Shown in pieces: positions 1 to 64,000 of a stretch of 64,000 nt of DNA (position 1 is the stretch's first letter; every line of letters begins with the position of its first letter). Made by a program: the position numbers and the translations under genes. Source of the DNA: Pseudomonadota bacterium (GTDB taxonomy: Bacteria > Pseudomonadota > Alphaproteobacteria > GCA-2746255). The notes under the pieces were generated by a model that saw nothing but the letters and a program-made list of their open reading frames with translations, had not been told where the DNA came from and ran no database searches. The stretch spans positions 227,213 to 291,212 of the forward strand of contig JBFMHN010000001.1 in assembly GCA_040752895.1 (NCBI GenBank), read 5' to 3'.

Positions 1-1284
1 CAGACAAACGCGGCCTCCGTCTTCATTGCAAACCCCGACATTGCCGATATCCAGGTGAAGTCACCCCGGATCGTATATCTGTTCGGGAAGAAAACGGGCG
101 AGACGACACTCTATGCCGTGGACGATCGCGGCAATTTGCTCATCAATTCGAAAGTTCACGTCAGTCACAGCCTCGAGCGTTTGCGCCGCGCCGTGCACGA
201 TCTTTTACCGGGTAGCCCGGTGCAAGTGGTGTCCGTGGACGGCGCTCTTGTCGTGAGCGGCGAGGTGAGTTCGCCGCTGGAGGCGGAGGAGCTGCGTCGC
301 CTCGCGGCGCGCTTCGTCAAGGAAGACGGCGAGCTCATCAACCGTCTCCATGTAACGGGGCCGAATCAAGTCAACCTTCGGGTCCGTGTTACGGAAGTTC
401 AGCGCGAGGTTATGAAGGAATTCGGCATCAACTGGGACATCATGGGCGCCGGCGGTGACCTTGCCTTCGGAATTGCGACCGGCAGCCCGATCGCCACCGG
501 CGGGGCTTCGCTTATCGGTAACGCCTTGGCGAGGGCCCAGACCTTTGGGCTGCGGCAGAATGCGACGAACAGCCTGTTCGGCGCCATTTCCTCGGGCGGG
601 CTCGACCTAAACGCGCTGATCGACGCGCTGGAGGAAGAAGGGCTGATCACGATACTTGCCGAACCGAATCTCACCGCCGTCACCGGCGAGACAGCAAGTT
701 TTCTAGCCGGCGGCGAATTTCCCATTCTGGTGCCGCAAAATCAGAACACGATTACGATCGAGTTCAAGAAATTCGGCGTCAGCCTCGCATTTACACCGAC
801 CATTCTCGATAATTCCAGGATCAGTCTTCGTGTCCGGCCCGAGGTCAGCCAGCTTTCGGAGAACGGCGCCGTCGTATTCAATAACGTCAGCGTGCCGGCG
901 TTGACGACGCGGCGGGCGGAAACGACGGTCGAACTCGCCAGCGGCCAGACTTTCGCGATCGCCGGTTTGCTGCAGAACAATCTGCAAAGCTCTGTCAGCA
1001 AGTTCCCGGGTCTTGGCGACATTCCAATATTGGGCAGTCTCTTTCGTTCGACGCGTTTTCTCCGGAACGAGACGGAACTTGCCATCATCGTGACGCCTTA
1101 CCTCGTCCGGCCGGTGTCCAGCGGGCAGGTATTGGGGGCGACGGATGGGCTTGCGATGCCGTCCGATTTCGAGCGCATCTTCGAAGGCAGACTCTTCGAA
1201 GAGCGCCCGCCGGAAAAAGGCGACATCGTTTCCAAGCCGGAGAAACCGCGCCTTGTCGGTCCGGCCGGCTTCTCGCTCGATTAG
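1..1284 (+). CDS. cpaC: CpaC/RcpA-type secretin of the Flp/Tad pilus (5' end missing)
   Basis: Outer-membrane secretin ring through which the Flp pilus leaves the cell. The frame is open from base 1, so the gene starts before the window; the GTG at 55 is internal because the codons before it read FIANPDIADIQV, a conserved part of the N-terminal pilus-assembly domain. A BON-like segment follows (bases 150-340), then the secretin domain, ending in the usual AELAIIVTPYLV-type C-terminal strand (here TELAIIVTPYLVRP, around base 1080). It is followed 9 bases later by cpaD. cpaA, cpaB and the pilin gene are presumably upstream, outside the window. Confidence 0.95.
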   Translation, partial: QTNAASVFIANPDIADIQVKSPRIVYLFGKKTGETTLYAVDDRGNLLINSKVHVSHSLERLRRAVHDLLPGSPVQVVSVDGALVVSGEVSSPLEAEELRRLAARFVKEDGELINRLHVTGPNQVNLRVRVTEVQREVMKEFGINWDIMGAGGDLAFGIATGSPIATGGASLIGNALARAQTFGLRQNATNSLFGAISSGGLDLNALIDALEEEGLITILAEPNLTAVTGETASFLAGGEFPILVPQNQNTITIEFKKFGVSLAFTPTILDNSRISLRVRPEVSQLSENGAVVFNNVSVPALTTRRAETTVELASGQTFAIAGLLQNNLQSSVSKFPGLGDIPILGSLFRSTRFLRNETELAIIVTPYLVRPVSSGQVLGATDGLAMPSDFERIFEGRLFEERPPEKGDIVSKPEKPRLVGPAGFSLD

Positions 1285-1293
1285 GAGAGGAAA

Positions 1294-1941
1294 ATGCACC
1301 CAATTCGAAAAGCCGTGCTGGCAATTCCTCTTTTGGCGGTGGGCGCTTGCGCCACCGCTTCGGAGCGGGACTTTGCGGTTGGCGAGACGCCGAAGCGACT
1401 TGAGGTCGAGTGGTCCCGGAAAACGCATCTCGCCACCTTCGAGCTACGCGAGGCGGCGCTGCCCGAAACCGCGAAGGCGGAACTCGCCGGTTTCGTGCGG
1501 CAGAATTATGCCGGACCGGACGATCGCATCCTCGTCAACCCTGGTGTGGCGTTGGAGGAACGGCGCGATCTCTTGGAGGCGCGGGGGAGGGCTGTCCAGA
1601 ACTTTCTGGCTGATTTGGGGTACGCCTCGAACGTGGTGTCTTCGAACGCCGGGGTTGAAGGCACCGTCATCGTGGCGGTCGAGCGTTACGCCGTGCGGCT
1701 CCCGGATTGTCCGGACCGGCGCCGGGCGCCGCCGCTGACGAACGCCGTCTCAAGCAATTATGGTTGCGCGAACGTGGTCAATCTTGGGCAGATGATTGCC
1801 GACCCGCGGGATCTCGTAACCGGTCGCGACCTTGGCCCGATGGACGGTATCTATGCCGCCTCGGGGGTCGAGCGCTACCGGAAGGGCGAGATCAAGGAAC
1901 TGAAAACGGAAGAGACGACGGATGAAAACGGCGGCCAGTAA
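1294..1941 (+). CDS. cpaD: CpaD pilus biogenesis lipoprotein
   Basis: Predicted outer-membrane lipoprotein of 215 residues that helps assemble or stabilise the CpaC secretin. A type II signal peptide is visible: hydrophobic AVLAIPLLAVG followed by a lipobox cysteine at residue 19 (VGAC). The central part has the alternating strand/helix pattern of the CpaD family and the last third holds the conserved stretch SSNYGCANVVNLGQMIADPRDL. The start is supported by TAGGAGAGG upstream of the ATG. The gene overlaps cpaE by 20 bases, which suggests translational coupling inside the tad operon. Confidence 0.92.
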   Translation: MHPIRKAVLAIPLLAVGACATASERDFAVGETPKRLEVEWSRKTHLATFELREAALPETAKAELAGFVRQNYAGPDDRILVNPGVALEERRDLLEARGRAVQNFLADLGYASNVVSSNAGVEGTVIVAVERYAVRLPDCPDRRRAPPLTNAVSSNYGCANVVNLGQMIADPRDLVTGRDLGPMDGIYAASGVERYRKGEIKELKTEETTDENGGQ

Positions 1942-3139
1942 CACGGTGAGAAAACCCGTTGCGGATCCGACGGTCGAGCCTTTTCTCGGCTTCGTGTCCG
2001 ACGAGATGACCCACGAGACGCTCGCCCTTTTGGCAAAGCACGAGAAGTGGTCCGGTCAACGGGTTTTTCAGGGCGGGATCGTGGCGGCGATCGAGAGTCT
2101 GGCTTCGCGGCCCTCGCCCAAGCTGCTAATCGTGGACCTCTCTGGGTCGGATCAGCCGCTGGCGGATATCCATCGCTTAGCTGAGGTCTGCGAGGTCGGA
2201 ACGGCGGTTGTCGCGCTCGGTATGACGAACGACGTTCCCCTGTTCCGCTCGCTCCTGGAGGCGGGCGTCGCCGACTATCTGGTCAAGCCGGTTACCTTCG
2301 AAACGTTTCAAAACACGATTAAAAATCTTTCTGGAAAGAAAACCGAAACCGAAGAGGGAGCCCCAGGCCGTCTCGTCACCATCGTTGGCGCGCGCGGCGG
2401 CGTCGGGGCCAGCACGCTTGCCGTCAGCACGGCATGGCTGATCGCCCACGAACAGAAGCGGCGGGTAGCGCTTGTTGATGTCGACCTTCAATTCGGCACC
2501 GTCTCCTTGGCGCTGGATATCGAACCGAGCCGCGGGTTTCGCGAGGCGCTTGAAAATCCGGAGCGCGTGGACGATCTCTTCGTGGCCAGCGTTCTCGTGC
2601 ACGAAAGCGAGAACCTTTATGTTCTCGGCGCGGAGGAGGCTTTGGACGAAGATCTTGCCTTCGATCCGCAGGGGCTTCACCAGATGGTTCGAGAGCTCCG
2701 GCGCAATTTCGAGTGCATCGTCCTCGATCTGCCAAGAGTGCATGTGCTTCGCTATCTAGAAGTGCTTGCCGAATCCGCCGTTATCACGGTGGTCACGGAC
2801 TTTTCCCTCGCCAGCATGCGGGATACGGTGCGGCTTCGCGCGTTGATCCGCGGCGTAGCACCGCGGGCGAAGCTCTCGATCGTCGTCAATCGAACGCGAC
2901 CGGAAGACGGAAGCGATGTGCCGAAGCGGGCCTTCGAAGAGGCGATCGAGGCTCCGGTTGACGCGATCATCCCATACGACCGCAAGGCGGTTGCGCTTGC
3001 CAACCGTTCGGGCAAGCCGTTGTCCGCCGTCCTCACCGGTAGCCAGGTTGCCAAGGCATACCGCAAACTGAGCAGAACCCTGTCGGGGATAGAACCTATG
3101 GAGGCGGCTTCTTCCTTCGTGAAGCTGTTGAAGCGATGA
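1922..3139 (+). CDS. cpaE: CpaE, receiver-like/MinD-type pilus localisation ATPase
   Basis: 405-residue protein with an N-terminal pseudo-receiver (residues about 20-135, ending in the DYLVKP motif) and a C-terminal ParA/MinD-type ATPase beginning LVTIVGARGGVGAST at about residue 150. As in other CpaE proteins the P-loop lacks the usual lysine (GASTL instead of GKST); this is typical for the family and not a defect. In Caulobacter CpaE places the pilus machinery at a pole. It starts inside the end of cpaD and its stop overlaps the cpaF start (ATGA), so the genes are translated as a block. Confidence 0.93.
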   Translation: MKTAASNTVRKPVADPTVEPFLGFVSDEMTHETLALLAKHEKWSGQRVFQGGIVAAIESLASRPSPKLLIVDLSGSDQPLADIHRLAEVCEVGTAVVALGMTNDVPLFRSLLEAGVADYLVKPVTFETFQNTIKNLSGKKTETEEGAPGRLVTIVGARGGVGASTLAVSTAWLIAHEQKRRVALVDVDLQFGTVSLALDIEPSRGFREALENPERVDDLFVASVLVHESENLYVLGAEEALDEDLAFDPQGLHQMVRELRRNFECIVLDLPRVHVLRYLEVLAESAVITVVTDFSLASMRDTVRLRALIRGVAPRAKLSIVVNRTRPEDGSDVPKRAFEEAIEAPVDAIIPYDRKAVALANRSGKPLSAVLTGSQVAKAYRKLSRTLSGIEPMEAASSFVKLLKR

Positions 3140-4845
3140 AACCGCGCGCCTTTGGCAGGCGAGGGCTGGCAACGGTTCATCCTCTGGCTCCGGGCGGTGC
3201 GCCCGCGACCAGTGCGGAACGCGGCCGCGTCACCGTCGTTTCCATGACGGCGAAGGAAAAAACCGGCGGCGACGTCGTCGAATCCTTTTCTCAGCAAGCC
3301 GAAGTCAACCTTGAAGAAGCGTTCCTCCGTTTAAGGCCAACCGTGCGAAAACAGTTGGCGGAGATGGCAAGGCAGGGGGCAACGCGCGGCGCTCTTGCCA
3401 AAAATGTCGAGAAAATCGTTCAGGAATCCAAAAAGACGGACGAAGAAAAAACGCTCGTCGAACGCGACCTTGTCACGCTCCTTCTGAATGATCTGATTTC
3501 CTTCGTCGGCGTTTCCACCTCCGGTTCCCCGGGCCAAAGGGGCGAGGGGGGGCAGACGCGGGAGGGTCCGCCGGCGCCCGCCTCGAGCCGCTCGAAAGTT
3601 GAAGAGGCGAATTTGCGGGTGCGCCCCATCCTGCTGGATCGCCTTGACGTGGCCGCCGCCGCCGAGCTTTCGCGGGAAGAGCTTGCGAAGCAAATCGCAG
3701 GCGTGCTCGGCGAAATCCTGCAAGCGCTGGATATTCGCCTGAACCAGCTCGAACAGCGCGACCTCGTGACCTCTCTCGTCAACGACATGATGGGGCTCGG
3801 CCCGCTGGAAAAACTGCTGGCCGATGAAAGCGTCACCGACATCATGGTGAACGGCCCGGATCAGGTCTTCGTGGAACGTCGCGGCAAGCTTGAACTCACG
3901 GACGTCGTCTTCCAGAACGCGGCGCATCTTATGAACATCGCGACACGGATCGTCACACGCGTCGGCCGACGGATTGACGAAACGACCCCTCTCGTGGATG
4001 CCCGTCTCGAAGACGGCAGCCGCGTCAACGTCATCGTTCCGCCGCTAGCGATAGACGGCGGTTCGATTTCAATCCGTAAGTTTGCGCGAAACCGATTGAC
4101 CGTTGACGCGATGGTCGCTCAAAAGAATCTGTCCGCGGCAATGGCGACGGTTTTGAAAATTGCCTCGCGTTCGCGGCTGAATATCCTGATTTCCGGCGGA
4201 ACGGGATCGGGGAAAACGACTCTCTTGAACGCGCTCTCCGCGACGATAGATCCCGGCGAGCGGATCGTCACGATCGAGGACGCCGCAGAATTGCAGCTTC
4301 AGCAGCCGCACGTGGTTCGCTTGGAGACGCGTCCTTCCAATCTGGAAGGCGCCGGTGAAATCACGATGCGCGATCTTGTTCGAAACGCGCTCCGCATGCG
4401 GCCGGACCGTATCATCCTCGGCGAAATTCGCGGGGCAGAGGCCCTCGATATGCTACAAGCGATGAACACCGGTCACGAAGGTTCCATGTGCACGGTTCAC
4501 GCGAATCGCCCGCGCGAAGCGCTGACCCGTATCGAAAACATGGTCGCCATGGGCAACGTGAATTTACCGGCGCGTGCAGTGCGCAATCAAATTGTCGAGG
4601 CGGTCGATCTCGTCATCCAGGTTAGCCGGATGCGTGACGGCGTGCGTCGCATCGTCAGCATCATGGAAGTCGTTGGTATGGAGGGGGAGGTCGTCACGAC
4701 TCAGGAATTGTTTCGCTTCGACTTCGAAGGGGAAGGGGACGACGGGTTCCTGCGCGGCGAATTCCGTTCGACGGGCACGCGTCCGCACTTCCTTCCCCGG
4801 GCCGAAGTATTCGGCCTTGGGCGGGCTCTGATGGAGGCGGTGTGA
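3136..4845 (+). CDS. cpaF: CpaF/TadA pilus assembly ATPase with duplicated N-terminal region
   Basis: Type II/IV secretion ATPase that powers Flp pilus extension. The catalytic half is intact: [10 protein letters not shown] Walker A at residues 354-363, the Walker B-like RIILGEIRG at 425-433 and the His-box [17 protein letters not shown] at 443-459. At 569 residues it is longer than usual CpaF proteins (about 450-500). The extra length is N-terminal and looks like a second copy of the helical domain: residues 58-125 resemble 155-221, with shared L-R-x-R-P, LAK and RDLVT-x-L-x-ND motifs, separated by a Gly/Pro/Ser-rich linker. The ATGA overlap with cpaE supports the start at 3136; ATG 3244 is a second possibility and would still keep the duplication. 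Confidence 0.95.
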
Positions 4846-5843
4846 TGAATACGGTGCCCGCCAGCGACGAATTCTTGATGTTGGTGGTGCTGTTTGGGGT
4901 TGGCGGCGCGCTTATGGTGATCCTTCTGGCGATCGCCGGGATTCGCACCCAGCGCCGGCTGGAACGCCGGATCCAGAAGATCAACCGACGCACCGAGACG
5001 AAACCGGGCAACGTTCCGAAACCCGGTCTCCGGCGGGCGCGCACCTATAGCTCGATCGGTACGCTCGACCGGCTGCTTCGGCGCTGGCTTCCCAACCCCG
5101 CCGTGCTGCAACTCCGGCTCGAACGCACGGGCAAGCCACTTGTCGTCGGGGAATACGTCCTCGTCTGCCTCGTGCTGATCGTCGGCATTTCCCTGCTGGC
5201 GGCGAAGCTGTTCGGATTTCCTTTCTTGCTTGCGGTTTCGGTGGGCATTCTCGCCGGCGCCGCACTGCCCCACCTCGCCGTTGGCCGGCTGATCGCCAAG
5301 CGGAAGGATCGTTTCACGGCCCTTTTTCCGGAAGCGATTGATCTCATCGTGCGCGGCTTGAAGTCCGGTATGCCGGTTTCCGATTCGATTGCGACGGTCG
5401 GCCGCGAGATGGCCGAGCCGGTGGGAAGCGAATTTTGCCGCATCGACGAGCATATGCGGATGGGGCAGAACATGGATGAGACCTTGCAAGGCGCCGCCCG
5501 GCGGATCGATACGGCCGAATTCAAGTTCTTCGTCATCAGCCTTGCCGTGCAGCGGGAAACCGGCGGCAACCTGACGGAGACGCTGGAAAATCTCTCCGAC
5601 ATACTTCGCCGCCGCCGACAGATGAAATTAAAGGTGCGGGCCATGTCGTCCGAGGCAAGGGCCAGCGCCTACATCATCGGTTCGCTGCCTTTTCTGATGT
5701 TTGGGATTCTTTACCTGATGAATCCCGACTATGCGACGAAGCTGTTTACAGACCCCCGCGGGAAATTTCTACTGGGCGCCGGCCTCGTCAGCATGGGGGT
5801 CGGCATCACCGTCATGATGAAAATGGTGAGGTTTCGAATCTAG
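4845..5843 (+). CDS. tadB: TadB-type inner-membrane pilus platform protein
   Basis: 332-residue type II secretion F-domain protein; with TadC it forms the inner-membrane platform driven by CpaF. There is an N-terminal membrane segment (residues about 11-32), a basic cytoplasmic region, two central membrane segments (about 105-150), the F domain with IDLIVRGLKSGMPVSDSI and FFVISLAVQRETGGNL, and a C-terminal membrane segment. ATG at 4845 overlaps the cpaF stop by one base (TGATG); a GTG three bases earlier is the only alternative. The order cpaF-tadB-tadC is the standard one. Confidence 0.93.
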   Translation: MNTVPASDEFLMLVVLFGVGGALMVILLAIAGIRTQRRLERRIQKINRRTETKPGNVPKPGLRRARTYSSIGTLDRLLRRWLPNPAVLQLRLERTGKPLVVGEYVLVCLVLIVGISLLAAKLFGFPFLLAVSVGILAGAALPHLAVGRLIAKRKDRFTALFPEAIDLIVRGLKSGMPVSDSIATVGREMAEPVGSEFCRIDEHMRMGQNMDETLQGAARRIDTAEFKFFVISLAVQRETGGNLTETLENLSDILRRRRQMKLKVRAMSSEARASAYIIGSLPFLMFGILYLMNPDYATKLFTDPRGKFLLGAGLVSMGVGITVMMKMVRFRI

Positions 5844-6821
5844 ATGCCGTTCGATCCGAAATCCTTGGGCATGGCACCGGAGGACATCGTCGCCATTCTG
5901 GCCGCCGCCGCCGCCCTGGTCAGCGTCCTCGCCGTTTGGGTCGGGCTGATCGCCCGCGACCCGATGGCGCTGCGCGCCCGCGGACTGCTCGCCCGTCGCG
6001 ACGAGTTGCGCGCGGGGTTTCTGGCGGCACCCCGCCGGCAGCATAGACGGGAACTCGGCCTTGGCCTGATGCGCAAAGTCGTGGCCCGGCTCAACCTCAT
6101 GCGCTCGAACCAGGTGGATCGGGTCACGCAACGGTTGGCCCAGGCCGGCTGGCGCCGCCGCGATGCCCTGACCGTCTATTTGTTCATGAAAGCGGTTTTG
6201 CCGATCGTTCTCGGGGCGGTCGCGCTTTTTCTGATCTACGGGCTCAAGATCTTGGGTTCCGCCAGCCCGATGCTGAATCTTTTCTTTGCGCTGGCTGCCG
6301 TTCTGGCGGGGGCCTATGCGCCGGAAATTTTCGTGCAAAATCAGATCCGTCGGCGACGGCAGCAGATTCGTCTCGGCCTTCCGGACGGTCTCGATCTCAT
6401 GGTCATCTGTGCCGAGGCGGGCCTGAGCCTGGACGCCATGCTGGAACGCGTCGCGCGCGAGCTTTCGCTTTCCTGGCCCGAGCTTGCCGAAGAAATAGGC
6501 CTGACGGCCGTCGAGCTTGGTTTTCTGCCGGAGCGGAAGCAGGCAATGGAAAATCTATCCGCACGCATCGAGATGACGGAGGTTCGCGCGCTGACGAACA
6601 CGTTTGCCCAGACCGAACGCTACGGGAGCCCGCTTTCCCAATCCTTGCGTGTGCTGGCGAAGGAGTTGCGGACCGAGCGGTTGACGCGGGCGGAAGAAAA
6701 AGCGGCGCGGTTGCCGGCCATTCTTACCGTTCCGATGATCACGTTCATTCTGCCGGCGCTGTTTATCGTCCTGATCGGGCCGGCGATCCTCAAGGTCATC
6801 GATGGGTTGGGGGGCTTATAA
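5844..6821 (+). CDS. tadC: TadC-type inner-membrane pilus platform protein
   Basis: 325-residue partner of TadB with the same T2SSF fold: an N-terminal membrane segment after residue 10, two central membrane segments (about 115-160), the conserved block GLPDGLDLMVICAEAGLSLD near residue 178, and a C-terminal membrane segment ending in VLIGPAILKVI. The ATG follows the tadB stop directly with no gap. It is the last gene on this strand before an inverted tadD, which lies 20 bases downstream in convergent orientation. Confidence 0.93.
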   Translation: MPFDPKSLGMAPEDIVAILAAAAALVSVLAVWVGLIARDPMALRARGLLARRDELRAGFLAAPRRQHRRELGLGLMRKVVARLNLMRSNQVDRVTQRLAQAGWRRRDALTVYLFMKAVLPIVLGAVALFLIYGLKILGSASPMLNLFFALAAVLAGAYAPEIFVQNQIRRRRQQIRLGLPDGLDLMVICAEAGLSLDAMLERVARELSLSWPELAEEIGLTAVELGFLPERKQAMENLSARIEMTEVRALTNTFAQTERYGSPLSQSLRVLAKELRTERLTRAEEKAARLPAILTVPMITFILPALFIVLIGPAILKVIDGLGGL

Positions 6822-6841
6822 AGATGGCCGCGCGGTCGCCT

Positions 6842-7705
6842 TCAATCATGGGCTCCCTTCGCGGCCGCACTTTCGCCGGTCGGCTGGCCGGTCATGACGG
6901 CGTTTACCCTGGCCGTCTCCGAAAGGGTCCGCAGGTGGCGATAATAGGCGAGGTTGCTTTGAACCGCGCCCTCCTTGAGGTCGATCCGTCCGACCTTCGC
7001 CGCCGCCTCGAAATCGCCGGCAAGACCATAGGCAAGGGCGAGGTTCTGTCGTTCCCGCGGACTTGCCGCCGAGTCGACGGCGACTTCCTGCAAAAGGCGA
7101 ATGGCTTCTTTGTGTTTTCCGTTCAAGGCCAGCGAAAGCCCAAGGTTGTTACGGACGGAAAGGTTTTCAGGAGTCATGGACAGCGCCTTCCGGTAATTGG
7201 CTTGGGCGCGCGCGTGGTCACCCAGGCGATCGAGGGCGACGCCCATGCCATTGAGGGTGGCGGCATCTTCGCCTTGCCGTTCGGAGACTTGCCGGAATTC
7301 CTCGTAGGCCGCTTGCGGCTCGCTGAGCGCGAGCAGCGTGTAAGCAAGCTCGCGGCGGGCGTTTGCGTTTTCCGGTTCCAGGGCGAGGGCCGTGCGCAGG
7401 GCCGTGGCGGCGTCGCGCTTGGCGCCCATCGCGCTCAGGGTGAAGCCGAGTTCGACCAGGGGCTCCGCGCGCTTCGGGTCGAGCAGGTGGGCGCGCTGGT
7501 AGAGACCGACGGCCGAAGCGAGATCGCCGCCCGCCCGGGTGCGCGCCGCGACCCGAAGCAGGGTATCCACCGTCGCCGTTTCCGCGTCCGGCGAGGCGGG
7601 GCGGTTGCCATCCGCCGCGCATCCCCCGGCCAGCAAGAACAGGCCGAAAAGCCCGCAACCGGCGGCCCGACGAAAGGACGGCCAAAAAAGTTTTATCCAA
7701 GGCAT
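6842..7705 (-). CDS. tadD: TadD-like TPR lipoprotein
   Basis: 287-residue lipoprotein from the ATG at 7705: a basic N-terminus, a hydrophobic run and a lipobox ending GGC at residue 28, then about five tetratricopeptide repeats (for example the block starting GDLASAVGLYQRAHLLDPKR). TadD proteins help the secretin reach the outer membrane. A longer in-frame extension upstream to 7984 overlaps the divergent TadE gene and is not protein-like, so it was excluded. The gene is inverted relative to the rest of the tad locus and so needs its own promoter within about 50 bases of the divergent TadE-like gene. Confidence 0.88.
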   Translation of the reverse strand: MPWIKLFWPSFRRAAGCGLFGLFLLAGGCAADGNRPASPDAETATVDTLLRVAARTRAGGDLASAVGLYQRAHLLDPKRAEPLVELGFTLSAMGAKRDAATALRTALALEPENANARRELAYTLLALSEPQAAYEEFRQVSERQGEDAATLNGMGVALDRLGDHARAQANYRKALSMTPENLSVRNNLGLSLALNGKHKEAIRLLQEVAVDSAASPRERQNLALAYGLAGDFEAAAKVGRIDLKEGAVQSNLAYYRHLRTLSETARVNAVMTGQPTGESAAAKGAHD

Positions 7706-7753
7706 GCCGGGGAAAAGCCTAGTGCGACTTCCCTTGCCGAAAGGTAAACGCCG

Positions 7754-8353
7754 ATGCGGGAAGCGATCAAAAACATCTGGAATATCGGCAAATTGCTTCG
7801 CAGCGAGGGTGGTGTAACCGCGATCGAATTCGCCTTTGCGATGCCGATTGTGGCGGTGGCGCTGATCGGCCTTATCGAGTTCGCCATGATCATGTTCGTC
7901 ACCACGCTGATGGAAGGGGGGCTGCGTGAGGCCGCCCGTTTCGGGATCACCGGCTTCGCGCCGGCGGGTGTTAGCCGCGAGCAACGTATCCTCGATATTC
8001 TGGCCGACCGTACGCTCGGCCTAGTGGACGTGAACCAGGCCGAGATCACGACCTTGATCTACCCGGCCTTCGACGATATCGGAAAGCCCGAGCCCTATAC
8101 GGACGATTCGCCCGCCAACGGCAGCTACGACGCCGGCGAAGCCTTCGTGGACATCAACGGCAACGGCCAGTGGGACGCCGACATGGCGGCGGCGGGGGCT
8201 GGCGGGCCCGGGGATATCGTCGTTTACCGGATTACCTACGATTGGGAGATGCTGACCGGCCTCCTCGATAACTTTATCGGTCAGGGCGGTGCGATCCGGC
8301 TGACGGCCAGCATCGCCGTTCAGAACGAACCCTTCGAGGTGGCTGGGCCATGA
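7754..8353 (+). CDS. TadE-like pseudopilin with an EF-hand-like insertion
   Basis: 199-residue protein with the TadE/TadG signature: a short cytoplasmic N-terminus, GGVTAIEFAFAMP at residues 19-31 (the Glu is the conserved pseudopilin glutamate) and a hydrophobic segment up to about residue 50. The periplasmic part contains two loops that resemble calcium-binding EF-hand/dockerin loops: a canonical DINGNGQWDAD at 133-143 and a degenerate DDSPANGSYDAGE at 117-129. TadE-type pseudopilins are minor subunits of the Flp pilus machine. It overlaps the next gene by four bases (ATGA). Confidence 0.87.
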   Translation: MREAIKNIWNIGKLLRSEGGVTAIEFAFAMPIVAVALIGLIEFAMIMFVTTLMEGGLREAARFGITGFAPAGVSREQRILDILADRTLGLVDVNQAEITTLIYPAFDDIGKPEPYTDDSPANGSYDAGEAFVDINGNGQWDADMAAAGAGGPGDIVVYRITYDWEMLTGLLDNFIGQGGAIRLTASIAVQNEPFEVAGP

Positions 8354-8901
8354 TGAAATGCTTCCTGCACCGCTTCCGGCGCGATCACCGGGGATCGCTC
8401 CTCGTCGAGACGGCCTTCGTCATGCCGCTTCTGGTCGTCATGATTTTGGCCGGCGTCGAGCTTACCCGCTATATGCTGTTGCAGCAGAAACTGGATGCCG
8501 TCGCTGTCACGGTGGCTGATCTCGTGGCGCAGCGCAAAGAAATCTCGGCGGCGACCGTCGATCGGATATTCCAGGCGACCAATCACGTCATCACCCCCTT
8601 CACGTTTGGGGCGAACGGCGCCGTCGTCGTGACATCGGTCAGCGCAAACGGCGGCGGGCCGGTCGTGGATTGGCAGCGCATCGGCGGCGGCACGTTTTCG
8701 GTTGCCAGCGCCATCGGAACTCCGGGAAGCGCGGCGACGCTTCCGGCGGGCTTTTTGGTCCGGAACGGGGAGAACGCGATCGTCGCCGAGGTGTTCTACA
8801 ATTATTCACCCCTGCTGCGGACGGATTTCCTGACGAACCTGCAGATGTATCACCGATCCTTCTTCCGGCCGCGTTTTGGCTCCCTGAGCATGCTGCAATG
8901 A
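8350..8901 (+). CDS. second TadE/TadF-like pseudopilin
   Basis: 183-residue protein with the N-terminal pseudopilin pattern: basic HRFRRDHRGS, then LLVETAFVMPLLVVMILAGVE (the Glu at residue 22 fits the conserved position) and a periplasmic domain with no further membrane segment. It is coupled to the upstream TadE-like gene by an ATGA overlap, as expected for two minor pilins made together. Whether it corresponds to TadE or TadF of the Aggregatibacter nomenclature cannot be decided from sequence alone. No von Willebrand-domain TadG is present in the window. Confidence 0.85.
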   Translation: MMKCFLHRFRRDHRGSLLVETAFVMPLLVVMILAGVELTRYMLLQQKLDAVAVTVADLVAQRKEISAATVDRIFQATNHVITPFTFGANGAVVVTSVSANGGGPVVDWQRIGGGTFSVASAIGTPGSAATLPAGFLVRNGENAIVAEVFYNYSPLLRTDFLTNLQMYHRSFFRPRFGSLSMLQ

Positions 8902-8947
8902 TTTGCCTCCGGCCGTCTAACGCTTGACCGCGGCTATTATGGGCAAG

Positions 8948-8964
8948 GCCCGCTTCCGGCGGGC
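8948..8964 (+). terminator. possible weak terminator after the pseudopilin genes
   Basis: A six-base-pair perfect hairpin (GCCCGC / GCGGGC, five-base loop) lies 46 bases after the last tad gene. The T-rich stretch (GATTTTTCC) comes about 20 bases later instead of directly after the stem, so intrinsic termination is uncertain. Confidence 0.35.
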
Positions 8965-9038
8965 TTAACGGCCTGTTTAGATTTTTCCTCAATCCTATGT
9001 AGGGAATATCCTCGGAAGTGGGGGGTAGCGGTTTCGCT

Positions 9039-9539
9039 ATGGGTTTTGCCGTTCAATCCGTTTTCGACGTGGCGCTTTGGTTCCTCGACCGGGCAAGGGC
9101 CGAGGACGGCTACCTGCCGCCCCAGAAATTGCAACGGCTTCTTTTCCTCGCCCAGTCGCATTACGCGCTCGAACGGGATGGGGAGAACCTGATGCCTGCC
9201 GTGTTCGTGACGGGCCTGCACGGGCCCATGGAGCCAAACGTCGTCCGCGCCTTCGAGCACGGCCGCCCGAACGTTCTGCCATGCGAGATGGCGGAAGAAA
9301 CGGACGAATTCCTTTACGGCGTCTGGCGCCGCTTCGCCCATTTGAACGTGGAGCATCTGAACCAGCTCGTCGCCGGTATTTCCGGGTGCGATCAAGTTCT
9401 TGTCGCAGGCGAGGGAAGTGAAATTCCGATGCAGACGATTTATCGGACGCTGAGAGGGAAAAAACCGATACGCCTTGGCGTTCACAACGGAAAACCGATC
9501 CGCAGGTGGGTTCCCGGCGTGAAACCGGCTACGCAATGA
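9039..9539 (+). CDS. Panacea/SocA-like domain protein (DUF4065)
   Basis: 166-residue cytoplasmic protein. Its N-terminal part (VFDVALWFLDRARAEDGYLPP, KLQRLLFLAQ) and the pattern VTGLHGPMEPNVV match the Panacea (SocA, DUF4065) family. Members act as antitoxins of diverse toxins or as proteolysis adaptors, as Caulobacter SocA does for SocB. No toxin-sized reading frame adjoins it here: upstream is the pilus locus and downstream an ion antiporter. Start is ambiguous between ATG 9039 and GTG 9018; 9039 was taken because the homologous region begins there. Confidence 0.7.
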   Translation: MGFAVQSVFDVALWFLDRARAEDGYLPPQKLQRLLFLAQSHYALERDGENLMPAVFVTGLHGPMEPNVVRAFEHGRPNVLPCEMAEETDEFLYGVWRRFAHLNVEHLNQLVAGISGCDQVLVAGEGSEIPMQTIYRTLRGKKPIRLGVHNGKPIRRWVPGVKPATQ

Positions 9540-9677
9540 ATTGCCCCCGCCGTCGAAGTCGGAAAAGCCGCTGGAATCACGCAACGACGGCCGCCCTTTT
9601 CCGGCTCTCCTCAAATCGTTATAGTCCGGTACCGTTCCTGGCTGCGATCGTGGAATTCCGGGGCGAGATAGGATGAA

Positions 9678-11141
9678 GTGGTGCGGACGCCCTGGAATCG
9701 AAAAAATATTCTGCTTTTTCCGGGATGGGTTGCCAGCCTCCTCGCGCTTCTTTGGACGGCAGGGGCCGCGGCAAGCCCGGTCGAGGGCCCGCTTCTGGAC
9801 AAGGCGCCCGGCTTTGACGGGGCGACGCTTGGCCTTGTCTGGGCCATTCCCTTCATCGGCATTCTGCTTTCGATCGCCATCTTTCCGCTCATCCTGCCGC
9901 GCCTCTGGCATCATCACTTCGGCAAGGTAAGCGCGTTCTGGGCGCTCGCCTTTCTGGGGCCGCTTACCTTCAACTATGGGTTGGAAATCGCCGTTCACGA
10001 GGTCGCCCATACCTTTCTGCTGGAATATTTTCCCTTTATCATCCTGCTGCTGGCGCTTTTCACGGCGGCTGGCGGCGTGCGGCTGCGCGGCAGCCTGGCG
10101 GGTTCGCCCGCCGTGAACACGGGCCTTCTTGCCTTCGGCACGATGATCGCAAGCTGGATGGGAACGACCGGCGCCGCGATGCTCTTGATCCGCCCGCTCC
10201 TTCGGGCGAACGAATGGCGGAAATACCGGGTCCACACGGTTGTCTTCTTCATCTTTCTGGTGGCGAACATCGGCGGGTCCTTGACGCCGCTTGGCGATCC
10301 GCCGCTCTTTCTGGGCTTTCTGAAGGGCGTCCATTTCTTCTGGCCGACGACGCATCTCTTCCTGCCGATGCTGCTGACGGCGGGCGTGCTGCTCGTCGTC
10401 TACTTCCTGGTGGACAGCTACTTCTACCAGCGTGAACCGAGCGCCAAAGTCACGCCCGAGCACGAGCGCCTTCGCATCGAAGGCTGGGTCAACATCCTTT
10501 GCATCGCCGGTGTCGTCGGCGCCGTCCTTCTGAGCGGAATCTGGCGTTCCGGCATCGCCTTCGAGATTCTCGGCACGCCGGTTGCGCTCGAAGGGCTCAT
10601 TCGCGACGCGCTGCTGCTTGGCATCACCTTGCTTTCCTGGCTGCTGACGGACAGGAAAAGCCGCGAGGCAAACGGCTTCACCTGGTTCCCCATTGTCGAG
10701 GTAGCGAAACTTTTCGCCGCCATTTTCCTTACTATCATTCCAGCTATTGCCATTTTGAAGGCGGGCACCTCCGGCGCGTTCGGTCCGCTCATCGCTCTCG
10801 TCAGCACGCCGGAAGGCCCCAACAACCCGGCCTATTTCTGGATGACGGGGACATTGTCGAGCTTCCTCGACAACGCGCCCACCTACCTCGTCTTCTTCAA
10901 TACGGCGGGGGGGGATGCCGATTTCCTGATGAACGCGGGGGCGGCGACGCTGCTCGCCATTTCTGCCGGTGCGGTTTTCATGGGGGCGAACACCTATATC
11001 GGAAACGCGCCGAACTTCATGGTGCGCGCCATCGCCGAAGACAGCGGCGTCAAGATGCCGAGCTTCTTCGGCTATATGCTGTGGTCGGGGGTTTTTCTGC
11101 TGCCGCTTTTCGTCGTCGTCACGTACGTCTTTTTTCTGTAA
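9678..11141 (+). CDS. NhaD-like sodium:proton antiporter
   Basis: 487-residue polytopic membrane protein of the ion-transporter superfamily (CitMHS/NhaD-like). About eleven to thirteen hydrophobic segments are visible. Two signature re-entrant regions can be read: MIASWMGTTGAAMLLIRPLL near residue 158 and ANIGGSLTPLGDPPLFLGFL near residue 196, with a related SSFLDNAPTYLVF in the second half. Expected role is sodium or lithium export in exchange for protons. The start is GTG 9678 or GTG 9681, preceded by GGATGAAG. The gene ends 8 bases before the convergent universal stress protein gene. Confidence 0.85.
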   Translation: MVRTPWNRKNILLFPGWVASLLALLWTAGAAASPVEGPLLDKAPGFDGATLGLVWAIPFIGILLSIAIFPLILPRLWHHHFGKVSAFWALAFLGPLTFNYGLEIAVHEVAHTFLLEYFPFIILLLALFTAAGGVRLRGSLAGSPAVNTGLLAFGTMIASWMGTTGAAMLLIRPLLRANEWRKYRVHTVVFFIFLVANIGGSLTPLGDPPLFLGFLKGVHFFWPTTHLFLPMLLTAGVLLVVYFLVDSYFYQREPSAKVTPEHERLRIEGWVNILCIAGVVGAVLLSGIWRSGIAFEILGTPVALEGLIRDALLLGITLLSWLLTDRKSREANGFTWFPIVEVAKLFAAIFLTIIPAIAILKAGTSGAFGPLIALVSTPEGPNNPAYFWMTGTLSSFLDNAPTYLVFFNTAGGDADFLMNAGAATLLAISAGAVFMGANTYIGNAPNFMVRAIAEDSGVKMPSFFGYMLWSGVFLLPLFVVVTYVFFL

Positions 11142-11149
11142 CGGCCCCT

Positions 11150-11977
11150 TTAGTGGGACAAAAGCAACGGCACGCGCGTATGGGTCAGCGCGTGGTGGGT
11201 GACGCCGCCCAGCAAAAGCTCGCGCAGGCGTGATTTCCCGTAAGCCCCCATCACGACGAGATCGCAATCGAGATCTATGGCCGTCTGGCAGATGATCTTG
11301 CCCGTCTGGCTGTCGTCGGCCAGGTCCGAGCGCGTCTCGACTTTCACCCCATGGCGGGCGAGACGTCTCGCGACGGCGGCCCCGGGCACGTAGTCGTGGT
11401 CCGGCGGGTCCACCGTCAGCACGGTGACGCTTTCGGCAGTTTTCAGGAAGGGAAGCGCGTAACCGACGGCGCGGCCACTCTCAGGCGAGGTCTTCCAGGC
11501 GACCAGAATGCGCTTGCCGATGGTCTTGGGCGCATTCTCATAGGGCACGACGAAAACCGGACAACCCGCCAGCATCGGCAGGTGGTCCGGCAAGTGGAGC
11601 CGGAGCTTGTCCTCGAAACTTTGAGTGGGGGACTGGCTGATGATGGCGAGGTCCGCGAAGGGCGCGTACTGTACCAGCAGCTTGAGATGGATACCCCTCT
11701 CCGTGAAACACTCGGCCGATACACGATTTGCCTTGCAGTGATCCAGAAATTCCCTCTCGATGCACTTGGCTTCCTTGTGGTGGATTTCCGTCTCTTCGGC
11801 GAGGAAGCCAAGTGCGGCTCCCCGGCCGGTGACGGCGTTTGGCATATGGGCGGGCTCTTCCGTGCAGAGGCCGACGAGATGGGCCTCGAAACGCTCGGCC
11901 AGCCGGACGGCCGTTTCGATTCGCGCCTGGCGCTTCGGATCGTTGGCAAGGTGCACGAGGATGGTCTTGAAGGGCAT
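11150..11977 (-). CDS. universal stress protein, two UspA domains
   Basis: 275-residue cytoplasmic protein made of two UspA folds in tandem (about residues 1-145 and 150-275). The first begins MPFKTILVHL; the second ends with GAYGKSRLRELLLGGVTHHAL, which fits the ATP-binding pattern G-x2-G-x9-G-[ST] of UspA proteins. The first domain lacks a clear copy of this motif. An upstream in-frame extension to 12076 is basic, not conserved-looking and lies before the natural start, so ATG 11977 was taken. The physiological stress it answers to is not visible from context. Confidence 0.85.
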   Translation of the reverse strand: MPFKTILVHLANDPKRQARIETAVRLAERFEAHLVGLCTEEPAHMPNAVTGRGAALGFLAEETEIHHKEAKCIEREFLDHCKANRVSAECFTERGIHLKLLVQYAPFADLAIISQSPTQSFEDKLRLHLPDHLPMLAGCPVFVVPYENAPKTIGKRILVAWKTSPESGRAVGYALPFLKTAESVTVLTVDPPDHDYVPGAAVARRLARHGVKVETRSDLADDSQTGKIICQTAIDLDCDLVVMGAYGKSRLRELLLGGVTHHALTHTRVPLLLSH

Positions 11978-12062
11978 ATCGGATTTCCGTTTTTTTCGTG
12001 GCCCCCTTCCGGCGCGCGGTTTCCCGAAGGGCAGGAGGAAGGCTAACCTTACGTTCGGTCTA

Positions 12063-12548
12063 TTGCAATTCGACAAACGGGGGGCGAGGTTGCCGGCGTT
12101 AACCCTGCTTCTGCTTCTCCTCGTCTTTGGCGGCGTTTTTCCGGTCGCCGCCGGAGAGCTTGCGCGCGAGCCCCTTATGCTCGTTACCGAAAGCGGCCGC
12201 CACGCCTTCGCGGTCGAGCTTGCCGATACGCCGGCCCGCCGCGAGCTTGGCCTTATGCACCGGCGGGAACTCGACCCCGATCACGGCATGCTGTTCGATT
12301 TCGGAAGGCCCCGGCCGGGCGTGGCCATGTGGATGAAAAATACCTACGTATCCCTCGATATGTTCTTCCTGGGCCCGCAGGGCGAGGTGCTGAAGATCGC
12401 GACCTCTACGACGCCGGGTTCGCTGACGCCGATTGCCGCCCCCCGCCCGGTCCGTGCCGTGCTGGAATTGCTGGCTGGCACCGCCAAGCGGACGGGTGCC
12501 AGGGTCGGCGACCGGGTGGAACACGGTATTTTCGAGAGGGAAGAATAG
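12063..12548 (+). CDS. DUF192 family secreted protein
   Basis: About 161-residue protein of the DUF192 family (COG1430), function unknown, usually periplasmic. A signal peptide (leucine-rich LPALTLLLLLLVFGGVFPVAAG) precedes the domain, which has the typical LADTPARRELGLMHR and VAMWMKNTYVSLDMFFL motifs. No ATG is well placed: TTG 12063 gives a positively charged signal-peptide start, TTG 12090 is the other candidate, so the start is uncertain. It sits 46 bases before tRNA-Pro. A longer frame reaching back to 11760 overlaps the antisense stress-protein gene and is not supported. Confidence 0.8.
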   Translation: MQFDKRGARLPALTLLLLLLVFGGVFPVAAGELAREPLMLVTESGRHAFAVELADTPARRELGLMHRRELDPDHGMLFDFGRPRPGVAMWMKNTYVSLDMFFLGPQGEVLKIATSTTPGSLTPIAAPRPVRAVLELLAGTAKRTGARVGDRVEHGIFEREE

Positions 12549-12594
12549 GGCCGCTTGCCGCTGGCCGCCGAATGCGTATAGTTCCCTTCGCTTA

Positions 12595-12671
<77 letters not shown>

Positions 12672-12702
12672 CGCGAAAGAGAGAGGCTGCGAAAGGGAAA
12701 AC

Positions 12703-12984
12703 ATGGCAAGGGTCCGCATCTACAAGCCGGCGAAAACGGCGATGCAATCGGGGCTCGCCCAGACGAAAACATGGGTGCTGGCCTTCGAGCCGGAAACGCC
12801 CCGCGAAACGGAACCGCTCATGGGCTGGACGAGTTCCCGCGACACCCGCGCCCAGGTGGCGCTTCGTTTCCCGACCAAGGCGGCGGCCATCCAGTATGCT
12901 GAAAAGCACGAACACGCTTACCGGGTGTTCGAATCGCAGGCAAGCCGGCCGCGCCCCAAGAGCTACGCCGCGAACTTCAGATAA
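12703..12984 (+). CDS. NDUFS4-like accessory subunit of respiratory complex I
   Basis: 93-residue protein of the ETC complex I subunit family (NDUFS4/18 kDa, PF04800). It starts MARVRIYKPAKTAMQSG, a hallmark of the alphaproteobacterial members, and continues with the conserved W (TKTWVLAFEPE), LMGWTSS and a C-terminal RPKSYAANF. In these bacteria it is a supernumerary subunit near the NADH-oxidising arm of complex I. It starts 31 bases after tRNA-Pro and is followed by tRNA-Arg; the other nuo genes are not here, which is usual. Confidence 0.9.
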   Translation: MARVRIYKPAKTAMQSGLAQTKTWVLAFEPETPRETEPLMGWTSSRDTRAQVALRFPTKAAAIQYAEKHEHAYRVFESQASRPRPKSYAANFR

Positions 12985-13053
12985 CTCAAGCGCCTCACCG
13001 ACATTTCCGGAATACCTACCGCGGCGCTATAGTGCCGATGGGAAATGGGTTTT

Positions 13054-13130
13054 GCGCCCTTAGCTCAGTGGATTAGAGCAACGGCCTTCTAAGCCGTAGG
13101 TCCCAGGTTCGAATCCTGGAGGGCGCGCCA
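13054..13130 (+). tRNA. tRNA-Arg (TCT)
   Basis: Complete 77-nt cloverleaf with encoded CCA: acceptor GCGCCCT/AGGGCGC, anticodon stem ACGGC/GCCGT, loop CTTCTAA with anticodon TCT at 13088-13090, and T-arm GTTCGAATC. Confidence 0.97.
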
Positions 13131-13205
13131 ACCCCCTTCGCATACGCCGTTATGCCGCCTTCCGGACGGCGTTAATCCTAAATTTAGGCAAGGAGGCCAT
13201 AGTGT

Positions 13206-13232
13206 AGGCAAGGCGTCGCCGACGCCTTGCCT
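13206..13232. other. strong 12-bp hairpin downstream of tRNA-Arg
   Basis: Perfect inverted repeat with arms at 13206-13217 and 13221-13232 and a three-base loop. A partial copy of the arm (AGGCAAGG) lies just upstream at about 13186, and a perfect 12-bp palindrome CCTAAATTTAGG is at 13177-13188. No T-run follows, so it is not a classical intrinsic terminator. It may be a processing site, a terminator assisted by Rho, or part of the leader of the small gene at 13276. Confidence 0.5.
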
Positions 13233-13275
13233 TCGAACGGCGCGAACGGCCAAACGTCGCGGACAGGATTGAGGG

Positions 13276-13488
13276 ATGGAATATTTTCTCGAATATCTGA
13301 GCGTGAAGACCAGCGTCTACCTTTTTGCCGGCGCGTTGATTGCCGAGGCGCAGGCGGTTTTCTTCCTGTTCGCCGCCCTGTCGAAAGCCGCTTACAACAA
13401 TCCGCGCCTGTGGATGCTGTTTTTCGGTTCGAACAGCGCCGTCGTCCTCGTGCTTTTGCTTGCCATGGTGGTGGCTCCGGTCGAGTGA
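13276..13488 (+). CDS. small two-helix membrane protein, unknown
   Basis: 70-residue protein that I do not recognise. It has two hydrophobic segments (about residues 12-34 and 46-67) joined by a short polar loop containing KAAYNNPR, and a single acidic residue at the C-terminus (VAPVE). Base composition matches the surrounding genes and the frame contains no rare run, so it is probably real. It stands alone between tRNA-Arg and the convergent DUF6134 gene, with 18 bases to the latter. Confidence 0.6.
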   Translation: MEYFLEYLSVKTSVYLFAGALIAEAQAVFFLFAALSKAAYNNPRLWMLFFGSNSAVVLVLLLAMVVAPVE

Positions 13489-13506
13489 TTCCCCGCAACG
13501 GACGCT

Positions 13507-14187
13507 TTACTGCAAGGCGAAAGTGACCGGCGTGTTTTGCTTCGAAGGAAACGTGGCGAGGACCACGATTCCGTCGGCGCCGTACCAGAGCTTGCCGAGC
13601 ACCGGCTTTCCCTTCCGCATCTGGGTCACCTCGTAGGTCCGCGCCAGGGTGGTGCCGCGGCCCGTCCTCACTTGCTCCTCGCCCAGGTATCGGACTTTGA
13701 CTTCCTTCAGACGGCCCTTGAGGGGGCTGAAAATCCGATCGCCGTGGAGCGCCTTTTCGCACCAGACGGCTTGCGAAAGCAGCGGGGCTTCCACCTCCGC
13801 CATCTCGCCGTTCGTGCGCGTCTTGAAGCCGTGGCCGTTCGGCTCGACCGTTACATCGTACCGGCGGCCGTTGTCGGTGGTCTTTCCCTCGAAGCGACGG
13901 AGGGCGTCCGCCTCCCAAATCTCCTTCGATTGATGGCGGTAGTCGAGGACGGGTATCAAAAGAAACCGCGCCTTTGCCTTGATCAGCGTTTCGACCCGCG
14001 TGCGCGTGCCCTCGTGGTGAAAATCGATCCATATGCCGCCGATCGGGTCCTTTTCGTTGAAGACCTGGTAATGCAGCGGCGCTTGGGGGAGCGTGCAGGC
14101 CAAGGCAGGGGAAGGTGCCAGGGAAAGGCCGGCCCAGGCGAGCAGGAAAAGCGGCAAGCCTTTGCGGAAAGGGCCTCGCTTAGTCAT
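13507..14187 (-). CDS. DUF6134 family secreted protein
   Basis: 226-residue protein with a signal peptide (LPLFLLAWAGLSLAPSPALA, cleavage near residue 30). The mature part is beta-rich, starts LHYQVFNEKDPIGG and contains WYGADGIVVLATF near the end; this resembles the DUF6134 family of exported proteins, function unknown. Its start overlaps the end of the ModA-like gene by eight bases, so both are probably translated from one message that begins at znuA. A role in periplasmic metal handling would be an inference from this context only. Confidence 0.75.
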   Translation of the reverse strand: MTKRGPFRKGLPLFLLAWAGLSLAPSPALACTLPQAPLHYQVFNEKDPIGGIWIDFHHEGTRTRVETLIKAKARFLLIPVLDYRHQSKEIWEADALRRFEGKTTDNGRRYDVTVEPNGHGFKTRTNGEMAEVEAPLLSQAVWCEKALHGDRIFSPLKGRLKEVKVRYLGEEQVRTGRGTTLARTYEVTQMRKGKPVLGKLWYGADGIVVLATFPSKQNTPVTFALQ

Positions 14188-14983
14188 CGCGGAAACCGAA
14201 AGTTTTGAAGATTTCCCGCACTTCCGGTTCGCGGAGGAAGCGGTAGAAATTCGTCACAGTCGGTTCTTCGCGCGTACCCACGGGCAAGACATGGTAGCGG
14301 ATCGGCGCATGCATGGTTTCCGGAATGGTGGCAATTACCTTGACCTGGGTGCTGATGAGCGCGTCCATAGCATAGACGATACCGACGTCCGCTTCGCCCC
14401 GCTCGACCTGGGTTAACGCGTCCCGGGCGTCGCGTGCAAAAAGGAAATTCGGCGTCAGCTTTTCCCACAGGCCCAGTTGGCTTAGCGCTTCCTTCGCGTA
14501 AGCACCCGCCGGTACGGTCGCCGGATCGCCGATCGCGATGACGCGCCCGGCAAGGTTCCGCGTGATGTGCAATCCAAGCGGGATGCCAAGCGTGATCGGG
14601 CTGTTTTTCCTGGCAATAAAGACAAGGCCGCTGCCCCGGATGGCCGTCGCCTCGCCGGTTGTCCGGATGCCTCGGGTGGCAAGCGCCTCCTCCCATTGCG
14701 GCTGGTCAGTGATCAACGCATCGACCGGGGCTCCTTCCGCAATGCGTTTTTCGAGTTCGGTGATGGGGGCGAAGGTGATGATGACGGAGCCCAACCCCTT
14801 CGCCGCGAAGCGGTCGGAAACGACCTGAAGCACGTTCGTAAGACTGGTTGGCGCGTAAACGGTGACGGGCGTGGTCACCGTCTTGGCGAGGGAGGGGAAC
14901 GCCCCGCCCATGGCCGCCAGGGCCAGAAGAAGGACAAGCCACCGGCGCGTCCTAGTCTTTGTAAAGTTCCTTCGGATCGACAA
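14180..14983 (-). CDS. ModA-like periplasmic substrate-binding protein
   Basis: 267-residue protein with a basic N-terminus and signal peptide ending near FPSLAKT, then a type II periplasmic binding fold resembling ModA: VTVYAPTSLTNVLQ, FAPITELEKRI, DALITDQPQW, GDPATVPAGAYAKEAL and DVGIVYAMDAL. ModA binds molybdate or tungstate oxyanions, but no modB or modC is near, so the ligand is unproven. The start is TTG 14983, inside the last 32 bases of hisI. It is the third gene of the leftward znuA unit. Confidence 0.8.
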   Translation of the reverse strand: MSIRRNFTKTRTRRWLVLLLALAAMGGAFPSLAKTVTTPVTVYAPTSLTNVLQVVSDRFAAKGLGSVIITFAPITELEKRIAEGAPVDALITDQPQWEEALATRGIRTTGEATAIRGSGLVFIARKNSPITLGIPLGLHITRNLAGRVIAIGDPATVPAGAYAKEALSQLGLWEKLTPNFLFARDARDALTQVERGEADVGIVYAMDALISTQVKVIATIPETMHAPIRYHVLPVGTREEPTVTNFYRFLREPEVREIFKTFGFRDD

Positions 14984-15428
14984 GGACGTCTTCCACGGTT
15001 TCGAGTTTGTCGCCGCGCCAGGCGCGGAAGAAGCAGCGCCGCCGCCCAGTGTGGCAAGCCACCCCTTTCTGATCGACGGTCAGTAACACAGCATCCCCGT
15101 CGCAATCGAGATGTAAATCCACCAGTTCCTGTGTCTGCCCGGAACTTTCCCCCTTCCGCCAGAGCTTTCTCCGCGAACGGGACCAGTAATGCACATGGCC
15201 GGTCGTAAGCGTCTTTTCAATCGCCTCCCGGTTCATCCAGGCCGTCATCAGGACCTCTTGCGTGCCGACCTGCTGGGCGATCGCGGGCACCAGGCCCTTC
15301 TCGTCGAAGACGATCGCTTCCAGAAGCTTCGGCAGGGCGGCGGCGGATGGTTTCGGCACCTTAAAAGGTCTCCAGGACCGGGTCTTTGGTCGGGTTTTCA
15401 GAGAGCCCCGATTTAGCCTTTGAGCCAT
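14952..15428 (-). CDS. hisI: phosphoribosyl-AMP cyclohydrolase in the znuA operon
   Basis: 158-residue enzyme that opens the adenine ring of phosphoribosyl-AMP in histidine synthesis. All zinc ligands are present: Cys109 in DCDGD (whose aspartates bind magnesium) and Cys125/Cys132 in CHTGRRRC; the WSRSRRKLWRKGESSG block at 82-97 is also typical. An N-terminal extension of about 30 residues precedes the domain. It starts 20 bases after znuA and is far from any other his gene. HisI paralogues are known members of zinc-starvation (Zur) regulons in other bacteria, so this may be a second, zinc-responsive HisI; that is an inference. Confidence 0.88.
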   Translation of the reverse strand: MAQRLNRGSLKTRPKTRSWRPFKVPKPSAAALPKLLEAIVFDEKGLVPAIAQQVGTQEVLMTAWMNREAIEKTLTTGHVHYWSRSRRKLWRKGESSGQTQELVDLHLDCDGDAVLLTVDQKGVACHTGRRRCFFRAWRGDKLETVEDVLVDPKELYKD

Positions 15429-15448
15429 GCGCCAAGGGAAAGGCCATG

Positions 15449-16411
15449 TCAACCGCTCCCTGCCGGGCGGAGGCATCGCGCGAGGTGGCTCGCGTTCTTC
15501 CGCATCATCTCGAAGTAAAGCTTGGGCCCGGGGACAAACCCGCTGCCTAACGGATCAAGCTCGTCCACGCGAAGGTCGGTACCCTCGGCCAGCCGATCGA
15601 CGAGGGCCGAGACGAATTGCGGCTCGTGGAAGAGGCAGCGAAACCCGCCTTTCGCGATCGTTTTCCGAAGCTCGATGAGGCGGCGGGTGCCGGCGCGCTG
15701 TTCCGGATCGATGGCGATGGCTTCGGACGGGCCCAAGCTATAGCGGCGGTCGAGATAGGCGTAGGCGTCGTGAAAAGCGAGGTAGGGGATGCCGGCGATC
15801 GGTCTGAATTTTTCGGTCAATTCCGAATCGAGCGTCCGGAGCGCCAAGCCGAGCTTCGTCAGGTTCCGCCGGTAGATTTCTTCCCGGGCCGGGTCGGCCT
15901 CGGCAAGACGGTTGGCGATGACGGTGGCGGCGAGTAGGGCGTTTTCCGGGTCGAGCCAGAAATGGGGGTCTATCCGCATTTCCCCTCCGCGGTCTTCCTG
16001 GCTTCCTTCGCTCTCCCCGTCTTCCTCCGGCACCGCGTTCTCTTTGTGGCTGGCACGCGCCTTCAGGCGGTAGATTTCGGGCGCGTGCAGCAGGGCGTGA
16101 ACCTTGCCCCCTTTCTCGGCCTCCAGCGCTTTGAGAAACTTCTCCAGAAAGGTCTCGAGCTCGGGCCCTGCCCAGAAGACAAGATCGGCCTTGGCCAGAC
16201 GTCGTGCGCTGGAAGGCTTTAACGCATAGGCGTGCGGCGAAAATCCGGCTTCGAGGAGAAGGGTGGGCTCGCCAACGCCTTCCAGAAGGGCGGCGGCGAG
16301 GGAATGCAGGGGCGGGATGCTGACGACGACGTTGGGTGGCGCTTCCGCCCGCACCGGGAGAGTAAAACCGATAACATATACTAAAATATAAATAGCTCTT
16401 GATAAGTACAT
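15449..16411 (-). CDS. znuA: ZnuA zinc-binding protein of the high-affinity importer
   Basis: 320-residue periplasmic binding protein (cluster A-I). A signal peptide covers residues 1-22 (ending PVRAEA). The metal-site pattern is readable: PPLHSL (first His), the loop between about residues 115-145 with few histidines but many acids (SHKEN, EEDGESEGSQED), DPHFWLD, FHDAYAYL and a final EPQF. The loop is less histidine-rich than in many ZnuA proteins. It is divergent from the zur-znuC reading frame across an AT-rich promoter region and heads a unit with hisI, a ModA-like gene and a DUF6134 gene. Confidence 0.93.
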   Translation of the reverse strand: MYLSRAIYILVYVIGFTLPVRAEAPPNVVVSIPPLHSLAAALLEGVGEPTLLLEAGFSPHAYALKPSSARRLAKADLVFWAGPELETFLEKFLKALEAEKGGKVHALLHAPEIYRLKARASHKENAVPEEDGESEGSQEDRGGEMRIDPHFWLDPENALLAATVIANRLAEADPAREEIYRRNLTKLGLALRTLDSELTEKFRPIAGIPYLAFHDAYAYLDRRYSLGPSEAIAIDPEQRAGTRRLIELRKTIAKGGFRCLFHEPQFVSALVDRLAEGTDLRVDELDPLGSGFVPGPKLYFEMMRKNASHLARCLRPAGSG

Positions 16412-16639
16412 GTAAAATAATACTTTTTTGAAAAATTTCCTATAGTAGATCCTAGGGTGGAATCGAATTCTAAATCCTTTTTACTTTCGCAACTAAATAC
16501 GTTACATTATATCATATATTAATTTAATGCATTGAAAATACGTAATTTATTATGTTTGGATAAAAAAACGCAAGAAATCGAAAAAAACACGATTTTTCCC
16601 GCCCCACCACCCGGCAAGGGGCATGATCACGGTCGTTGC
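16412..16639. promoter_or_regulatory. AT-rich divergent promoter region with a candidate Zur box
   Basis: Much more AT-rich than its surroundings from 16412 to about 16600. It separates znuA from the zur-znuC gene. At 16501-16513 GTTACATTATATC matches 11 of 13 bases of GTTATATTATAAC, the kind of palindrome bound by alphaproteobacterial Zur; GATAACATATAC at about 16370 is a second, weaker candidate inside the first codons of znuA. One operator could control both units. The assignment rests on similarity by eye. Confidence 0.45.
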
Positions 16640-17917
16640 ATGACCGATGCCTTGGCCGTGGCGGCCAGGCTTTGTCAGGAACGGGGGGTGCGCTTCACCC
16701 CATTGCGGCGCCGTGTGCTGGAACTAATTTGGGGTAGTCATATACCGCTTGGCGCCTATGCGATCCTTGATCACCTGCAGGCAGAAGGGAAGCGCATCCG
16801 GCCGGCCACGGTTTACCGCGCCCTCGATTTTCTTAAGGATCAAGGCCTGGTCCATCGGATCGAGTCCAAAAATGCCTATATCGGTTGCGTTGATCCCGCC
16901 CGGTCCCATGCCGGGCAGCATCTGATTTGCCGGCGTTGCGGCAAAGTCACCGAACTCGACGACCGGGCGGTCGTGCTTACGCTGGCGAGCGGGGCCAGGG
17001 CGAAGGACTTCGAGCTTGAGGGGACGGCGGCCATCGAGGCACAGGGTTTTTGTCGGGATTGCCGGCCTGAAGAAGCCGTTCAAAAACCGACCTTTCCGTC
17101 GCTCGAAACGCCGTCTGCTGGGCCGGTCGCGGAGACTCCTCTCAAGCATGTCAGGCCGGCCGGCCGGCCTCTGATTGCGGCAAGGGGGATCACCGTCCGC
17201 CACGCCGGGGTGGACATTCTCGATCGCGTCGATCTTGCCGTGCACGCGGGCGAGATCCTGACGATCATCGGTCCGAACGGCTCCGGCAAGACGACGCTCG
17301 TGCGCGCGCTGCTAGGTCTCGTCGCGCCGGCGGCGGGCACGGTCTGGAAGGCGGCGGGCTTGCGCGTCGGCTACGTGCCCCAAAGCTTCGCGGTGGAGCC
17401 GAACCTGCCGCTTACCGTGCGGCGTTTTCTGAAGTTCGCCGACCGAAAAGAATCGGCGATCGAAGCGGCCCTCGACCGGATGGGGGCCGGGGATACCCTC
17501 GACCGTCCGATCCAGGGCCTTTCCGGCGGTGAGCTTCGCCGTGTCCTGTTGGCCCGGGCGATGCTGCGGAAGCCCGACCTTCTGGTTCTGGATGAGCCGG
17601 TACAGGGTGTCGACATCCTGGGCCAGGCCGACCTCTATCGCCGGATCAACGAATTGCGCGAGAAAGACGGCACCGCCATCCTAATGATCTCGCACGACCT
17701 TCGCCTGGTCATGGGGGCGACCGATGAGGTCGTTTGCCTCAACCATCACGTTTGCTGTGCCGGCTACCCGGAAGCTGTGAGCCGGCATCCGGAATACCTC
17801 GCCCTTTTCGGCGGTGCCGTGGATGCGAAGAACTTCGCCGTCTACACCCACCGCCACGACCACGTGCACGACGCGGCGGGGAACGTACTGCCGATTGCGG
17901 GCGCGGAGGAGAGCTAG
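16640..17917 (+). CDS. Zur-ZnuC fusion: Fur-family repressor joined to zinc ABC ATPase
   Basis: One uninterrupted frame of 425 residues. Residues 1-142 form a Fur/Zur-type regulator: winged helix with RFTPLRRRVLELIW and RPATVYRALDFL, then metal-site residues C83, H90, H94 and the two structural zinc pairs C97/C100 and C138/C141. A linker of about 35 residues follows, then a complete ZnuC ATPase: GPNGSGKTT (211-219), LSGGE (294-298), LLVLDEP (314-320), SHD (351-353) and a histidine-rich tail HRHDHVHD (404-411). No in-frame ATG or GTG is visible in the linker. A TTG at 16532 would add 36 residues but lies in AT-rich leader-like sequence. znuB follows after 3 bases. A frameshift or assembly error that removed a stop is the main alternative. 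Confidence 0.85.
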   Translation: MTDALAVAARLCQERGVRFTPLRRRVLELIWGSHIPLGAYAILDHLQAEGKRIRPATVYRALDFLKDQGLVHRIESKNAYIGCVDPARSHAGQHLICRRCGKVTELDDRAVVLTLASGARAKDFELEGTAAIEAQGFCRDCRPEEAVQKPTFPSLETPSAGPVAETPLKHVRPAGRPLIAARGITVRHAGVDILDRVDLAVHAGEILTIIGPNGSGKTTLVRALLGLVAPAAGTVWKAAGLRVGYVPQSFAVEPNLPLTVRRFLKFADRKESAIEAALDRMGAGDTLDRPIQGLSGGELRRVLLARAMLRKPDLLVLDEPVQGVDILGQADLYRRINELREKDGTAILMISHDLRLVMGATDEVVCLNHHVCCAGYPEAVSRHPEYLALFGGAVDAKNFAVYTHRHDHVHDAAGNVLPIAGAEES

Positions 17918-17920
17918 AGA

Positions 17921-18736
17921 ATGGACGAAATTTTGCTACGCGCGGTTCTCGCTGGCATCGGGGTCGCCTTTGTCACAGGCCCCTTGGGCGCTTTCGTCGT
18001 CTGGCGACGGATGGCTTATTTCGGGGACACGATGGCCCATTCCGCCTTTCTCGGGATCGCGCTCGGCTTTCTGCTCCATTTCGACGTGCTCATCGGCATC
18101 TTCGCAGCGGCGGTCGCCATCGCGCTCTCGCTGGCGTTCGCCGGCCGCCAGAAAGTATTGGCCACCGACACGCTGCTCGGTCTTTTCGCCCATGGCTCGC
18201 TTGCCTTCGGTCTTGTTGGGCTCGCCTTTCTTCAAGGGGTGCGCATCGATCTGATGGGCTATCTCTTCGGCGACATTCTGGCCGTGAGCGAAACGGATCT
18301 CATCTGGATATATGGCGGGGGCCTGATCGCGCTAGGCGTTCTTGCCGCCATCTGGCGTTCCCTTCTCGCCATGACCATCCACGAAGAGCTCGCCCGCGTC
18401 GAAGGCGTGCCGGTCCAGGCGACGCAAATCCTTTTCATGCTGCTGATCGCGTTGGTCATCGTCGTCGCGCTCAAGATCGTCGGCATTCTGTTGATCACCT
18501 CGCTTCTGATCATTCCGGCGGCGACCGCGCGCCGCTTCGTCTACAATCCCGAACCGATGGCGGTACTCGCCGCACTGATCGGCGTGGTTTCCGTCGCGGG
18601 CGGCGTCTTGGGCTCCTTCCAGTGGGACACGCCCTCCGGCCCCTCGATCGTGGTGATGGCGTTCCTGATTTTCGCGGCAAGCCTGCTCATCCCGATGCGT
18701 GGCCATTCGCAAGGCCGCTCAAAGGAAGCGGTGTGA
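17921..18736 (+). CDS. znuB: ZnuB zinc ABC transporter permease
   Basis: 271-residue inner-membrane protein of the ABC-3 family with about eight hydrophobic segments. The features MAYFGDTMAHSAFLGIALG (residues about 30-48), DLMGYLFGDIL and KIVGILLITSLLIIPAATARR are characteristic of zinc/manganese permeases. It begins 3 bases after the zur-znuC frame and ends 1 base before a small membrane-protein gene, so it belongs to that operon and is the expected partner of the fused ATPase and of ZnuA. Confidence 0.94.
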   Translation: MDEILLRAVLAGIGVAFVTGPLGAFVVWRRMAYFGDTMAHSAFLGIALGFLLHFDVLIGIFAAAVAIALSLAFAGRQKVLATDTLLGLFAHGSLAFGLVGLAFLQGVRIDLMGYLFGDILAVSETDLIWIYGGGLIALGVLAAIWRSLLAMTIHEELARVEGVPVQATQILFMLLIALVIVVALKIVGILLITSLLIIPAATARRFVYNPEPMAVLAALIGVVSVAGGVLGSFQWDTPSGPSIVVMAFLIFAASLLIPMRGHSQGRSKEAV

Positions 18737-18737
18737 G

Positions 18738-19037
18738 ATGCCGGTAACCCGCCTCCATCAAGGACGAAAGACCTGGCCCGCCCTTTTCATGGCCGTGGTT
18801 TTGCTTCTGGGCGTGGCGCATGCGGGTTTGCACCTGGCCCTCGACAACGACGGGCATTTTAAAGATTCCGCCAAACATTTTTGCCCCCTTTCCACGATCG
18901 CGGCAGGGGACATGCCGAGCGTCCCGGAGTTGGGTTTGCCCGTTTCCGGCGATAGCAATCACCTGCGGCCGCCGTTTGAGCTTGCTGGCGGATTGACCGC
19001 CATTTCCTGGTCCCCGCGCGCGCCACCCACCGCCTGA
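18738..19037 (+). CDS. small membrane-anchored or secreted protein, unknown
   Basis: 99-residue protein that I cannot assign to a family. It has a basic N-terminus, one hydrophobic segment (ALFMAVVLLLGVAHAGLHL) and a periplasmic part with several histidines, one cysteine and acidic residues (HLALDNDGHF, HFCPLSTIAAGD). The ATG is one base after the znuB stop, a spacing typical of co-translated operon genes, which is the main reason to accept it. A periplasmic metal-binding role would fit its place between znuB and an outer-membrane barrel, but is only inference. A similar architecture is encoded at 29881-30219. Confidence 0.6.
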   Translation: MPVTRLHQGRKTWPALFMAVVLLLGVAHAGLHLALDNDGHFKDSAKHFCPLSTIAAGDMPSVPELGLPVSGDSNHLRPPFELAGGLTAISWSPRAPPTA

Positions 19038-19139
19038 GTTTCCTGTTGCCGCTTTGAACCGGAGCGCCTCGCCTCGGCCGCCGTCGAAGGCCGGGCGGGC
19101 GTTCCCTGTCATTCGCATACGAGAACTCAGGAGGGGGTC

Positions 19140-20489
19140 ATGATTCCCAAACTTAAACTTATCCCGGCGGCGGGCCTGGCTTTTGCCCTCGCGTCGATGC
19201 CCGCCCTTGGCCAGACGCCGGACCTCAATCAAGAACAAGAAATTGCAAGCATCAAGAAGCAAATGGATGCCATGCGCAGTCTGTACGAACAGCAGATCCA
19301 GGCGCTCGAAACGCGGATCCAGACACTTGAGAAGCAGAAAACCGTCGAAAAATCTCCGTCGCAACCGGCGGTGCTGGCGGCGCGCCCTCAAGGGCTCGGC
19401 CGGGAATTTCAGATCGGGCTTTCCGTATCCACGGCGGCCGGCGGGTCGAGCGAGAACAACGAGGTCCTGTCAAACCTCCAGCGCGGCGAGCACGACCCGA
19501 ACAAGAACGGTTTCACCCTGCAGAGCGGTGAGCTTTTCCTGGGCGGCAGCGTCAGTCCCGACTTTGATGCCCAGGCAAACATTATTTTCAAGATCGACGC
19601 CGAAGGCGAAACCTTGGTTGAGCTTGAGGAAATGTTTTTCGTGACGCGAACGCTGCCCTATGGCTTTCAAGTAAAGGGCGGGCAGTATTTCACGGAGTTC
19701 GGTCGCGCGAACGCCATGCATCTGCACCAGTGGGATTTCGTCGATCAGCCGGTCATTCTGTCGCGGCTGTTCGGACCCGATGGCTTGAGGAGCCAGGGCG
19801 TCCGCGTCTCCTGGCTGCCAAGGCTGCCGTGGTATTCCGAGTTTTTCCTCGGCGCGCAGAACGCGAAAGGGGAAACCGCCGTCAGCTTTTTGGGGAATGC
19901 GGGCGAGGAAATCGCAGGCTTCACGCTTGGCGACCGGCAAAGCCGCAATTTAAGCGACCTTCTTTACGCTGCTCGATGGCTGAATGGCTTCGATGTTTCC
20001 GACCGGTTGAGCGTGAATCTGGGCTTTTCCGGCCTCTATGGCCCGAACGCGACGGGAAGCGACACGAAAACCTACGTCGTTGGCGGTGATTTGTATGCCA
20101 AGTGGCAACCCGAAAGCACGCAGCGCGGTTTCCCGTTCGTGGCGTTTCATGCGGAAGCGCTCTATCGCAACTATGAAGCCGGCGACCCCGCACGGATACG
20201 TCTCGATGACTGGGGCGCCTTCGGCCAGGTCATTTACGGGTTTTCCCCTGGTTTGGCGTCCGGCCTGCGGCTCGATTTCGCGGGCAGCGACGGCAACGAT
20301 CCAACGGATCCCTTCCGCGACACGCGCTGGCGGCTTTCCCCGAACCTGACTTGGTTCCCAACCGAATTCACCAAAGTGCGGCTTCAGTACAATCGGGATT
20401 GGGCCCAGTTCCTGCCAAACGATTCAGCCGACACGATCTGGCTGCAGTTCCAATTCTCGTTGGGCAGTCATTTTGCCCATACGTTCTAA
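19140..20489 (+). CDS. outer-membrane beta-barrel protein of the zinc region
   Basis: 449-residue protein with a signal peptide (cleavage near MPALGQ), a coiled-coil segment (residues about 30-70, EQEIASIKKQMDAM) and then a long stretch of alternating strands ending in Phe (GSHFAHTF), the usual C-terminal signature of an outer-membrane barrel. No TonB box or plug domain is recognisable, so it is more like a porin than a TonB-dependent receptor. It starts about 100 bases after the small membrane protein gene and is followed after 11 bases by a metal-binding protein gene, suggesting a path for metal across both membranes. A strong ribosome-binding site (AGGAGGG) precedes the ATG. Confidence 0.8.
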   Translation: MIPKLKLIPAAGLAFALASMPALGQTPDLNQEQEIASIKKQMDAMRSLYEQQIQALETRIQTLEKQKTVEKSPSQPAVLAARPQGLGREFQIGLSVSTAAGGSSENNEVLSNLQRGEHDPNKNGFTLQSGELFLGGSVSPDFDAQANIIFKIDAEGETLVELEEMFFVTRTLPYGFQVKGGQYFTEFGRANAMHLHQWDFVDQPVILSRLFGPDGLRSQGVRVSWLPRLPWYSEFFLGAQNAKGETAVSFLGNAGEEIAGFTLGDRQSRNLSDLLYAARWLNGFDVSDRLSVNLGFSGLYGPNATGSDTKTYVVGGDLYAKWQPESTQRGFPFVAFHAEALYRNYEAGDPARIRLDDWGAFGQVIYGFSPGLASGLRLDFAGSDGNDPTDPFRDTRWRLSPNLTWFPTEFTKVRLQYNRDWAQFLPNDSADTIWLQFQFSLGSHFAHTF

Positions 20490-20500
20490 GGGGGTGCCAT

Positions 20501-21415
20501 ATGTTGCGATTCCTTTGCATGTTTTTTCTGGTGTGGGGCGGCTTGATCGGTTCGGCTTGGTCGGCGACGGTCAACGTCGTCACGACGACGACCGATCTCG
20601 CCGCGATTGCCCGCGCGGTTGGAGGGAAAGACGTCGCCGTGCGGAGCCTGACCAGCGGCGCCAGCGACCCCCATTACCTAGCGGCCAAACCCAGCATGAT
20701 TCGCGCCATCTACGAGGCGGACCTCCTGCTGCTCAACGGTGCCGAGCTCGAAAGCGGTTGGTTGCCGGCCGCCGTGCAGGCGGGCCGGAACCCGCGTGTT
20801 CAGCCGGGCCGGCCGGGCTATCTCGATCTTTCGGAGGCTGTGCGGCTGTTGAAAGTGCCGGAGGGGCCCATCACCCGCGCGATGGGCGACGTACACCCCT
20901 CCGGCAATCCGCACTACATGCTGGATCCTCGCAATGGGGCGCGGGTTGCAACCGCGGTCGCCGAGCGGTTGAAGGCGATCGACCCTACCCACGCCGACGC
21001 CTACCAGGCGCGGCTGGAAACGTTTCTTGATGCCTTGAACCGCCGCTTCGCGGACTGGCGGGACCGGCTTGCTTTCCTGCAAGGCCGCAAGGCGATCTCC
21101 TATCACAAGAGTTTGAGCTACCTTGCGGATGCTTTCGGCTTCGAAATCGTGGATCAAGTCGAGCCGCTGCCGGGGATTTCACCCACCGTTTCCCACCTTC
21201 AGGGGCTTATCGCCCGTATTCAGGCCGAGCAAATCGGGCTTTTGGTCATGGAAGCCTTTTACGAGCGCAGGTCTTCCGATTTTCTGAACAAGCAAACGGG
21301 GATTCGTGCCGTTGTTCTGCCAACCATGGTGGGGGCGACGCCCGGGATCGAAACCTATTTTGATCTTTTCGAGGCCATCGTCGACGCGCTGAAAGAATCG
21401 GGAGGTAAGACATGA
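20501..21415 (+). CDS. second ZnuA-family metal-binding protein
   Basis: 304-residue periplasmic protein of cluster A-I (ZnuA/MntA/TroA). Signal peptide to about residue 22 (GSAWSA). Expected metal-site residues: SDPHYLAAKPS, NPHYMLDP, SYHKSLSYLADAFG and a distal acidic residue near VVLPTMVGATPG. It lacks the histidine-rich loop of classical ZnuA, so zinc, manganese or another divalent metal is possible. The ATG is preceded by GGGGTG. It overlaps the downstream permease gene by four bases. Confidence 0.87.
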   Translation: MLRFLCMFFLVWGGLIGSAWSATVNVVTTTTDLAAIARAVGGKDVAVRSLTSGASDPHYLAAKPSMIRAIYEADLLLLNGAELESGWLPAAVQAGRNPRVQPGRPGYLDLSEAVRLLKVPEGPITRAMGDVHPSGNPHYMLDPRNGARVATAVAERLKAIDPTHADAYQARLETFLDALNRRFADWRDRLAFLQGRKAISYHKSLSYLADAFGFEIVDQVEPLPGISPTVSHLQGLIARIQAEQIGLLVMEAFYERRSSDFLNKQTGIRAVVLPTMVGATPGIETYFDLFEAIVDALKESGGKT

Positions 21416-22227
21416 GCATGTGGCAATTTCTGGCACCGGCCTTTCTCTTCAGCGTATTGCTGATCGTCACGCACACCTATTTCGGCCTGCACGTTCTGGC
21501 GCGCGGTATTGTCTTCATCGACCTTGCTCTGGCGCAGTTCGCGGCGCTTGGCGTCAGCCTCGTGTTCCTGGCCGGCGGGGATACCCATGGCGAGCTGGCG
21601 CTGCTGTCCAGCTTTGCTGTGGCGCTGGCGGCGGCCCTCGGTTTTTCCTTGTTGCGTCGCGTGCCTTCCAAAACGACCCGGGAAGTCGTCATCGGGATCG
21701 CTTATGTGGGAGCGACGGCACTCTCGGTGCTTGTGCTGAGCCGCTCCGTTCACGGCATGGAAGAATTGAAGGCGATCTTCAACGGCAACATCTTGTGGGT
21801 GAGCTGGCCGGAGGTCGGCATGGTTGCCACTTTTTACGCCGTCCTCGTGGTCTTGCATTTTGTTTTCCGGCGTCGGTTCCTTGTTCTCTCTTTTTCCTCG
21901 GGCCGGGAAGGGGAACCTTCGCTGGCATGGGAGTTCGCCTTCTTTGCTTCCTTCGCCGCCGTCATCGCGCTGGCCGTGAACGTCGCGGGTGTGCTCTTGG
22001 TCTTTGCCTTCCTGATCATGCCGGCGTTCGCGGCGTCCCTGCTGGTATCTTCCTTTGGCGTTCGCCTTGCGGTTGGTTGGGCGGCGGGCGCGGTGGGCAG
22101 CGTGCTGGGGCTTGGCCTCGCTTATGAAGCGGATCTTCCGGTCGGCGCGACGGTGGTCTCGATTCTAACCCTTTTGCCGGTGGCGGCAGCGTTGCTGGGC
22201 GTGATCCACCGGCGCCTGGCCGCCTGA
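21412..22227 (+). CDS. second metal ABC transporter permease without own ATPase
   Basis: 271-residue ABC-3 permease with about eight hydrophobic segments, including IVFIDLALAQFAALGVSLVFL near residue 36 and VAGVLLVFAFLIMPAFAASLLV near residue 193. It differs clearly from ZnuB (no shared long blocks) and pairs with the binding protein just upstream. The ATG overlaps the preceding stop (ATGA) and has GGAGG in front. No second ATPase gene lies in the cluster, so it may share the ATPase half of the Zur-ZnuC fusion or use one encoded elsewhere. Confidence 0.9.
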   Translation: MSMWQFLAPAFLFSVLLIVTHTYFGLHVLARGIVFIDLALAQFAALGVSLVFLAGGDTHGELALLSSFAVALAAALGFSLLRRVPSKTTREVVIGIAYVGATALSVLVLSRSVHGMEELKAIFNGNILWVSWPEVGMVATFYAVLVVLHFVFRRRFLVLSFSSGREGEPSLAWEFAFFASFAAVIALAVNVAGVLLVFAFLIMPAFAASLLVSSFGVRLAVGWAAGAVGSVLGLGLAYEADLPVGATVVSILTLLPVAAALLGVIHRRLAA

Positions 22228-22300
22228 TTTAGCACCGAGCTTGCTTGCGCCGGTCGGGGGAGGGCTATAAAAATGTCGCGTAAAGACAAGCAGGTTCCGC

Positions 22301-22702
22301 ATGCGAGGTTCTCTCTTCCGCAAAGTCGGCGGCACGCTCGGCCTTCTCGGTATCGTCTACCTCGTGTTGTCGGGCGCCGCGCAGGCGTCTCTGTTGTTGG
22401 CCGCTGCAAAGACGAACGCGACCAGCGATCTTGTGCAGGCACTTCAGGAAATCTGCGCAGCCTCCGGCCTTTGGCACGAAGGCGGGGAGGGGCCTGCCTC
22501 TCCCCACAAGCCGGCGTCGGCTGCCTGCACGCTTTGCTGCACGTTCGGCCATGCGTCACTTGGCCTTGGTCCGATTGTCCTTGGCCTACTTCCCGCCTTC
22601 GCGCCAGTTGCCTTCCTTCCGCTTAAGACGGACCGGCAAGCCGGCACCCTTTCCCCAAACCTTCCCCCCAGCCGCGCGCCACCTCTCTCCCGCGCATTCT
22701 GA
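22301..22702 (+). CDS. DUF2946-like small exported protein
   Basis: 133-residue protein with one N-terminal hydrophobic segment (LGLLGIVYLVLSGAAQASLLL) and, further on, the DUF2946 pattern: EICAASGLWH, then a short spacer and ACTLCC, followed by a hydrophobic segment and a proline-rich tail. DUF2946 genes are commonly found next to metal-related or TonB-related genes, and their cysteines may bind metal; function is unproven. It lies 73 bases after the second permease gene. Confidence 0.65.
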   Translation: MRGSLFRKVGGTLGLLGIVYLVLSGAAQASLLLAAAKTNATSDLVQALQEICAASGLWHEGGEGPASPHKPASAACTLCCTFGHASLGLGPIVLGLLPAFAPVAFLPLKTDRQAGTLSPNLPPSRAPPLSRAF

Positions 22703-22786
22703 GACGGCTGCTCGTCCAAGCCTTTTCTCGTTTTTACAAAATCTTTTTAGCGTCCCCGAGCGATGAGGGATGCTGGAGTTCGTGCA

Positions 22787-23869
22787 ATGCGATTCGAACA
22801 ATTATCTTCTTTCACCGCCAGTTCTTCCGGGTGTAGCCTTCGCCCCCCGAAATTCTTTGCGGGTTTTCTCACGCCAGCGGTAGCCTTTTGCGTCTGCTTC
22901 GGCATGGCCGTGCCGGCCTTTGCCCACCACCCGACGGTCGCACCCAGCGGCACGTCGCAGAACGCCGCCGGTCCGATCCTGACCATTCCGGCGACGACGC
23001 TGCCGGAAAACGGCTGGGGAGCCTCCATCAGCCTCGATTACCGGGATATCGACAACTTTTCGTCGGGCAGTCTTGAAGCGCTGGGCAACCGTGACATCGA
23101 GGCGCATGGCCTGAACGCCATCTGGCTTACCACCCTTGCCGTTGCCTATGGCGTGACCGACGACGTCATGGTAAGCGCCAGCCTGCCTTATATCCGGCGC
23201 ACCAATGTCCGGGAGGTGCATAACCACATGGGCGTCCCGGAAATCCATGAGAACGGCGACGCCGGCGGCATTGGAGACCTCGCTTTGTTCGCGCAATGGC
23301 GGTTCCTGAATCTCCCGGTGGATGGATTCTCGGCCGCCGGCATTCTCGGCTTCAAGACGCCGACCGGAGAGACCGACGAAAAGACCGCCGGTGGCGATAG
23401 GTTCGAGACGGAATTCCAGCCCGGTTCCGGGTCGTGGGACCCGATCTTGGGTTTCGCCGTTACCCAGGAGATGGGGTCGTTCGCCGTGTCGTCGAACGTT
23501 ATCTACCGGATCGCAACGGAAGGCAGCCATGCGACCAACCTTGGCGACGGTATGGAGGCGAACGTGGCGGTCGTCCGCCGTCTTGCCGGGGGTTGGCATG
23601 CCCATGCCGACGGTGCGCGCGAATTCCATTCCGCGTGGAGCGCCATTCTGGAACTGAACGGCGAATGGCGCGATCGCCAGGAAACGGCGGGGGTTGAGGA
23701 TGCGCATAGCGGTGGCTACACGCTTTACCTTACCCCCGGCGTTCGCTACTCGGACGAAGGCGGTTGGTCGGCGTGGGCGGCGGTCGGCTATCCCGTTGCG
23801 GAAGGCCTCAATGGCGCGCAGGCGGGCAGCGGCGTGCGGCTGCTTTTCGGCGCGTCCAGGTCGTTCTGA
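22787..23869 (+). CDS. putative outer-membrane barrel protein (transporter-like)
   Basis: 360-residue exported protein. After a long basic N-terminus comes a signal peptide (VAFCVCFGMAVPAFA) and a mature part starting HHPTVAPSG. Sequences such as WGASISLDYRDIDNFSSG, AYGVTDDVMVSASLPYIRR and GILGFKTPTGETDE resemble the Phenol_MetA_deg-like family of outer-membrane barrels, often called transporters, and the C-terminus ends in Phe. Histidines are frequent (HNHMGVPEIHENGDAGG). ATG 22763 is an alternative start; 22787 has GGAG at a good distance. Its role with the metal genes is inferred from position only. Confidence 0.72.
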   Translation: MRFEQLSSFTASSSGCSLRPPKFFAGFLTPAVAFCVCFGMAVPAFAHHPTVAPSGTSQNAAGPILTIPATTLPENGWGASISLDYRDIDNFSSGSLEALGNRDIEAHGLNAIWLTTLAVAYGVTDDVMVSASLPYIRRTNVREVHNHMGVPEIHENGDAGGIGDLALFAQWRFLNLPVDGFSAAGILGFKTPTGETDEKTAGGDRFETEFQPGSGSWDPILGFAVTQEMGSFAVSSNVIYRIATEGSHATNLGDGMEANVAVVRRLAGGWHAHADGAREFHSAWSAILELNGEWRDRQETAGVEDAHSGGYTLYLTPGVRYSDEGGWSAWAAVGYPVAEGLNGAQAGSGVRLLFGASRSF

Positions 23870-23907
23870 ATTTGCGGAAGCGCCGCGCGTTCAGGCGGTG
23901 CGGTCCA

Positions 23908-24216
23908 CTATAATCGCCCGTGCTGCTCGACAGGCGTTACCCAGTAAATTCCTTGGCCGGCAACACCACTTCCATTCATGCGAAGGGCGGCAAGAACCAG
24001 CTCCACATCCGCATCCTCAAGCAGAATGTCCACACGCACACGCGGTGTGTAACCCACCACTTTGTCACGCACTGAAAGCAAGGGATCATGTTCCACTTGA
24101 GCGCCGTGGCCTTCAACATAACTGAAGGTGAAACCCTGCACTTGTTCAAGACTGCGCAACAGATCGGCCAGGTACTCCTGTGCGTTGGCATGTGTGATCA
24201 TAGCCAGGTTTTTCAT
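23908..24216 (-). CDS. PII-like protein of a heavy-metal efflux operon (DUF3240-like)
   Basis: 102-residue protein with a ferredoxin-like pattern similar to DUF3240/PII-like proteins that accompany CusA/CzcA-type pumps: GFTFSYVEGHG, RVRVDILLEDADVELVLAALR and a C-terminal GIYWVTPVEQ. Known relatives are thought to sense metal or nucleotide and act on the pump; the ligand here is unknown. The ATG at 24216 overlaps the pump's stop codon (ATGA), which excludes the longer upstream frame to 24270 and shows tight coupling to the pump. Confidence 0.75.
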   Translation of the reverse strand: MKNLAMITHANAQEYLADLLRSLEQVQGFTFSYVEGHGAQVEHDPLLSVRDKVVGYTPRVRVDILLEDADVELVLAALRMNGSGVAGQGIYWVTPVEQHGRL

Positions 24217-27200
24217 GATGTCTCTCCCGCCGCCTTCTGCAAGCGTTGCTCTATCCGTCCTTCCAACCAAGCGTACAAAGTCGGCAAGAGCAGCAGGGTG
24301 AGCAGCGTCGAGGTGAACAGACCGCCGATAACCACGACTGCCAACGGCCGTTGCAACTCAGAACCAGGCCCCGTGGCAACCAGCAATGGCATCAGACCTA
24401 GACTGGCAATCAGCGCCGTCATCAGCACCGGCCGCAAGCGACGTTCGGCGCCCTCTTGCACGGCTTGCAAGACGCTACGCCCGGCTTTGCGCAACTGATT
24501 GAAGTAAGCGACCATCACCACGCCGTTGAGCACGGCCACACCAAACAAAGTGATGAAACCCACCGATGCCGGCACAGATAGGTATAAGCCGGATAAGAAC
24601 AAAGCTATCACGCCCCCAATCATGGCAAAGGGAATGTTGAGAATGATTAGCCCCGCCTGAGATAAGGAGCGGAAGGTGGTGAACAGCAGGAGAAAAATTA
24701 ACGCGATGGAGATAGGCACGACCACGCTCAGACGAGCGGCGGCGCGCTGTTGATTCTCGAATTGACCGCCAAAGGTAACAAAGTAATTCGGCGGTAGTTC
24801 GACCTCGCGTTCAAGAGTGGCGCGAACCTCATTCACGAAGCCCACCACATCGCGATCTTCGACATTAGCCTGAACAACAATTTGGCGCCGGGCTGATTCG
24901 CGGATGATTGCTACCGGCCCGTCCACTTCCTTGATATCGGCTAGACTGCCCAAAGGAATTTTTTCTCCACTGGCGGTCTTCACCCGCAGCGCGCCGATTG
25001 CCTGGGGCGAGTCACGCGCCGACGCCGGGTAGCGCAACAGCACGCCGATGCGCTGATTACCCTGGATCACTTCGGTGACCACACGCCCGCCGATCGCCGT
25101 TTCCACAAGTTGGTTGATATCTTCGGCGTTAACGCCGAAACGAGCGATCGCCTGGGGTCGAATTTCTATTTGCAGATAAATCTGCCCGGATAGCTGGCTA
25201 CGAAACACGTCCACTGCGCCGGGCACTTGGTTGACCAATGCTTCAATCTGCTTGGATTTTTCTTCCAGCACTTTGAGGTCATCACCATAGAGCTTGATGG
25301 CCATCGCCGCCCGCACGCCTGTAAGCATCTCGGAGACGCGCATGTCGATAGGCTGCGTGAAGGCATAATTGATACCGACGAAAAGATCGAGTTTTTCGCG
25401 CAATTGCTGTTCGAATTCCTCCACACTTACCGTCCACTGATCGCGCGGTTTAGTGACTAAAAAATTATCGGTTTGGTATAGGCCCATGGGATCTAGACGC
25501 AATTCATCGGCACCGGTGCGCGATACCACGCCAAGGACTTCGGGTATCTCCATCATGGCCTTCTGATACGGCTCATCCAATGCCAACGAGCGCTCAAGAG
25601 AAATACTGGGCAACTTCTCAATGATCACCACGGTGGTGCCTTCGTCCATCACCGGCATGAATTCCTCGCCGATAAAAGGAAAGAGGGCGGCCGCCAGCGC
25701 CAACATCGCCAACGCGCCACCAACGGCGACCTTCCGGTTTCCCAACGCCCAGCGCATCGTCGGCAGATAGACGAGCTTCATTGCCGCCAATGTTCGGCCA
25801 TCGCCTTTGTGGCCGCCCTGCATCAACAGGCTTGCGAGCACCGGGATCACCGTCAGGGAAAGAATCAACGAGCCGATCAGGGCGAAAGAGATGGTTATCG
25901 CCAGCGGCCCGAACATTTTTCCCTCTAGCCCGGTAAGACTAAACAGCGGCAGGAACACAACGATAATTATGAGAATACCGGAGATCACCGGTGTGCTTAC
26001 TTCTGCCACCGCACGGTAAACCATGTGCAAGCGGCTCACCCCTTTAGGCGCATGACTAAGACGAGTATGGATGTTCTCCACGACGACCACGGCGGCGTCC
26101 ACCAGGATACCGACGGCGATAGCCAGCCCGCCGAGCGACATGAGGTTTGCACTCACGCCGAATAGTCGCATCAGGATGAACGTGAACAGTACCGACAGTG
26201 GTAATATTAAGGCCACGGTCAGGGCGGCGCGCAGGTTGCCAAGCATAACGATCAGCACCAGCAACACTAAAACGACCGCTTCGCCGAGAGCTTTTTCAAC
26301 CGTCCACACTGCCGCGGTTACCAGTTCGGTGCGGTCGTAAAACGGCACGATGCGCACGCCCTCTGGCAACGCCGGTTTAAGTGTCTCCAGTTCGAGCCTG
26401 ACCCCCTCGATGGTGCTGCGGCTGTTGGCGCCAAGACGCAGCAACACCAAACCGGTAACCACCTCGCCCTGTCCATCAGCGGTAACGGCGCCATACCGGG
26501 TCATGGAACTTATACGTACCTTGGCCACATCGCGCACATGCACAGGGATCCCGTCTTTGCTGGCGATGGTAATTGCTTGAATATTCTCCACACCGCGCAG
26601 CTGGCCCACCGTGCGCACCAGTAGGATTTCGTCATTGCGATTGATGCGATCGCCGCCGGCGTTCCGGTTGTTGGCTGCCAGCGCCATCTCCAAATCGTCA
26701 ATGCCGAGCCCATGGGCCAGCAGAGCTTCTGGATCGGCTGCGACCTCAAACACTTTGACCTCGCCGCCGAGAGAATTGACGTCAGCCACGCCGTCGACAG
26801 TACGCAGGCGCGGGCGGATCACCCAATCCTGAATACGGCGCAGTTCCCGGTTGCTGTACCCGTCACCCTCCACGCGGTACATGTACCCCTCGCCAAGTGG
26901 CGTCGTAATAGGACCCAAGCCTCCTTCCGCTTCGGCAGGCAGATTTCCCCACACCTGATTAAGACGTTCGGCCACCTGCTGGCGCGCCCAGTAGATGTCC
27001 GTACCATCTTCAAAATCGATGATAATGACACTAAGTGCATATTTAGTTGTGGATCGCAGCACCGTCTGGCGTGGCAGACCTTGCATCTCGACCTCAATGG
27101 GGAAAGTAATGCGGCTTTCCACTTCCGTCGGCGACATGCCCGGCGCTTTGATGATTACCTGCACTTGAGGGGCTGAGATATCGGGGAAGGCGTCAATCGG

Positions 27201-27302
27201 TAGGCTGCGAAATGCCCACAGCCCGCCGATAGTAAAGGCGATTGCCGACAGCAGAACCATCAGGCGTTGCGTTAAAGAAAAACGAATCAGGAAAGCGATC
27301 AT
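24213..27302 (-). CDS. heavy-metal efflux RND permease, CusA/CzcA family
   Basis: 1029-residue inner-membrane pump with twelve predicted membrane segments and two large periplasmic loops. The start MIAFLIRFSLTQRLMVLL and the segment AVGILVDAAVVVVEN (TM4) are typical of the heavy-metal RND group. TM4 keeps the proton-relay Asp and Glu but has no first Asp as in CzcA, so it looks more like CusA there; RVSEMLTGVR in the loop is CzcA-like. The metal (monovalent Cu/Ag or divalent Zn/Cd/Co) cannot be decided. It begins 3 bases after cusB. Base use is less GC-biased than neighbouring genes. Confidence 0.93.
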   Translation of the reverse strand: MIAFLIRFSLTQRLMVLLSAIAFTIGGLWAFRSLPIDAFPDISAPQVQVIIKAPGMSPTEVESRITFPIEVEMQGLPRQTVLRSTTKYALSVIIIDFEDGTDIYWARQQVAERLNQVWGNLPAEAEGGLGPITTPLGEGYMYRVEGDGYSNRELRRIQDWVIRPRLRTVDGVADVNSLGGEVKVFEVAADPEALLAHGLGIDDLEMALAANNRNAGGDRINRNDEILLVRTVGQLRGVENIQAITIASKDGIPVHVRDVAKVRISSMTRYGAVTADGQGEVVTGLVLLRLGANSRSTIEGVRLELETLKPALPEGVRIVPFYDRTELVTAAVWTVEKALGEAVVLVLLVLIVMLGNLRAALTVALILPLSVLFTFILMRLFGVSANLMSLGGLAIAVGILVDAAVVVVENIHTRLSHAPKGVSRLHMVYRAVAEVSTPVISGILIIIVVFLPLFSLTGLEGKMFGPLAITISFALIGSLILSLTVIPVLASLLMQGGHKGDGRTLAAMKLVYLPTMRWALGNRKVAVGGALAMLALAAALFPFIGEEFMPVMDEGTTVVIIEKLPSISLERSLALDEPYQKAMMEIPEVLGVVSRTGADELRLDPMGLYQTDNFLVTKPRDQWTVSVEEFEQQLREKLDLFVGINYAFTQPIDMRVSEMLTGVRAAMAIKLYGDDLKVLEEKSKQIEALVNQVPGAVDVFRSQLSGQIYLQIEIRPQAIARFGVNAEDINQLVETAIGGRVVTEVIQGNQRIGVLLRYPASARDSPQAIGALRVKTASGEKIPLGSLADIKEVDGPVAIIRESARRQIVVQANVEDRDVVGFVNEVRATLEREVELPPNYFVTFGGQFENQQRAAARLSVVVPISIALIFLLLFTTFRSLSQAGLIILNIPFAMIGGVIALFLSGLYLSVPASVGFITLFGVAVLNGVVMVAYFNQLRKAGRSVLQAVQEGAERRLRPVLMTALIASLGLMPLLVATGPGSELQRPLAVVVIGGLFTSTLLTLLLLPTLYAWLEGRIEQRLQKAAGETS

Positions 27303-27305
27303 GGC

Positions 27306-28421
27306 CTATTTGTCTCCCTGATATTGCCAATGGGATTTCAGTTCCGCCACACCGCTGCTGACAATCTTGGTGCCTACCGCAACGCCTGTCAGGATAAAAA
27401 CCCATCCATCCGACTCCATACCGGTTTCGACCGCCACCGGTTCAAAGCGTCCGTCCCCCAAGGCCTTGAATAAGTAAGTTTGATCACCGACCATAAACCT
27501 AGCGCTGGCCGGAACCATAAGGCCTGTCTTTGATGCGCCTGATAAAACAACCTCGGCAAACATACCCGGACGGAGCAACCCGTCGGGATTACCAAGCACA
27601 ATGCGCCCGGCCAAAGTCTGACTTTTCTGATCCACTTCACCCCCCAGGGATTCCAGGCGACCTTGATACGGCTGACCGGGACGGGCCTGCACTTGGACCA
27701 GGGCCTCCGCCTCCAGCGCAATCTGGGGCAAGTTGGCCACCGGTATACGCACCTCGGCCCACAAAAGGGAAAGATCATCCACGTGAAAGGCAACTTCACC
27801 AGCGGAGAGAAATTGACCGGGTTCGATCTCGACGCCGGTGACCAGGCCATCAATGGGACTGGTCAGATCGAACTCCGCCAAACGGTCGGGAGCTTTGGCA
27901 AGCTGTTTAACCTGCTCATCCGAGAGTCCCGCAAGTGACAGAAGACGCCGGCGCGCCTCAAAGGTTGCGTGCGCCGCTTTGTATTCACTGTCCACCTTGA
28001 GCCAACGGCTTTCCGCCACAACGCCGTCTTTCCACAAACTTTCGATGCGCTTGCGTTCCGCCAGAGCCAATTCATACCGCGCCAGCGCCTCCAGATAGTC
28101 GGCCTGTGCTTGTCCGAGGTTGTTGCTGCGCAATCTGGCCAGCACTTGCCCCTTGCGCACATTGTCATGCGCCACAACCTGTAATGCGGTCACCATGCCG
28201 TCCACCACCGGCGCGACGCGATAGCTTTTACGCTGGTCTGCGCTTAGGCTTCCACTGAGACGAAGACGCGTATGACTCTCACGGACAGTCACGGCGTAGA
28301 TGGCCAGATTCACGTTGGCCAATTGTTCCTTGGAAAGCTCCAGTACTTCGGCTTGCGCCATCGACGGGATTAGCATGAGAAACAAAAGCATCAATCGCGA
28401 GCTGAATTGGTTCATGACCAT
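27306..28421 (-). CDS. membrane fusion protein of the RND efflux pump (CusB-like)
   Basis: 371-residue periplasmic adaptor linking the RND pump to the outer-membrane channel. Signal peptide ends near PSMAQA. The hairpin and lipoyl parts are visible (VAPVVDGMVTALQVVAHDNVRKGQVLARL; later SPIDGLVTGVEIEPGQFLSAGE), followed by the beta-barrel region. ATG 28421 has AGGA five bases upstream; a second ATG lies two codons later. The first bases overlap a 47-codon frame in another phase. Composition matches the pump gene rather than the outer-membrane factor gene. Confidence 0.92.
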   Translation of the reverse strand: MVMNQFSSRLMLLFLMLIPSMAQAEVLELSKEQLANVNLAIYAVTVRESHTRLRLSGSLSADQRKSYRVAPVVDGMVTALQVVAHDNVRKGQVLARLRSNNLGQAQADYLEALARYELALAERKRIESLWKDGVVAESRWLKVDSEYKAAHATFEARRRLLSLAGLSDEQVKQLAKAPDRLAEFDLTSPIDGLVTGVEIEPGQFLSAGEVAFHVDDLSLLWAEVRIPVANLPQIALEAEALVQVQARPGQPYQGRLESLGGEVDQKSQTLAGRIVLGNPDGLLRPGMFAEVVLSGASKTGLMVPASARFMVGDQTYLFKALGDGRFEPVAVETGMESDGWVFILTGVAVGTKIVSSGVAELKSHWQYQGDK

Positions 28422-28555
28422 TTTTCCTGCTGGGCTAACATAAGAGAATGTCCGGCCGCCAAACGCAGTTCCGCAGCCTCAAGCGACGCTTCTTGGCGGG
28501 ACTTTTTTTCGCCTTTAGGTTCGTCCGTGTGGGTATGCAATGGTTTCCTGCGCAT
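28412..28555 (-). CDS. possible 47-residue protein bridging two efflux genes
   Basis: Short frame whose ATG overlaps the stop of the outer-membrane factor gene by one base (TGATG) and whose end overlaps the start of the adaptor gene. The product begins MRRKPLHTHTDEPKGEKKSR and ends in an Ala/Leu-rich helix; it is hydrophilic, without a signal peptide. The precise junctions suggest it is translated, possibly to couple the two genes or as a small His-containing metal-related peptide, but a chance frame cannot be excluded. Confidence 0.35.
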   Translation of the reverse strand: MRRKPLHTHTDEPKGEKKSRQEASLEAAELRLAAGHSLMLAQQEKWS

Positions 28556-29793
28556 CACAGCGTCTCCGCCCATGCCCCGAGACGACCGGCGGCGGCCAGC
28601 GCGAGGAACCACCTCCGCCACAGCTGGCCGCGAAGCGCGATGACGGCGGTCTCCGTGTCAAAGGTCTGGTTGAGTTGCACGAGATAGTCGATGGTGCCGA
28701 TTTCACCGACCTGCAACAGCCGTTGCAGAAGTTCGGTCTGCCGCTGGAGGTCGGCGGTGCCGGTCGCTTCCCATTCTCGCCACGCCACTTGGGTTACTTC
28801 GTAGCTGCGGTAGGCGGAGCCCAGCCTGGCGGTCACCTGGCGGCGGATGTTGTTCAGCTCCCCTTCCGATGCTTGGGCGTCTTCCGAGGCAGCCGTCACC
28901 TCGGCGCGCCGTGAGTTCCGGATAGGAAGTGGAATCGAAAGGCGCAGACCGATGAGCGTTTCGTCATTGTCTCTGCCACCCCGGACGCCGATAGTCGGGT
29001 CTGGAAGCTGGTTCTTGCGCGCTACGCGCACGCCCGCTTGGGCGCGAAAGAGGGTGGCTTCCGCCTGACGAACCTCCGGCAGGTCGTTAAAGGTGATCGT
29101 GCCCAAGGCGGGCAGGCTTCCCGGTATGTCGTCCAGCCTGGGCCAAAGTGCGCCACGCTGGCCGGTGGCGGCAACCAGCTGTTCTTCGGTTTCCAACAGG
29201 TTCGTCTTTGTCTGCGCCGATTCGACGTTTGCCCGCTGCAGTTCCAGCCGGCTCGCCAGCAGTTCCGACCTTGGAAGGTCTCCCGCCGCATGCCGCCGGT
29301 CGGCCAGCGCGGCAAGTTCGGTGGCAAGTTTTTGCCGCCGGTCGGCCAGCGCGGCAAGTTCGCGACGCTGGTTATACTCGGCAAGGGCCGTCAGGAGTTC
29401 TGCCAGCAGATCACGGCGGGCCGCGTCCAACGCCGCTTCGGCTTCCATCAGCGCATAGCTTTCCGTCTTGGCCTGGGCGTTCCGTTTGCCGGACCAGTCA
29501 AGCGTCTGCGAAATACCGACATCCCTTGTTTCACTCTCGCCGTTCTCGTATCCGACTTCCAGTTCGGGATTGTAAAGCGGCGCCTCCGCGGCCTGTAGGC
29601 GCGCCCGCGCGGCTTGTACCCTGGCCGTGGCGGCGGCAAGCGTTGGGTGTTCGGCGAGTGTGCGCTGAATGAATTCGCGAAGGACGGGGCGTTGTCCTTC
29701 GGCGCGCGCGGACTGTATAAAAACATTTGGCAAAAGGACGCCAAGCAGAATCGCGGCGATCCACGTAATCCAACACGATTTCCATCGGTTCAT
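28555..29793 (-). CDS. outer-membrane factor of the RND efflux pump (CusC/CzcC-like)
   Basis: 412-residue TolC-family protein; the trimer forms the exit duct of the pump. Signal peptide residues about 10-31 (ending SARA). Two halves of helix-strand repeats are visible: NPELEVGYENGE with DWSGKRNAQAKTES in the first and DPTIGVRGGRDNDETLIGLRLSIPLP in the second. GGGAG lies at proper distance before ATG 29793; GTG 29808 is less likely. A 30-base exact repeat duplicates ELAALADRR in one long helix. Base composition resembles the host more than the two genes downstream. Confidence 0.9.
   Translation of the reverse strand: MNRWKSCWITWIAAILLGVLLPNVFIQSARAEGQRPVLREFIQRTLAEHPTLAAATARVQAARARLQAAEAPLYNPELEVGYENGESETRDVGISQTLDWSGKRNAQAKTESYALMEAEAALDAARRDLLAELLTALAEYNQRRELAALADRRQKLATELAALADRRHAAGDLPRSELLASRLELQRANVESAQTKTNLLETEEQLVAATGQRGALWPRLDDIPGSLPALGTITFNDLPEVRQAEATLFRAQAGVRVARKNQLPDPTIGVRGGRDNDETLIGLRLSIPLPIRNSRRAEVTAASEDAQASEGELNNIRRQVTARLGSAYRSYEVTQVAWREWEATGTADLQRQTELLQRLLQVGEIGTIDYLVQLNQTFDTETAVIALRGQLWRRWFLALAAAGRLGAWAETL
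29291..29362. repeat. 30-bp direct repeat inside the outer-membrane factor gene
   Basis: Two identical 30-base copies at 29291-29320 and 29333-29362, period 42 bases. In the protein this duplicates 14 residues (two heptads) of a coiled-coil helix, so the frame and heptad register are both kept. Confidence 0.85.
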
Positions 29794-29880
29794 CGGTCCG
29801 ACTCCCACGGAAAAAAACGGCAGGGTCCGCGTCCGGTTATTCCGGGCGCGGCAGCCTATGGCACGTTGTTAAGGCGGGAG

Positions 29881-30219
29881 TTAGACGAGAGGCGGCGGTA
29901 TGGAAGGCGCGTCGTTCCTGCCGTCGAGCAATATTTCAGCCGGCAGGAAGGCAGACTCAGGTGAAGGGTTTTGGCCAAATTCCACCGTTGCGGCGGCGAT
30001 GGACCAATGCTGGGAAAGGTGATTTTCCGGATGGCCGATATTATCCAGCGGCGGCGCGTCCGGTCCGCTGATCATAGACTTGGCATGCGTTGCCGCAGGA
30101 TCCAGATGCGCGATATCGAGGAAGGAAACATCGGCAAATCGAGCCACCAGCATGGCCAGAAGGAGCACAGCCACTCCCATTTGTTTCGGCCACCTTGAAA
30201 AGCCCAACACGGTCCGCAT
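29881..30219 (-). CDS. small membrane-anchored His-containing protein, unknown
   Basis: 112-residue protein upstream of the efflux operon and on the same strand. One hydrophobic segment near the N-terminus (MGVAVLLLAMLVARFADVSFL) and a periplasmic tail with several histidines (DIAHLDPAATHAK, NIGHPENHLSQHW). I do not recognise the family. It ends 88 bases before the outer-membrane factor gene and may be the first gene of that operon. The general layout resembles the small protein at 18738-19037, which sits in the zinc-uptake operon. Confidence 0.55.
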   Translation of the reverse strand: MRTVLGFSRWPKQMGVAVLLLAMLVARFADVSFLDIAHLDPAATHAKSMISGPDAPPLDNIGHPENHLSQHWSIAAATVEFGQNPSPESAFLPAEILLDGRNDAPSIPPPLV

Positions 30220-30395
30220 CGTTCCTTACGTTGCTTGTCGCCCCTTGCGGGCAACCTCGCCACCGAAGGCAAAAAAAGATGTAGGCCCCGATAAATAGCC
30301 GCTTTTCCCCAAACTTTCAACAGGCTGGTCGAATCTCCAGCCTCAGCTCGGCATTTTCTTGCCGCCTTTTCCGCCATCTGTAACCGCTTTGATTT

Positions 30396-31559
30396 TCATC
30401 TGGCGGCGTTCATCCGCTTGAACCCTTCGTTCAAGTCCTGGATCAAGTCGTCCGGGTCTTCGAGGCCGGCATGGATGCGGAGGGTGGGCCCGGCCTTCCA
30501 CGTCGTCGCCGTCCGGATTTTTTCCGGGTGGATGGGCAGGATCAAGCTTTCATAACCGCCCCAGCTGTAGCCCATGGCGAAAAGCTTCATGTGGTCGAGC
30601 ATGGCGGCGATCGCCTTCTTCGGAAACTCCTTCAACGCGAAGGAAAAAAGACCAGGTGCGCCGGTAAAGTCGCGTTGCCAGATGGCGTGGCCGGGGTCGC
30701 CCGCGAGGGCGGGGTAGAGAATGCGCGCCACCTCCGGCCGTTCTTGCAGCCACGCGCAGAGCTTGAGCGCGGTTTCCCGGTGGCGGTCGAGACGGACCCG
30801 AAGCGTGCGCAGGCCGCGAAGGGCCAGGAAACATTCCTCCGGGCCCGAGCAAGCGCCGAGATTCGCCGTCGTTTGCCGGATCGTCGCGTAGTGTTCTTTG
30901 CTTACCGTGATGACGCCGAGCATGGCGTCGGCGTGGCCGACGATGTATTTCGTCGCCGCCTGGATCGAGACGTCCACCCCGTGCGCGAAGGGCTTGAAAT
31001 AAAGCGGCGTCGCCCAGCTGTTGTCCAGAATGACGACGGCCCCTTTTTCATGGGCCGCGCGCGCGATGGCGGGGATGTCCTGGACCTCGAAGGTAAGCGA
31101 GCCCGGTGATTCGACGAAGACGACCTTCGTGTTCGGTTTCAGAAAGTTTTTGATGCTTGCCCCGATGCCAGGGTCGTAATAGGTCGTCTCGACGCCATAG
31201 CGCTTCAACAACATGTCGCAAAAGTGTCGGGTCGGGCCGTAGACGCTGTCGGTGACCAGGACGTGATCGCCCGCCTTGAGGAAAGCCAGCAGCGACGCGG
31301 CAATCGCCGCCAGGCCGGAGGCCATGGCGATGGCGCGGTCGCCGCCTTCGATCTCGGCCACCGCTTCTTCCAGCGCAAACGTCGTCGGCGTGCCGTGCCG
31401 GCCGTAAAAAACGCCTTCGAAGGGGTGCTTGTCGAAGCGCTCAAGGGCCTCGACGGAAGGGAAGGTGACGGTCGAGGCACGGTAGATCGGTGGGTTGACG
31501 ATCCCGAAGTTTTCCTCCGGTTTCCGTCCGGCGTTGACGATCCGCGTGTCTTCTCTCAT
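30396..31559 (-). CDS. metC: cystathionine beta-lyase
   Basis: 387-residue PLP enzyme of the Cys/Met metabolism family that cleaves cystathionine to homocysteine, ammonia and pyruvate in methionine synthesis. Visible features: the N-terminal YGRHGTPT block, the PLP-phosphate site ASGLAAI, the DNSWATPLYFKP segment with the aspartate that binds the pyridine nitrogen, and the lysine in SIQAATKYIVGHADAMLG. Loop features (NSWATP, WGGYESL) match MetC rather than cystathionine gamma-synthase. It is a single gene followed by no other on this strand for 180 bases. Confidence 0.9.
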   Translation of the reverse strand: MREDTRIVNAGRKPEENFGIVNPPIYRASTVTFPSVEALERFDKHPFEGVFYGRHGTPTTFALEEAVAEIEGGDRAIAMASGLAAIAASLLAFLKAGDHVLVTDSVYGPTRHFCDMLLKRYGVETTYYDPGIGASIKNFLKPNTKVVFVESPGSLTFEVQDIPAIARAAHEKGAVVILDNSWATPLYFKPFAHGVDVSIQAATKYIVGHADAMLGVITVSKEHYATIRQTTANLGACSGPEECFLALRGLRTLRVRLDRHRETALKLCAWLQERPEVARILYPALAGDPGHAIWQRDFTGAPGLFSFALKEFPKKAIAAMLDHMKLFAMGYSWGGYESLILPIHPEKIRTATTWKAGPTLRIHAGLEDPDDLIQDLNEGFKRMNAAR

Positions 31560-31620
31560 CGGAAAGCCCCGTCCGTTCTTCCAGCAACAGGCTTAAAGAG
31601 TGCAGCGGGCAGGGTCAAGG

Positions 31621-32361
31621 TCATGGCTTTTTTATCCCGGCAAGTCGCCGCCGGCGTCGCTGCGCGGCTACCAGGTTCAGAGTCTCGACGGAAAGCGAGA
31701 AGGCAACGGCGAAATAGAGATAGCCCTTTGGAATCTCGAAATGCATGGCATCCGCCACCAGGGTCATGCCGATCAGCAGCAGGAAACTCATCGCCAGCAT
31801 CTTGATCGTCGGGAAGCGGCGGACGAACTCGCTGACGGTGTTGGCAAGCAGAATCATTACGCCGATCGCGATGACGACAGCCGCAACGATCACCGCGAGA
31901 TGCTTGGTCAGGCCGATGGCGGTGAGGATCGAATCGAAGGAGAAAACCAGGTCGAGCAGCGCGATTTGCCCGATGACGGCGAAGAAGTTTGGTTTTGCCG
32001 AGGCGCGTCCCATTTCTTCTGTCTCATCGCCTTCGACGGTTGCGTGAATTTCCCGCGTGCCCTTCTGCAGCAGAAAGAGGCCGCCGGCCAGGAGAATTAG
32101 GTCGCGCCAGGAAACCACGTGACCGTAAAGTTCAAAGAGCGGCTTTGTTAAACCGATGATCCACACCACGCCGATCAAAAGCGCAATCCGTAGAGCCAAC
32201 GCCAGCCCGAGGCCAAGCAGGCGCGCCTTGGGGCGCTGGTCTTCCGGAAGCCGTTCCGTGATGACGCTTAAGAAAATCAGGTTATCGATCCCGAGGATGA
32301 TCTCGAGAAAGGTAAGCGTCAAAAATCCGATCCAGAGATGCGGGTCCATTACCCATTCCAT
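31621..32361 (-). CDS. TerC-family integral membrane protein
   Basis: 246-residue inner-membrane protein with seven to eight hydrophobic segments. The two TerC hallmarks are present: FLEIILGIDNLIFLSVIT near residue 18 and LLDLVFSFDSILTAIGLT near residue 135, whose aspartates are thought to bind metal. Family members export manganese or affect metal insertion and tellurite resistance; the substrate here is not proven. GGAGG precedes the ATG. It is divergent from the dicarboxylate symporter gene. Confidence 0.88.
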   Translation of the reverse strand: MEWVMDPHLWIGFLTLTFLEIILGIDNLIFLSVITERLPEDQRPKARLLGLGLALALRIALLIGVVWIIGLTKPLFELYGHVVSWRDLILLAGGLFLLQKGTREIHATVEGDETEEMGRASAKPNFFAVIGQIALLDLVFSFDSILTAIGLTKHLAVIVAAVVIAIGVMILLANTVSEFVRRFPTIKMLAMSFLLLIGMTLVADAMHFEIPKGYLYFAVAFSLSVETLNLVAAQRRRRRLAGIKKP

Positions 32362-32484
32362 GGCTTAACCTCCTTTGCCTCCTTTGCGGAACGGCGCGAT
32401 GCTAGCACACTTGGTCCGAAGCGTTGCCGGGTGATAGGGTTTATGCCCTCAAAAGGAGGCCCCCTCAAATTGAGGAAAACCCCC

Positions 32485-33702
32485 ATGCCGCATTCCCACG
32501 CCATCGTCTTGCTGCTTTTGATCGTGCTCGGTGTTGTCGCGGGCGGTGTCGGCGGCTGGGTCTGGGGGGAGGCAATGCTTGGCGTCGCCTGGATCGGCGA
32601 GCTTTTTCTCAACGCGCTTAAGATGCTGATCATTCCCTTGATCATCGCCGCCGTGATCAGCGGCGTCGCATCCTTGGGCGACATCCGAAAATTGGGCCGC
32701 CTCGGTGGGATCACGGTCTTTTACTTCTTTTGCACGACGGGGATTGCCGTAGCGATCGGCCTTCTTCTCGTCAATCTCATCCAACCCGGCGCCGGTCTTG
32801 CCTTCACGGCGCCGGAACTGCCCGCGGCGATCGCGGCAAAAACGGAAGTGGGCCTTACGGACATTCTGCTTTCCCTCGTCTCGCCCAATTTGATTGCATC
32901 CGCCGCCGAGACCCAGCTTCTTCCCCTTATCCTTTTTTCGGTCTTGCTTTCCGCGGCGCTGACGACGCTGGGGCCGGCCGGCGAGCATGTCATCGGGCTT
33001 TTCAACGGGTTGAATGAGGCGTTGATGAAGCTCGTGGTCTGGCTCATGTACCTGGCGCCGGTCGGCATCTTCGCGCTGGTCGCCTCGCGGCTCGGACAGG
33101 CCGGGGGCGGGGAGGCCTTCCTCGGCCAGATTGCGGCTGTCGGCCTCTATGTAGCGACGGTCTTGAGCGGTCTTACCCTGCACTTTTTCGTACTGGTCGG
33201 CGTTCTCGTCGTTTTGGGCGGACGTGGCGGGGCTTATCTGGTCGGTCTGTTGCGGGCCCTTTTCACGGCCTTCGGCACGGCGAGTTCGTCGGCGACGCTG
33301 CCGCTCACGATGGAAGGCGCCCGCGAGCAGGGGGTGAACGAAAAGGCCGTCCGTTTCGTGCTGCCCCTGGGCAGCACGGTGAACATGAACGGCACCGCTC
33401 TTTACGAAGCCGCCGCCGCCCTCTTTATCGCCCAGGCCTATGGCATCGAGCTCGGCCTCGGGGCCCAGGCCGTCGTCTTCATTACGGCGACGCTGGCCGC
33501 CATCGGGGCAGCCGGAATCCCGGAAGCGGGGCTTGTCACCATGGTGATCGTGCTAACGGCGGTGGGCTTGCCGATCGAAGGGGTGGGCCTTCTGCTGACC
33601 GTCGATTGGTTTCTCGACCGTTTCCGCACGGCCGTGAACGTCTGGGGGGATGCGGTGGGTGCTGCCGTCGTGCACCGCTTCTTGCCTGATCACGGCCCTT
33701 AA
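32485..33702 (+). CDS. dicarboxylate/amino acid:cation symporter (DAACS family)
   Basis: 405-residue transporter of the GltP/DctA fold. Membrane helices begin at once (HAIVLLLLIVLGVVAGG). The substrate and sodium sites are visible: the serine-rich hairpin GTASSSATLPLTM at about residue 270, and PLGSTVNMNGTALYEA about 25 residues later. Glutamate, aspartate or C4-dicarboxylates are the usual substrates. TTGAGGA precedes ATG 32485; a longer upstream frame was rejected for lack of transporter-like sequence. Its stop overlaps the convergent sulfurtransferase gene. Confidence 0.88.
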   Translation: MPHSHAIVLLLLIVLGVVAGGVGGWVWGEAMLGVAWIGELFLNALKMLIIPLIIAAVISGVASLGDIRKLGRLGGITVFYFFCTTGIAVAIGLLLVNLIQPGAGLAFTAPELPAAIAAKTEVGLTDILLSLVSPNLIASAAETQLLPLILFSVLLSAALTTLGPAGEHVIGLFNGLNEALMKLVVWLMYLAPVGIFALVASRLGQAGGGEAFLGQIAAVGLYVATVLSGLTLHFFVLVGVLVVLGGRGGAYLVGLLRALFTAFGTASSSATLPLTMEGAREQGVNEKAVRFVLPLGSTVNMNGTALYEAAAALFIAQAYGIELGLGAQAVVFITATLAAIGAAGIPEAGLVTMVIVLTAVGLPIEGVGLLLTVDWFLDRFRTAVNVWGDAVGAAVVHRFLPDHGP

Positions 33703-34556
33703 GCCGAGATCTCGATCGGCAGATCGTCCCGGCTTCCCCATTCGGACCACGAACCGTCATAGACGGGCACGTTCTCGATTCCGAGCAGATAGAGCCCAAG
33801 CGCCACGACGCCGGCCGTTACCCCGGACCCGCAGCTTGTCACGATGGGCCTCGAGAGATCGATCCCGGCCTCGGCGAATTTCTGCCGGAGGCGTTCGGGT
33901 GGCAGCACCGTTTTTTCCTTGGGGTCTAGGATGTCCGGGTAGGGCAGGTTGATGCTTTTCGGGATATGGCCGGCGCGCAGGCCGGGCCGCGCCTCCGGTA
34001 CCTGGCCCGCGTAACGTGCGGCGCTGCGGGTGTCTACAAGCTGCTCGCGCCCGCTTTCGATGTTGGCGAGAACTTGCTCGGTGTTTCGCACCAGGAAATT
34101 GTTCACCCGCGGCGTGAAGTGCCGCTTGTTTGGCTCGACCGGACGGTCGTCGACCGGACGGCCCTCACGGATCCATTTCGGCAAGCCGCCATCCAGCACG
34201 GCGACGTCCCGGTGACCGAAGACGCGGAACATCCACCACACGCGGGCGACGCTGACCAGGCCGGCGGCGTCGTAGACGATGATGCGGCTGCCATCACCAA
34301 GGCCGAGCGCGCCGACGCGGCTTGCGAATTTTTCCGGCGAAGGCAGCATGTTCGGGTAGGGGCTTCCGGTGTCCGCGATCTCGCCGATATCGAAGAAGAC
34401 GGCGCCCGGGATATGCCTCTTGCGGTAGGCCTCTTTCGGGTCGAGGTTGGCGTCGGGAAGCTGGTTGGTGCCGTCCACGATCCGGATATCGGGGGCGTGG
34501 AGATGCTCGGCCAGCCAGGCCGTGCTAACCAAGGCGTCCGACTTGACGTAACTCAT
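33699..34556 (-). CDS. sseA: 3-mercaptopyruvate/thiosulfate sulfurtransferase
   Basis: 285-residue enzyme with two rhodanese domains. The active loop in the second domain is CGSGVTA (residues about 239-245), the sequence typical of SseA-type mercaptopyruvate sulfurtransferases; the first domain lacks a catalytic cysteine as expected. Substrate-binding arginines are in TRSAARYAGQ and ARPGLRAGHIP. It lies 34 bases after cysK on the same strand, a sensible link since both handle cysteine sulfur. Confidence 0.92.
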   Translation of the reverse strand: MSYVKSDALVSTAWLAEHLHAPDIRIVDGTNQLPDANLDPKEAYRKRHIPGAVFFDIGEIADTGSPYPNMLPSPEKFASRVGALGLGDGSRIIVYDAAGLVSVARVWWMFRVFGHRDVAVLDGGLPKWIREGRPVDDRPVEPNKRHFTPRVNNFLVRNTEQVLANIESGREQLVDTRSAARYAGQVPEARPGLRAGHIPKSINLPYPDILDPKEKTVLPPERLRQKFAEAGIDLSRPIVTSCGSGVTAGVVALGLYLLGIENVPVYDGSWSEWGSRDDLPIEISA

Positions 34557-34590
34557 GAAAAATACCTCTCAACCATCTGATTCAAATAAA

Positions 34591-35589
34591 TTATAACCAA
34601 TATGGAGCCGGCAGCTTCTTGGCCCGCAGGAAGTCGGGGTTGAAGAGCTTGCTTTGATAGCGCGCCCCAGAATCCGTGATCAAGGTTACAATTCGATGGC
34701 CGGGGCCAAGTTTTCTCGCCACCTTCATCGCCGCCACGATGTTGATGCCCGAGGAGCCTCCAATCAAGAGTCCTTCCTTTTTGACGAGGTCGAAGATCAG
34801 GGGAAGCGCTTCCTGGTCGGTGACGCGAAGCCAGTCGTCGATCGGCGCCCCTTCGAGATTTTTCGTGATCCGGCCCTGGCCTATGCCTTCCGTGATCGAT
34901 TCGCCCTCCGATTTGAGTTCGCCATGGTCATAGTAGCTGAATAGGGCGGACCCCATGGGGTCCGCCAGCACGATCCGGATCTTTTTGTCGCGTTCCTTCA
35001 GCGCCAGGCCGACCCCGGCCAGCGTGCCGCCGGTACCGACCGCGCAGGTAAAGGCATCGATCCGGCCTTCCGTCTGCTCCCAGATTTCCAGTCCGGTCGT
35101 CCGATAGTGGCCGTCCCGGTTGGCTATGTTGTCGAATTGGTTCGCCCAGATCGCTCCGTTCGGCTCCTTCTCGGCCAGTACCCTGGCCAGCCGCTCGGAG
35201 GCGGGCACGTAGTTATTCTGGTTCGCGTAAGGCACGGCCGGGGCCAGGTGGACTTCCGCCCCGCACATCCGCAGCATCTCGATCTTTTCCTTGCTTTGGG
35301 TCTCGGGCATGACGATGACCGTGCGGTAGCCAAGGGCGTTGCCGACCAGCGCCAGCCCGATCCCGGTGTTGCCGGCCGTGCCCTCGACGATGACGCCACC
35401 CGGTTTTAGAAGGCCGCGCGTCTCGGCGTCCCGCACGATGAAAAGCGCCGTCCGGTCCTTGACCGAGCCGCCGGGGTTGAGAAATTCCGCCTTGGCCAGG
35501 ATTTCACAGCCGGTTGCCTCCGACGGGCCCCTGAGACGGAGAAGTGGCGTGTTTCCGATGGTGTTGAGCAATCCGTCCCGGATATCCAT
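34591..35589 (-). CDS. cysK: cysteine synthase A-like O-acetylserine sulfhydrylase
   Basis: 332-residue PLP enzyme. The PLP lysine is in NPGGSVKDR (residues 38-46), with the TAGNTGIG loop for substrate carboxylate binding near residue 71 and GTGGTLAGVG for the PLP phosphate near 185. The C-terminus contains GGSSGINIVAA. It makes cysteine from O-acetylserine and sulfide; a cystathionine-beta-synthase-like substrate preference cannot be excluded. It is the third gene of a likely bioD-nudix-cysK-sseA unit. Confidence 0.9.
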   Translation of the reverse strand: MDIRDGLLNTIGNTPLLRLRGPSEATGCEILAKAEFLNPGGSVKDRTALFIVRDAETRGLLKPGGVIVEGTAGNTGIGLALVGNALGYRTVIVMPETQSKEKIEMLRMCGAEVHLAPAVPYANQNNYVPASERLARVLAEKEPNGAIWANQFDNIANRDGHYRTTGLEIWEQTEGRIDAFTCAVGTGGTLAGVGLALKERDKKIRIVLADPMGSALFSYYDHGELKSEGESITEGIGQGRITKNLEGAPIDDWLRVTDQEALPLIFDLVKKEGLLIGGSSGINIVAAMKVARKLGPGHRIVTLITDSGARYQSKLFNPDFLRAKKLPAPYWL

Positions 35590-35624
35590 GCTGTGTCCAC
35601 GCTTTTCCAGAATTCGGGCCTAGA

Positions 35625-36281
35625 CTATCGGCCGGGCTTGCCCGGAATCAAGACGTTGTCCTCGATCCGCCGTGGTGCCCAAAGCGCGCGCACGGCATCC
35701 AGGTGAAGGGCCAGCCATTGCAGGGCGATGATCGTCATCGAGTTCCGTATACACCGCGCTTCCAGGCGCCGCATCGCCTCTTCGCGGGGTAGCACGAGAA
35801 CGCGAATGTCTTCGTTCTCGTCGGCCAGCCCATGAATGCCGCCGGCATCCTCGAGGTCCATCCGCCCGCAGAAAAGCGTCATCGTCTCCGAGGTGCCGCC
35901 GGGGCTTACCAGGTAATCGGCGATCGGGATCAGGTCCTTGACCTCGCAGCCGGCTTCCTCGACCGCCTCGCGGCGGACGACGGCTTCGGGCGTCTCATCC
36001 TCCTCGATGATGCCGGCGACGATTTCGGTGACCCAGGAAGGGTAGCCGGCGACATGGGCGCCGATACGGAATTGCTCGATCAGCAGCACTTCGTCGCGGT
36101 CGGGGTCGAAGCCGAGTACGCCGGCGGCGTGTCCGCGCTCGAAAACTTCCCGCTTGATCTCGCCGCTCCAGCCGCCTTCGTGAAGCTCGTGGCGAAGGGA
36201 ATAGGAATCGACGCGGAAATAGCCCTGAAAGACGATCGCCTTTTTCCGGATCTCGACTCGTGGCTTCTTCTCTTCGGTCAT
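35625..36281 (-). CDS. NUDIX hydrolase, ADP-ribose pyrophosphatase type
   Basis: 218-residue hydrolase. The Nudix box reads G-IIEED-E-TPEAVVR-REAVEEAG (residues about 101-122), with all catalytic glutamates. An N-terminal extension and the GYPSWVTEIVAG stretch before the box resemble NudF/ADP-ribose diphosphatases that split ADP-ribose to AMP and ribose phosphate. ATG 36281 overlaps the bioD stop (ATGA). No reason linking it to biotin is known; it may simply share the message. Confidence 0.88.
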   Translation of the reverse strand: MTEEKKPRVEIRKKAIVFQGYFRVDSYSLRHELHEGGWSGEIKREVFERGHAAGVLGFDPDRDEVLLIEQFRIGAHVAGYPSWVTEIVAGIIEEDETPEAVVRREAVEEAGCEVKDLIPIADYLVSPGGTSETMTLFCGRMDLEDAGGIHGLADENEDIRVLVLPREEAMRRLEARCIRNSMTIIALQWLALHLDAVRALWAPRRIEDNVLIPGKPGR

Positions 36282-36991
36282 TGGCGGTCCGGCTTCGGTG
36301 TCTGTAGAAACAGCGGCGTCACAAGGTCGGGCGCTTCCCGCCAGGCCGCCAGGCCCTCGGCCAAGCGGGGAAGGGCCAGCACGGGCTGGCGGGGAAGGAA
36401 GCTCGCCAGGGTTTCGATGGTGTCCGAGAGCGCCACCGGCTGGTGGGCCGATTCGCTGACGACGACGGCGGCGATCTTCGCGCCGCCCCGTTCAAGCGCC
36501 AGCGCCGCCGTCAACGCATGGTTGAGACTGCCCAAATAGCTGCCGACGACGAGAATAACCGGGTAGCCGAGGGCCTGGATCCAGTCGAGGACGGTCTTCT
36601 TGTCCGTCAATGGCACCATGACGCCGCCGATTCCTTCGACAAAGAGGAAATCCGGCGGCTGGTCGCCGGAAAGCGGCGTGGTTTTGGAAAAATCGACCAA
36701 TTTTTCGAAATCGATCGCCCGCTCTTCGCGTTTTGCCGCGAGGTGGGGTGAAATGGGATCCCGGAACCGCCACGGCGAGATGGCCACGATCCGTTCGGCT
36801 GCCGCGGCCACCCCAAGACTTTCGAGAAGAATGGCGCTGTCGCAGTTCTTGTCCCCGACGGAAAAGCCGGTGACGATCGGTTTCAGAAGCTCGACCCGGA
36901 ACCCGTGTTCGCGCAGTTGTCGGGCGAAAAGGGCGGCGATGAAGGTTTTGCCGACGTCGGTGCCGGAAGAGGTGATAAAAAAAGATTGCAT
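36278..36991 (-). CDS. bioD: dethiobiotin synthetase
   Basis: 237-residue ATP-dependent enzyme that closes the ureido ring of dethiobiotin. P-loop GTDVGKTFIAA (residues about 10-20), the lysine in LLKPIVTG, and VEGIGGVMVPL near residue 113 are family hallmarks. It is separated by about 3.7 kb from bioB-bioA, so the biotin genes are split in this genome region, and no bioF or bioC is seen. It is the first gene of a leftward group with nudix, cysK and sseA. Confidence 0.93.
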   Translation of the reverse strand: MQSFFITSSGTDVGKTFIAALFARQLREHGFRVELLKPIVTGFSVGDKNCDSAILLESLGVAAAAERIVAISPWRFRDPISPHLAAKREERAIDFEKLVDFSKTTPLSGDQPPDFLFVEGIGGVMVPLTDKKTVLDWIQALGYPVILVVGSYLGSLNHALTAALALERGGAKIAAVVVSESAHQPVALSDTIETLASFLPRQPVLALPRLAEGLAAWREAPDLVTPLFLQTPKPDRQ

Positions 36992-37145
36992 GGGAAATAT
37001 TTCCGCCCATCTGATCCGGCCACCGGGGTCGCTGCCTGATGTAGCCAGCGATGGGTAAGGGAGTCAACGTGGCGCGGTGGGCGCGCTTTCGCTATGGCGC
37101 CGATACGCCACGGGATATAGGCTGGAAAAAACGCAAAGGAATTAC

Positions 37146-38186
37146 ATGGAAAAACTGCGAACCGCGGTCATCGGGGTTGGGTATTTTGGCAAGTTTCACG
37201 CCGAGAAATATTCGCGTCTTGCGCGATCGGCGTTTACGGCCGTCGCCGACGTCGAACACGATCGCGCCAAGGGTCTCGCCGGGAAATACGGCGTCGAGGC
37301 CGTTTCCGATTACAAAGACCTGCTGGGGCGGGTGGACGCCGTCAGCGTCGCCGTTCCGACGCCGCTCCATTACGAGGTCGCGAAGGCGTTTCTTTCGCAC
37401 GGCGCCCACGTTCTGCTGGAAAAGCCGATTACGCAAAGTCTCGCGCAGGCCGATGAGCTGATCCGGCTGGCGTCGGAAAAGAAGCGGGTTCTTCAAGTCG
37501 GGCATCTCGAACGGTTTTCGGCAAGCCGTCTCGGGCTCGAAGGGGCTATCCGCGACCCGCTCTTTATCGAATGCAACCGCATCGCGTCTTTCAAATCGCG
37601 GGGGACCGACGTCAGCGTCACGCTCGATCTGATGATCCATGACATCGACATGATCCAATGTTTTGTGAAGGCGCCGGTGGTGGCCGTCGATGCGGCAGGC
37701 GCGCCGGTTTTTTCTTCCGAGGAGGACATCGCGAATGCCCGTCTGCATTTCGAGAACGGTTGCATCGCGAACGTGACGGCCAGCCGCATCAGCATGAAAA
37801 ACGAACGCAAGATGCGCATCTTTCAGCACGACGCCTATATCATGATCGACTTCGTGAATAAAAAGGTGCTGATCGCCCGCAAGGGAAAAGGGGAAATGCT
37901 GCCCGGCGTCCCCAAAATTGACGTGGAGGAGCACACCTACGAAGAGGACGATATCCTCGAGCGGGAGATCGATGCCTTCCTGCAATCGGCGGCGGAAGGA
38001 AAACCGCCGCTTGTCAGTGGCGAAGATGGCCGGCGGGCGCTGGAAACGGCGCTGATGATCAACGAAAGCCTCCGGCAGCATTCCGGCCGAAACCCAGCCT
38101 TTGCGCTGGGCGCACCCGAAGCGAACGAGAAACGCCGCGAAACCGCCGGTTTTTCAGGGCTTGGCAAGGGTGCCGGGCGGCTTTGA
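37146..38186 (+). CDS. Gfo/Idh/MocA family oxidoreductase
   Basis: 346-residue NAD(P)-dependent sugar oxidoreductase. N-terminal Rossmann fold with GVGYFGKFHAEKY at residues 10-22 and the family motif LLEKPIT near residue 96; C-terminal domain with LDLMIHDIDMIQC. The overall sequence resembles proteins from lipid A gene clusters, where UDP-GlcNAc 3-dehydrogenase (GnnA) acts, but no lpx genes are next to it and the substrate is unproven. AAGGA precedes ATG 37146. Confidence 0.82.
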   Translation: MEKLRTAVIGVGYFGKFHAEKYSRLARSAFTAVADVEHDRAKGLAGKYGVEAVSDYKDLLGRVDAVSVAVPTPLHYEVAKAFLSHGAHVLLEKPITQSLAQADELIRLASEKKRVLQVGHLERFSASRLGLEGAIRDPLFIECNRIASFKSRGTDVSVTLDLMIHDIDMIQCFVKAPVVAVDAAGAPVFSSEEDIANARLHFENGCIANVTASRISMKNERKMRIFQHDAYIMIDFVNKKVLIARKGKGEMLPGVPKIDVEEHTYEEDDILEREIDAFLQSAAEGKPPLVSGEDGRRALETALMINESLRQHSGRNPAFALGAPEANEKRRETAGFSGLGKGAGRL

Positions 38187-38260
38187 CATCGGCCGCCGCC
38201 GCCGCCAGAATAAAATCCGGTTTACGCGAAAATCTATAAAACAGGGGGGAGATAGGGGAA

Positions 38261-38800
38261 ATGATCCGAACCCAGACCCGAGCGGTCCGCAAAGGCATGC
38301 CAACGATTTTTCTTGTCGCGCTACTTGCGATTTCGGCCATGGTTTTGGCGGGGTGCGAGCCGGGCACGGACGCTGCCGCGGTGAAGAAAGCGGAAGCAGC
38401 CTTCGATAAATGGCAGGGGGGCTGGAACACCCATAACCTTGACCTTCTCATGGAAGCGGTTGGTAGCCTGGAGGAATACCGGGACGTCACCCTTGCTCAG
38501 CCAATCGGCAAGGAAGATTTCCGGAAGCACGCCGAGGGCTTTCTCGTGGCGATGCCGGACGTGAATTTCAGCCTCGATGAAGTCACCATCACGCCGGACG
38601 GCAAGAAGATTTTCTGGCGCTGGACATGGACAGGCACGTTTACGGGCCCCTTGGGCGAAACGCCGCCGACCGGCAACAAAGTGGAAAAACTCACGGGCAT
38701 TGATCTGCTCTACCTTGAAGACGGCAAGATCAAGAAGGTCAATATTTACTGGGATCAGCTCAACCTTTTGACCCAGATGGGATTGATGCCGGCACAGTAA
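38261..38800 (+). CDS. SnoaL-like domain lipoprotein
   Basis: 179-residue protein with a lipoprotein signal (ALLAISAMVLAGC, cysteine at residue 32) and a mature domain resembling SnoaL/ester-cyclase folds of the NTF2-like superfamily: a start FDKWQGGWNTHNLDLLMEAV, then DFRKHAEGFLVAMPDVNF and a C-terminal GKIKKVNIYWDQLNLLTQMG. No enzymatic residues can be pinned down. It lies between the oxidoreductase and an acyl-CoA dehydrogenase on the same strand with gaps of about 50-75 bases; function unknown. Confidence 0.72.
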   Translation: MIRTQTRAVRKGMPTIFLVALLAISAMVLAGCEPGTDAAAVKKAEAAFDKWQGGWNTHNLDLLMEAVGSLEEYRDVTLAQPIGKEDFRKHAEGFLVAMPDVNFSLDEVTITPDGKKIFWRWTWTGTFTGPLGETPPTGNKVEKLTGIDLLYLEDGKIKKVNIYWDQLNLLTQMGLMPAQ

Positions 38801-38850
38801 GCTTCGTCCGGCGGGCGGAGAAGCCGGCGTATGTCCGAACGCAGGTGAAC

Positions 38851-40656
38851 ATGGCCAAAACAGGCGCCGCATCGCCAGGCGCAAGTTCCGAACATGCCAT
38901 CGGCAAGGTGGAGATCCCAGACCTTGACGCGACCGGCTATGGGCTCGGCGCCGAACGCGTGCCTGGGTCCTTGCGGAACGCCAATTACTTTCGCCTCGAT
39001 CCCGGCATGCGCAGAAGACTTAGGCTTTATCTAAGTCCGGAGGAGGGCGCTTGGGCCGAGCCTTTGCTGGACGAATTCGGTGCCCTTTGCGGCGGGCCGC
39101 TGGCCGAGCTGGCGGCGACCGCCAACAAGAACCCGCCCGTTCTCCAACAATACAACGAGCGCGGCGAGCGCGTGGACGCGATTGTCCTTCACCCCAGCTA
39201 CGCGGAGATGTGCCGGCTTGCGTACGGCTTCGGGCTTTCGCAGATGAATCACCTGCCGGCCTTCCGGGGTCGGAAGGCAACGCCTAGCCGGCTGGTCAAG
39301 GCGATGGCGGGGACGCTTTTCGCCACGGCCGAGCAGGGGCTTTACTGCCCGATCTTCATGACGGACTGCCTGATCGGCATGCTTCGCGCCCACGCCTCGC
39401 AGGAAATACAGGCGAAGTTCCTGCCCAAATTCCTTTCCCTCGATCCGGACCACCTTTACCAGGGCGCCATCCTGATGACGGAAAAGTTCGGCGGCTCCGA
39501 CGTCGGCGCCACCAAGACGAAAGCCGTCCAGGTGGATGGCGTGTGGCGGCTTTACGGAGACAAATGGTTCTGCAGCAACGCGAACGCCGATCTTTTCAGC
39601 ACGCTTGCGCGCTATGACGATTCCGTTTCCGGCACGAAGGGTCTCGGCCTGTTCATCGTTCCGAAAATGCTGGACGACGGCCGCCGCAACGCTATCCGGG
39701 TGAACCGACTCAAGGACAAGCTCGGTACCCGCTCGATGGCGTCGGGCGAGTTCACCTTCGACGGCGCCGTCGCTTACCCGGTCGGTTCCCTGGAGAAGGG
39801 CTTCAAGATTCTCTGCACCATGCTGAACACCTCGCGCCTCGGCACGGCGACGATGGCGACCGGCGCCATGCGCCGCGCGCTGATCGAAGCGCTTCATTTT
39901 GCGCGAAGCCGCAAGACCTTCGGCCAGGCGCTTCATTGCCACGGCATGGTGCGGCGGGCGATCGTGGACGCTTGCGTCGAGACGGAAGGGGCGTCGGCCC
40001 TTCTCGCTTTTGCCTATTCGTTGTTCGACCGTTGCGACCGCGCCTCGTCGAATGCTCGTCTCGCGAAGCTATTGCGGATAGTGACGACCCTGGCCAAGCT
40101 CAACAATTCGGCAAAGGGGGTCGAGGTCGCCTCCGAGTGTCTGCAGGTTCTGGGCGGCGTCGGTTATATCGAGGACCGCGAGTCGGCGCGCATTTACCGG
40201 GACGCGCTTGTCCATCCGATCTGGGAGGGGACGACGAACATGCTGGCGCTCGACGTGCTGCGCGCGATCGAGAAGGAAGGGGCGGACGGCGCGCTTTCGG
40301 CGGAAATGGAAAAGATGGCGGGCAACCTCTCCCGGAACGAGACGCGTTCCATCTTCGAGCCGCTGCGGAAGGGCATGGACGAAACGCTGGCAGCTCTTCG
40401 CGAAAGCCTGCAGGGGGAAAAGGTGGCGCGGGAATACCACACCTATGGGCGTGCCTTCGAGCTTGCCGCCGAGGTTTCGGGCCTTGTCCTGCTGAACGAG
40501 GCCGAAGCCCGCCTGGTCGAGGAAAACGACGCCGGCGGCCTCGACCTTGCCAAAGCCTATCTCTGGAAACGGCGCCCCGCTTTCATGGCGCGGCTTTATG
40601 GAGAGGACGATCGCTTCGCGGTGGCGGACGGGCTGGTCCGGCGCCTATTTTCGTGA
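38851..40656 (+). CDS. AidB-like acyl-CoA dehydrogenase
   Basis: 601-residue flavoprotein, longer than the usual 380-residue acyl-CoA dehydrogenases, with the architecture of AidB: an N-terminal extension, the FAD-binding core ([33 protein letters not shown]), [10 protein letters not shown]-type helix (here [11 protein letters not shown]), [17 protein letters not shown] and a C-terminal helical domain after [13 protein letters not shown]. coli AidB is a DNA-binding flavoprotein of the alkylation response; whether this one has dehydrogenase activity is open. ATG 38851 follows AGGTG; GTG 38845 is possible. Confidence 0.87.
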
Positions 40657-40726
40657 GCTTTGTGAAAAAATTGGTATAGTCGGCCCACTTGCGTTACCGG
40701 CGTTTTGTCATACGGATGATCCAAGA

Positions 40727-41758
40727 ATGAGCGTGCATTCCTCTCAAGCCCTTGTGGAAAAGGTGGCGGAACGGTCCGACCGCGACGCCCTTCGGCACGA
40801 CTGGAAAGTCGAGGAAATCCTTTCTTTTTTTGATCTTCCCTTCAACGATCTCCTGTTCGAGGCCCATCAAGTGCACCGGCGCCATTTCAACCCGAACACG
40901 GTGCAGATCAGCACGCTTCTCAGCATCAAGACCGGCGGCTGCCCGGAGGATTGCAAGTATTGTTCGCAAAGCGCGCGCTACCACACCGGGCTTGAAGCGG
41001 AAAAACTTCTGAAGGTAGATGAGGTCATTGCCGAGGCTAAAAAAGCGAAGGCGGCCGGCGCGACGCGCTTTTGCATGGGGGCGGCGTGGCGCAACCCGAA
41101 GGATCGCGACCTTCCCATCGTTCTAGACATGATCGGCGCCGTGAAGAAGATGGGCCTCGAGACTTGCGCGACGCTCGGCATGCTGACGGCGGAGCAGGCG
41201 ACGGCGCTGAAAGAAGGCGGTCTCGATTACTACAACCACAACGTGGACACCTCGGAAGAATTCTACGGCGAGGTTATCACCACGCGGACCTATGGGGATC
41301 GCCTCGACACCCTGACGAGCGTGCGGGCCGCCGGCCTCAAGGTGTGCGCCGGGGGCATCGTTGGCATGGGCGAGGCAAGGCGGGACCGCGTCGGCATGTT
41401 GATGACGCTGGCGAACCTCCCGGAGCACCCGGAAAGCGTGCCGATCAATCTCCTGATCCGAATTCCCGGCACGCCGCTTGAAGCCTCCGGGAATTTTGAC
41501 GCCGTCGAATTCGTGCGCACGATCGCCGTCGCCCGTCTTCTCATGCCGCGTTCCGTTGTTCGCCTGTCGGCCGGCCGCGAGCACATGGCGGACGAGATGC
41601 AGGCCCTTTGTTTCTTCGCGGGCGCGAACTCGATCTTCTACGGCGAAAAATTACTCACCGCCGGAAACCCGGAAACGGCCGACGATCGTGCCCTTTTCGA
41701 ACGCCTCGGCCTGAAGGGCGAAGCGCCACCTGCGTGTCTTCGCGAACATTCCAATTGA
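40727..41758 (+). CDS. bioB: biotin synthase
   Basis: 343-residue radical SAM enzyme that inserts sulfur into dethiobiotin. The SAM cluster motif is [13 protein letters not shown] (residues 56-68, CxxxCxxC), and the residues for the second iron-sulfur cluster are present ([30 protein letters not shown]). ATG 40727 was chosen; the frame is open upstream into the preceding gene's end but that part is not BioB-like. bioA begins within its last four bases. Confidence 0.95.
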
Positions 41759-43050
41759 TAACGGACACGCCGCCGGTGGAAGCGGGGCGGCATCCGGAAC
41801 ATCTCTGGCTGCCATACACGCAAATGGCTTTGGCGCCACCGCCCCTTATGGCGGTGGCGACGGAAGGGGTGCGCATCCGCCTGCGGGACGGCCGCGAGCT
41901 TATCGACGGCACTTCCTCTTGGTGGACGGCCTGTCACGGCTATAACCATCCCCATATCCGCGACGCCCTCGTCCACCAACTGGGGACCCTGCCGCACGTC
42001 ATGTTCGGCGGGTTGATTCACGAACCGGCCGCCCGCCTTGCCGACCGCCTGGTCAACGTCCTGCCGGCCGGGCTCGAGCGCGTCTTTTTTTCCGACTCGG
42101 GCTCCGTCGCCATCGAGGTCGCGCTCAAGCTTGCCGTTCAGTACTGGACGAACCGGGGCGAGAAGGGGCGGTCACGCTTCCTGGCCTTCCGGCGCGGCTA
42201 TCATGGCGACACGCTGGGCGCGATGGCGGTTTCGGACCCGGCAACCGGCTTTCATGACCGCAGCCGCTTCGGCAGTTATGTTCCAGAGCATTTCTTCCTA
42301 GACGTTCCCGGCAACGGGGAAGAGAAGGCTGGCTTCGAGGCGTTTCTGGGCGCGCACGCAAGCGAGATCGCCGGTGTCATTCTCGAGCCGCTGGTCCAGG
42401 CGGCCGGCGGCATGAAATTCCATACCGGCGAAAGCGTGCGGTGGATAGCTAAGGCCTGCGCCCGCTTCGGCGTTCTTTTCATTGCCGACGAGATCGCAAC
42501 GGGGTTCGGCCGCACCGGGCGGCTTTTTGCCTGCCAGGAGGCGGGCGTCACGCCGGATATCCTGTGCCTCTCGAAGGCGCTTACCGGCGGTACGCTGGCG
42601 CTGGCGGCAACCGTTGCAAGTGGGGCCGTGTTCGAGGCGTTCGCCGGGACGGACGTTGGGCACGCCTTCCATCACGGGCCGACCTTCATGGCGAACCCCT
42701 TGGCGTGCGCGGCGGCGAACGCCTCCCTCGACCTTTTCGAGCGCGAGCCGAGACTCGAACAGGTGGCGGCGATCGAAAAACAGCTCAAGAAGGAGCTTGC
42801 CCCCTGTCGCGCGCTTCCCGGCGTCGTCGATGTTCGGGTGAAAGGTGCTATCGGCGTCGTTCAGCTTGAACGGATCGAGGACGCCTATGGGTTGTGCCAC
42901 CGTTTCGTCGAGGAAGGGGTTTGGGTCCGTCCCTTTGGCGACATGATCTACCTCATGCCCCCCTTCGTGATCGGGCCGGAAGACTTGCACCGTCTGACCG
43001 GCGCCGTCGTGAAGGTGGCGGGGGAATGGGCGGAAGGGAACGAAGCTTAA
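41755..43050 (+). CDS. bioA: adenosylmethionine-8-amino-7-oxononanoate aminotransferase
   Basis: 431-residue PLP aminotransferase that converts KAPA to DAPA with SAM as amino donor. Family hallmarks: HLWLPYTQM at the start, [33 protein letters not shown], the aspartate in [14 protein letters not shown] and the PLP lysine in CLSKALTGG. No ATG is available; the TTG at 41755 overlaps the bioB stop (TTGA) and starts exactly where BioA homology begins, so translation is probably coupled to bioB. A terminator for the opposite strand follows. Confidence 0.94.
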
Positions 43051-43081
43051 AAAAACCCCCGGCAGCGAACGCCGCCGGGGG
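43049..43081 (-). terminator. intrinsic terminator of the alpha/beta hydrolase gene
   Basis: Eight-base-pair GC stem (arms 43056-43063 and 43074-43081). Read on the minus strand it is followed by a run of seven T, so it ends transcription of the leftward hydrolase gene whose stop is at 43109; it overlaps the last bases of bioA. Confidence 0.85.
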
Positions 43082-43108
43082 CTCTCGAAGCGTCGCCTTA
43101 AGCGGCTC

Positions 43109-44209
43109 TTAAGCGGTCAGGAAGGCCTTCTTCAGGCGGTCGTTGACGAGGTCGGGCTTCTCCCACATCAGGAAGTGGCCACCATCCGGCACGTATTCCA
43201 TTGTGTAATTGTTGTACCAAAGTGGCACGTCGTCCGACCAGACGGACGGCACGACCGGGTCACCCATGCCCCAGAGGAAGGTCGTCCGCAGGTCCGAGAT
43301 CGTGTGGTCCAGCGGTGTCCACGGGTTGCTCGTGATGGAAAGATTCGCCCGGTAAAAGTTGAAGCCGCCGTGGATATTCCCCGGCTTCACGAAGTTGTCC
43401 GTGAGAATTTCCATCTCCTCGTCCGTTATCAGGTTCTTGTTGTAGGACCAGTGCGAGAAGAAGTGCTTGAAGTAAAGCTTGGTCGCCTTACGGCTGGAGG
43501 AGACGACGTCAACCGCCATGTCGAGTTGGTGGAACTGCGAATACCACGATTCCGGGAAGTGCGGGACGCTTAAGTAGCGCGGACCGAAGCCGGGAACGAT
43601 GGGGTCGATGATGCAGGCTTTCTCCACCCGGTTCCGGTACTTGCGGACGAATTTATGGGCGACGACGGAAGCGTAGTCGTGGCCGACGATGAAAGCCTTG
43701 TCGATCTTCAGAGCGTCCATCAACTGGGCGTAATCTTCGACGACGTTGTTCAGATGGTAGAGCTGGACGTTCTTGAGATCGGGCTTTTCCGTGTCGCCAT
43801 AGCCCCGCATGTCGGGCACGATGACGTCGAAATGCTTGGCGAGTTCGCCGATGTTCTTGTGCCATTCCCACCAGAAGCCCGGCCAGCCGTGCCACAGCAT
43901 CAGCACCGGCCCCTTGCCCTCGCGGACGTAATGCATCTTGATGTTTTTCAACTGTACGGTGTGGTGCTTGAAGTCCGCCGGTTTTCGGATCGACGAAGCG
44001 GCGTACGCCTTTGAAATAAGACCATCCCCCTTAAGCCCTTGGAAAGGAAGGTTGGCACCGATAAAGGCGCCGGCGGTGGCGAGACCGGCGCGCTGGAGAA
44101 AGTGGCGGCGGCCGGCGTTCGAGATGCGGTCGAGCAAGCTGGCGTCTGCGAGGTCGCTGGCGGGCGCCCCCCCTTCGGCCAACCCGCGTGTGCGCTTCGT
44201 CTTGTGCAT
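43109..44209 (-). CDS. Tat-exported alpha/beta hydrolase (epoxide hydrolase/dehalogenase-like)
   Basis: 366-residue protein. A twin-arginine signal (RRHFLQRAG at residues 34-42, then hydrophobic LATAGAFIGA) follows an unusually long 33-residue leader. The mature part is an alpha/beta hydrolase: oxyanion-hole HGWPG at 107-111, RGYGDT at 135-140, nucleophile elbow GHDYAS with Asp178, an acid in GMGDPVVP and the catalytic His in GGHFLMWE. An aspartate nucleophile fits epoxide hydrolases and haloalkane/haloacetate dehalogenases; the substrate is unknown. Export through Tat suggests a periplasmic role. It stands alone. Confidence 0.85.
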   Translation of the reverse strand: MHKTKRTRGLAEGGAPASDLADASLLDRISNAGRRHFLQRAGLATAGAFIGANLPFQGLKGDGLISKAYAASSIRKPADFKHHTVQLKNIKMHYVREGKGPVLMLWHGWPGFWWEWHKNIGELAKHFDVIVPDMRGYGDTEKPDLKNVQLYHLNNVVEDYAQLMDALKIDKAFIVGHDYASVVAHKFVRKYRNRVEKACIIDPIVPGFGPRYLSVPHFPESWYSQFHQLDMAVDVVSSSRKATKLYFKHFFSHWSYNKNLITDEEMEILTDNFVKPGNIHGGFNFYRANLSITSNPWTPLDHTISDLRTTFLWGMGDPVVPSVWSDDVPLWYNNYTMEYVPDGGHFLMWEKPDLVNDRLKKAFLTA

Positions 44210-44417
44210 GGTGTTCCTCCCCTAGGGACATCGGGTTGCGAGGGAGGCCGGTCGGTTTCATTCTTCTTGCCCCCTCCGAGATGAAAATAACCAATTTTCT
44301 CCATCCTGAGAACCAGATTCCATACTTGGTGGTTCTGGCTTTAAAAGTTGACAATCAGAGCCTTAGCAGCGTTCCTTGATGAAGTTTAAATGCCCGAGTC
44401 ACGGCAGGGGAAATGGC

Positions 44418-45287
44418 ATGGCCGCCGATATCGGTAAAGAACGCTATATTCTCACAATTACCTGCCCGGATCGTACCGGCATCGTTGCGGCCGTCGCCGG
44501 CTTTCTCGCCAAGCAGGATTGCTTCATTGCCGAATCCTCCCACTTCGGCGACATGGTGACCGGCCAGTTCTTCATGCGCACGGTGTACTTGCGCGGGTCG
44601 GAAAGCCCGCCGCAGGCGACATTGATCGAGCAATTTTCCGCAATCGCCGGTCCCTTCCGGATGGATTGGGCCGTCTATGATGAAAAAGTGCGCCCGCGCG
44701 TCCTCATTCTGGTCTCGAAGCTTGACCACTGTTTAAACGACCTTCTCTACCGTTATCGAATCGGCGCCCTGCGAATGGAAATCGCAGCGATCGTCTCGAA
44801 TCATCCGGACTTGGCCGATCTTGTGGCATGGCACCGGCTTCCCTTTCATCACCTTCCGGTCACGCGGGAGACGAAGTCCGAGCAGGAAGCGAAGATTCTG
44901 GCGCTGGTTGACAGCCATCAGGCGGAGCTCGTCATCCTTGCCCGCTACATGCAGGTCCTAAGCCCGGCGTTCTGCGAAAAACTGCCGGGGCGCATCATCA
45001 ACATCCACCATTCCTTCCTGCCGGGGTTCAAAGGCGCAAAGCCCTACCGCCAGGCCCACGCCCGCGGCGTGAAGCTGATTGGCGCCACCGCCCATTACGT
45101 GACGGCCGACCTTGATGAAGGGCCGATCATCGAGCAGGAAGTCGAACGCGTTGATCACGCCGACACGATCGAGGAATTCGTCCATATCGGCCGCGACATC
45201 GAGTGCGTCGTGCTGGCGCGCGCTGTCCGCCACCACCTCGAGCGGCGTGTTCTCCTTTATGGGAAGAAGACCGTCGTCTTCCGCTGA
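44418..45287 (+). CDS. purU: formyltetrahydrofolate deformylase
   Basis: 289-residue enzyme releasing formate from 10-formyl-THF. An ACT domain is N-terminal (YILTITCPDRTGIVAAVAGFL, residues about 9-29); the C-terminal formyltransferase fold has ILARYMQVLSP, the catalytic His in NIHHSFLPGF and the Asp in TADLDEGPI. GGGGAAA lies before ATG 44418; an upstream in-frame ATG at 44376 gives an extension without homology. It is divergent from the Tat hydrolase gene, with a 208-base gap holding a TTGACA-like -35 and a 7-bp inverted repeat. Confidence 0.93.
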   Translation: MAADIGKERYILTITCPDRTGIVAAVAGFLAKQDCFIAESSHFGDMVTGQFFMRTVYLRGSESPPQATLIEQFSAIAGPFRMDWAVYDEKVRPRVLILVSKLDHCLNDLLYRYRIGALRMEIAAIVSNHPDLADLVAWHRLPFHHLPVTRETKSEQEAKILALVDSHQAELVILARYMQVLSPAFCEKLPGRIINIHHSFLPGFKGAKPYRQAHARGVKLIGATAHYVTADLDEGPIIEQEVERVDHADTIEEFVHIGRDIECVVLARAVRHHLERRVLLYGKKTVVFR

Positions 45288-45366
45288 CGGCGAGAGGAAA
45301 CGCCATCCCGCTCCCATAAAGCCGCAAGATAAGGTAGGTTTTCCGCATCATCCGAAGGGGCTGTCA

Positions 45367-46566
45367 GTGGTCGATTTCACCCTCTCCCCGGAAGTCCGGG
45401 ATTTTCAGGCACGCGTTCGCCGCTTCGTCGCGGAACGGGTTCTGCCGCTCGAGACGGACCCGGCCTCCTTCGACGCGCACGAAAACATCGCCGAGGGCCC
45501 GCTCGAACGGTTGCGCCGGGAAGCCAAGCGCGAGGGTCTTTGGGCGCTCCAGATGCCGAAGGAAAGGGGTGGCCAGGGCTTTGGCATGGTCGGCTTGGCC
45601 ATCCTTTATGAAGAAATGGCGCGCTCAATCTTTGGGCCGGTCATCTTCAATGCGGCCGCTCCCGACGACGGTAACATGCTTCTTTTGAACAAGGTTGGAA
45701 CAGAGGCGCAAAAGGCGCGCTGGTTGCAACCGATCGTGGACGGCGAGGCGCGTTCGGCCTTCGCGATGACGGAACCGACCCCGGGCGCCGGCTCCGACCC
45801 CGGCGCCATGCAAACCCGGGCGACGAAGGAAGGCGCGAAATGGGTCGTCCGCGGGCGGAAGTGGTTCATAACAGGGGCGGGGGTCGCCAAGCATTTTATC
45901 CTTGTTGCCCGCACCTCGGACGATTCGAAAAAGGGGCTCACCGCCTTTCTCTTTCATGGCGATCAGCCGGGCTGGGAGATCGTCCGCCGGATTCCCATTC
46001 TGGGACCGGAGGAACATGGCGGGCATTGCGAGCTTCGCTTCGACGGACTCAAAATTGCCGACGAGGACCGCCTGCTCGCAGTGGGCGATGGGCTGAAAGT
46101 CACGCAAATCCGTTTGGGCCGGGCGCGGCTTACGCACTGTATGCGCTGGCTTGGGATGGCGAAGCGGGCGATGGAGATCGCCAGTGCGCACGTTCAGGCG
46201 CGCGAAAGTTTCGGTTCGAAATTGGCCGATCACGAAGGGGTGCAGTGGATGATGGGCGAGGCGGCGAAGGAGATCGCCGTCGGCCGGCTGTTGACGCTTC
46301 ACGCCGCCTGGAAGCTGGACCAGGGGGATTTTGCCCGCAAGGAAGTCTCGATGGCGAAGATCCAGGTGGCGGATACCCTACACAAGGCGGTGGATACAGC
46401 GCTTCAGCTTTGTGGCGCGAAGGGCTATTCGAAGGATCTGCCGCTGGAGTGGATGTACCGCTATGCCCGTCAGGCGCGTCTCGTTGACGGCGCCTCCGAG
46501 GTGCACAAGATGGTGCTGGCCCGGTTCCTTTTCCGTGAGGGGGCGGCGTTCTGGTCGTGGGAGTGA
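45367..46566 (+). CDS. acyl-CoA dehydrogenase
   Basis: 399-residue flavoprotein of the standard acyl-CoA dehydrogenase size. N-terminal helices (FTLSPEVRDFQARVRRFV), FAMTEPTPGAGSDPGAMQT with the FAD-contacting Thr/Ser, WFITGAGVAKHFILVART, and the C-terminal QLCGAKGYSKDLPLEWMYRYARQARLVDGASEVHK are typical; the sequence resembles the ACAD10/ACAD11-like group. GTG 45367 has AAGGGG at good distance and marks the start of homology. It overlaps the phosphotransferase gene, matching the ACAD10/11 domain combination in animals where a kinase-like domain is fused. Confidence 0.9.
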   Translation: MVDFTLSPEVRDFQARVRRFVAERVLPLETDPASFDAHENIAEGPLERLRREAKREGLWALQMPKERGGQGFGMVGLAILYEEMARSIFGPVIFNAAAPDDGNMLLLNKVGTEAQKARWLQPIVDGEARSAFAMTEPTPGAGSDPGAMQTRATKEGAKWVVRGRKWFITGAGVAKHFILVARTSDDSKKGLTAFLFHGDQPGWEIVRRIPILGPEEHGGHCELRFDGLKIADEDRLLAVGDGLKVTQIRLGRARLTHCMRWLGMAKRAMEIASAHVQARESFGSKLADHEGVQWMMGEAAKEIAVGRLLTLHAAWKLDQGDFARKEVSMAKIQVADTLHKAVDTALQLCGAKGYSKDLPLEWMYRYARQARLVDGASEVHKMVLARFLFREGAAFWSWE

Positions 46567-47588
46567 CGGCGGACGCCAACCACCGGCGGCTGGAAGATTT
46601 TCTGGCCTCGGCCGCCGATGCCGCCGCGGTCACGGTCCTGGCGTTGACGCCGCTTGCGGGTGGTGCCATCCAGGAAAACTGGCGCCTCGACGTCCGGCTT
46701 ACGGGCGGTCCTTATGAAGGCGAGCGGGCCTGGGTGCTGCGCGCCACGGCACCCGCCAGGCTTCCCGACAGTCATTCCCGGGCAGAGGAATTCGCCCTTC
46801 TCAAGGCGGCCAAGGCGGCCGGCGTCACGGTGCCGGCGCCGCTTTTCCTGTGCCGGGATGCCGGCGTGTTCGGGCGGGATTTCTTCGTTATGGAACGCCT
46901 GCCGGGGGTGGCGGCTGGCTACCGCCTGGTGCGGGAGACCTCCCTCGACGGCGAGGGGCTTCTCCAGCAGTTGGGCACGGAACTCGGGCGCCTTCATGCC
47001 ATCCGCCCGCCGCGCGAAGATCTTGCCTTCCTCGGCGCGCCGGACCCTTGGCCGGCGCGGGCGACGGCCCGCCGCATGGGGGAAGCGCTTAAAGCGCTTC
47101 CCGGCCTCCATCCCGTCCTCGAATGGGCGCTCCGTTGGCTTGACCTCGAAGCGCCGTCGCCGCAGGCCCTTGTCCTCGGCCATCGCGATTTCCGCACCGG
47201 CAATTACCTGGTGGCGGAAGGGGCGCTGACCGGTCTTCTCGACTGGGAATTCGCGAATTGGAGCGATCCCATGGAGGATATCGGCTGGCTCTGCGCCAAG
47301 TGTTGGCGGTTTGGCGCCGATGCGCGCGAAGCGGGCGGCATTGGCCCGCGCGAGCCCTTCTATCGCGCCTATGAGGAGGCTTCCGGCTTTCGTATCGATG
47401 CCGCCGCCGTTCCTTACTGGGAGGTCATGGCCCATGTGCGCTGGGCGGTCATCGCGTTGCAGCAGTGCGAGCGGCATTTGAGCGGTGAACTGCCCTCTCT
47501 TGAGCTTGCGCTCACCGGCCGGCTTGCGGCAGAGATGGAGTTGGAGATACTGGCGCTCATCGAGCGGCGGGAAAAGGGGGTGGCTTGA
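46557..47588 (+). CDS. APH-type phosphotransferase (ACAD10/11-associated)
   Basis: 343-residue kinase-fold protein of the aminoglycoside phosphotransferase/choline kinase group. The catalytic loop is GHRDFRTGNYLV (Asp base and Asn ligand, residues about 210-221) and the DFG-like site is LLDWEFANWSDPMEDIGWL. It is not a drug-resistance gene by context: it directly follows and overlaps an acyl-CoA dehydrogenase. In ACAD10/11 an equivalent domain phosphorylates 4-hydroxyacyl-CoA before the dehydrogenase step, which may be its role here. GTG 46557 or GTG 46563 are both possible starts. Confidence 0.85.
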   Translation: MGVTADANHRRLEDFLASAADAAAVTVLALTPLAGGAIQENWRLDVRLTGGPYEGERAWVLRATAPARLPDSHSRAEEFALLKAAKAAGVTVPAPLFLCRDAGVFGRDFFVMERLPGVAAGYRLVRETSLDGEGLLQQLGTELGRLHAIRPPREDLAFLGAPDPWPARATARRMGEALKALPGLHPVLEWALRWLDLEAPSPQALVLGHRDFRTGNYLVAEGALTGLLDWEFANWSDPMEDIGWLCAKCWRFGADAREAGGIGPREPFYRAYEEASGFRIDAAAVPYWEVMAHVRWAVIALQQCERHLSGELPSLELALTGRLAAEMELEILALIERREKGVA

Positions 47589-47998
47589 TGCAGGACCGTC
47601 CCGACTCGGCCGGGCTTCTGGAAGCGGCGCTCGCGATCTATCGGCGCGAGCTTCTGCCGGAAATCCCGCCAGCCAAGCGTTACCTTGCCCTCATGGTGGC
47701 GAACGCTATGGGGATCGTGGCCCGCGATCTGGCGACGGAAGAGGAATCGCTTCGTGAAGAATGCAGGCGACTTCAAGGACTTGTTGGAATTTCTTTACCT
47801 GAAATTCAAGATTGCAAAACGCCCCGTCAGGAAGCGGAGGCGCTGAATCGCCGCCTGGTAGCGGCGATTCGCGAAGGGACATACGATGCCCCGAGCGCCG
47901 ATCGCGAGAAACTGAAAGCCCACCTTCTTGCGACGACCCGTGAGAAGCTCCGCGCCAGCAACCCGAAATGCGTGACGGGAGAAGGGAAAAGCGAGTAG
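47588..47998 (+). CDS. DUF6285 protein of the acyl-CoA dehydrogenase/kinase operon
   Basis: 136-residue cytoplasmic, helix-rich protein. The central part (LALMVANAMGIVARDLA) and the spacing of acidic and basic residues match the DUF6285 family, whose members regularly follow APH-type kinase and acyl-CoA dehydrogenase genes; function unknown. The ATG overlaps the kinase stop by one base (TGATG), so the three genes are one operon. The following 247 bases hold two hairpins and no gene. Confidence 0.78.
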   Translation: MQDRPDSAGLLEAALAIYRRELLPEIPPAKRYLALMVANAMGIVARDLATEEESLREECRRLQGLVGISLPEIQDCKTPRQEAEALNRRLVAAIREGTYDAPSADREKLKAHLLATTREKLRASNPKCVTGEGKSE

Positions 47999-48185
47999 CG
48001 GGGGAAAATGCCAGGCCGAACGTCAACCGCGGGATCGTCCCTCGTTCAGAATCCGACCGGGAACTTAGCGCCCGGCGACTTCAAGATTCGGCAAATGCCG
48101 ATTCCGCGGCCTAAAAAAGGCCGGTTTCTCGTTCGCAACCTCTGTCTTTTGTGAAACGCCGCCTAAGCAAGAAAAGGCGGCGACG

Positions 48186-48217
48186 AAAAACCGGCCGGGA
48201 AGAAATCCCCGGCCGGT
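48186..48217 (-). terminator. intrinsic terminator of the acyl-CoA mutase operon
   Basis: Perfect ten-base-pair stem (arms 48190-48199 and 48208-48217, eight-base loop), followed on the minus strand by TTTTT. On the plus strand it is followed by TGGTTGTTTTT, so it may act in both directions. A second hairpin (arms 48157-48164 and 48175-48182) lies beside it. Confidence 0.85.
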
Positions 48218-48245
48218 TGGTTGTTTTTGCGCGGCAGTAGGTTGC

Positions 48246-49946
48246 CTAAAAGACCGGAGTTTCCCGGTAGGTTCCCCAAAGCTTCTTCAGGGTTTCGACG
48301 ATGTCGCCCATCGAAGCCCCCGCCTTCACAAGCTCGATCGTGACTGGCATGATGTTCTTCGATTCGTCCTTGGCGATCTCAACGAGTTCCTTCAGCAACT
48401 TTTCAACCTTCGCGTTGTCCCGCGTCTTGCGGACGTGGTTGAGCCGCCCGATTTGCCGTTCGGCGGTCGATGGATCGTGAGGGTGCAACTCAATGTCGAA
48501 CTTCTCGTCCTTTTCGGCGAATCGGTTGACGCCGATCAAGGGGTATTCGCCGCTTGCCTTCTTTATCGCCGTTTCGTAAGCGAAATCGGCAATCTGGCGC
48601 TGGAACCAGCCTTCCTCGATCAGTTTGACCGTCCCGCCGCGCTCCTCCACGTCGTCGAGGATGCGGAAAATTTCCTTTTCGAACTTGGTGGTCAGGTTTT
48701 CGACGAAATAGGACCCGCCCAAGGGATCGATGACTTGAGTCACGTTGGATTCCTCGGCGATGATCTGCTGGGTGCGGAGCGCGATCTTCATCGCCTCTTC
48801 CGTGGGGATGGCGAAAGCCTCGTCCATGCCGTTCGTGTGCAGGCTTTGGGCGCCGCCCAGGACGGCGGACAAGGCCTGCAACGCAGTGCGGATGACATTG
48901 ACTTTGTATTGGGGTTTCGTCAGCGTCGCCGCCGCCGTTTGGCAGTGGAAGCGCAGCCGCATCGACTCCGGCTTTTTGGCGCCGAAGCGTTCCTTCATGA
49001 TCTTTGCATAAACCCGGCGCGCTGCCCGGAACTTGGCAATTTCCTCGAAGAAGTCCCGCTGGCAGACGAAGAAGAACGCAAGCCTCGGCGCGAACTCGTC
49101 CACATCCAAGCCGGTTTTCGTCACTTCCTCCACGTAGGAAATCGTGTTCGCCATCGTGAAGGCGATCTCTTGAAGCGGCGAGGAGCCGGCTTCCGAGATG
49201 TGATAGCCGGAAATGTTGATCGGATTGAAGCGCTTCATGTTTTCGGCGCAGAAGGTGATGCAATCGCGGACAAGGCGCACGCTGGGGCGGATCGGGTAAA
49301 TCCATTCCTTCTGAGCCATGTATTCCTTGAGAATGTCCGCCTGGACCGTGCCGGAAAGCCGGTGCGGATCATAGCCCCGCTTCTCGCCGAGCGCGTAATA
49401 CATGGCGAGCAGTATCCACGCCGAGGGGTTGATCGTCATGGAGACGGAGATGTTTTCGAGGTCGATGTCGGCGTAAAGCGCCTCCATGTCGGCGAGCGTG
49501 TCGATGGCGACGCCCTCGCGGCCGACCTCGCCGATGCTCATCGGGTGGTCCGAGTCGTAACCCATGAGGGTCGGCATATCGAAGTCGGTCGAAATGCCGG
49601 TCTGGCCCTGGGCGATCAGGTATTTGAATCGCTTGTTGGTGTCCTCGGCGATGCCGAAGCCGGCGATCTGACGCATCGTCCAGGTGCGGCCACGGTACAT
49701 GGTGGGGTAGGGGCCGCGGGTAAAGGGGTACTGGCCGGGAAGGCCGATGTCCTCGAGCGGGGTGTCCTGCACGTCGAGCGCCGTGTAGACGCGTTGCACC
49801 GGCAGGTTCCCGAAGGTGTAAAACTCTTCCTTCTGCTCCGGCTGGCGCTTGAGGAAGGACGCCAGTTCTTCCTTCTCCCACTCCTTTACTTGCTGCTCGA
49901 GCTGCTCGCGCGCCATGTTGTCCAAGGCCTGCTTTTCGTTAATCAT
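48246..49946 (-). CDS. hcmA: B12-dependent acyl-CoA mutase large subunit, 2-hydroxyisobutyryl-CoA mutase type
   Basis: 566-residue catalytic TIM-barrel subunit without a B12 domain; the B12 domain is the separate gene at 52394. It would be labelled methylmalonyl-CoA mutase by similarity, but two substrate-site residues differ: QIAGFG gives Ile94 where methylmalonyl-CoA mutases have Tyr (QYAGF), and STDFDMP gives Asp121 where they have Ala (SVAFDLP). Ile90 and Asp117 of Aquincola tertiaricarbonis HcmA occupy these positions and define 2-hydroxyisobutyryl-CoA mutase, which interconverts 2-hydroxyisobutyryl-CoA and 3-hydroxybutyryl-CoA. It is the last gene of the operon with MeaB-type GTPase, CoA ligase and small subunit. 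Confidence 0.88.
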   Translation of the reverse strand: MINEKQALDNMAREQLEQQVKEWEKEELASFLKRQPEQKEEFYTFGNLPVQRVYTALDVQDTPLEDIGLPGQYPFTRGPYPTMYRGRTWTMRQIAGFGIAEDTNKRFKYLIAQGQTGISTDFDMPTLMGYDSDHPMSIGEVGREGVAIDTLADMEALYADIDLENISVSMTINPSAWILLAMYYALGEKRGYDPHRLSGTVQADILKEYMAQKEWIYPIRPSVRLVRDCITFCAENMKRFNPINISGYHISEAGSSPLQEIAFTMANTISYVEEVTKTGLDVDEFAPRLAFFFVCQRDFFEEIAKFRAARRVYAKIMKERFGAKKPESMRLRFHCQTAAATLTKPQYKVNVIRTALQALSAVLGGAQSLHTNGMDEAFAIPTEEAMKIALRTQQIIAEESNVTQVIDPLGGSYFVENLTTKFEKEIFRILDDVEERGGTVKLIEEGWFQRQIADFAYETAIKKASGEYPLIGVNRFAEKDEKFDIELHPHDPSTAERQIGRLNHVRKTRDNAKVEKLLKELVEIAKDESKNIMPVTIELVKAGASMGDIVETLKKLWGTYRETPVF

Positions 49947-49949
49947 GTC

Positions 49950-50915
49950 CTATTCCTCCATGCGGATCTCGGTGAGGAGATCTTGTGCCGCTGCGTACGG
50001 GGTCGTTTCATGCGCCATCATCCGTTTTATCAAGGCCGAAACTTTGCCGTCCCGGTGTTTCTGGAACTCGTCGCGTAAAAGTTCTTCGGCTGTCTTCAGC
50101 ATGCGCCGTTCGGCGATTTGCCGCTTCCGTTCGGTGATCTCGCCCGACGATTCAAGGGCTTGTCGATGGCGTTTGATTGCCTTGACCAATTCGTCGATGC
50201 CTTCGATCTTCAGGGCGCTCGTCGCGATCACCGGAACCTGCCAGTTCGAAGCCTTCGCAACCGACAGGCCCAAGGTCATCATGCCTTTCAAATCGGAAAT
50301 CGTCTTATTCGCGTCCGACCGGTCGCACTTGCTGACGACGTGAATGTCCGCGATTTCAAGGACACCGGCTTTGATCGCCTGGATGTCGTCGCCAAGGCCG
50401 GGGGCGGAGACGACGATCGTCGTATGCGCCGCCTGCACGATGTCCACCTCGTCCTGGCCCACCCCCACCGTCTCGATCAGGATGAGATCGAAGCCGGCGG
50501 CGTCCAGAATGTCGACCGCGTCCATCGTGGCCCGTGCCAGCCCGCCGAGATTGCCTCGCGTCGCCATGCTGCGAATAAAGACTCCCTTGTCGCCGGCAAG
50601 TTCGCTCATCCGGATGCGGTCACCAAGGATGGCGCCGCCGGAGAAGGGGCTGGAGGGATCGATGGCGATGACGGCGACCTTGCTGCCGGATTGGCGGATG
50701 GTTGCAATAAGCTTTCCCATGAGGGTCGACTTGCCGCTGCCGGGAACGCCGGTAATGCCGACGATGTGGGCCTTGCCGGTGTGGCGATAGATTTTGGCCA
50801 GAGCCGGCCGGCATTCCTCCTGACCGGCTTCCGCGCGCGTGATCATGCGGGCGACCGCCACGGTGTCGGCGGCCAGCACCTTTTCGACAAGCTCTTGGGA
50901 GGGGACAGCGCTCAT
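49950..50915 (-). CDS. meaH: MeaB/ArgK-type GTPase chaperone of the acyl-CoA mutase
   Basis: 321-residue G3E GTPase that loads and protects the B12 cofactor of acyl-CoA mutases. Walker A GVPGSGKSTLMGKL (residues about 59-72), DPSSPFSGGAILGDRIRM, the ETVGVGQDEVDIV switch segment and SKCDRSD for guanine recognition are all present. It is placed three bases before the mutase large-subunit gene and behind the CoA ligase, the position of MeaH in hydroxyisobutyryl-CoA mutase clusters; the symbol is given by that analogy. Confidence 0.93.
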   Translation of the reverse strand: MSAVPSQELVEKVLAADTVAVARMITRAEAGQEECRPALAKIYRHTGKAHIVGITGVPGSGKSTLMGKLIATIRQSGSKVAVIAIDPSSPFSGGAILGDRIRMSELAGDKGVFIRSMATRGNLGGLARATMDAVDILDAAGFDLILIETVGVGQDEVDIVQAAHTTIVVSAPGLGDDIQAIKAGVLEIADIHVVSKCDRSDANKTISDLKGMMTLGLSVAKASNWQVPVIATSALKIEGIDELVKAIKRHRQALESSGEITERKRQIAERRMLKTAEELLRDEFQKHRDGKVSALIKRMMAHETTPYAAAQDLLTEIRMEE

Positions 50916-50919
50916 CGGT

Positions 50920-52362
50920 TCATGATCCGCCCGATATTTTCTGCTGCATTTCCTGGAAGACCTTGCGGTCGTCGATCACTCGGCGGGCCTTGAAGTCCGT
51001 CCGCGGAATCGAATTCAGGGGCACGACCTCGACCTTCGTGCGCACGCCGAGGGTGCGCTGCAAGTTTTCGGCGATCTTGGTTCGGAAGGCGCCGAGGGCT
51101 TGTTCGCCGCGGTCGTGGACTTCCGGCAGGGCTTCCACGCGGACGAGCAGCTCGTCCATGGAGCCTTCGCGGCTTACGATGATGCGGTGTTCGCCGCCAT
51201 AGCCTGCGGTCTTGTTGAGAATGGCATCGATTTCGCTTGGGTAGATGTTCTCTCCGCGAATCGTGAACTGATCGTCGATGCGGCCGAAAATGCCGTGCGG
51301 CAGGTGCGGGTAGGTCCGGCCGCAAGGTGCCGGGCCGTCGTACCGCCATTCCGTCAGATCGCCGGACAGCAGGCGGATCATCGGCTGCGAGGTGCGTTCG
51401 AGGTGCGTGTAGACGGGCGTTCCCTTCTGGCCGAAAGGCACCCGCCGGAAGGTGTTCGGATCGCACACTTCGCTATAGACGATGTCCTGCCACAACAGCA
51501 TGCCTTCCGGGGTGCCCGCCGTGCCGGCGCAGTTCATCCACGGCGACATTTCCGCCATCGAGCCGGAGTCATAGACGTTTGCCCCATACAGCTCTTTGAT
51601 CCTGTCGCGCACCCCCGGAATGGAAGCGCCCGGTTCGCCGGAAAAGAACAGGCACTTCAAGCCGAATTGTCTCGGGTCGAGCCCTTCGTCATGGGCAACC
51701 TCGGCCAGGTGCAGCGCGAAGGAAGGCGTGCCGTAAAAGGCGCTTGGCTTCATCTGGTTGAGCCAGTGGGCGGCGCGCGCGCTCATGCCGGCTGCCCCGG
51801 CGCCGAAGGGGAAGGCCTTCGCCCGCAGCCGCTCGGCCCCGATCAAGGCGCCCCACGAACCCAGGTAAAGGCTGAAGATGGCGGCGACGAAAATCATGTC
51901 GCCGGGGCGCATGCCCATGCCGTACATGATCCGCGCGTGGGCGTTTGCGATGGCGTCCCAGTCGCCGCGGCTGATGGCAAAGACAGTGGGCGTGCCGGTG
52001 GTTCCGGAGGTGCCGTGGATGTGGTGGATATCGGATTCCGGGATGCACAAATAATCGCCGAATTTCGGCGCCCGCGCCTGCGCTTCGCGCAGGTCCTTTT
52101 TCGTCACCACCGGCACCTTGTCCTCGAAGTCCTCGAGGGATTTCAGTTGATCGGGATGAAAGCCAGCCTCGTCCCACTTCCGTTTGTAGAAGGGGGATTT
52201 TTCATAGGCGTAGCGGGTGACGGCCTTGAGGCGTTCGAGGATCGCCTTCTCGCGGTCTCCGGGCGGCATCGTCTCGCGCTTCGGAAACCAGTAGGGGGAA
52301 GACGAATCCGGCAAATAGTCGGGATCGAATTTCGGTGGAAACGACCAGTATTCCATGTCCAT
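50920..52362 (-). CDS. hcl: phenylacetate-CoA-ligase-like acyl-CoA ligase, candidate 2-hydroxyisobutyrate-CoA ligase
   Basis: 480-residue AMP-forming ligase. The P-loop is HGTSGTTGTPTVFA (residues about 110-123); further motifs are YDSGSMAEMSPW, SGDLTEW, GRIDDQFTIRGENIYPSEID and a C-terminal PRTDFKARRV with the catalytic lysine. Size and style fit the phenylacetate-CoA ligase group, which includes the 2-hydroxyisobutyrate-CoA ligase (HCL) of Aquincola. Being between the two mutase subunit genes strongly suggests it supplies the mutase's substrate. GGAGGAG precedes ATG 52362; the upstream extension to 52512 overlaps hcmB and was rejected. Confidence 0.85.
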   Translation of the reverse strand: MDMEYWSFPPKFDPDYLPDSSSPYWFPKRETMPPGDREKAILERLKAVTRYAYEKSPFYKRKWDEAGFHPDQLKSLEDFEDKVPVVTKKDLREAQARAPKFGDYLCIPESDIHHIHGTSGTTGTPTVFAISRGDWDAIANAHARIMYGMGMRPGDMIFVAAIFSLYLGSWGALIGAERLRAKAFPFGAGAAGMSARAAHWLNQMKPSAFYGTPSFALHLAEVAHDEGLDPRQFGLKCLFFSGEPGASIPGVRDRIKELYGANVYDSGSMAEMSPWMNCAGTAGTPEGMLLWQDIVYSEVCDPNTFRRVPFGQKGTPVYTHLERTSQPMIRLLSGDLTEWRYDGPAPCGRTYPHLPHGIFGRIDDQFTIRGENIYPSEIDAILNKTAGYGGEHRIIVSREGSMDELLVRVEALPEVHDRGEQALGAFRTKIAENLQRTLGVRTKVEVVPLNSIPRTDFKARRVIDDRKVFQEMQQKISGGS

Positions 52363-52393
52363 GACGGCTTCTCCTCCCATCGCGCAGGGCCCG

Positions 52394-52813
52394 TCAGCGC
52401 GGGCCGCGCTCCTTGACCAGGCGGTGCATCGTTTCGATGATCGTTTGCGGGGGGGTATCCTGAAGCAGGATTTCCTTGACCCCGATTTTCTTGAGCGCCT
52501 CGATTTCCTCATCCGGGATGACGCCGCCGCCAGTCACGATGATGTCCTCGGCCTTGTTCTCTTTCAGCAGTTGAATGATACGCGGGAACACCGTCATATG
52601 GGCGCCCGACAGGATGCTGACGCCCAGGATATCCACGTCTTCCTGGATAGCGGCGCGAACGACATCTTCCGGTGTGCGATGAAGGCCGGTGTAGATAACG
52701 TCCATTCCGGCATCGCGCAGTGCGCGGGCCACGATTTTCACACCGCGATCGTGGCCGTCCAGTCCGACCTTCGCGATCAACACGCGGATGATATTTTTTG
52801 AATCCTTACTCAT
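52394..52813 (-). CDS. hcmB: B12-binding small subunit of the acyl-CoA mutase
   Basis: 139-residue Rossmann-like cobalamin-binding protein. The axial-ligand motif DGHDRG is at residues 19-24 (His21 binds cobalt), followed by SILSGAH near 68-74 and GGGVIPDEE near 93. A separate small subunit of this size pairs with large subunits of the ICM/HCM type. It lies 31 bases before the ligase gene and 34 bases after the GntR gene, on the same strand. Confidence 0.92.
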   Translation of the reverse strand: MSKDSKNIIRVLIAKVGLDGHDRGVKIVARALRDAGMDVIYTGLHRTPEDVVRAAIQEDVDILGVSILSGAHMTVFPRIIQLLKENKAEDIIVTGGGVIPDEEIEALKKIGVKEILLQDTPPQTIIETMHRLVKERGPR

Positions 52814-52847
52814 GGTTGGGTGCTCCCAGATTTCCTCGTTCGGTTTC

Positions 52848-53558
52848 TTATCGGATGGCTAGGGCCACGGCAACCTTGTCGGTGCCGGCGGCGTCTTTCT
52901 GTTCCTGCTTGCGCAGCACATGCCTTAGGGAAGTAGAGGCTTCTTCCACGTGCCGCTGGGCAAGGGTCTCCGCCTTCTCCGCATCGCCTTCGGCGATGGC
53001 GTTCAGGATGGCGTCGTGTTCCATCCAGACGTTCTCGCCATAGCCTTCGATGCGAAGCACGGCGCTCATGACGCGCCGGAGATGGTTGAGATAGAGACTC
53101 ATCGTATCGGCGATGATTGCGTTGCCGGAAAGTTCGTAAATCAGGCGATGGAATTCCATGTCGGCGGCAATCAGCTTCGCGATCGAGCCGTTGGCGATCG
53201 CCTTCTGACCCTGGGCAACGATCCGCTTGCCGTGGGCGATGTCCGCCTCAGACGCCCGGCTGGCCGCTAGCCGCGCCGCCAGCCGATCAAGCGCGCCGCG
53301 GAATTCGTAGAGGGAGCGGACGAAGTCTTCCTCAAGCGGTGAAACCATCAGACCGCGGCGGCCGGAACGGCAGACGAAGCCCTGGCTTTTCAACAGCATC
53401 AAGGCTTGTCCTACCGGCTGGCGGGAGACGTTCAACTGTTCGGCGATGTTTTCCTGGGCGAGACGCTCGCCGGGGGCGAGTCGGCCGTCGCAAATGGCGT
53501 CCAACATGGTGGAGTAGACCTGTTCCATCATATGGGGCCGGACGTGAAGCTTGCGCAA
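52848..53558 (-). CDS. GntR-family regulator with FCD domain
   Basis: 236-residue transcription factor. N-terminal winged helix (LAPGERLAQENIAEQLNVSRQPVGQALMLL, residues about 25-55) and a C-terminal all-helical FCD ligand domain with metal-site residues (FRGALDRLAARLA, DMEFHRLIYELSGN, HDAILNAIAEGDAEKAETLAQRHVEE). FCD regulators commonly sense organic acids. It is the first gene of the mutase operon, so it probably controls its own operon in response to a hydroxy acid or its CoA ester. An inverted repeat lies 13 bases upstream of its start. Confidence 0.9.
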   Translation of the reverse strand: MRKLHVRPHMMEQVYSTMLDAICDGRLAPGERLAQENIAEQLNVSRQPVGQALMLLKSQGFVCRSGRRGLMVSPLEEDFVRSLYEFRGALDRLAARLAASRASEADIAHGKRIVAQGQKAIANGSIAKLIAADMEFHRLIYELSGNAIIADTMSLYLNHLRRVMSAVLRIEGYGENVWMEHDAILNAIAEGDAEKAETLAQRHVEEASTSLRHVLRKQEQKDAAGTDKVAVALAIR

Positions 53559-53570
53559 GGAACCCCCGGT

Positions 53571-53590
53571 TACTGAATACAGTATACAAA
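53571..53590. promoter_or_regulatory. candidate operator upstream of the GntR gene
   Basis: TACTG-AATA-CAGTA inverted repeat at 53571-53584 overlapping GTATAC at 53582-53587, both resembling sites bound by FCD-type GntR regulators. It is 13 bases before the gntR start, in AT-rich sequence, and could serve autoregulation. Confidence 0.4.
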
Positions 53591-53702
53591 TAAACGACCT
53601 GTTCCGTCATGGCAAGAAATATTAATAATGTTTATTATTCAATGTACTAGACATCTATATGAAGGCCACCAGAACCGTTGTGTCAGGTCGCGTTGAACAA
53701 GC

Positions 53703-54362
53703 TCAGACCGGCGTATGGCGGTTCGGTCCCGGGGGCGCCACGGGGCCAAATGCCTTGGTTTCCGGGTCGCGGACCAGCAGCCGGCCGGTGGCGATGCCGA
53801 AATAGGCGCCGTGAAGCTCCAGGCTGCCTTCGGCAACCCGGCGGCGAATGGCGCCGAAGGTCATTAGGTTTGCCAGGCTCTGCTCGATCGCCGCGAGTTC
53901 GAGTTTTGTGAGGTAGTCGGAGCTCGGTTCTTCGCCCGGGTCCTCCAGCGTATCGGCGGCAGGCGCGATGATCGACATCCACTTGCCGATGAAGTCACCC
54001 GAGGAGAGCGGCGCGCTTTTTTCGGCGAAGGAGCGGATGCCGCCGCAGCGGGCATGGCCGAGCACGACGATATGCTTCACGCCCAGCGCCTGCACGGCAA
54101 ATTCGAGAGCCGCGCTGGTGCCATGGAACTGGCCGTTGATCTCATAGGGCGGCACAAGATTGGCGACGTTACGCACCACGAACAGCTCGCCCGGCCGTGT
54201 GTCGAAGATCACCTCAGGTGAAACGCGGGAATCGCAGCAGCCAATCAGCAGGATTTCCGGGCTCTGCCCACCCTCCGCCAGCGCCTCGTAATGCTGGTGC
54301 TCTCGGGCGAAGCGGTCTCCGAGGAAGCTCTTGTAACCGTCAATTAACCGGTCGGGAAACAT
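53703..54362 (-). CDS. beta-class carbonic anhydrase
   Basis: 219-residue zinc enzyme interconverting CO2 and bicarbonate. The zinc ligands are readable: CCDSRVSPE (Cys, with the Asp-Arg dyad; residues about 42-50) and HARCGG (His and Cys, near 101-106). FVVRNVANLVPPY is also typical. GGAG precedes ATG 54362; a longer frame to 54395 runs into a short tandem repeat and a gene remnant and is not preferred. It lies between the mutase operon regulator and a thiamine-diphosphate enzyme; a metabolic link is not evident. Confidence 0.92.
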   Translation of the reverse strand: MFPDRLIDGYKSFLGDRFAREHQHYEALAEGGQSPEILLIGCCDSRVSPEVIFDTRPGELFVVRNVANLVPPYEINGQFHGTSAALEFAVQALGVKHIVVLGHARCGGIRSFAEKSAPLSSGDFIGKWMSIIAPAADTLEDPGEEPSSDYLTKLELAAIEQSLANLMTFGAIRRRVAEGSLELHGAYFGIATGRLLVRDPETKAFGPVAPPGPNRHTPV

Positions 54363-54513
54363 ATGGCACTCCGTCTTGTTCAAGGTGCATCTCATTCAAG
54401 GTGCATCTCAGGCCGTTCGGATCGCGAAGCACGAAGGTGTCCGGGGCGACCGGTGCATCCTGGTGGAACCTGGACCCCAAGAAAATTTCTTTTAACGCGC
54501 TAACTATTTTTAT
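54340..54513 (-). pseudogene. C-terminal remnant of a VOC/glyoxalase-family gene
   Basis: One minus-strand frame has no start codon but encodes LGSRFHQDAPVAPDTFV and LRDPNGLRCTLNEM, which look like the last strands of a vicinal-oxygen-chelate (glyoxalase/dioxygenase) domain. It overlaps the carbonic anhydrase start and runs up to the stop of the upstream lyase gene, so the rest of the gene has been lost. The recognition is by eye from a short segment. Confidence 0.4.
54379..54410. repeat. 16-bp tandem duplication
   Basis: TTCAAGGTGCATCTCA occurs twice in direct succession (54379-54394 and 54395-54410) at the junction of the VOC remnant and the carbonic anhydrase leader. Confidence 0.9.
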
Positions 54514-54514
54514 C

Positions 54515-56248
54515 TTAGGCGCCGCGCTCTCGCCAGTCGCGTTCCACCTTGTCCCACGCCTCGAGGGCTTGGGTGTCCGGCACCCAGGCGAGACCCGCCT
54601 TGGCGTCGCCCGAGATCGCCTCGCGACTGACCAGCACGTCGAGGACGGCCGGCGCGTTCTTCAGGGCGCGGTCGATCGCATCGCCCAAGTCCTCGGGCCG
54701 TTCGACGCGTTCGCCATGGGCGCCCAAGGCGCGGGCGAGGGCGGCGTAGTCCGAGAAGCGCAGCTCGGTGCCGACGATATGGCCGTCATAGGTGACGCGC
54801 TGGTCGTAGCATTCGATGTTCCATGCCCCGTTGTTGGCGATGACGAAGACGACCTTCGCCCCATGACGGACGGCGGTATCGATCTCGATCGCGTTGAAGC
54901 CGAACGCGCCGTCGCCGGTGACGACAAAAACCTGGCGATCGGGAAGGGCAAGTGCTGCGGCGATCCCGAAAGGCACGCCCACGCCAAGGCAGCCGAGCGC
55001 ACCCGGGTCCATGTAGGGGCCGGCCGAAAGGGCGACGCGGGCGAAGCTCAGGATATCGCCGCCGTCCGCGATGGTGATGGCGTCGGGGGCGATCTTTTCC
55101 TGAAGAATGCCGAGCAGGCGGTTCGGATGCATGCGGCCGTCGCTTCCCGGCTCGGCCGTTGCCAGCAGGCGGGCGAATTTTTCCCGTTTCTCGGCGTGCT
55201 TGGCACGCAGGCCTTCCAGCCATTTGCGGTCAACGGCGGATTTGCGGTTGCCGGCCGCCGCAACGATGGCGTTGAGCGCCAAGGCGGGCGAGGCAAGGAT
55301 TTCCGCAATGCCCCGCCGGTTGTCGCGGAGTTCGGCGGCGTGTTCGGCCAAGCGCACGAAAGCGGCGTGCGGAAAAATAGCGGGCGAGCCATAGGCCAAC
55401 TGGAAGTCGAGCTTGCGTCCGATGGTGAACACAAGATCGGCCTCGTTCATCACCTGTCCGCGCAGCGAGGAGACGACGGCGGGATGGTCGTCCGGCACCA
55501 GCCCCCGGCTTTCCGAAGTATCCAGGTAGACGGCGTCCAAGGCGTCGAGCAGGGCGATGACTTCACGCCCGGCCCCTCGCGCCCCCCGTCCGGAGATGAC
55601 AAGCGGCCGTTTCGCGCCCCACAGCGCCGCGACCGCCCTTTCGACGGCGGCCGGGTCGGGGGGAAGAACCGGTTTCGGCTTGGCGCGCAGGTGTTCCTCG
55701 AAGACAAGATGGTCCGGCAGCGTCTCGCGGAGGAGATCGGTCGGGAAATCGAGATAGGCCGGACCCGGCTCGCCGCCATCGCCGGCGGCGCGCGCGAAAG
55801 CTTCGTCGAGAGCGGGAAGGACATGGGTCGCTTCGCGCACCGTTCGCGTATAGCGCGTGATCGAACGCAGGAGATCGATATGCACGAGGTCTTGCAGAGC
55901 GCCCATTTGCTCCTGGGGGCGAGGCGGCACGCCGGAAATGACGACGACGGCGGCGCGCGCGACATGGGCGTTCACGATACCGGTGATCGCGTTTGTCAGC
56001 CCGGGACCCGCCGTGACGAGGGCGACTGCCGTCTTGCCGGTCAGTTCGGCGTGGGCGTGGGCCATGTGCAGGGCGGCGCGTTCGTCGCGAACGTCGATGA
56101 TGCGGATGCCCTGCCGCGCGGCTTGGTCCCAGATCGGCATGATGTGGCCGCCGCAAAGGCCGAAAACGCGGTCGACCCCGCGCGCGAGAAGGAATTCGAC
56201 GATGCGGGCGGTAACGCTATCGCGTTGCCCGGGCTTCGGCGGCGCCAT
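54515..56248 (-). CDS. thiamine-diphosphate enzyme, 2-hydroxyacyl-CoA lyase-like
   Basis: 577-residue ThDP enzyme of the acetolactate synthase/oxalyl-CoA decarboxylase/HACL group. The catalytic Glu is in DERAALHMAHAHAE (residues about 54-67), and the ThDP-magnesium motif is GDGAFGFNAIEIDTAVRHG with NNGAWN about 25 residues on. The tail after EAISGDAKAGLAWVPDTQ extends beyond typical acetolactate synthases and resembles the C-terminal covering of 2-hydroxyacyl-CoA lyases. Actinobacterial lyases of this group cleave 2-hydroxyisobutyryl-CoA to acetone and formyl-CoA. Acetolactate synthase or another carboligase remains possible. Confidence 0.78.
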   Translation of the reverse strand: MAPPKPGQRDSVTARIVEFLLARGVDRVFGLCGGHIMPIWDQAARQGIRIIDVRDERAALHMAHAHAELTGKTAVALVTAGPGLTNAITGIVNAHVARAAVVVISGVPPRPQEQMGALQDLVHIDLLRSITRYTRTVREATHVLPALDEAFARAAGDGGEPGPAYLDFPTDLLRETLPDHLVFEEHLRAKPKPVLPPDPAAVERAVAALWGAKRPLVISGRGARGAGREVIALLDALDAVYLDTSESRGLVPDDHPAVVSSLRGQVMNEADLVFTIGRKLDFQLAYGSPAIFPHAAFVRLAEHAAELRDNRRGIAEILASPALALNAIVAAAGNRKSAVDRKWLEGLRAKHAEKREKFARLLATAEPGSDGRMHPNRLLGILQEKIAPDAITIADGGDILSFARVALSAGPYMDPGALGCLGVGVPFGIAAALALPDRQVFVVTGDGAFGFNAIEIDTAVRHGAKVVFVIANNGAWNIECYDQRVTYDGHIVGTELRFSDYAALARALGAHGERVERPEDLGDAIDRALKNAPAVLDVLVSREAISGDAKAGLAWVPDTQALEAWDKVERDWRERGA

Positions 56249-56343
56249 GCCGGTCTCCTCTCCCTGAATTATCCATATCTATTTGAATAGCTTGTATATT
56301 TTTACAATAGGACTCTAGGCGAATTTTTACGTCGTCTCAACGG

Positions 56344-57117
56344 CTATTCGTTTTTTGCCTGTACCTGCACGCCAGCCAGCGCGATGCGGCCCATGCCCGG
56401 TAACAGAAGGGCGGGATGGAAGGGATCGAAGCCGGCGCTTAAACCCAGAAGGTTCATCTCGAATCCTTCCCCTTCGGCGAACAGGACACCCACCATCCCG
56501 AACAGGGAAAACTGGTAGCCGGTTCCGCTGGGAGCGGCGGCGAGGAAGGCGCTATTGCCCAAATAGTCCTTGCCGATGGCGGTGGGCGGCAGACGCAGGC
56601 CGAGTTCCGGCACGGCCCTTCCGACATAGGCCGTGAAGGTGTTGCTGTTCGGCCCCGGCCACATACGGTAGTCGTCGGAGTAGGGATAGGCCGCGATCGC
56701 GGCTTTTACCTTCTCCAGCACCACCTCGGCCGGCTTGCCGCGCAGATCAAGCAGGATTTCTGGCGCCTGGCCGTACCAACGCCGGTCGGGCAAGTCCTTC
56801 TTCACAAACAGGACGGGCTTGTCGAAAAACCGATGCCAGCCAATCACCTGATAAACGGTAAAGGCCCCGGCCTCCGGCGGTTTGATGGCGATCCAGCTGT
56901 GGACTCCGAAAATACCCCGCCACGAAAAGGCGCGTGCTGCGTAAACCTGGAGAACGGCTTCCGGCGTTTTGGCGGGGTCCGGCGCGATGCCGACGCTTTC
57001 CCGGTTCGTCGCCCGCCAATTCGTTTCGAAGCCGAGATCCAGGGTCGCCCAGGCAAGCAATGGCCCCGCCGTGTAAAGAAGGGCGAAAAACAGAAAAATC
57101 CAATGCCAACCGCGCAT
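56344..57117 (-). CDS. DUF3750 family protein
   Basis: 257-residue protein with an N-terminal membrane anchor or signal (WIFLFFALLYTAGPLLAWATLDLG) and a mature domain containing VHSWIAIKPPEAGAFTVYQVIGW and WPGPNSNTFTAYVGRAVPEL, which match the DUF3750 family. The conserved His, Asn and Tyr-rich motifs suggest a papain-like or NlpC-like hydrolase fold, but no function has been shown. It stands alone, separated by about 95 bases from the lyase and 155 AT-rich bases from the divergent methyltransferase gene. Confidence 0.78.
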   Translation of the reverse strand: MRGWHWIFLFFALLYTAGPLLAWATLDLGFETNWRATNRESVGIAPDPAKTPEAVLQVYAARAFSWRGIFGVHSWIAIKPPEAGAFTVYQVIGWHRFFDKPVLFVKKDLPDRRWYGQAPEILLDLRGKPAEVVLEKVKAAIAAYPYSDDYRMWPGPNSNTFTAYVGRAVPELGLRLPPTAIGKDYLGNSAFLAAAPSGTGYQFSLFGMVGVLFAEGEGFEMNLLGLSAGFDPFHPALLLPGMGRIALAGVQVQAKNE

Positions 57118-57272
57118 GTGGGGATGCTAACATTCGCGTTGGCGTTGGCTCCACTGCTCATACGGCGGCTGCAAGCTGCCGCCGATTTATTTCTAAATTA
57201 ATATATTAGAAAATCTTATTATTATATTGATATCGCTTGTTTTTATTTAACATTTTTCAATAAAGAACACCG

Positions 57273-58022
57273 ATGGCGAAGGTAGGCTTCCGAACAAACA
57301 ACCTTGCCGCGCTTTTGTTTTTGATGACGCTGGCCCTTGGGGCGGACACCGCGGACTATTATCTGGCGTTTCGCCAGGCGTTGACCTTGCGCATCGACGA
57401 GCGGGCCTTTCTCGCGGCGCCGGAAACCGGCGTTTCCATCCTCGATCGGCGGGTGATGGCGGCCATCGCCAACGTGCCGCGCCATCTCTACGTGCCGCCG
57501 CAACTTCAGGCTGTTGCCTACCACGACGTGCCGATACCCTTGGGCCACGGCCAGAACATCTCGACCCCCTTTCTCGTGGCCCTGATGACGGATTTAGCGG
57601 AGGTGACCCCCGACGACGTCGTTTTCGAGACCGGCACGGGTGCCGGTTACCACGCGGCGATCCTGGGCGAGCTTTGCCGCCAGGTTTACAGCGTCGAGGT
57701 CATTGAACCGCTTGCCGAGAAGGCGGCCGCCATCCTGAAAAACCAGGGCGTTCGGAACGTTGAAATTCGGGCTGGGGACGGCTATTTCGGCTGGCCGGAA
57801 CGGGGGCCGTTCGATGCCATTCTCGTCAAGGAAGCGGTAGATCATCTGCCGCTGCCGTTGTTGGCGCAATTAAAGCCCGGCGGCCGCATGGTGATCCCCC
57901 TCGGTCCTTCGAACGGCATGCAGCAATTGACCATCGTCGAGAAAGACCTGACCGGCGCCATGCGCAAGCGGGCCGTGCTGGAGGTGCGTTTTTTACCTTT
58001 GCAGGGCGGCCGCCGGATCTAG
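57273..58022 (+). CDS. Pcm-like methyltransferase with N-terminal signal segment
   Basis: 249-residue protein of the protein-L-isoaspartate O-methyltransferase family. The SAM-binding core is VFETGTGAGYHAAIL (residues about 113-127), preceded by VPRHLYVPP and HDVPIPLGHGQNISTP, both typical for Pcm. Unlike cytoplasmic Pcm it begins with a hydrophobic segment (LAALLFLMTLALGADTAD) that could be a signal peptide or anchor, so it may act in the periplasm. Its stop overlaps the convergent hydrolase gene by four bases. A second family member lies at 59612. Confidence 0.82.
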   Translation: MAKVGFRTNNLAALLFLMTLALGADTADYYLAFRQALTLRIDERAFLAAPETGVSILDRRVMAAIANVPRHLYVPPQLQAVAYHDVPIPLGHGQNISTPFLVALMTDLAEVTPDDVVFETGTGAGYHAAILGELCRQVYSVEVIEPLAEKAAAILKNQGVRNVEIRAGDGYFGWPERGPFDAILVKEAVDHLPLPLLAQLKPGGRMVIPLGPSNGMQQLTIVEKDLTGAMRKRAVLEVRFLPLQGGRRI

Positions 58023-58975
58023 CCGTTGACGGCCTTGCGCTCGATAAGCCAACGGCGACTTATGTCCACGATCCTATCCATCAGGGCTTGGTTGCCGGGC
58101 ATCATGTGATCGGAATCGAGCGTGACGATGGTTTTTTGCTGCGGCGTCAACCGTTGCAGCCGCTCGACCGTCTCCGCCGGCATGCGCCGGTCGCCGTTGC
58201 CGTTGATCAGCAGGAATTCGCCCTTGAGTTTCGGCAAATGATAGGCGGGTTCGAGGTCGCGAAGGAAGAAAAGGGCAAGCGCGGTAAGCGGAACCCGCTT
58301 CCAGCCGGGCTCGCCGGCGAGGGCGACGCCCAGGATGGGGGCAAGGTCGGCACCGCCATAGGCGATGACCGAGGGGCCGACGGCCTCGCCGTGCAAGGCG
58401 GCCATGTGGTGGGCGGCCGGCAGAAAAAGCGCGCCGAGGCTAAAGCCCAGCAAGCTTGCCCGTCCGTCCGACCAGGCCTGCGCGCGGGTCCAGCGCAGGA
58501 TGGAAAGGACATGGGCCGGTACCTCGCGGACGGCGGTGCGGGCGACAAAGACGCGCTTGAGCCAGCCGGCTTCGTACCAAAGATCGCGATCGAGAGGATA
58601 GTCGTAGCCGATGACCGCGTTGGCGCCGGCGTTTGGCACCTCGTAAATGCTCCGCATGCCGATATCGAAGCCGCCGAGCAGAACGACGCTTGGCACGCCG
58701 CCTTCGGGGATCGTCGCTGGCAGACTGAGCGAGATTCGTACCTGCGCGTGGCCGGGAACGACGAGTGTAATTTCCCGACAGTTGCGCCGGGGCTCGCAAG
58801 GCAAGGCGTCTTCGTGAACAAGGACGGGCGTGGCAACGTCGCGTTGAACAAGCGCGGCGCGGTCTTTCACGGCCTCGAAGCCAAGCCGGCCGATCAAAAG
58901 AAGAAAACCGGCCCCGCCAAGCAGCAGAACGCCCAACAGGACGGTCTTCGACTGTGGATTTTTCCTCCGACGCAT
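58019..58975 (-). CDS. membrane-anchored alpha/beta hydrolase
   Basis: 318-residue protein with an N-terminal membrane segment (TVLLGVLLLGGAGFLLLIG) and a periplasmic alpha/beta hydrolase domain: nucleophile elbow GFSLGALF, an acid in INGNGDRRMP and the His in LDSDHMMPG. Two close cysteines (CEPRRNC) may form a disulfide. The strand VVLLGGFDIGMRSIYEV holds the oxyanion region. It resembles dienelactone-hydrolase-like and peptidase-like proteins, but the substrate is unknown. tRNA-Asn lies upstream on the same strand with its own terminator in between. Confidence 0.78.
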   Translation of the reverse strand: MRRRKNPQSKTVLLGVLLLGGAGFLLLIGRLGFEAVKDRAALVQRDVATPVLVHEDALPCEPRRNCREITLVVPGHAQVRISLSLPATIPEGGVPSVVLLGGFDIGMRSIYEVPNAGANAVIGYDYPLDRDLWYEAGWLKRVFVARTAVREVPAHVLSILRWTRAQAWSDGRASLLGFSLGALFLPAAHHMAALHGEAVGPSVIAYGGADLAPILGVALAGEPGWKRVPLTALALFFLRDLEPAYHLPKLKGEFLLINGNGDRRMPAETVERLQRLTPQQKTIVTLDSDHMMPGNQALMDRIVDISRRWLIERKAVNG

Positions 58976-59036
58976 GGTTTTGTCCGTTGCGCAGGGCCAC
59001 GGGGCAGGGTCAAGGGATTGTCGCAGCTTTTGATGG

Positions 59037-59071
59037 AAAAGGAAGGGCCAGCCGGCTCAGCCGGCCCTTCC
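59037..59071 (-). terminator. intrinsic terminator after tRNA-Asn
   Basis: Long GC-rich stem (outer arms 59041-59048 and 59064-59071, inner five-pair stem with three-base loop) followed on the minus strand by TTTTCC, seven bases after the tRNA 3' end. Confidence 0.85.
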
Positions 59072-59078
59072 GGAAAAT

Positions 59079-59154
59079 TGGCTCCCCGGGTCGGACTCGA
59101 ACCAACGACCTAGCGGTTAACAGCCGCTTGCTCTACCAACTGAGCTACCGGGGA
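59079..59154 (-). tRNA. tRNA-Asn (GTT)
   Basis: Complete 76-nt cloverleaf with encoded CCA on the minus strand: acceptor TCCCCGG/CCGGGGA, D-arm AGCTCAGTTGGTAGAGC, anticodon GTT (plus-strand 59119-59121), T-arm GTTCGAGTC. Confidence 0.97.
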
Positions 59155-59355
59155 TCACGCGGCCGGCCGAACGAAAGGCCTCACCGTATCAAGGCGCTAT
59201 ATAGCAGAGCTGCCTTCGCCTTGCCAGCGTCCGATCAGCCTTGTCGTTTGGCTAAGATAGACGTTTTGGCAGGCTGACTTATCTGGTGCCTTATGGGGTT
59301 TCGTCCTACGGCCAGGTTTTTGTGAGCGCCTGATCTTCCCTTTGTCATCGAGCGC

Positions 59356-59429
59356 TGGAGGCGCGGGCCGGGATCGAACCGGCGTACGCAGATTTGCAGT
59401 CTGCTGGATAACCACTCTCCCACCGCGCC
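59356..59429 (-). tRNA. tRNA-Cys (GCA)
   Basis: Complete 74-nt cloverleaf with encoded CCA on the minus strand: acceptor GGCGCGG/CCGCGCC, anticodon stem GCAGA/TCTGC with loop CTGCAAA (anticodon GCA, plus-strand 59395-59397), T-arm GTTCGATCC. Confidence 0.97.
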
Positions 59430-59611
59430 AGTCCCCGGCCTCGAACGTCTTGGCTTGAACGTCTTGGAGAGGGGCAGAGATATAGGCCCTGGCCAAAGGA
59501 CGGTCAAGCAAGGGGCCTTCTCCGGGAAGGCCCGTTTTCGAGCGCCGTTGTGCGATGGACGGCCGGAAAGTATAACCATTTTCCCAACCTCGTGGATCGA
59601 GAGCAGAAACG

Positions 59612-60265
59612 ATGGATTTTTCCACAGCACGAAGGAACATGGTGGATTGCCAACTGCGGCCAAACCAGGTCGCCGATCCCGCCATTCTTGCGGCCATGCT
59701 TGAGCTGCCGCGCGAGCGTTTCGTTCCACCCAACTATCAGAGCGTCGCCTATATCGACGAAGATCTGCCGCTGGGCGGCGGGCGATACTTGATGGAGCCG
59801 ATGGTGCTGGGCCGGCTCCTGCAGATCGCCGAGATCGGCCCTGAAGACGTCGTGCTCGCTATCGGGTGCGGCGCCGGCTATTCCGCCGCCGTCCTCTCGC
59901 GACTTGCCGGCACCGTTGTGGCGGTGGAAGCGAACCCGACCCTCGTGGCTACGGCGGGCGAACTTCTGGCCAAGCTCGGTTGCGACAACGTGGCCGTCAT
60001 CGAAGGCCCCCTTGGAGAGGGCTGTCCGACCGAAGCCCCCTTCGACGTTATTTTTCTCGACGGCGCCGTCGCTGCCGTGCCGGATGCGATCCAGGCACAG
60101 CTGAAGGAAGGCGGGCGGCTGGTTAGCGTTCTGGCCGAGAAGGGCGGGGTTGGCCGCGGCATCGTCATGACCCGAAGCAAGGGCGGCATCGGCTGTCGGG
60201 CGATTTTCGATGCGGCAACCCCTTTCTTGCCCGGATTCGAAGCCAAGGAAGAGTTTGTTTTCTAG
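59612..60265 (+). CDS. pcm: protein-L-isoaspartate O-methyltransferase
   Basis: 217-residue cytoplasmic repair methyltransferase family member. The start MDFSTARRNMVDCQLRPNQV matches the form found next to tolC in many alphaproteobacteria. The SAM motif is VVLAIGCGAGYSAAVLSRL (residues about 80-98); VPPNYQSVAYIDEDLPLGGGR replaces the usual H-rich substrate loop, so activity on isoaspartate is not certain. It is followed by tolC, popZ and valS in the conserved alphaproteobacterial order. Confidence 0.88.
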   Translation: MDFSTARRNMVDCQLRPNQVADPAILAAMLELPRERFVPPNYQSVAYIDEDLPLGGGRYLMEPMVLGRLLQIAEIGPEDVVLAIGCGAGYSAAVLSRLAGTVVAVEANPTLVATAGELLAKLGCDNVAVIEGPLGEGCPTEAPFDVIFLDGAVAAVPDAIQAQLKEGGRLVSVLAEKGGVGRGIVMTRSKGGIGCRAIFDAATPFLPGFEAKEEFVF

Positions 60266-60288
60266 CGCTATTTATGTTTATATTTACT

Positions 60289-60300
60289 TGTAAATTTACA
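60289..60300. promoter_or_regulatory. perfect 12-bp palindrome upstream of tolC
   Basis: TGTAAATTTACA in an AT-rich gap of 81 bases between pcm and tolC. It could be an operator in the tolC promoter; no regulator is implied by the sequence. Confidence 0.35.
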
Positions 60301-60346
60301 TAGATCACTCTTTGCCGGCGACGATTCGAAATCTAGGGAGCGGAAA

Positions 60347-61732
60347 TTGATCGGGGCAGTCCAAAGAATCTTAAGGGCTTATGCCTTTTTTCTTATTCTG
60401 TTTCTGATTTTCAGCGATGGAACTTCGGTTGCCGCCCAAACGATAGAACAGGCGCTTGCCGCTGCCTATCAGAACAACCCGACCTTGCAGGCAAAACGCG
60501 TTCAGTTGCGGGCGACCGACGAAGCCGTGCCGCAGGCCGAGGCGGGGTGGCGTCCGACCATCATGGCCAATGGGGAGATCGGGCGGACGCGGGTGGAAGG
60601 CAATCTCTTTGCCCAGTCGCAGGGCACGCAGTACCGCACACCGTCAAGCGTTGGCGTCACGGTTTCGCAGCCGCTTTTCCGTGGGGGACGCACGATCTAT
60701 GGCACACGCGAAGCCGAGAACCGGGTGCAGGCCGAGCGCGCGCGCCTTCGGGTCGTCGAGGCGGAGGTGCTGCTCGACGCGGCCACGGCTTTCCTGGATG
60801 TCGAGCGGGACCAAGCGGTCGTCGAGTTGAATATTAACAACGAGCAGATCCTCCGTCGCCAGATGGAAGCGGCGAACGATCGCTTTGCGGTCGGCGAGAT
60901 TACGCGAACCGACGTCGCTCAGGCCGAAGCCAGACTTGCCGGGGCCCGCGCCGACCGCATCCGGGCGGAAGGGAATCTGGCGGCTTCGCGGGCGGTCTAT
61001 ATGCGCGTGATCGGCGCCCCACCGGGCAAGCTGGTTGAACCGGTACCCTTGGGTAACCTACCGAAATCCCAGGACGAGGCGATTCGCTACGCTTCCGTTC
61101 AATTTCCGGGCGTCGTGGCGGCCGAGTTTGACGAAAAATCGGCCCAGCAAAGTGTTAACCTGGTGGAAGGCGAGCTGCTGCCGACGGTCTCGCTAAACAG
61201 CGAATTCAACAAATCCAAGGAACAGTTTTCAACCGTCGACGATACGGAGCGGGCAACGGTGAGCGCCCGCCTCACCATCCCCATCTACCAGGCCGGCTCG
61301 GTCTATTCGCGCCTGCGCGAAGCGCGCGAAGTGGCAAGCCAGCGGCGGACCCAGGTTGAAGAGGCCCGCCGCACCGCGACGGAAAATGCCACCCGCGCCT
61401 GGTCCGACCTGCAAGCTACGCGTGCCTCGATTATTTCCCGCCAGGCCCAGATCGAAGCATCGGCCATTGCGCTTGAAGGGGTGCATCAGGAAGCGCTGGT
61501 TGGTTCGCGCACCGTGCTCGACGTTCTGGATGCCGAGCAGGAACTTTTGGACGCGAAGGTATCCTTGGCTCGGTCTCGACGGGATGCCTTCGTGGCGGAT
61601 TTTCGGCTCCGGTCCGCCATGGGTACGCTGACGGCGCAGGCCCTCAATCTTCCGGTTAAAATCTATGACGTAAACCAGCATTACGACGCGGTGCGCGGGC
61701 AGTGGATAGGCTTCGGCGGCGGTTCCGATTAG
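60347..61732 (+). CDS. tolC: TolC outer-membrane channel protein
   Basis: 461-residue outer-membrane factor for type I secretion and RND efflux. Signal peptide (YAFFLILFLIFSDGTSVAAQT) followed by TIEQALAAAYQNNPTLQAKR, the standard N-terminal helix, two structural repeats and VSQPLFRGGRT and LTIPIYQAGSVYS, the strand regions that line the barrel. The C-terminal ALNLPVKIYDVNQHYDAVRGQW is typical of alphaproteobacterial TolC. Start is TTG 60347 with AGGGAG seven bases before; no ATG fits better. A second, more distant outer-membrane factor serves the metal pump at 28555. Confidence 0.92.
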   Translation: MIGAVQRILRAYAFFLILFLIFSDGTSVAAQTIEQALAAAYQNNPTLQAKRVQLRATDEAVPQAEAGWRPTIMANGEIGRTRVEGNLFAQSQGTQYRTPSSVGVTVSQPLFRGGRTIYGTREAENRVQAERARLRVVEAEVLLDAATAFLDVERDQAVVELNINNEQILRRQMEAANDRFAVGEITRTDVAQAEARLAGARADRIRAEGNLAASRAVYMRVIGAPPGKLVEPVPLGNLPKSQDEAIRYASVQFPGVVAAEFDEKSAQQSVNLVEGELLPTVSLNSEFNKSKEQFSTVDDTERATVSARLTIPIYQAGSVYSRLREAREVASQRRTQVEEARRTATENATRAWSDLQATRASIISRQAQIEASAIALEGVHQEALVGSRTVLDVLDAEQELLDAKVSLARSRRDAFVADFRLRSAMGTLTAQALNLPVKIYDVNQHYDAVRGQWIGFGGGSD

Positions 61733-61855
61733 GCCGCCGCCCCCTCTTAGTGGCTTCTTATTCTGGCGTTTTTTCCGGAACTGGCTTAGGGTTAACCTAT
61801 TCTTTTCCAGGATCGGTTATGGCTTGGCCGGTCGTGGACGGTTAGGTATGGGTGG

Positions 61856-62500
61856 ATGACGAAAAATCCGGAAAACGAACTCGCCGCCGTAGAACATGAA
61901 GAACCCTCGATGGAGGAGATTCTCTCTTCCATCCGGAGAATCATTTCCGAGGATGAAGAAGGCGCGCCAGAAGCACCCTTGGCAAAGGCACCCCCTGCCT
62001 TGGCCGTGGAAGCCGGGGAGGCGGGTAGAGACGCTCCGGAGGCGGAGGACGCCGACGTCTTGGAACTGACCCAGATGGTTGCAGACGACGGTAAAGTTGT
62101 GAACCTTGCGGAAGGAAAAGAACCGAAGGTGGAGATGACGGCAAAGGCAGACGAACACGAAGAACGCCGAGAAAAAGCGCCGGTGGATAATACCGAGCTT
62201 GAGCTTCGAGATACGGAAGCGGCCCCATCGCCGGCTGCCGCCGCTGCCGATTCACTGCTTTCCGATGCGACGGTAACCGCCGCCACCCAATCCTTCAGCG
62301 CGCTCACAAAGGCCGTTACGAGAGAAGGCGGACCGGGAACCCGGCTATACGCCACCGCCGACAAGACCCTCGAGGATATCGTCAAGGAACTGCTGCGCCC
62401 GATGCTCAAGGAATGGCTCGACCAGAACTTGCCGACGATTACCGAAAAACTGGTGCGCAAAGAAGTTGAGCGCGCCGCTCGCCGGGCCGAAGAACTCTGA
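61856..62500 (+). CDS. popZ: PopZ-like polar organising protein (DUF2497)
   Basis: 214-residue protein with the PopZ layout: an N-terminal helix (PSMEEILSSIRRIISEDEE, residues 18-36), a long acidic, proline/alanine-rich disordered middle (about 37-150) and a C-terminal helical oligomerisation region (TLEDIVKELLRPMLKEWLDQNLP). In Caulobacter PopZ forms a polar matrix that anchors the chromosome origin through ParB. Its position between tolC and valS is conserved in alphaproteobacteria. Confidence 0.9.
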   Translation: MTKNPENELAAVEHEEPSMEEILSSIRRIISEDEEGAPEAPLAKAPPALAVEAGEAGRDAPEAEDADVLELTQMVADDGKVVNLAEGKEPKVEMTAKADEHEERREKAPVDNTELELRDTEAAPSPAAAAADSLLSDATVTAATQSFSALTKAVTREGGPGTRLYATADKTLEDIVKELLRPMLKEWLDQNLPTITEKLVRKEVERAARRAEEL

Positions 62501-62585
62501 CTTTAGGCAATTTGGACTACCTTGGTCGCGGCGTCCCGTGGCATACCCTCGTTTTGCTTGAGCCGCGAGGAAACGCACCGGAAAA

Positions 62586-64000
62586 ATGAGCGAGCTGGAC
62601 AAAACCTATCACCCCAAGGCGGTCGAAGACCGGCGCTATCGGGAATGGGAAGAGGCTGGCGCCTTTGCGGCTCATACGGACTCGACGAAGCCCCCCTTCA
62701 CAATCGTGATGCCGCCGCCGAACGTGACCGGCAGCCTGCACATGGGGCACGCTCTCAACCATACGCTTCAGGACATCCTCACGCGCTACCACCGGATGAA
62801 AGGGTTCGATGCCCTGTGGCAACCGGGCACCGACCATGCCGGGATTGCAACCCAGATTGTCGTCGAGCGGCAACTGGCCAAGCAAGGGCGCACCCGCCAC
62901 GACTTGGGGCGCGAGGCTTTTGTCGAACGCGTCTGGGAATGGAAGAAGGAATCCGGCGGCACCATCACGCGCCAGCTGCGCCGCCTCGGCGCCTCGCCGG
63001 ATTGGGCGAAGGAACGCTTCACGATGGACGAAGGGCTTTCGGCCGCCGTGACAAAGGTTTTCGTGGCGCTTCATCGGGAAGGCCTCCTTTACCGGGACAA
63101 GCGCCTCGTCAATTGGGATTGCGAGCTTTTGACCGCGATCTCCGATCTCGAAGTGGTGCAAAAGGAAACCAAGGGCCATCTCTGGCATTTCCGTTATCCC
63201 CTGGAGGACGGCTCCGGCCATATCGTCGTCGCGACCACCCGGCCCGAGACGATGCTGGGCGACACCGCCGTCGCCGTGCATCCCGAGGACGACCGCTACC
63301 GCCATCTGGTTGGTAAGCGCGTCCTTCTGCCGATCGCCGACCGCCCGATCCCGATCGTGGCTGATGCCTACGCGGACCCTGGGATGGGAAGCGGTGCGGT
63401 CAAGATCACGCCGGCCCACGACTTCAACGATTTTGAAGTCGGCCGCCGCCACGACCTGCCGAGGATCAATATTTTCGATCCTCACGCCCGCCTGAACGAA
63501 GAAGCGCCTCCGGCCTACCGCGGCCTCGACCGCTTTGCGGCCCGCGAGAAAATCCTAACCGAGATAGAAAAGCTCGGCCTCCTGGAGCGCATCGAGGACC
63601 ATACCCACGTCGTCCCACATGGCGACCGCTCCGGCACGGTCATCGAGCCCTACCTCACGGACCAGTGGTTCGTGGATGCGGCGAAGCTTGCGAAGCCCGC
63701 GATAGAGGCGGTCGAGCAAGGCAAGACCGTCTTCGTTCCGAAGCATTGGGAGAACACCTATTTCGAGTGGATGCGGAATATCCAGCCGTGGTGCGTCTCG
63801 CGCCAGATCTGGTGGGGACACCAAGTGCCGGCCTGGTACGGGCCGGACGGCGAAATCTTCGTCGAGGAAACGGAAGCCTTGGCCAAGGCTGATGCGGCGA
63901 AGCGTTACGGAAAGGAAACCGCGCTCACCCGCGACCCCGACGTGCTGGATACGTGGTTCTCTTCCGCGCTGTGGCCGTTCTCGACGCTCGGTTGGCCTCA
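62586..64000 (+). CDS. valS: valyl-tRNA synthetase (3' end missing)
   Basis: Class I aminoacyl-tRNA synthetase charging tRNA-Val; 471 codons are present before the window ends. It starts [18 protein letters not shown]; the HIGH signature is HMGHALNH (residues about 50-57), preceded by PPPNVTGSL. Editing-domain sequences ([18 protein letters not shown]) and the [17 protein letters not shown] block are visible; the KMSKS loop lies beyond the window. ATG 62586 starts 85 bases after popZ. Confidence 0.97.

Follow-up and report, generated by a model that had tools for sequence, protein, structure and literature searches.

In all likelihood, the zinc repressor Zur and the importer ATPase ZnuC are made as one bifunctional protein in the bacterium analyzed here, as the result of a true and conserved gene fusion which places the repressor at the N-terminus and the ATPase at the C-terminus. 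This conclusion is drawn from sequence comparisons centered on one open reading frame of the window, i.e., the whole stretch of 64,000 nucleotides that was analyzed. As claimed in an earlier note on this DNA, a single frame joins both genes: positions 16640-17917 of the forward strand are open throughout (425 residues plus stop) and encode, in order, a complete Fur/Zur repressor, a disordered linker of 34 residues and a complete ZnuC ATPase (Table 1). Both halves are matched in Pfam, by FUR over residues 14-127 (PF01475, 5e-15, above the cut-off) and by ABC_tran over residues 194-321 (8e-29).

Table 1. Features of the fused gene and its neighborhood (window positions; aa, residues of the fused protein)
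Feature	Position	Strand	Remarks
znuA	15449..16411	-	zinc-binding protein, divergent; PF01297 7e-59
Candidate Zur box CGTTACATTATATCA	16500..16514		in the znuA-fusion intergenic region; differs from TGTTATANTATAACA at 3 positions
Upstream extension with N-terminal motif PPPGKGHDHGRC	16523..16639	+	open frame; probable location of the real start
Zur (Fur family) domain	16640..17062	+	aa 1-141; zinc ligands C97/C100 and C138/C141 (structural), H72, C83, H90 and E105 (regulatory)
Disordered linker RPEEAVQKPTFPSLETPSAGPVAETPLKHVRPAG	17063..17164 (about)	+	aa 142-175, 34 aa; pLDDT <50 at aa 147-169
ZnuC ATPase domain	17165..17914	+	aa 176-425; C-terminal His-rich tail
Walker A	17270-17293	+	ZnuC half
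Signature	17519-17533	+	ZnuC half
Walker B	17579-17599	+	ZnuC half
H-loop	17684-17698	+	ZnuC half
znuB	17921..18736	+	permease; PF00950 3e-71, NF007089

Zur and ZnuC domains

The nearest solved chains to the N-terminal part are a Fur-family regulator (7dh7) and Escherichia coli Zur (4mtd), and the predicted structure has the elements expected of a winged-helix FUR domain. In E. coli Zur, the zinc ligands are Cys103, 106, 143 and 146 together with His77, Cys88, His96 and Glu111 (PMC4219657). Alignment to 4MTD revealed counterparts of all eight in the window protein, the counterpart of H90 being shifted in the fused proteins of a second family (f59, see below). While E. coli Zur is free-standing (171 residues), the window protein carries an ATPase at the C-terminus of this domain. 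The NCBIfam Zur model matches residues 4-150 with 110.8 bits, below its equivalog cut-off of 167 bits; since the stand-alone Zur proteins L012 (109.8 bits) and L041 (105.4 bits) also miss this cut-off, the model appears to be narrow.

In the C-terminal half, the Walker A, Q-loop, signature, Walker B and H-loop motifs are each present. The best NCBIfam match of the fused protein is ZnuC (289 bits, residues 178-417), just under the 306-bit cut-off which two fused relatives exceed (L118, 324.5 bits; L038, 312 bits). The nearest solved chain is a zinc-transporter ATPase (9okq, E 8e-74), the match to the ZnuC of zinc-importer structures (PDB 9okq, 9oko) being full-length over residues 178-421; the N-terminal repressor domain of the fused protein is, in contrast, absent from these ZnuC chains. 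A structure search with the fused protein gave only ABC ATPases among the best 50 matches and nothing new. A His-rich ZnuC tail, YTHRHDHVHD (17843-17872), is common to all six fused proteins known from this analysis.

The AlphaFold model of the fused protein consists of two confident domains separated by the disordered linker, so that the relative position of the Zur and ZnuC halves is not fixed. The completeness of both halves, already proposed from the sequence, is thus borne out by the zinc ligands and ATPase motifs that are kept, as well as by the selection acting on both domains which is described below.

Conservation and origin of the fusion

The same fused frame was found in all species examined of the genus (4/4), which is the only genus sampled from its order, and in two species (G062 and G254, from two genera) of f59, a second alphaproteobacterial family. 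Both groups of carriers are small and consist of uncultured bacteria, and their genomes are fragmented assemblies and, where publicly titled, metagenome-assembled. Within the genus, dN is 0.13-0.21 for both domains vs a dS of about 0.7-2.8 (partly saturated), and these rates indicate that both the Zur and the ZnuC domains are under purifying selection. In a sample of the class, 246 of 386 genomes had a match at 1e-30 and a single frame across both halves occurred in six species only; tblastn matches that split, as in G002, could conceal a few more fusions. A sample of the phylum (398 genomes) contained no further fusion among the matches listed. Other long open frames covering ZnuC, in the class sample and in ten cases of the phylum sample, were rejected: the adjacent Zur half was separate or there was no Zur half.

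The main alternative considered in the earlier note was a lost stop or a frameshift in the linker, i.e., an assembly or sequencing error. Such artefacts do occur, as illustrated by the locus L050, an apparent further case which was rejected as a seventh fusion: an N occupies a likely stop codon, closely followed by a ribosome site and an ATG. For the window, an error of this kind is extremely improbable and the alternative is refuted by the search of related genomes that had been suggested, which found the fusion again in five further genomes, each assembled independently; the six genomes cover two families and have differing in-frame linkers. The sequence containing L050 (CP059262.1) is titled Exiguobacterium profundum and has Ns, while its zur-znuC pair is of proteobacterial type; the title may be wrong.

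The other relatives examined lack the fusion and have zur and znuC as separate genes, usually with a 4-nt overlap, which is the commonest arrangement among 78 stand-alone pairs. In L040 and L041, both genes share one frame, with only a stop codon and a short leader between them. These loci are the nearest to the genus in the FastTree concatenated and Zur trees, L077 being the nearest in the ZnuC tree, and their arrangement suggests how the fusion arose. The gene tree and rpoB both place the two fusion families apart, but the AU test does not reject grouping them in one clade (p-AU 0.477), and the fusion may have arisen once or twice.

These data bear on a neutral reading of the true fusion, to which we give about even chances: loss of a stop codon would have joined two tightly coupled genes, with both halves working as before and the tether having no regulatory effect. 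The 4-nt overlap implies that zur and znuC were already coupled, and in the near relatives L040 and L041 just one stop codon and a short leader keep the in-frame genes apart. However, the fusion has been retained by every genus member examined despite strong divergence, and no other relative examined has it.

Linker and possible internal starts

The linkers of the six fused species comprise 34, 32, 34, 59, 38 and 21 residues, and every one is in frame and stop-free. Most are enriched in Pro, Ala, Ser and Glu, and their sequence is nearly unconserved, with 14-29% identity within the genus. The naive product of chances for non-coding linkers is about 1e-4, a value which is only indicative, the genomes being related.

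It had been noted that the window linker has no in-frame ATG or GTG. This holds and extends to TTG, and the first later start, GTG 17210 (aa 191), already falls within the ATPase fold. Other members of the genus differ: G003 (L010) has a linker ATG that carries a strong ribosome site (-9.5 kcal/mol) and lies some 25 codons ahead of ZnuC, G001 an internal ATG (ribosome site, -6.9) and G002 an internal TTG (-5.7). With ribosome sites of fair to strong quality, these three species may also make free ZnuC, and a gene yielding both the full-length fusion and free ZnuC by internal initiation can be envisaged. As a general explanation, such a dual-product gene is improbable: the linker is free of in-frame ATG, GTG and TTG codons in G254 and in the window genome, and G062 has weak ones only.

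Genomic context and candidate Zur boxes

The fused gene is encoded together with the other components of a zinc importer: znuB lies directly 3' of it in 6/6 genomes and znuA is divergent in the window. No second ZnuC was found in the window genome, where the next ATPase match has 35% identity. No second Zur was found either, the FUR-family genes besides the fusion being two; they score higher than the fusion against the FUR model, their match to the window Zur is weak or nil, and they are presumably Fur- and Irr-like. With no separate Zur or ZnuC in this genome, the fused chain is most likely the source of both functions.

The same gene order is known in Pseudomonas aeruginosa (np20/zur), in which a single operon carries zur, znuC and znuB; Zur is the repressor of this operon, including its own gene, and of the divergent znuA (PMC3781045). 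In that organism, zur and znuC are separate genes, in contrast to the single frame described here. A candidate Zur box lies between znuA and the fusion gene of the window; it is weak alone, 6.6% of shuffles being equally good. Upstream candidate boxes were found for all six fusions, with 0 mismatches in G062 and G254, 1 in G003, 2 in G002, and 3 in G001 and the window; the better boxes of G062, G254, G003 and G002 are positioned similarly to that of the window. A genome-wide scan was uninformative, yielding fewer matches than the control, and the best other match is ~59 kb away from the window, in a neighborhood of genes without evident zinc role. The gap between znuA and the fusion (16400-16599) is AT-rich: its GC content falls sharply to 0.25, against about 62% in the surrounding region.

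The window also encodes, at 20351-22227 (+), a second ZnuA-like binding protein paired with an ABC-3 permease but with no adjacent ATPase gene; the ZnuC half of the fusion might serve this pair as well. A second ABC-3 permease is also present in G003.

Possible roles of the tether

The favored reading is a bifunctional chain made up of a zinc-responsive Zur half, a flexible linker and a ZnuC half driving ZnuB, which would link zinc sensor and pump covalently; in the simplest version, the flexible chain would just bear two functions. In the presence of zinc, the Zur half would dimerize and repress the divergent znuA / zur-znuC-znuB promoter, making the fusion an autogenous repressor. Under zinc scarcity, the operon would be derepressed and new chains would dock on ZnuB through their ATPase half. 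Since both halves act as homodimers, either role would be open to one dimer. Chains left over from docking on ZnuB could act as the repressor, so that pump assembly and repressor level would be tied one to one. Part of the repressor may also sit at the membrane. Since both are made as a single chain, the gene switch may be physically carried by the pump that it controls.

We can only infer a regulatory benefit of the tether. The logic advanced in the earlier note, in which the repressor would sense the transport state or be held at the membrane, gains plausibility from two known analogous systems. In the maltose importer, the idle ATPase MalK anchors the transcription factor MalT at the membrane (PMC10427625), which is likewise a physical coupling between importer ATPase and regulator; this coupling is nevertheless non-covalent, and MalT is an activator that is not homologous to the Zur half. 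Trifunctional PutA switches between DNA and the membrane (PMC5293562) and, similarly to the fusion, has an N-terminal repressor domain on the machine whose operon it represses; PutA, however, combines an enzyme with a ribbon-helix-helix domain, in place of a transporter ATPase and a Fur fold.

Both precedents, along with the maintenance of the fusion in two families and flexible linkers whose length leaves both domains able to act, speak for a transport-state switch, in which fusion engaged by ZnuB would keep Zur off DNA or feed it incoming zinc, while idle or excess protein would repress; this would be MalK-MalT or PutA in a covalent version. Against it, neither a conserved linker motif nor an extra signal-passing domain was found among the fused proteins, and we hold this switch to be possible but rather unlikely. 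Slightly more doubtful still is a one-chain sensor-pump in which ZnuC-ZnuB engagement would switch the Zur half, the repressor reading the transport state or incoming zinc at the membrane in addition to cytosolic zinc; no earlier description of such a covalent transporter-repressor is known. The scores behind these gradings overlap, the neutral and switch readings both being forms of the best explanation, a true fusion.

The earlier note knew of no such regulatory arrangement among described Zur proteins and, consistently, a search of the papers available found no description of a fused Zur. If the tether has a role, the fusion would be a natural ABC importer whose ATPase bears its own transcriptional repressor, and a transport-activity input to metal sensing would become testable through one linker cut. 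Even if it is neutral, a repressor and a transport ATPase would have been retained when covalently joined, with several conserved examples for study.

Start of the fused gene

The start first given for the open reading frame, 16640, is probably too late. The frame is open upstream back to 16523, and the residues just before Met 16640 (PPPGKGHDHGRC, PPPGxGHDHxRC across the genus) are conserved within the genus. The matching position of G002 lacks a Met, and an HxH motif occurs at the place preceding this position in 72 of the 78 stand-alone Zur relatives. Together, these observations suggest that the N-terminus lies upstream, the candidate starts being TTG 16532 and TTG 16556, neither of which has a Shine-Dalgarno site beside it. 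The HDHxxC motif encoded ahead of the Zur domain (16523-16639, +) is a possible extra metal site.
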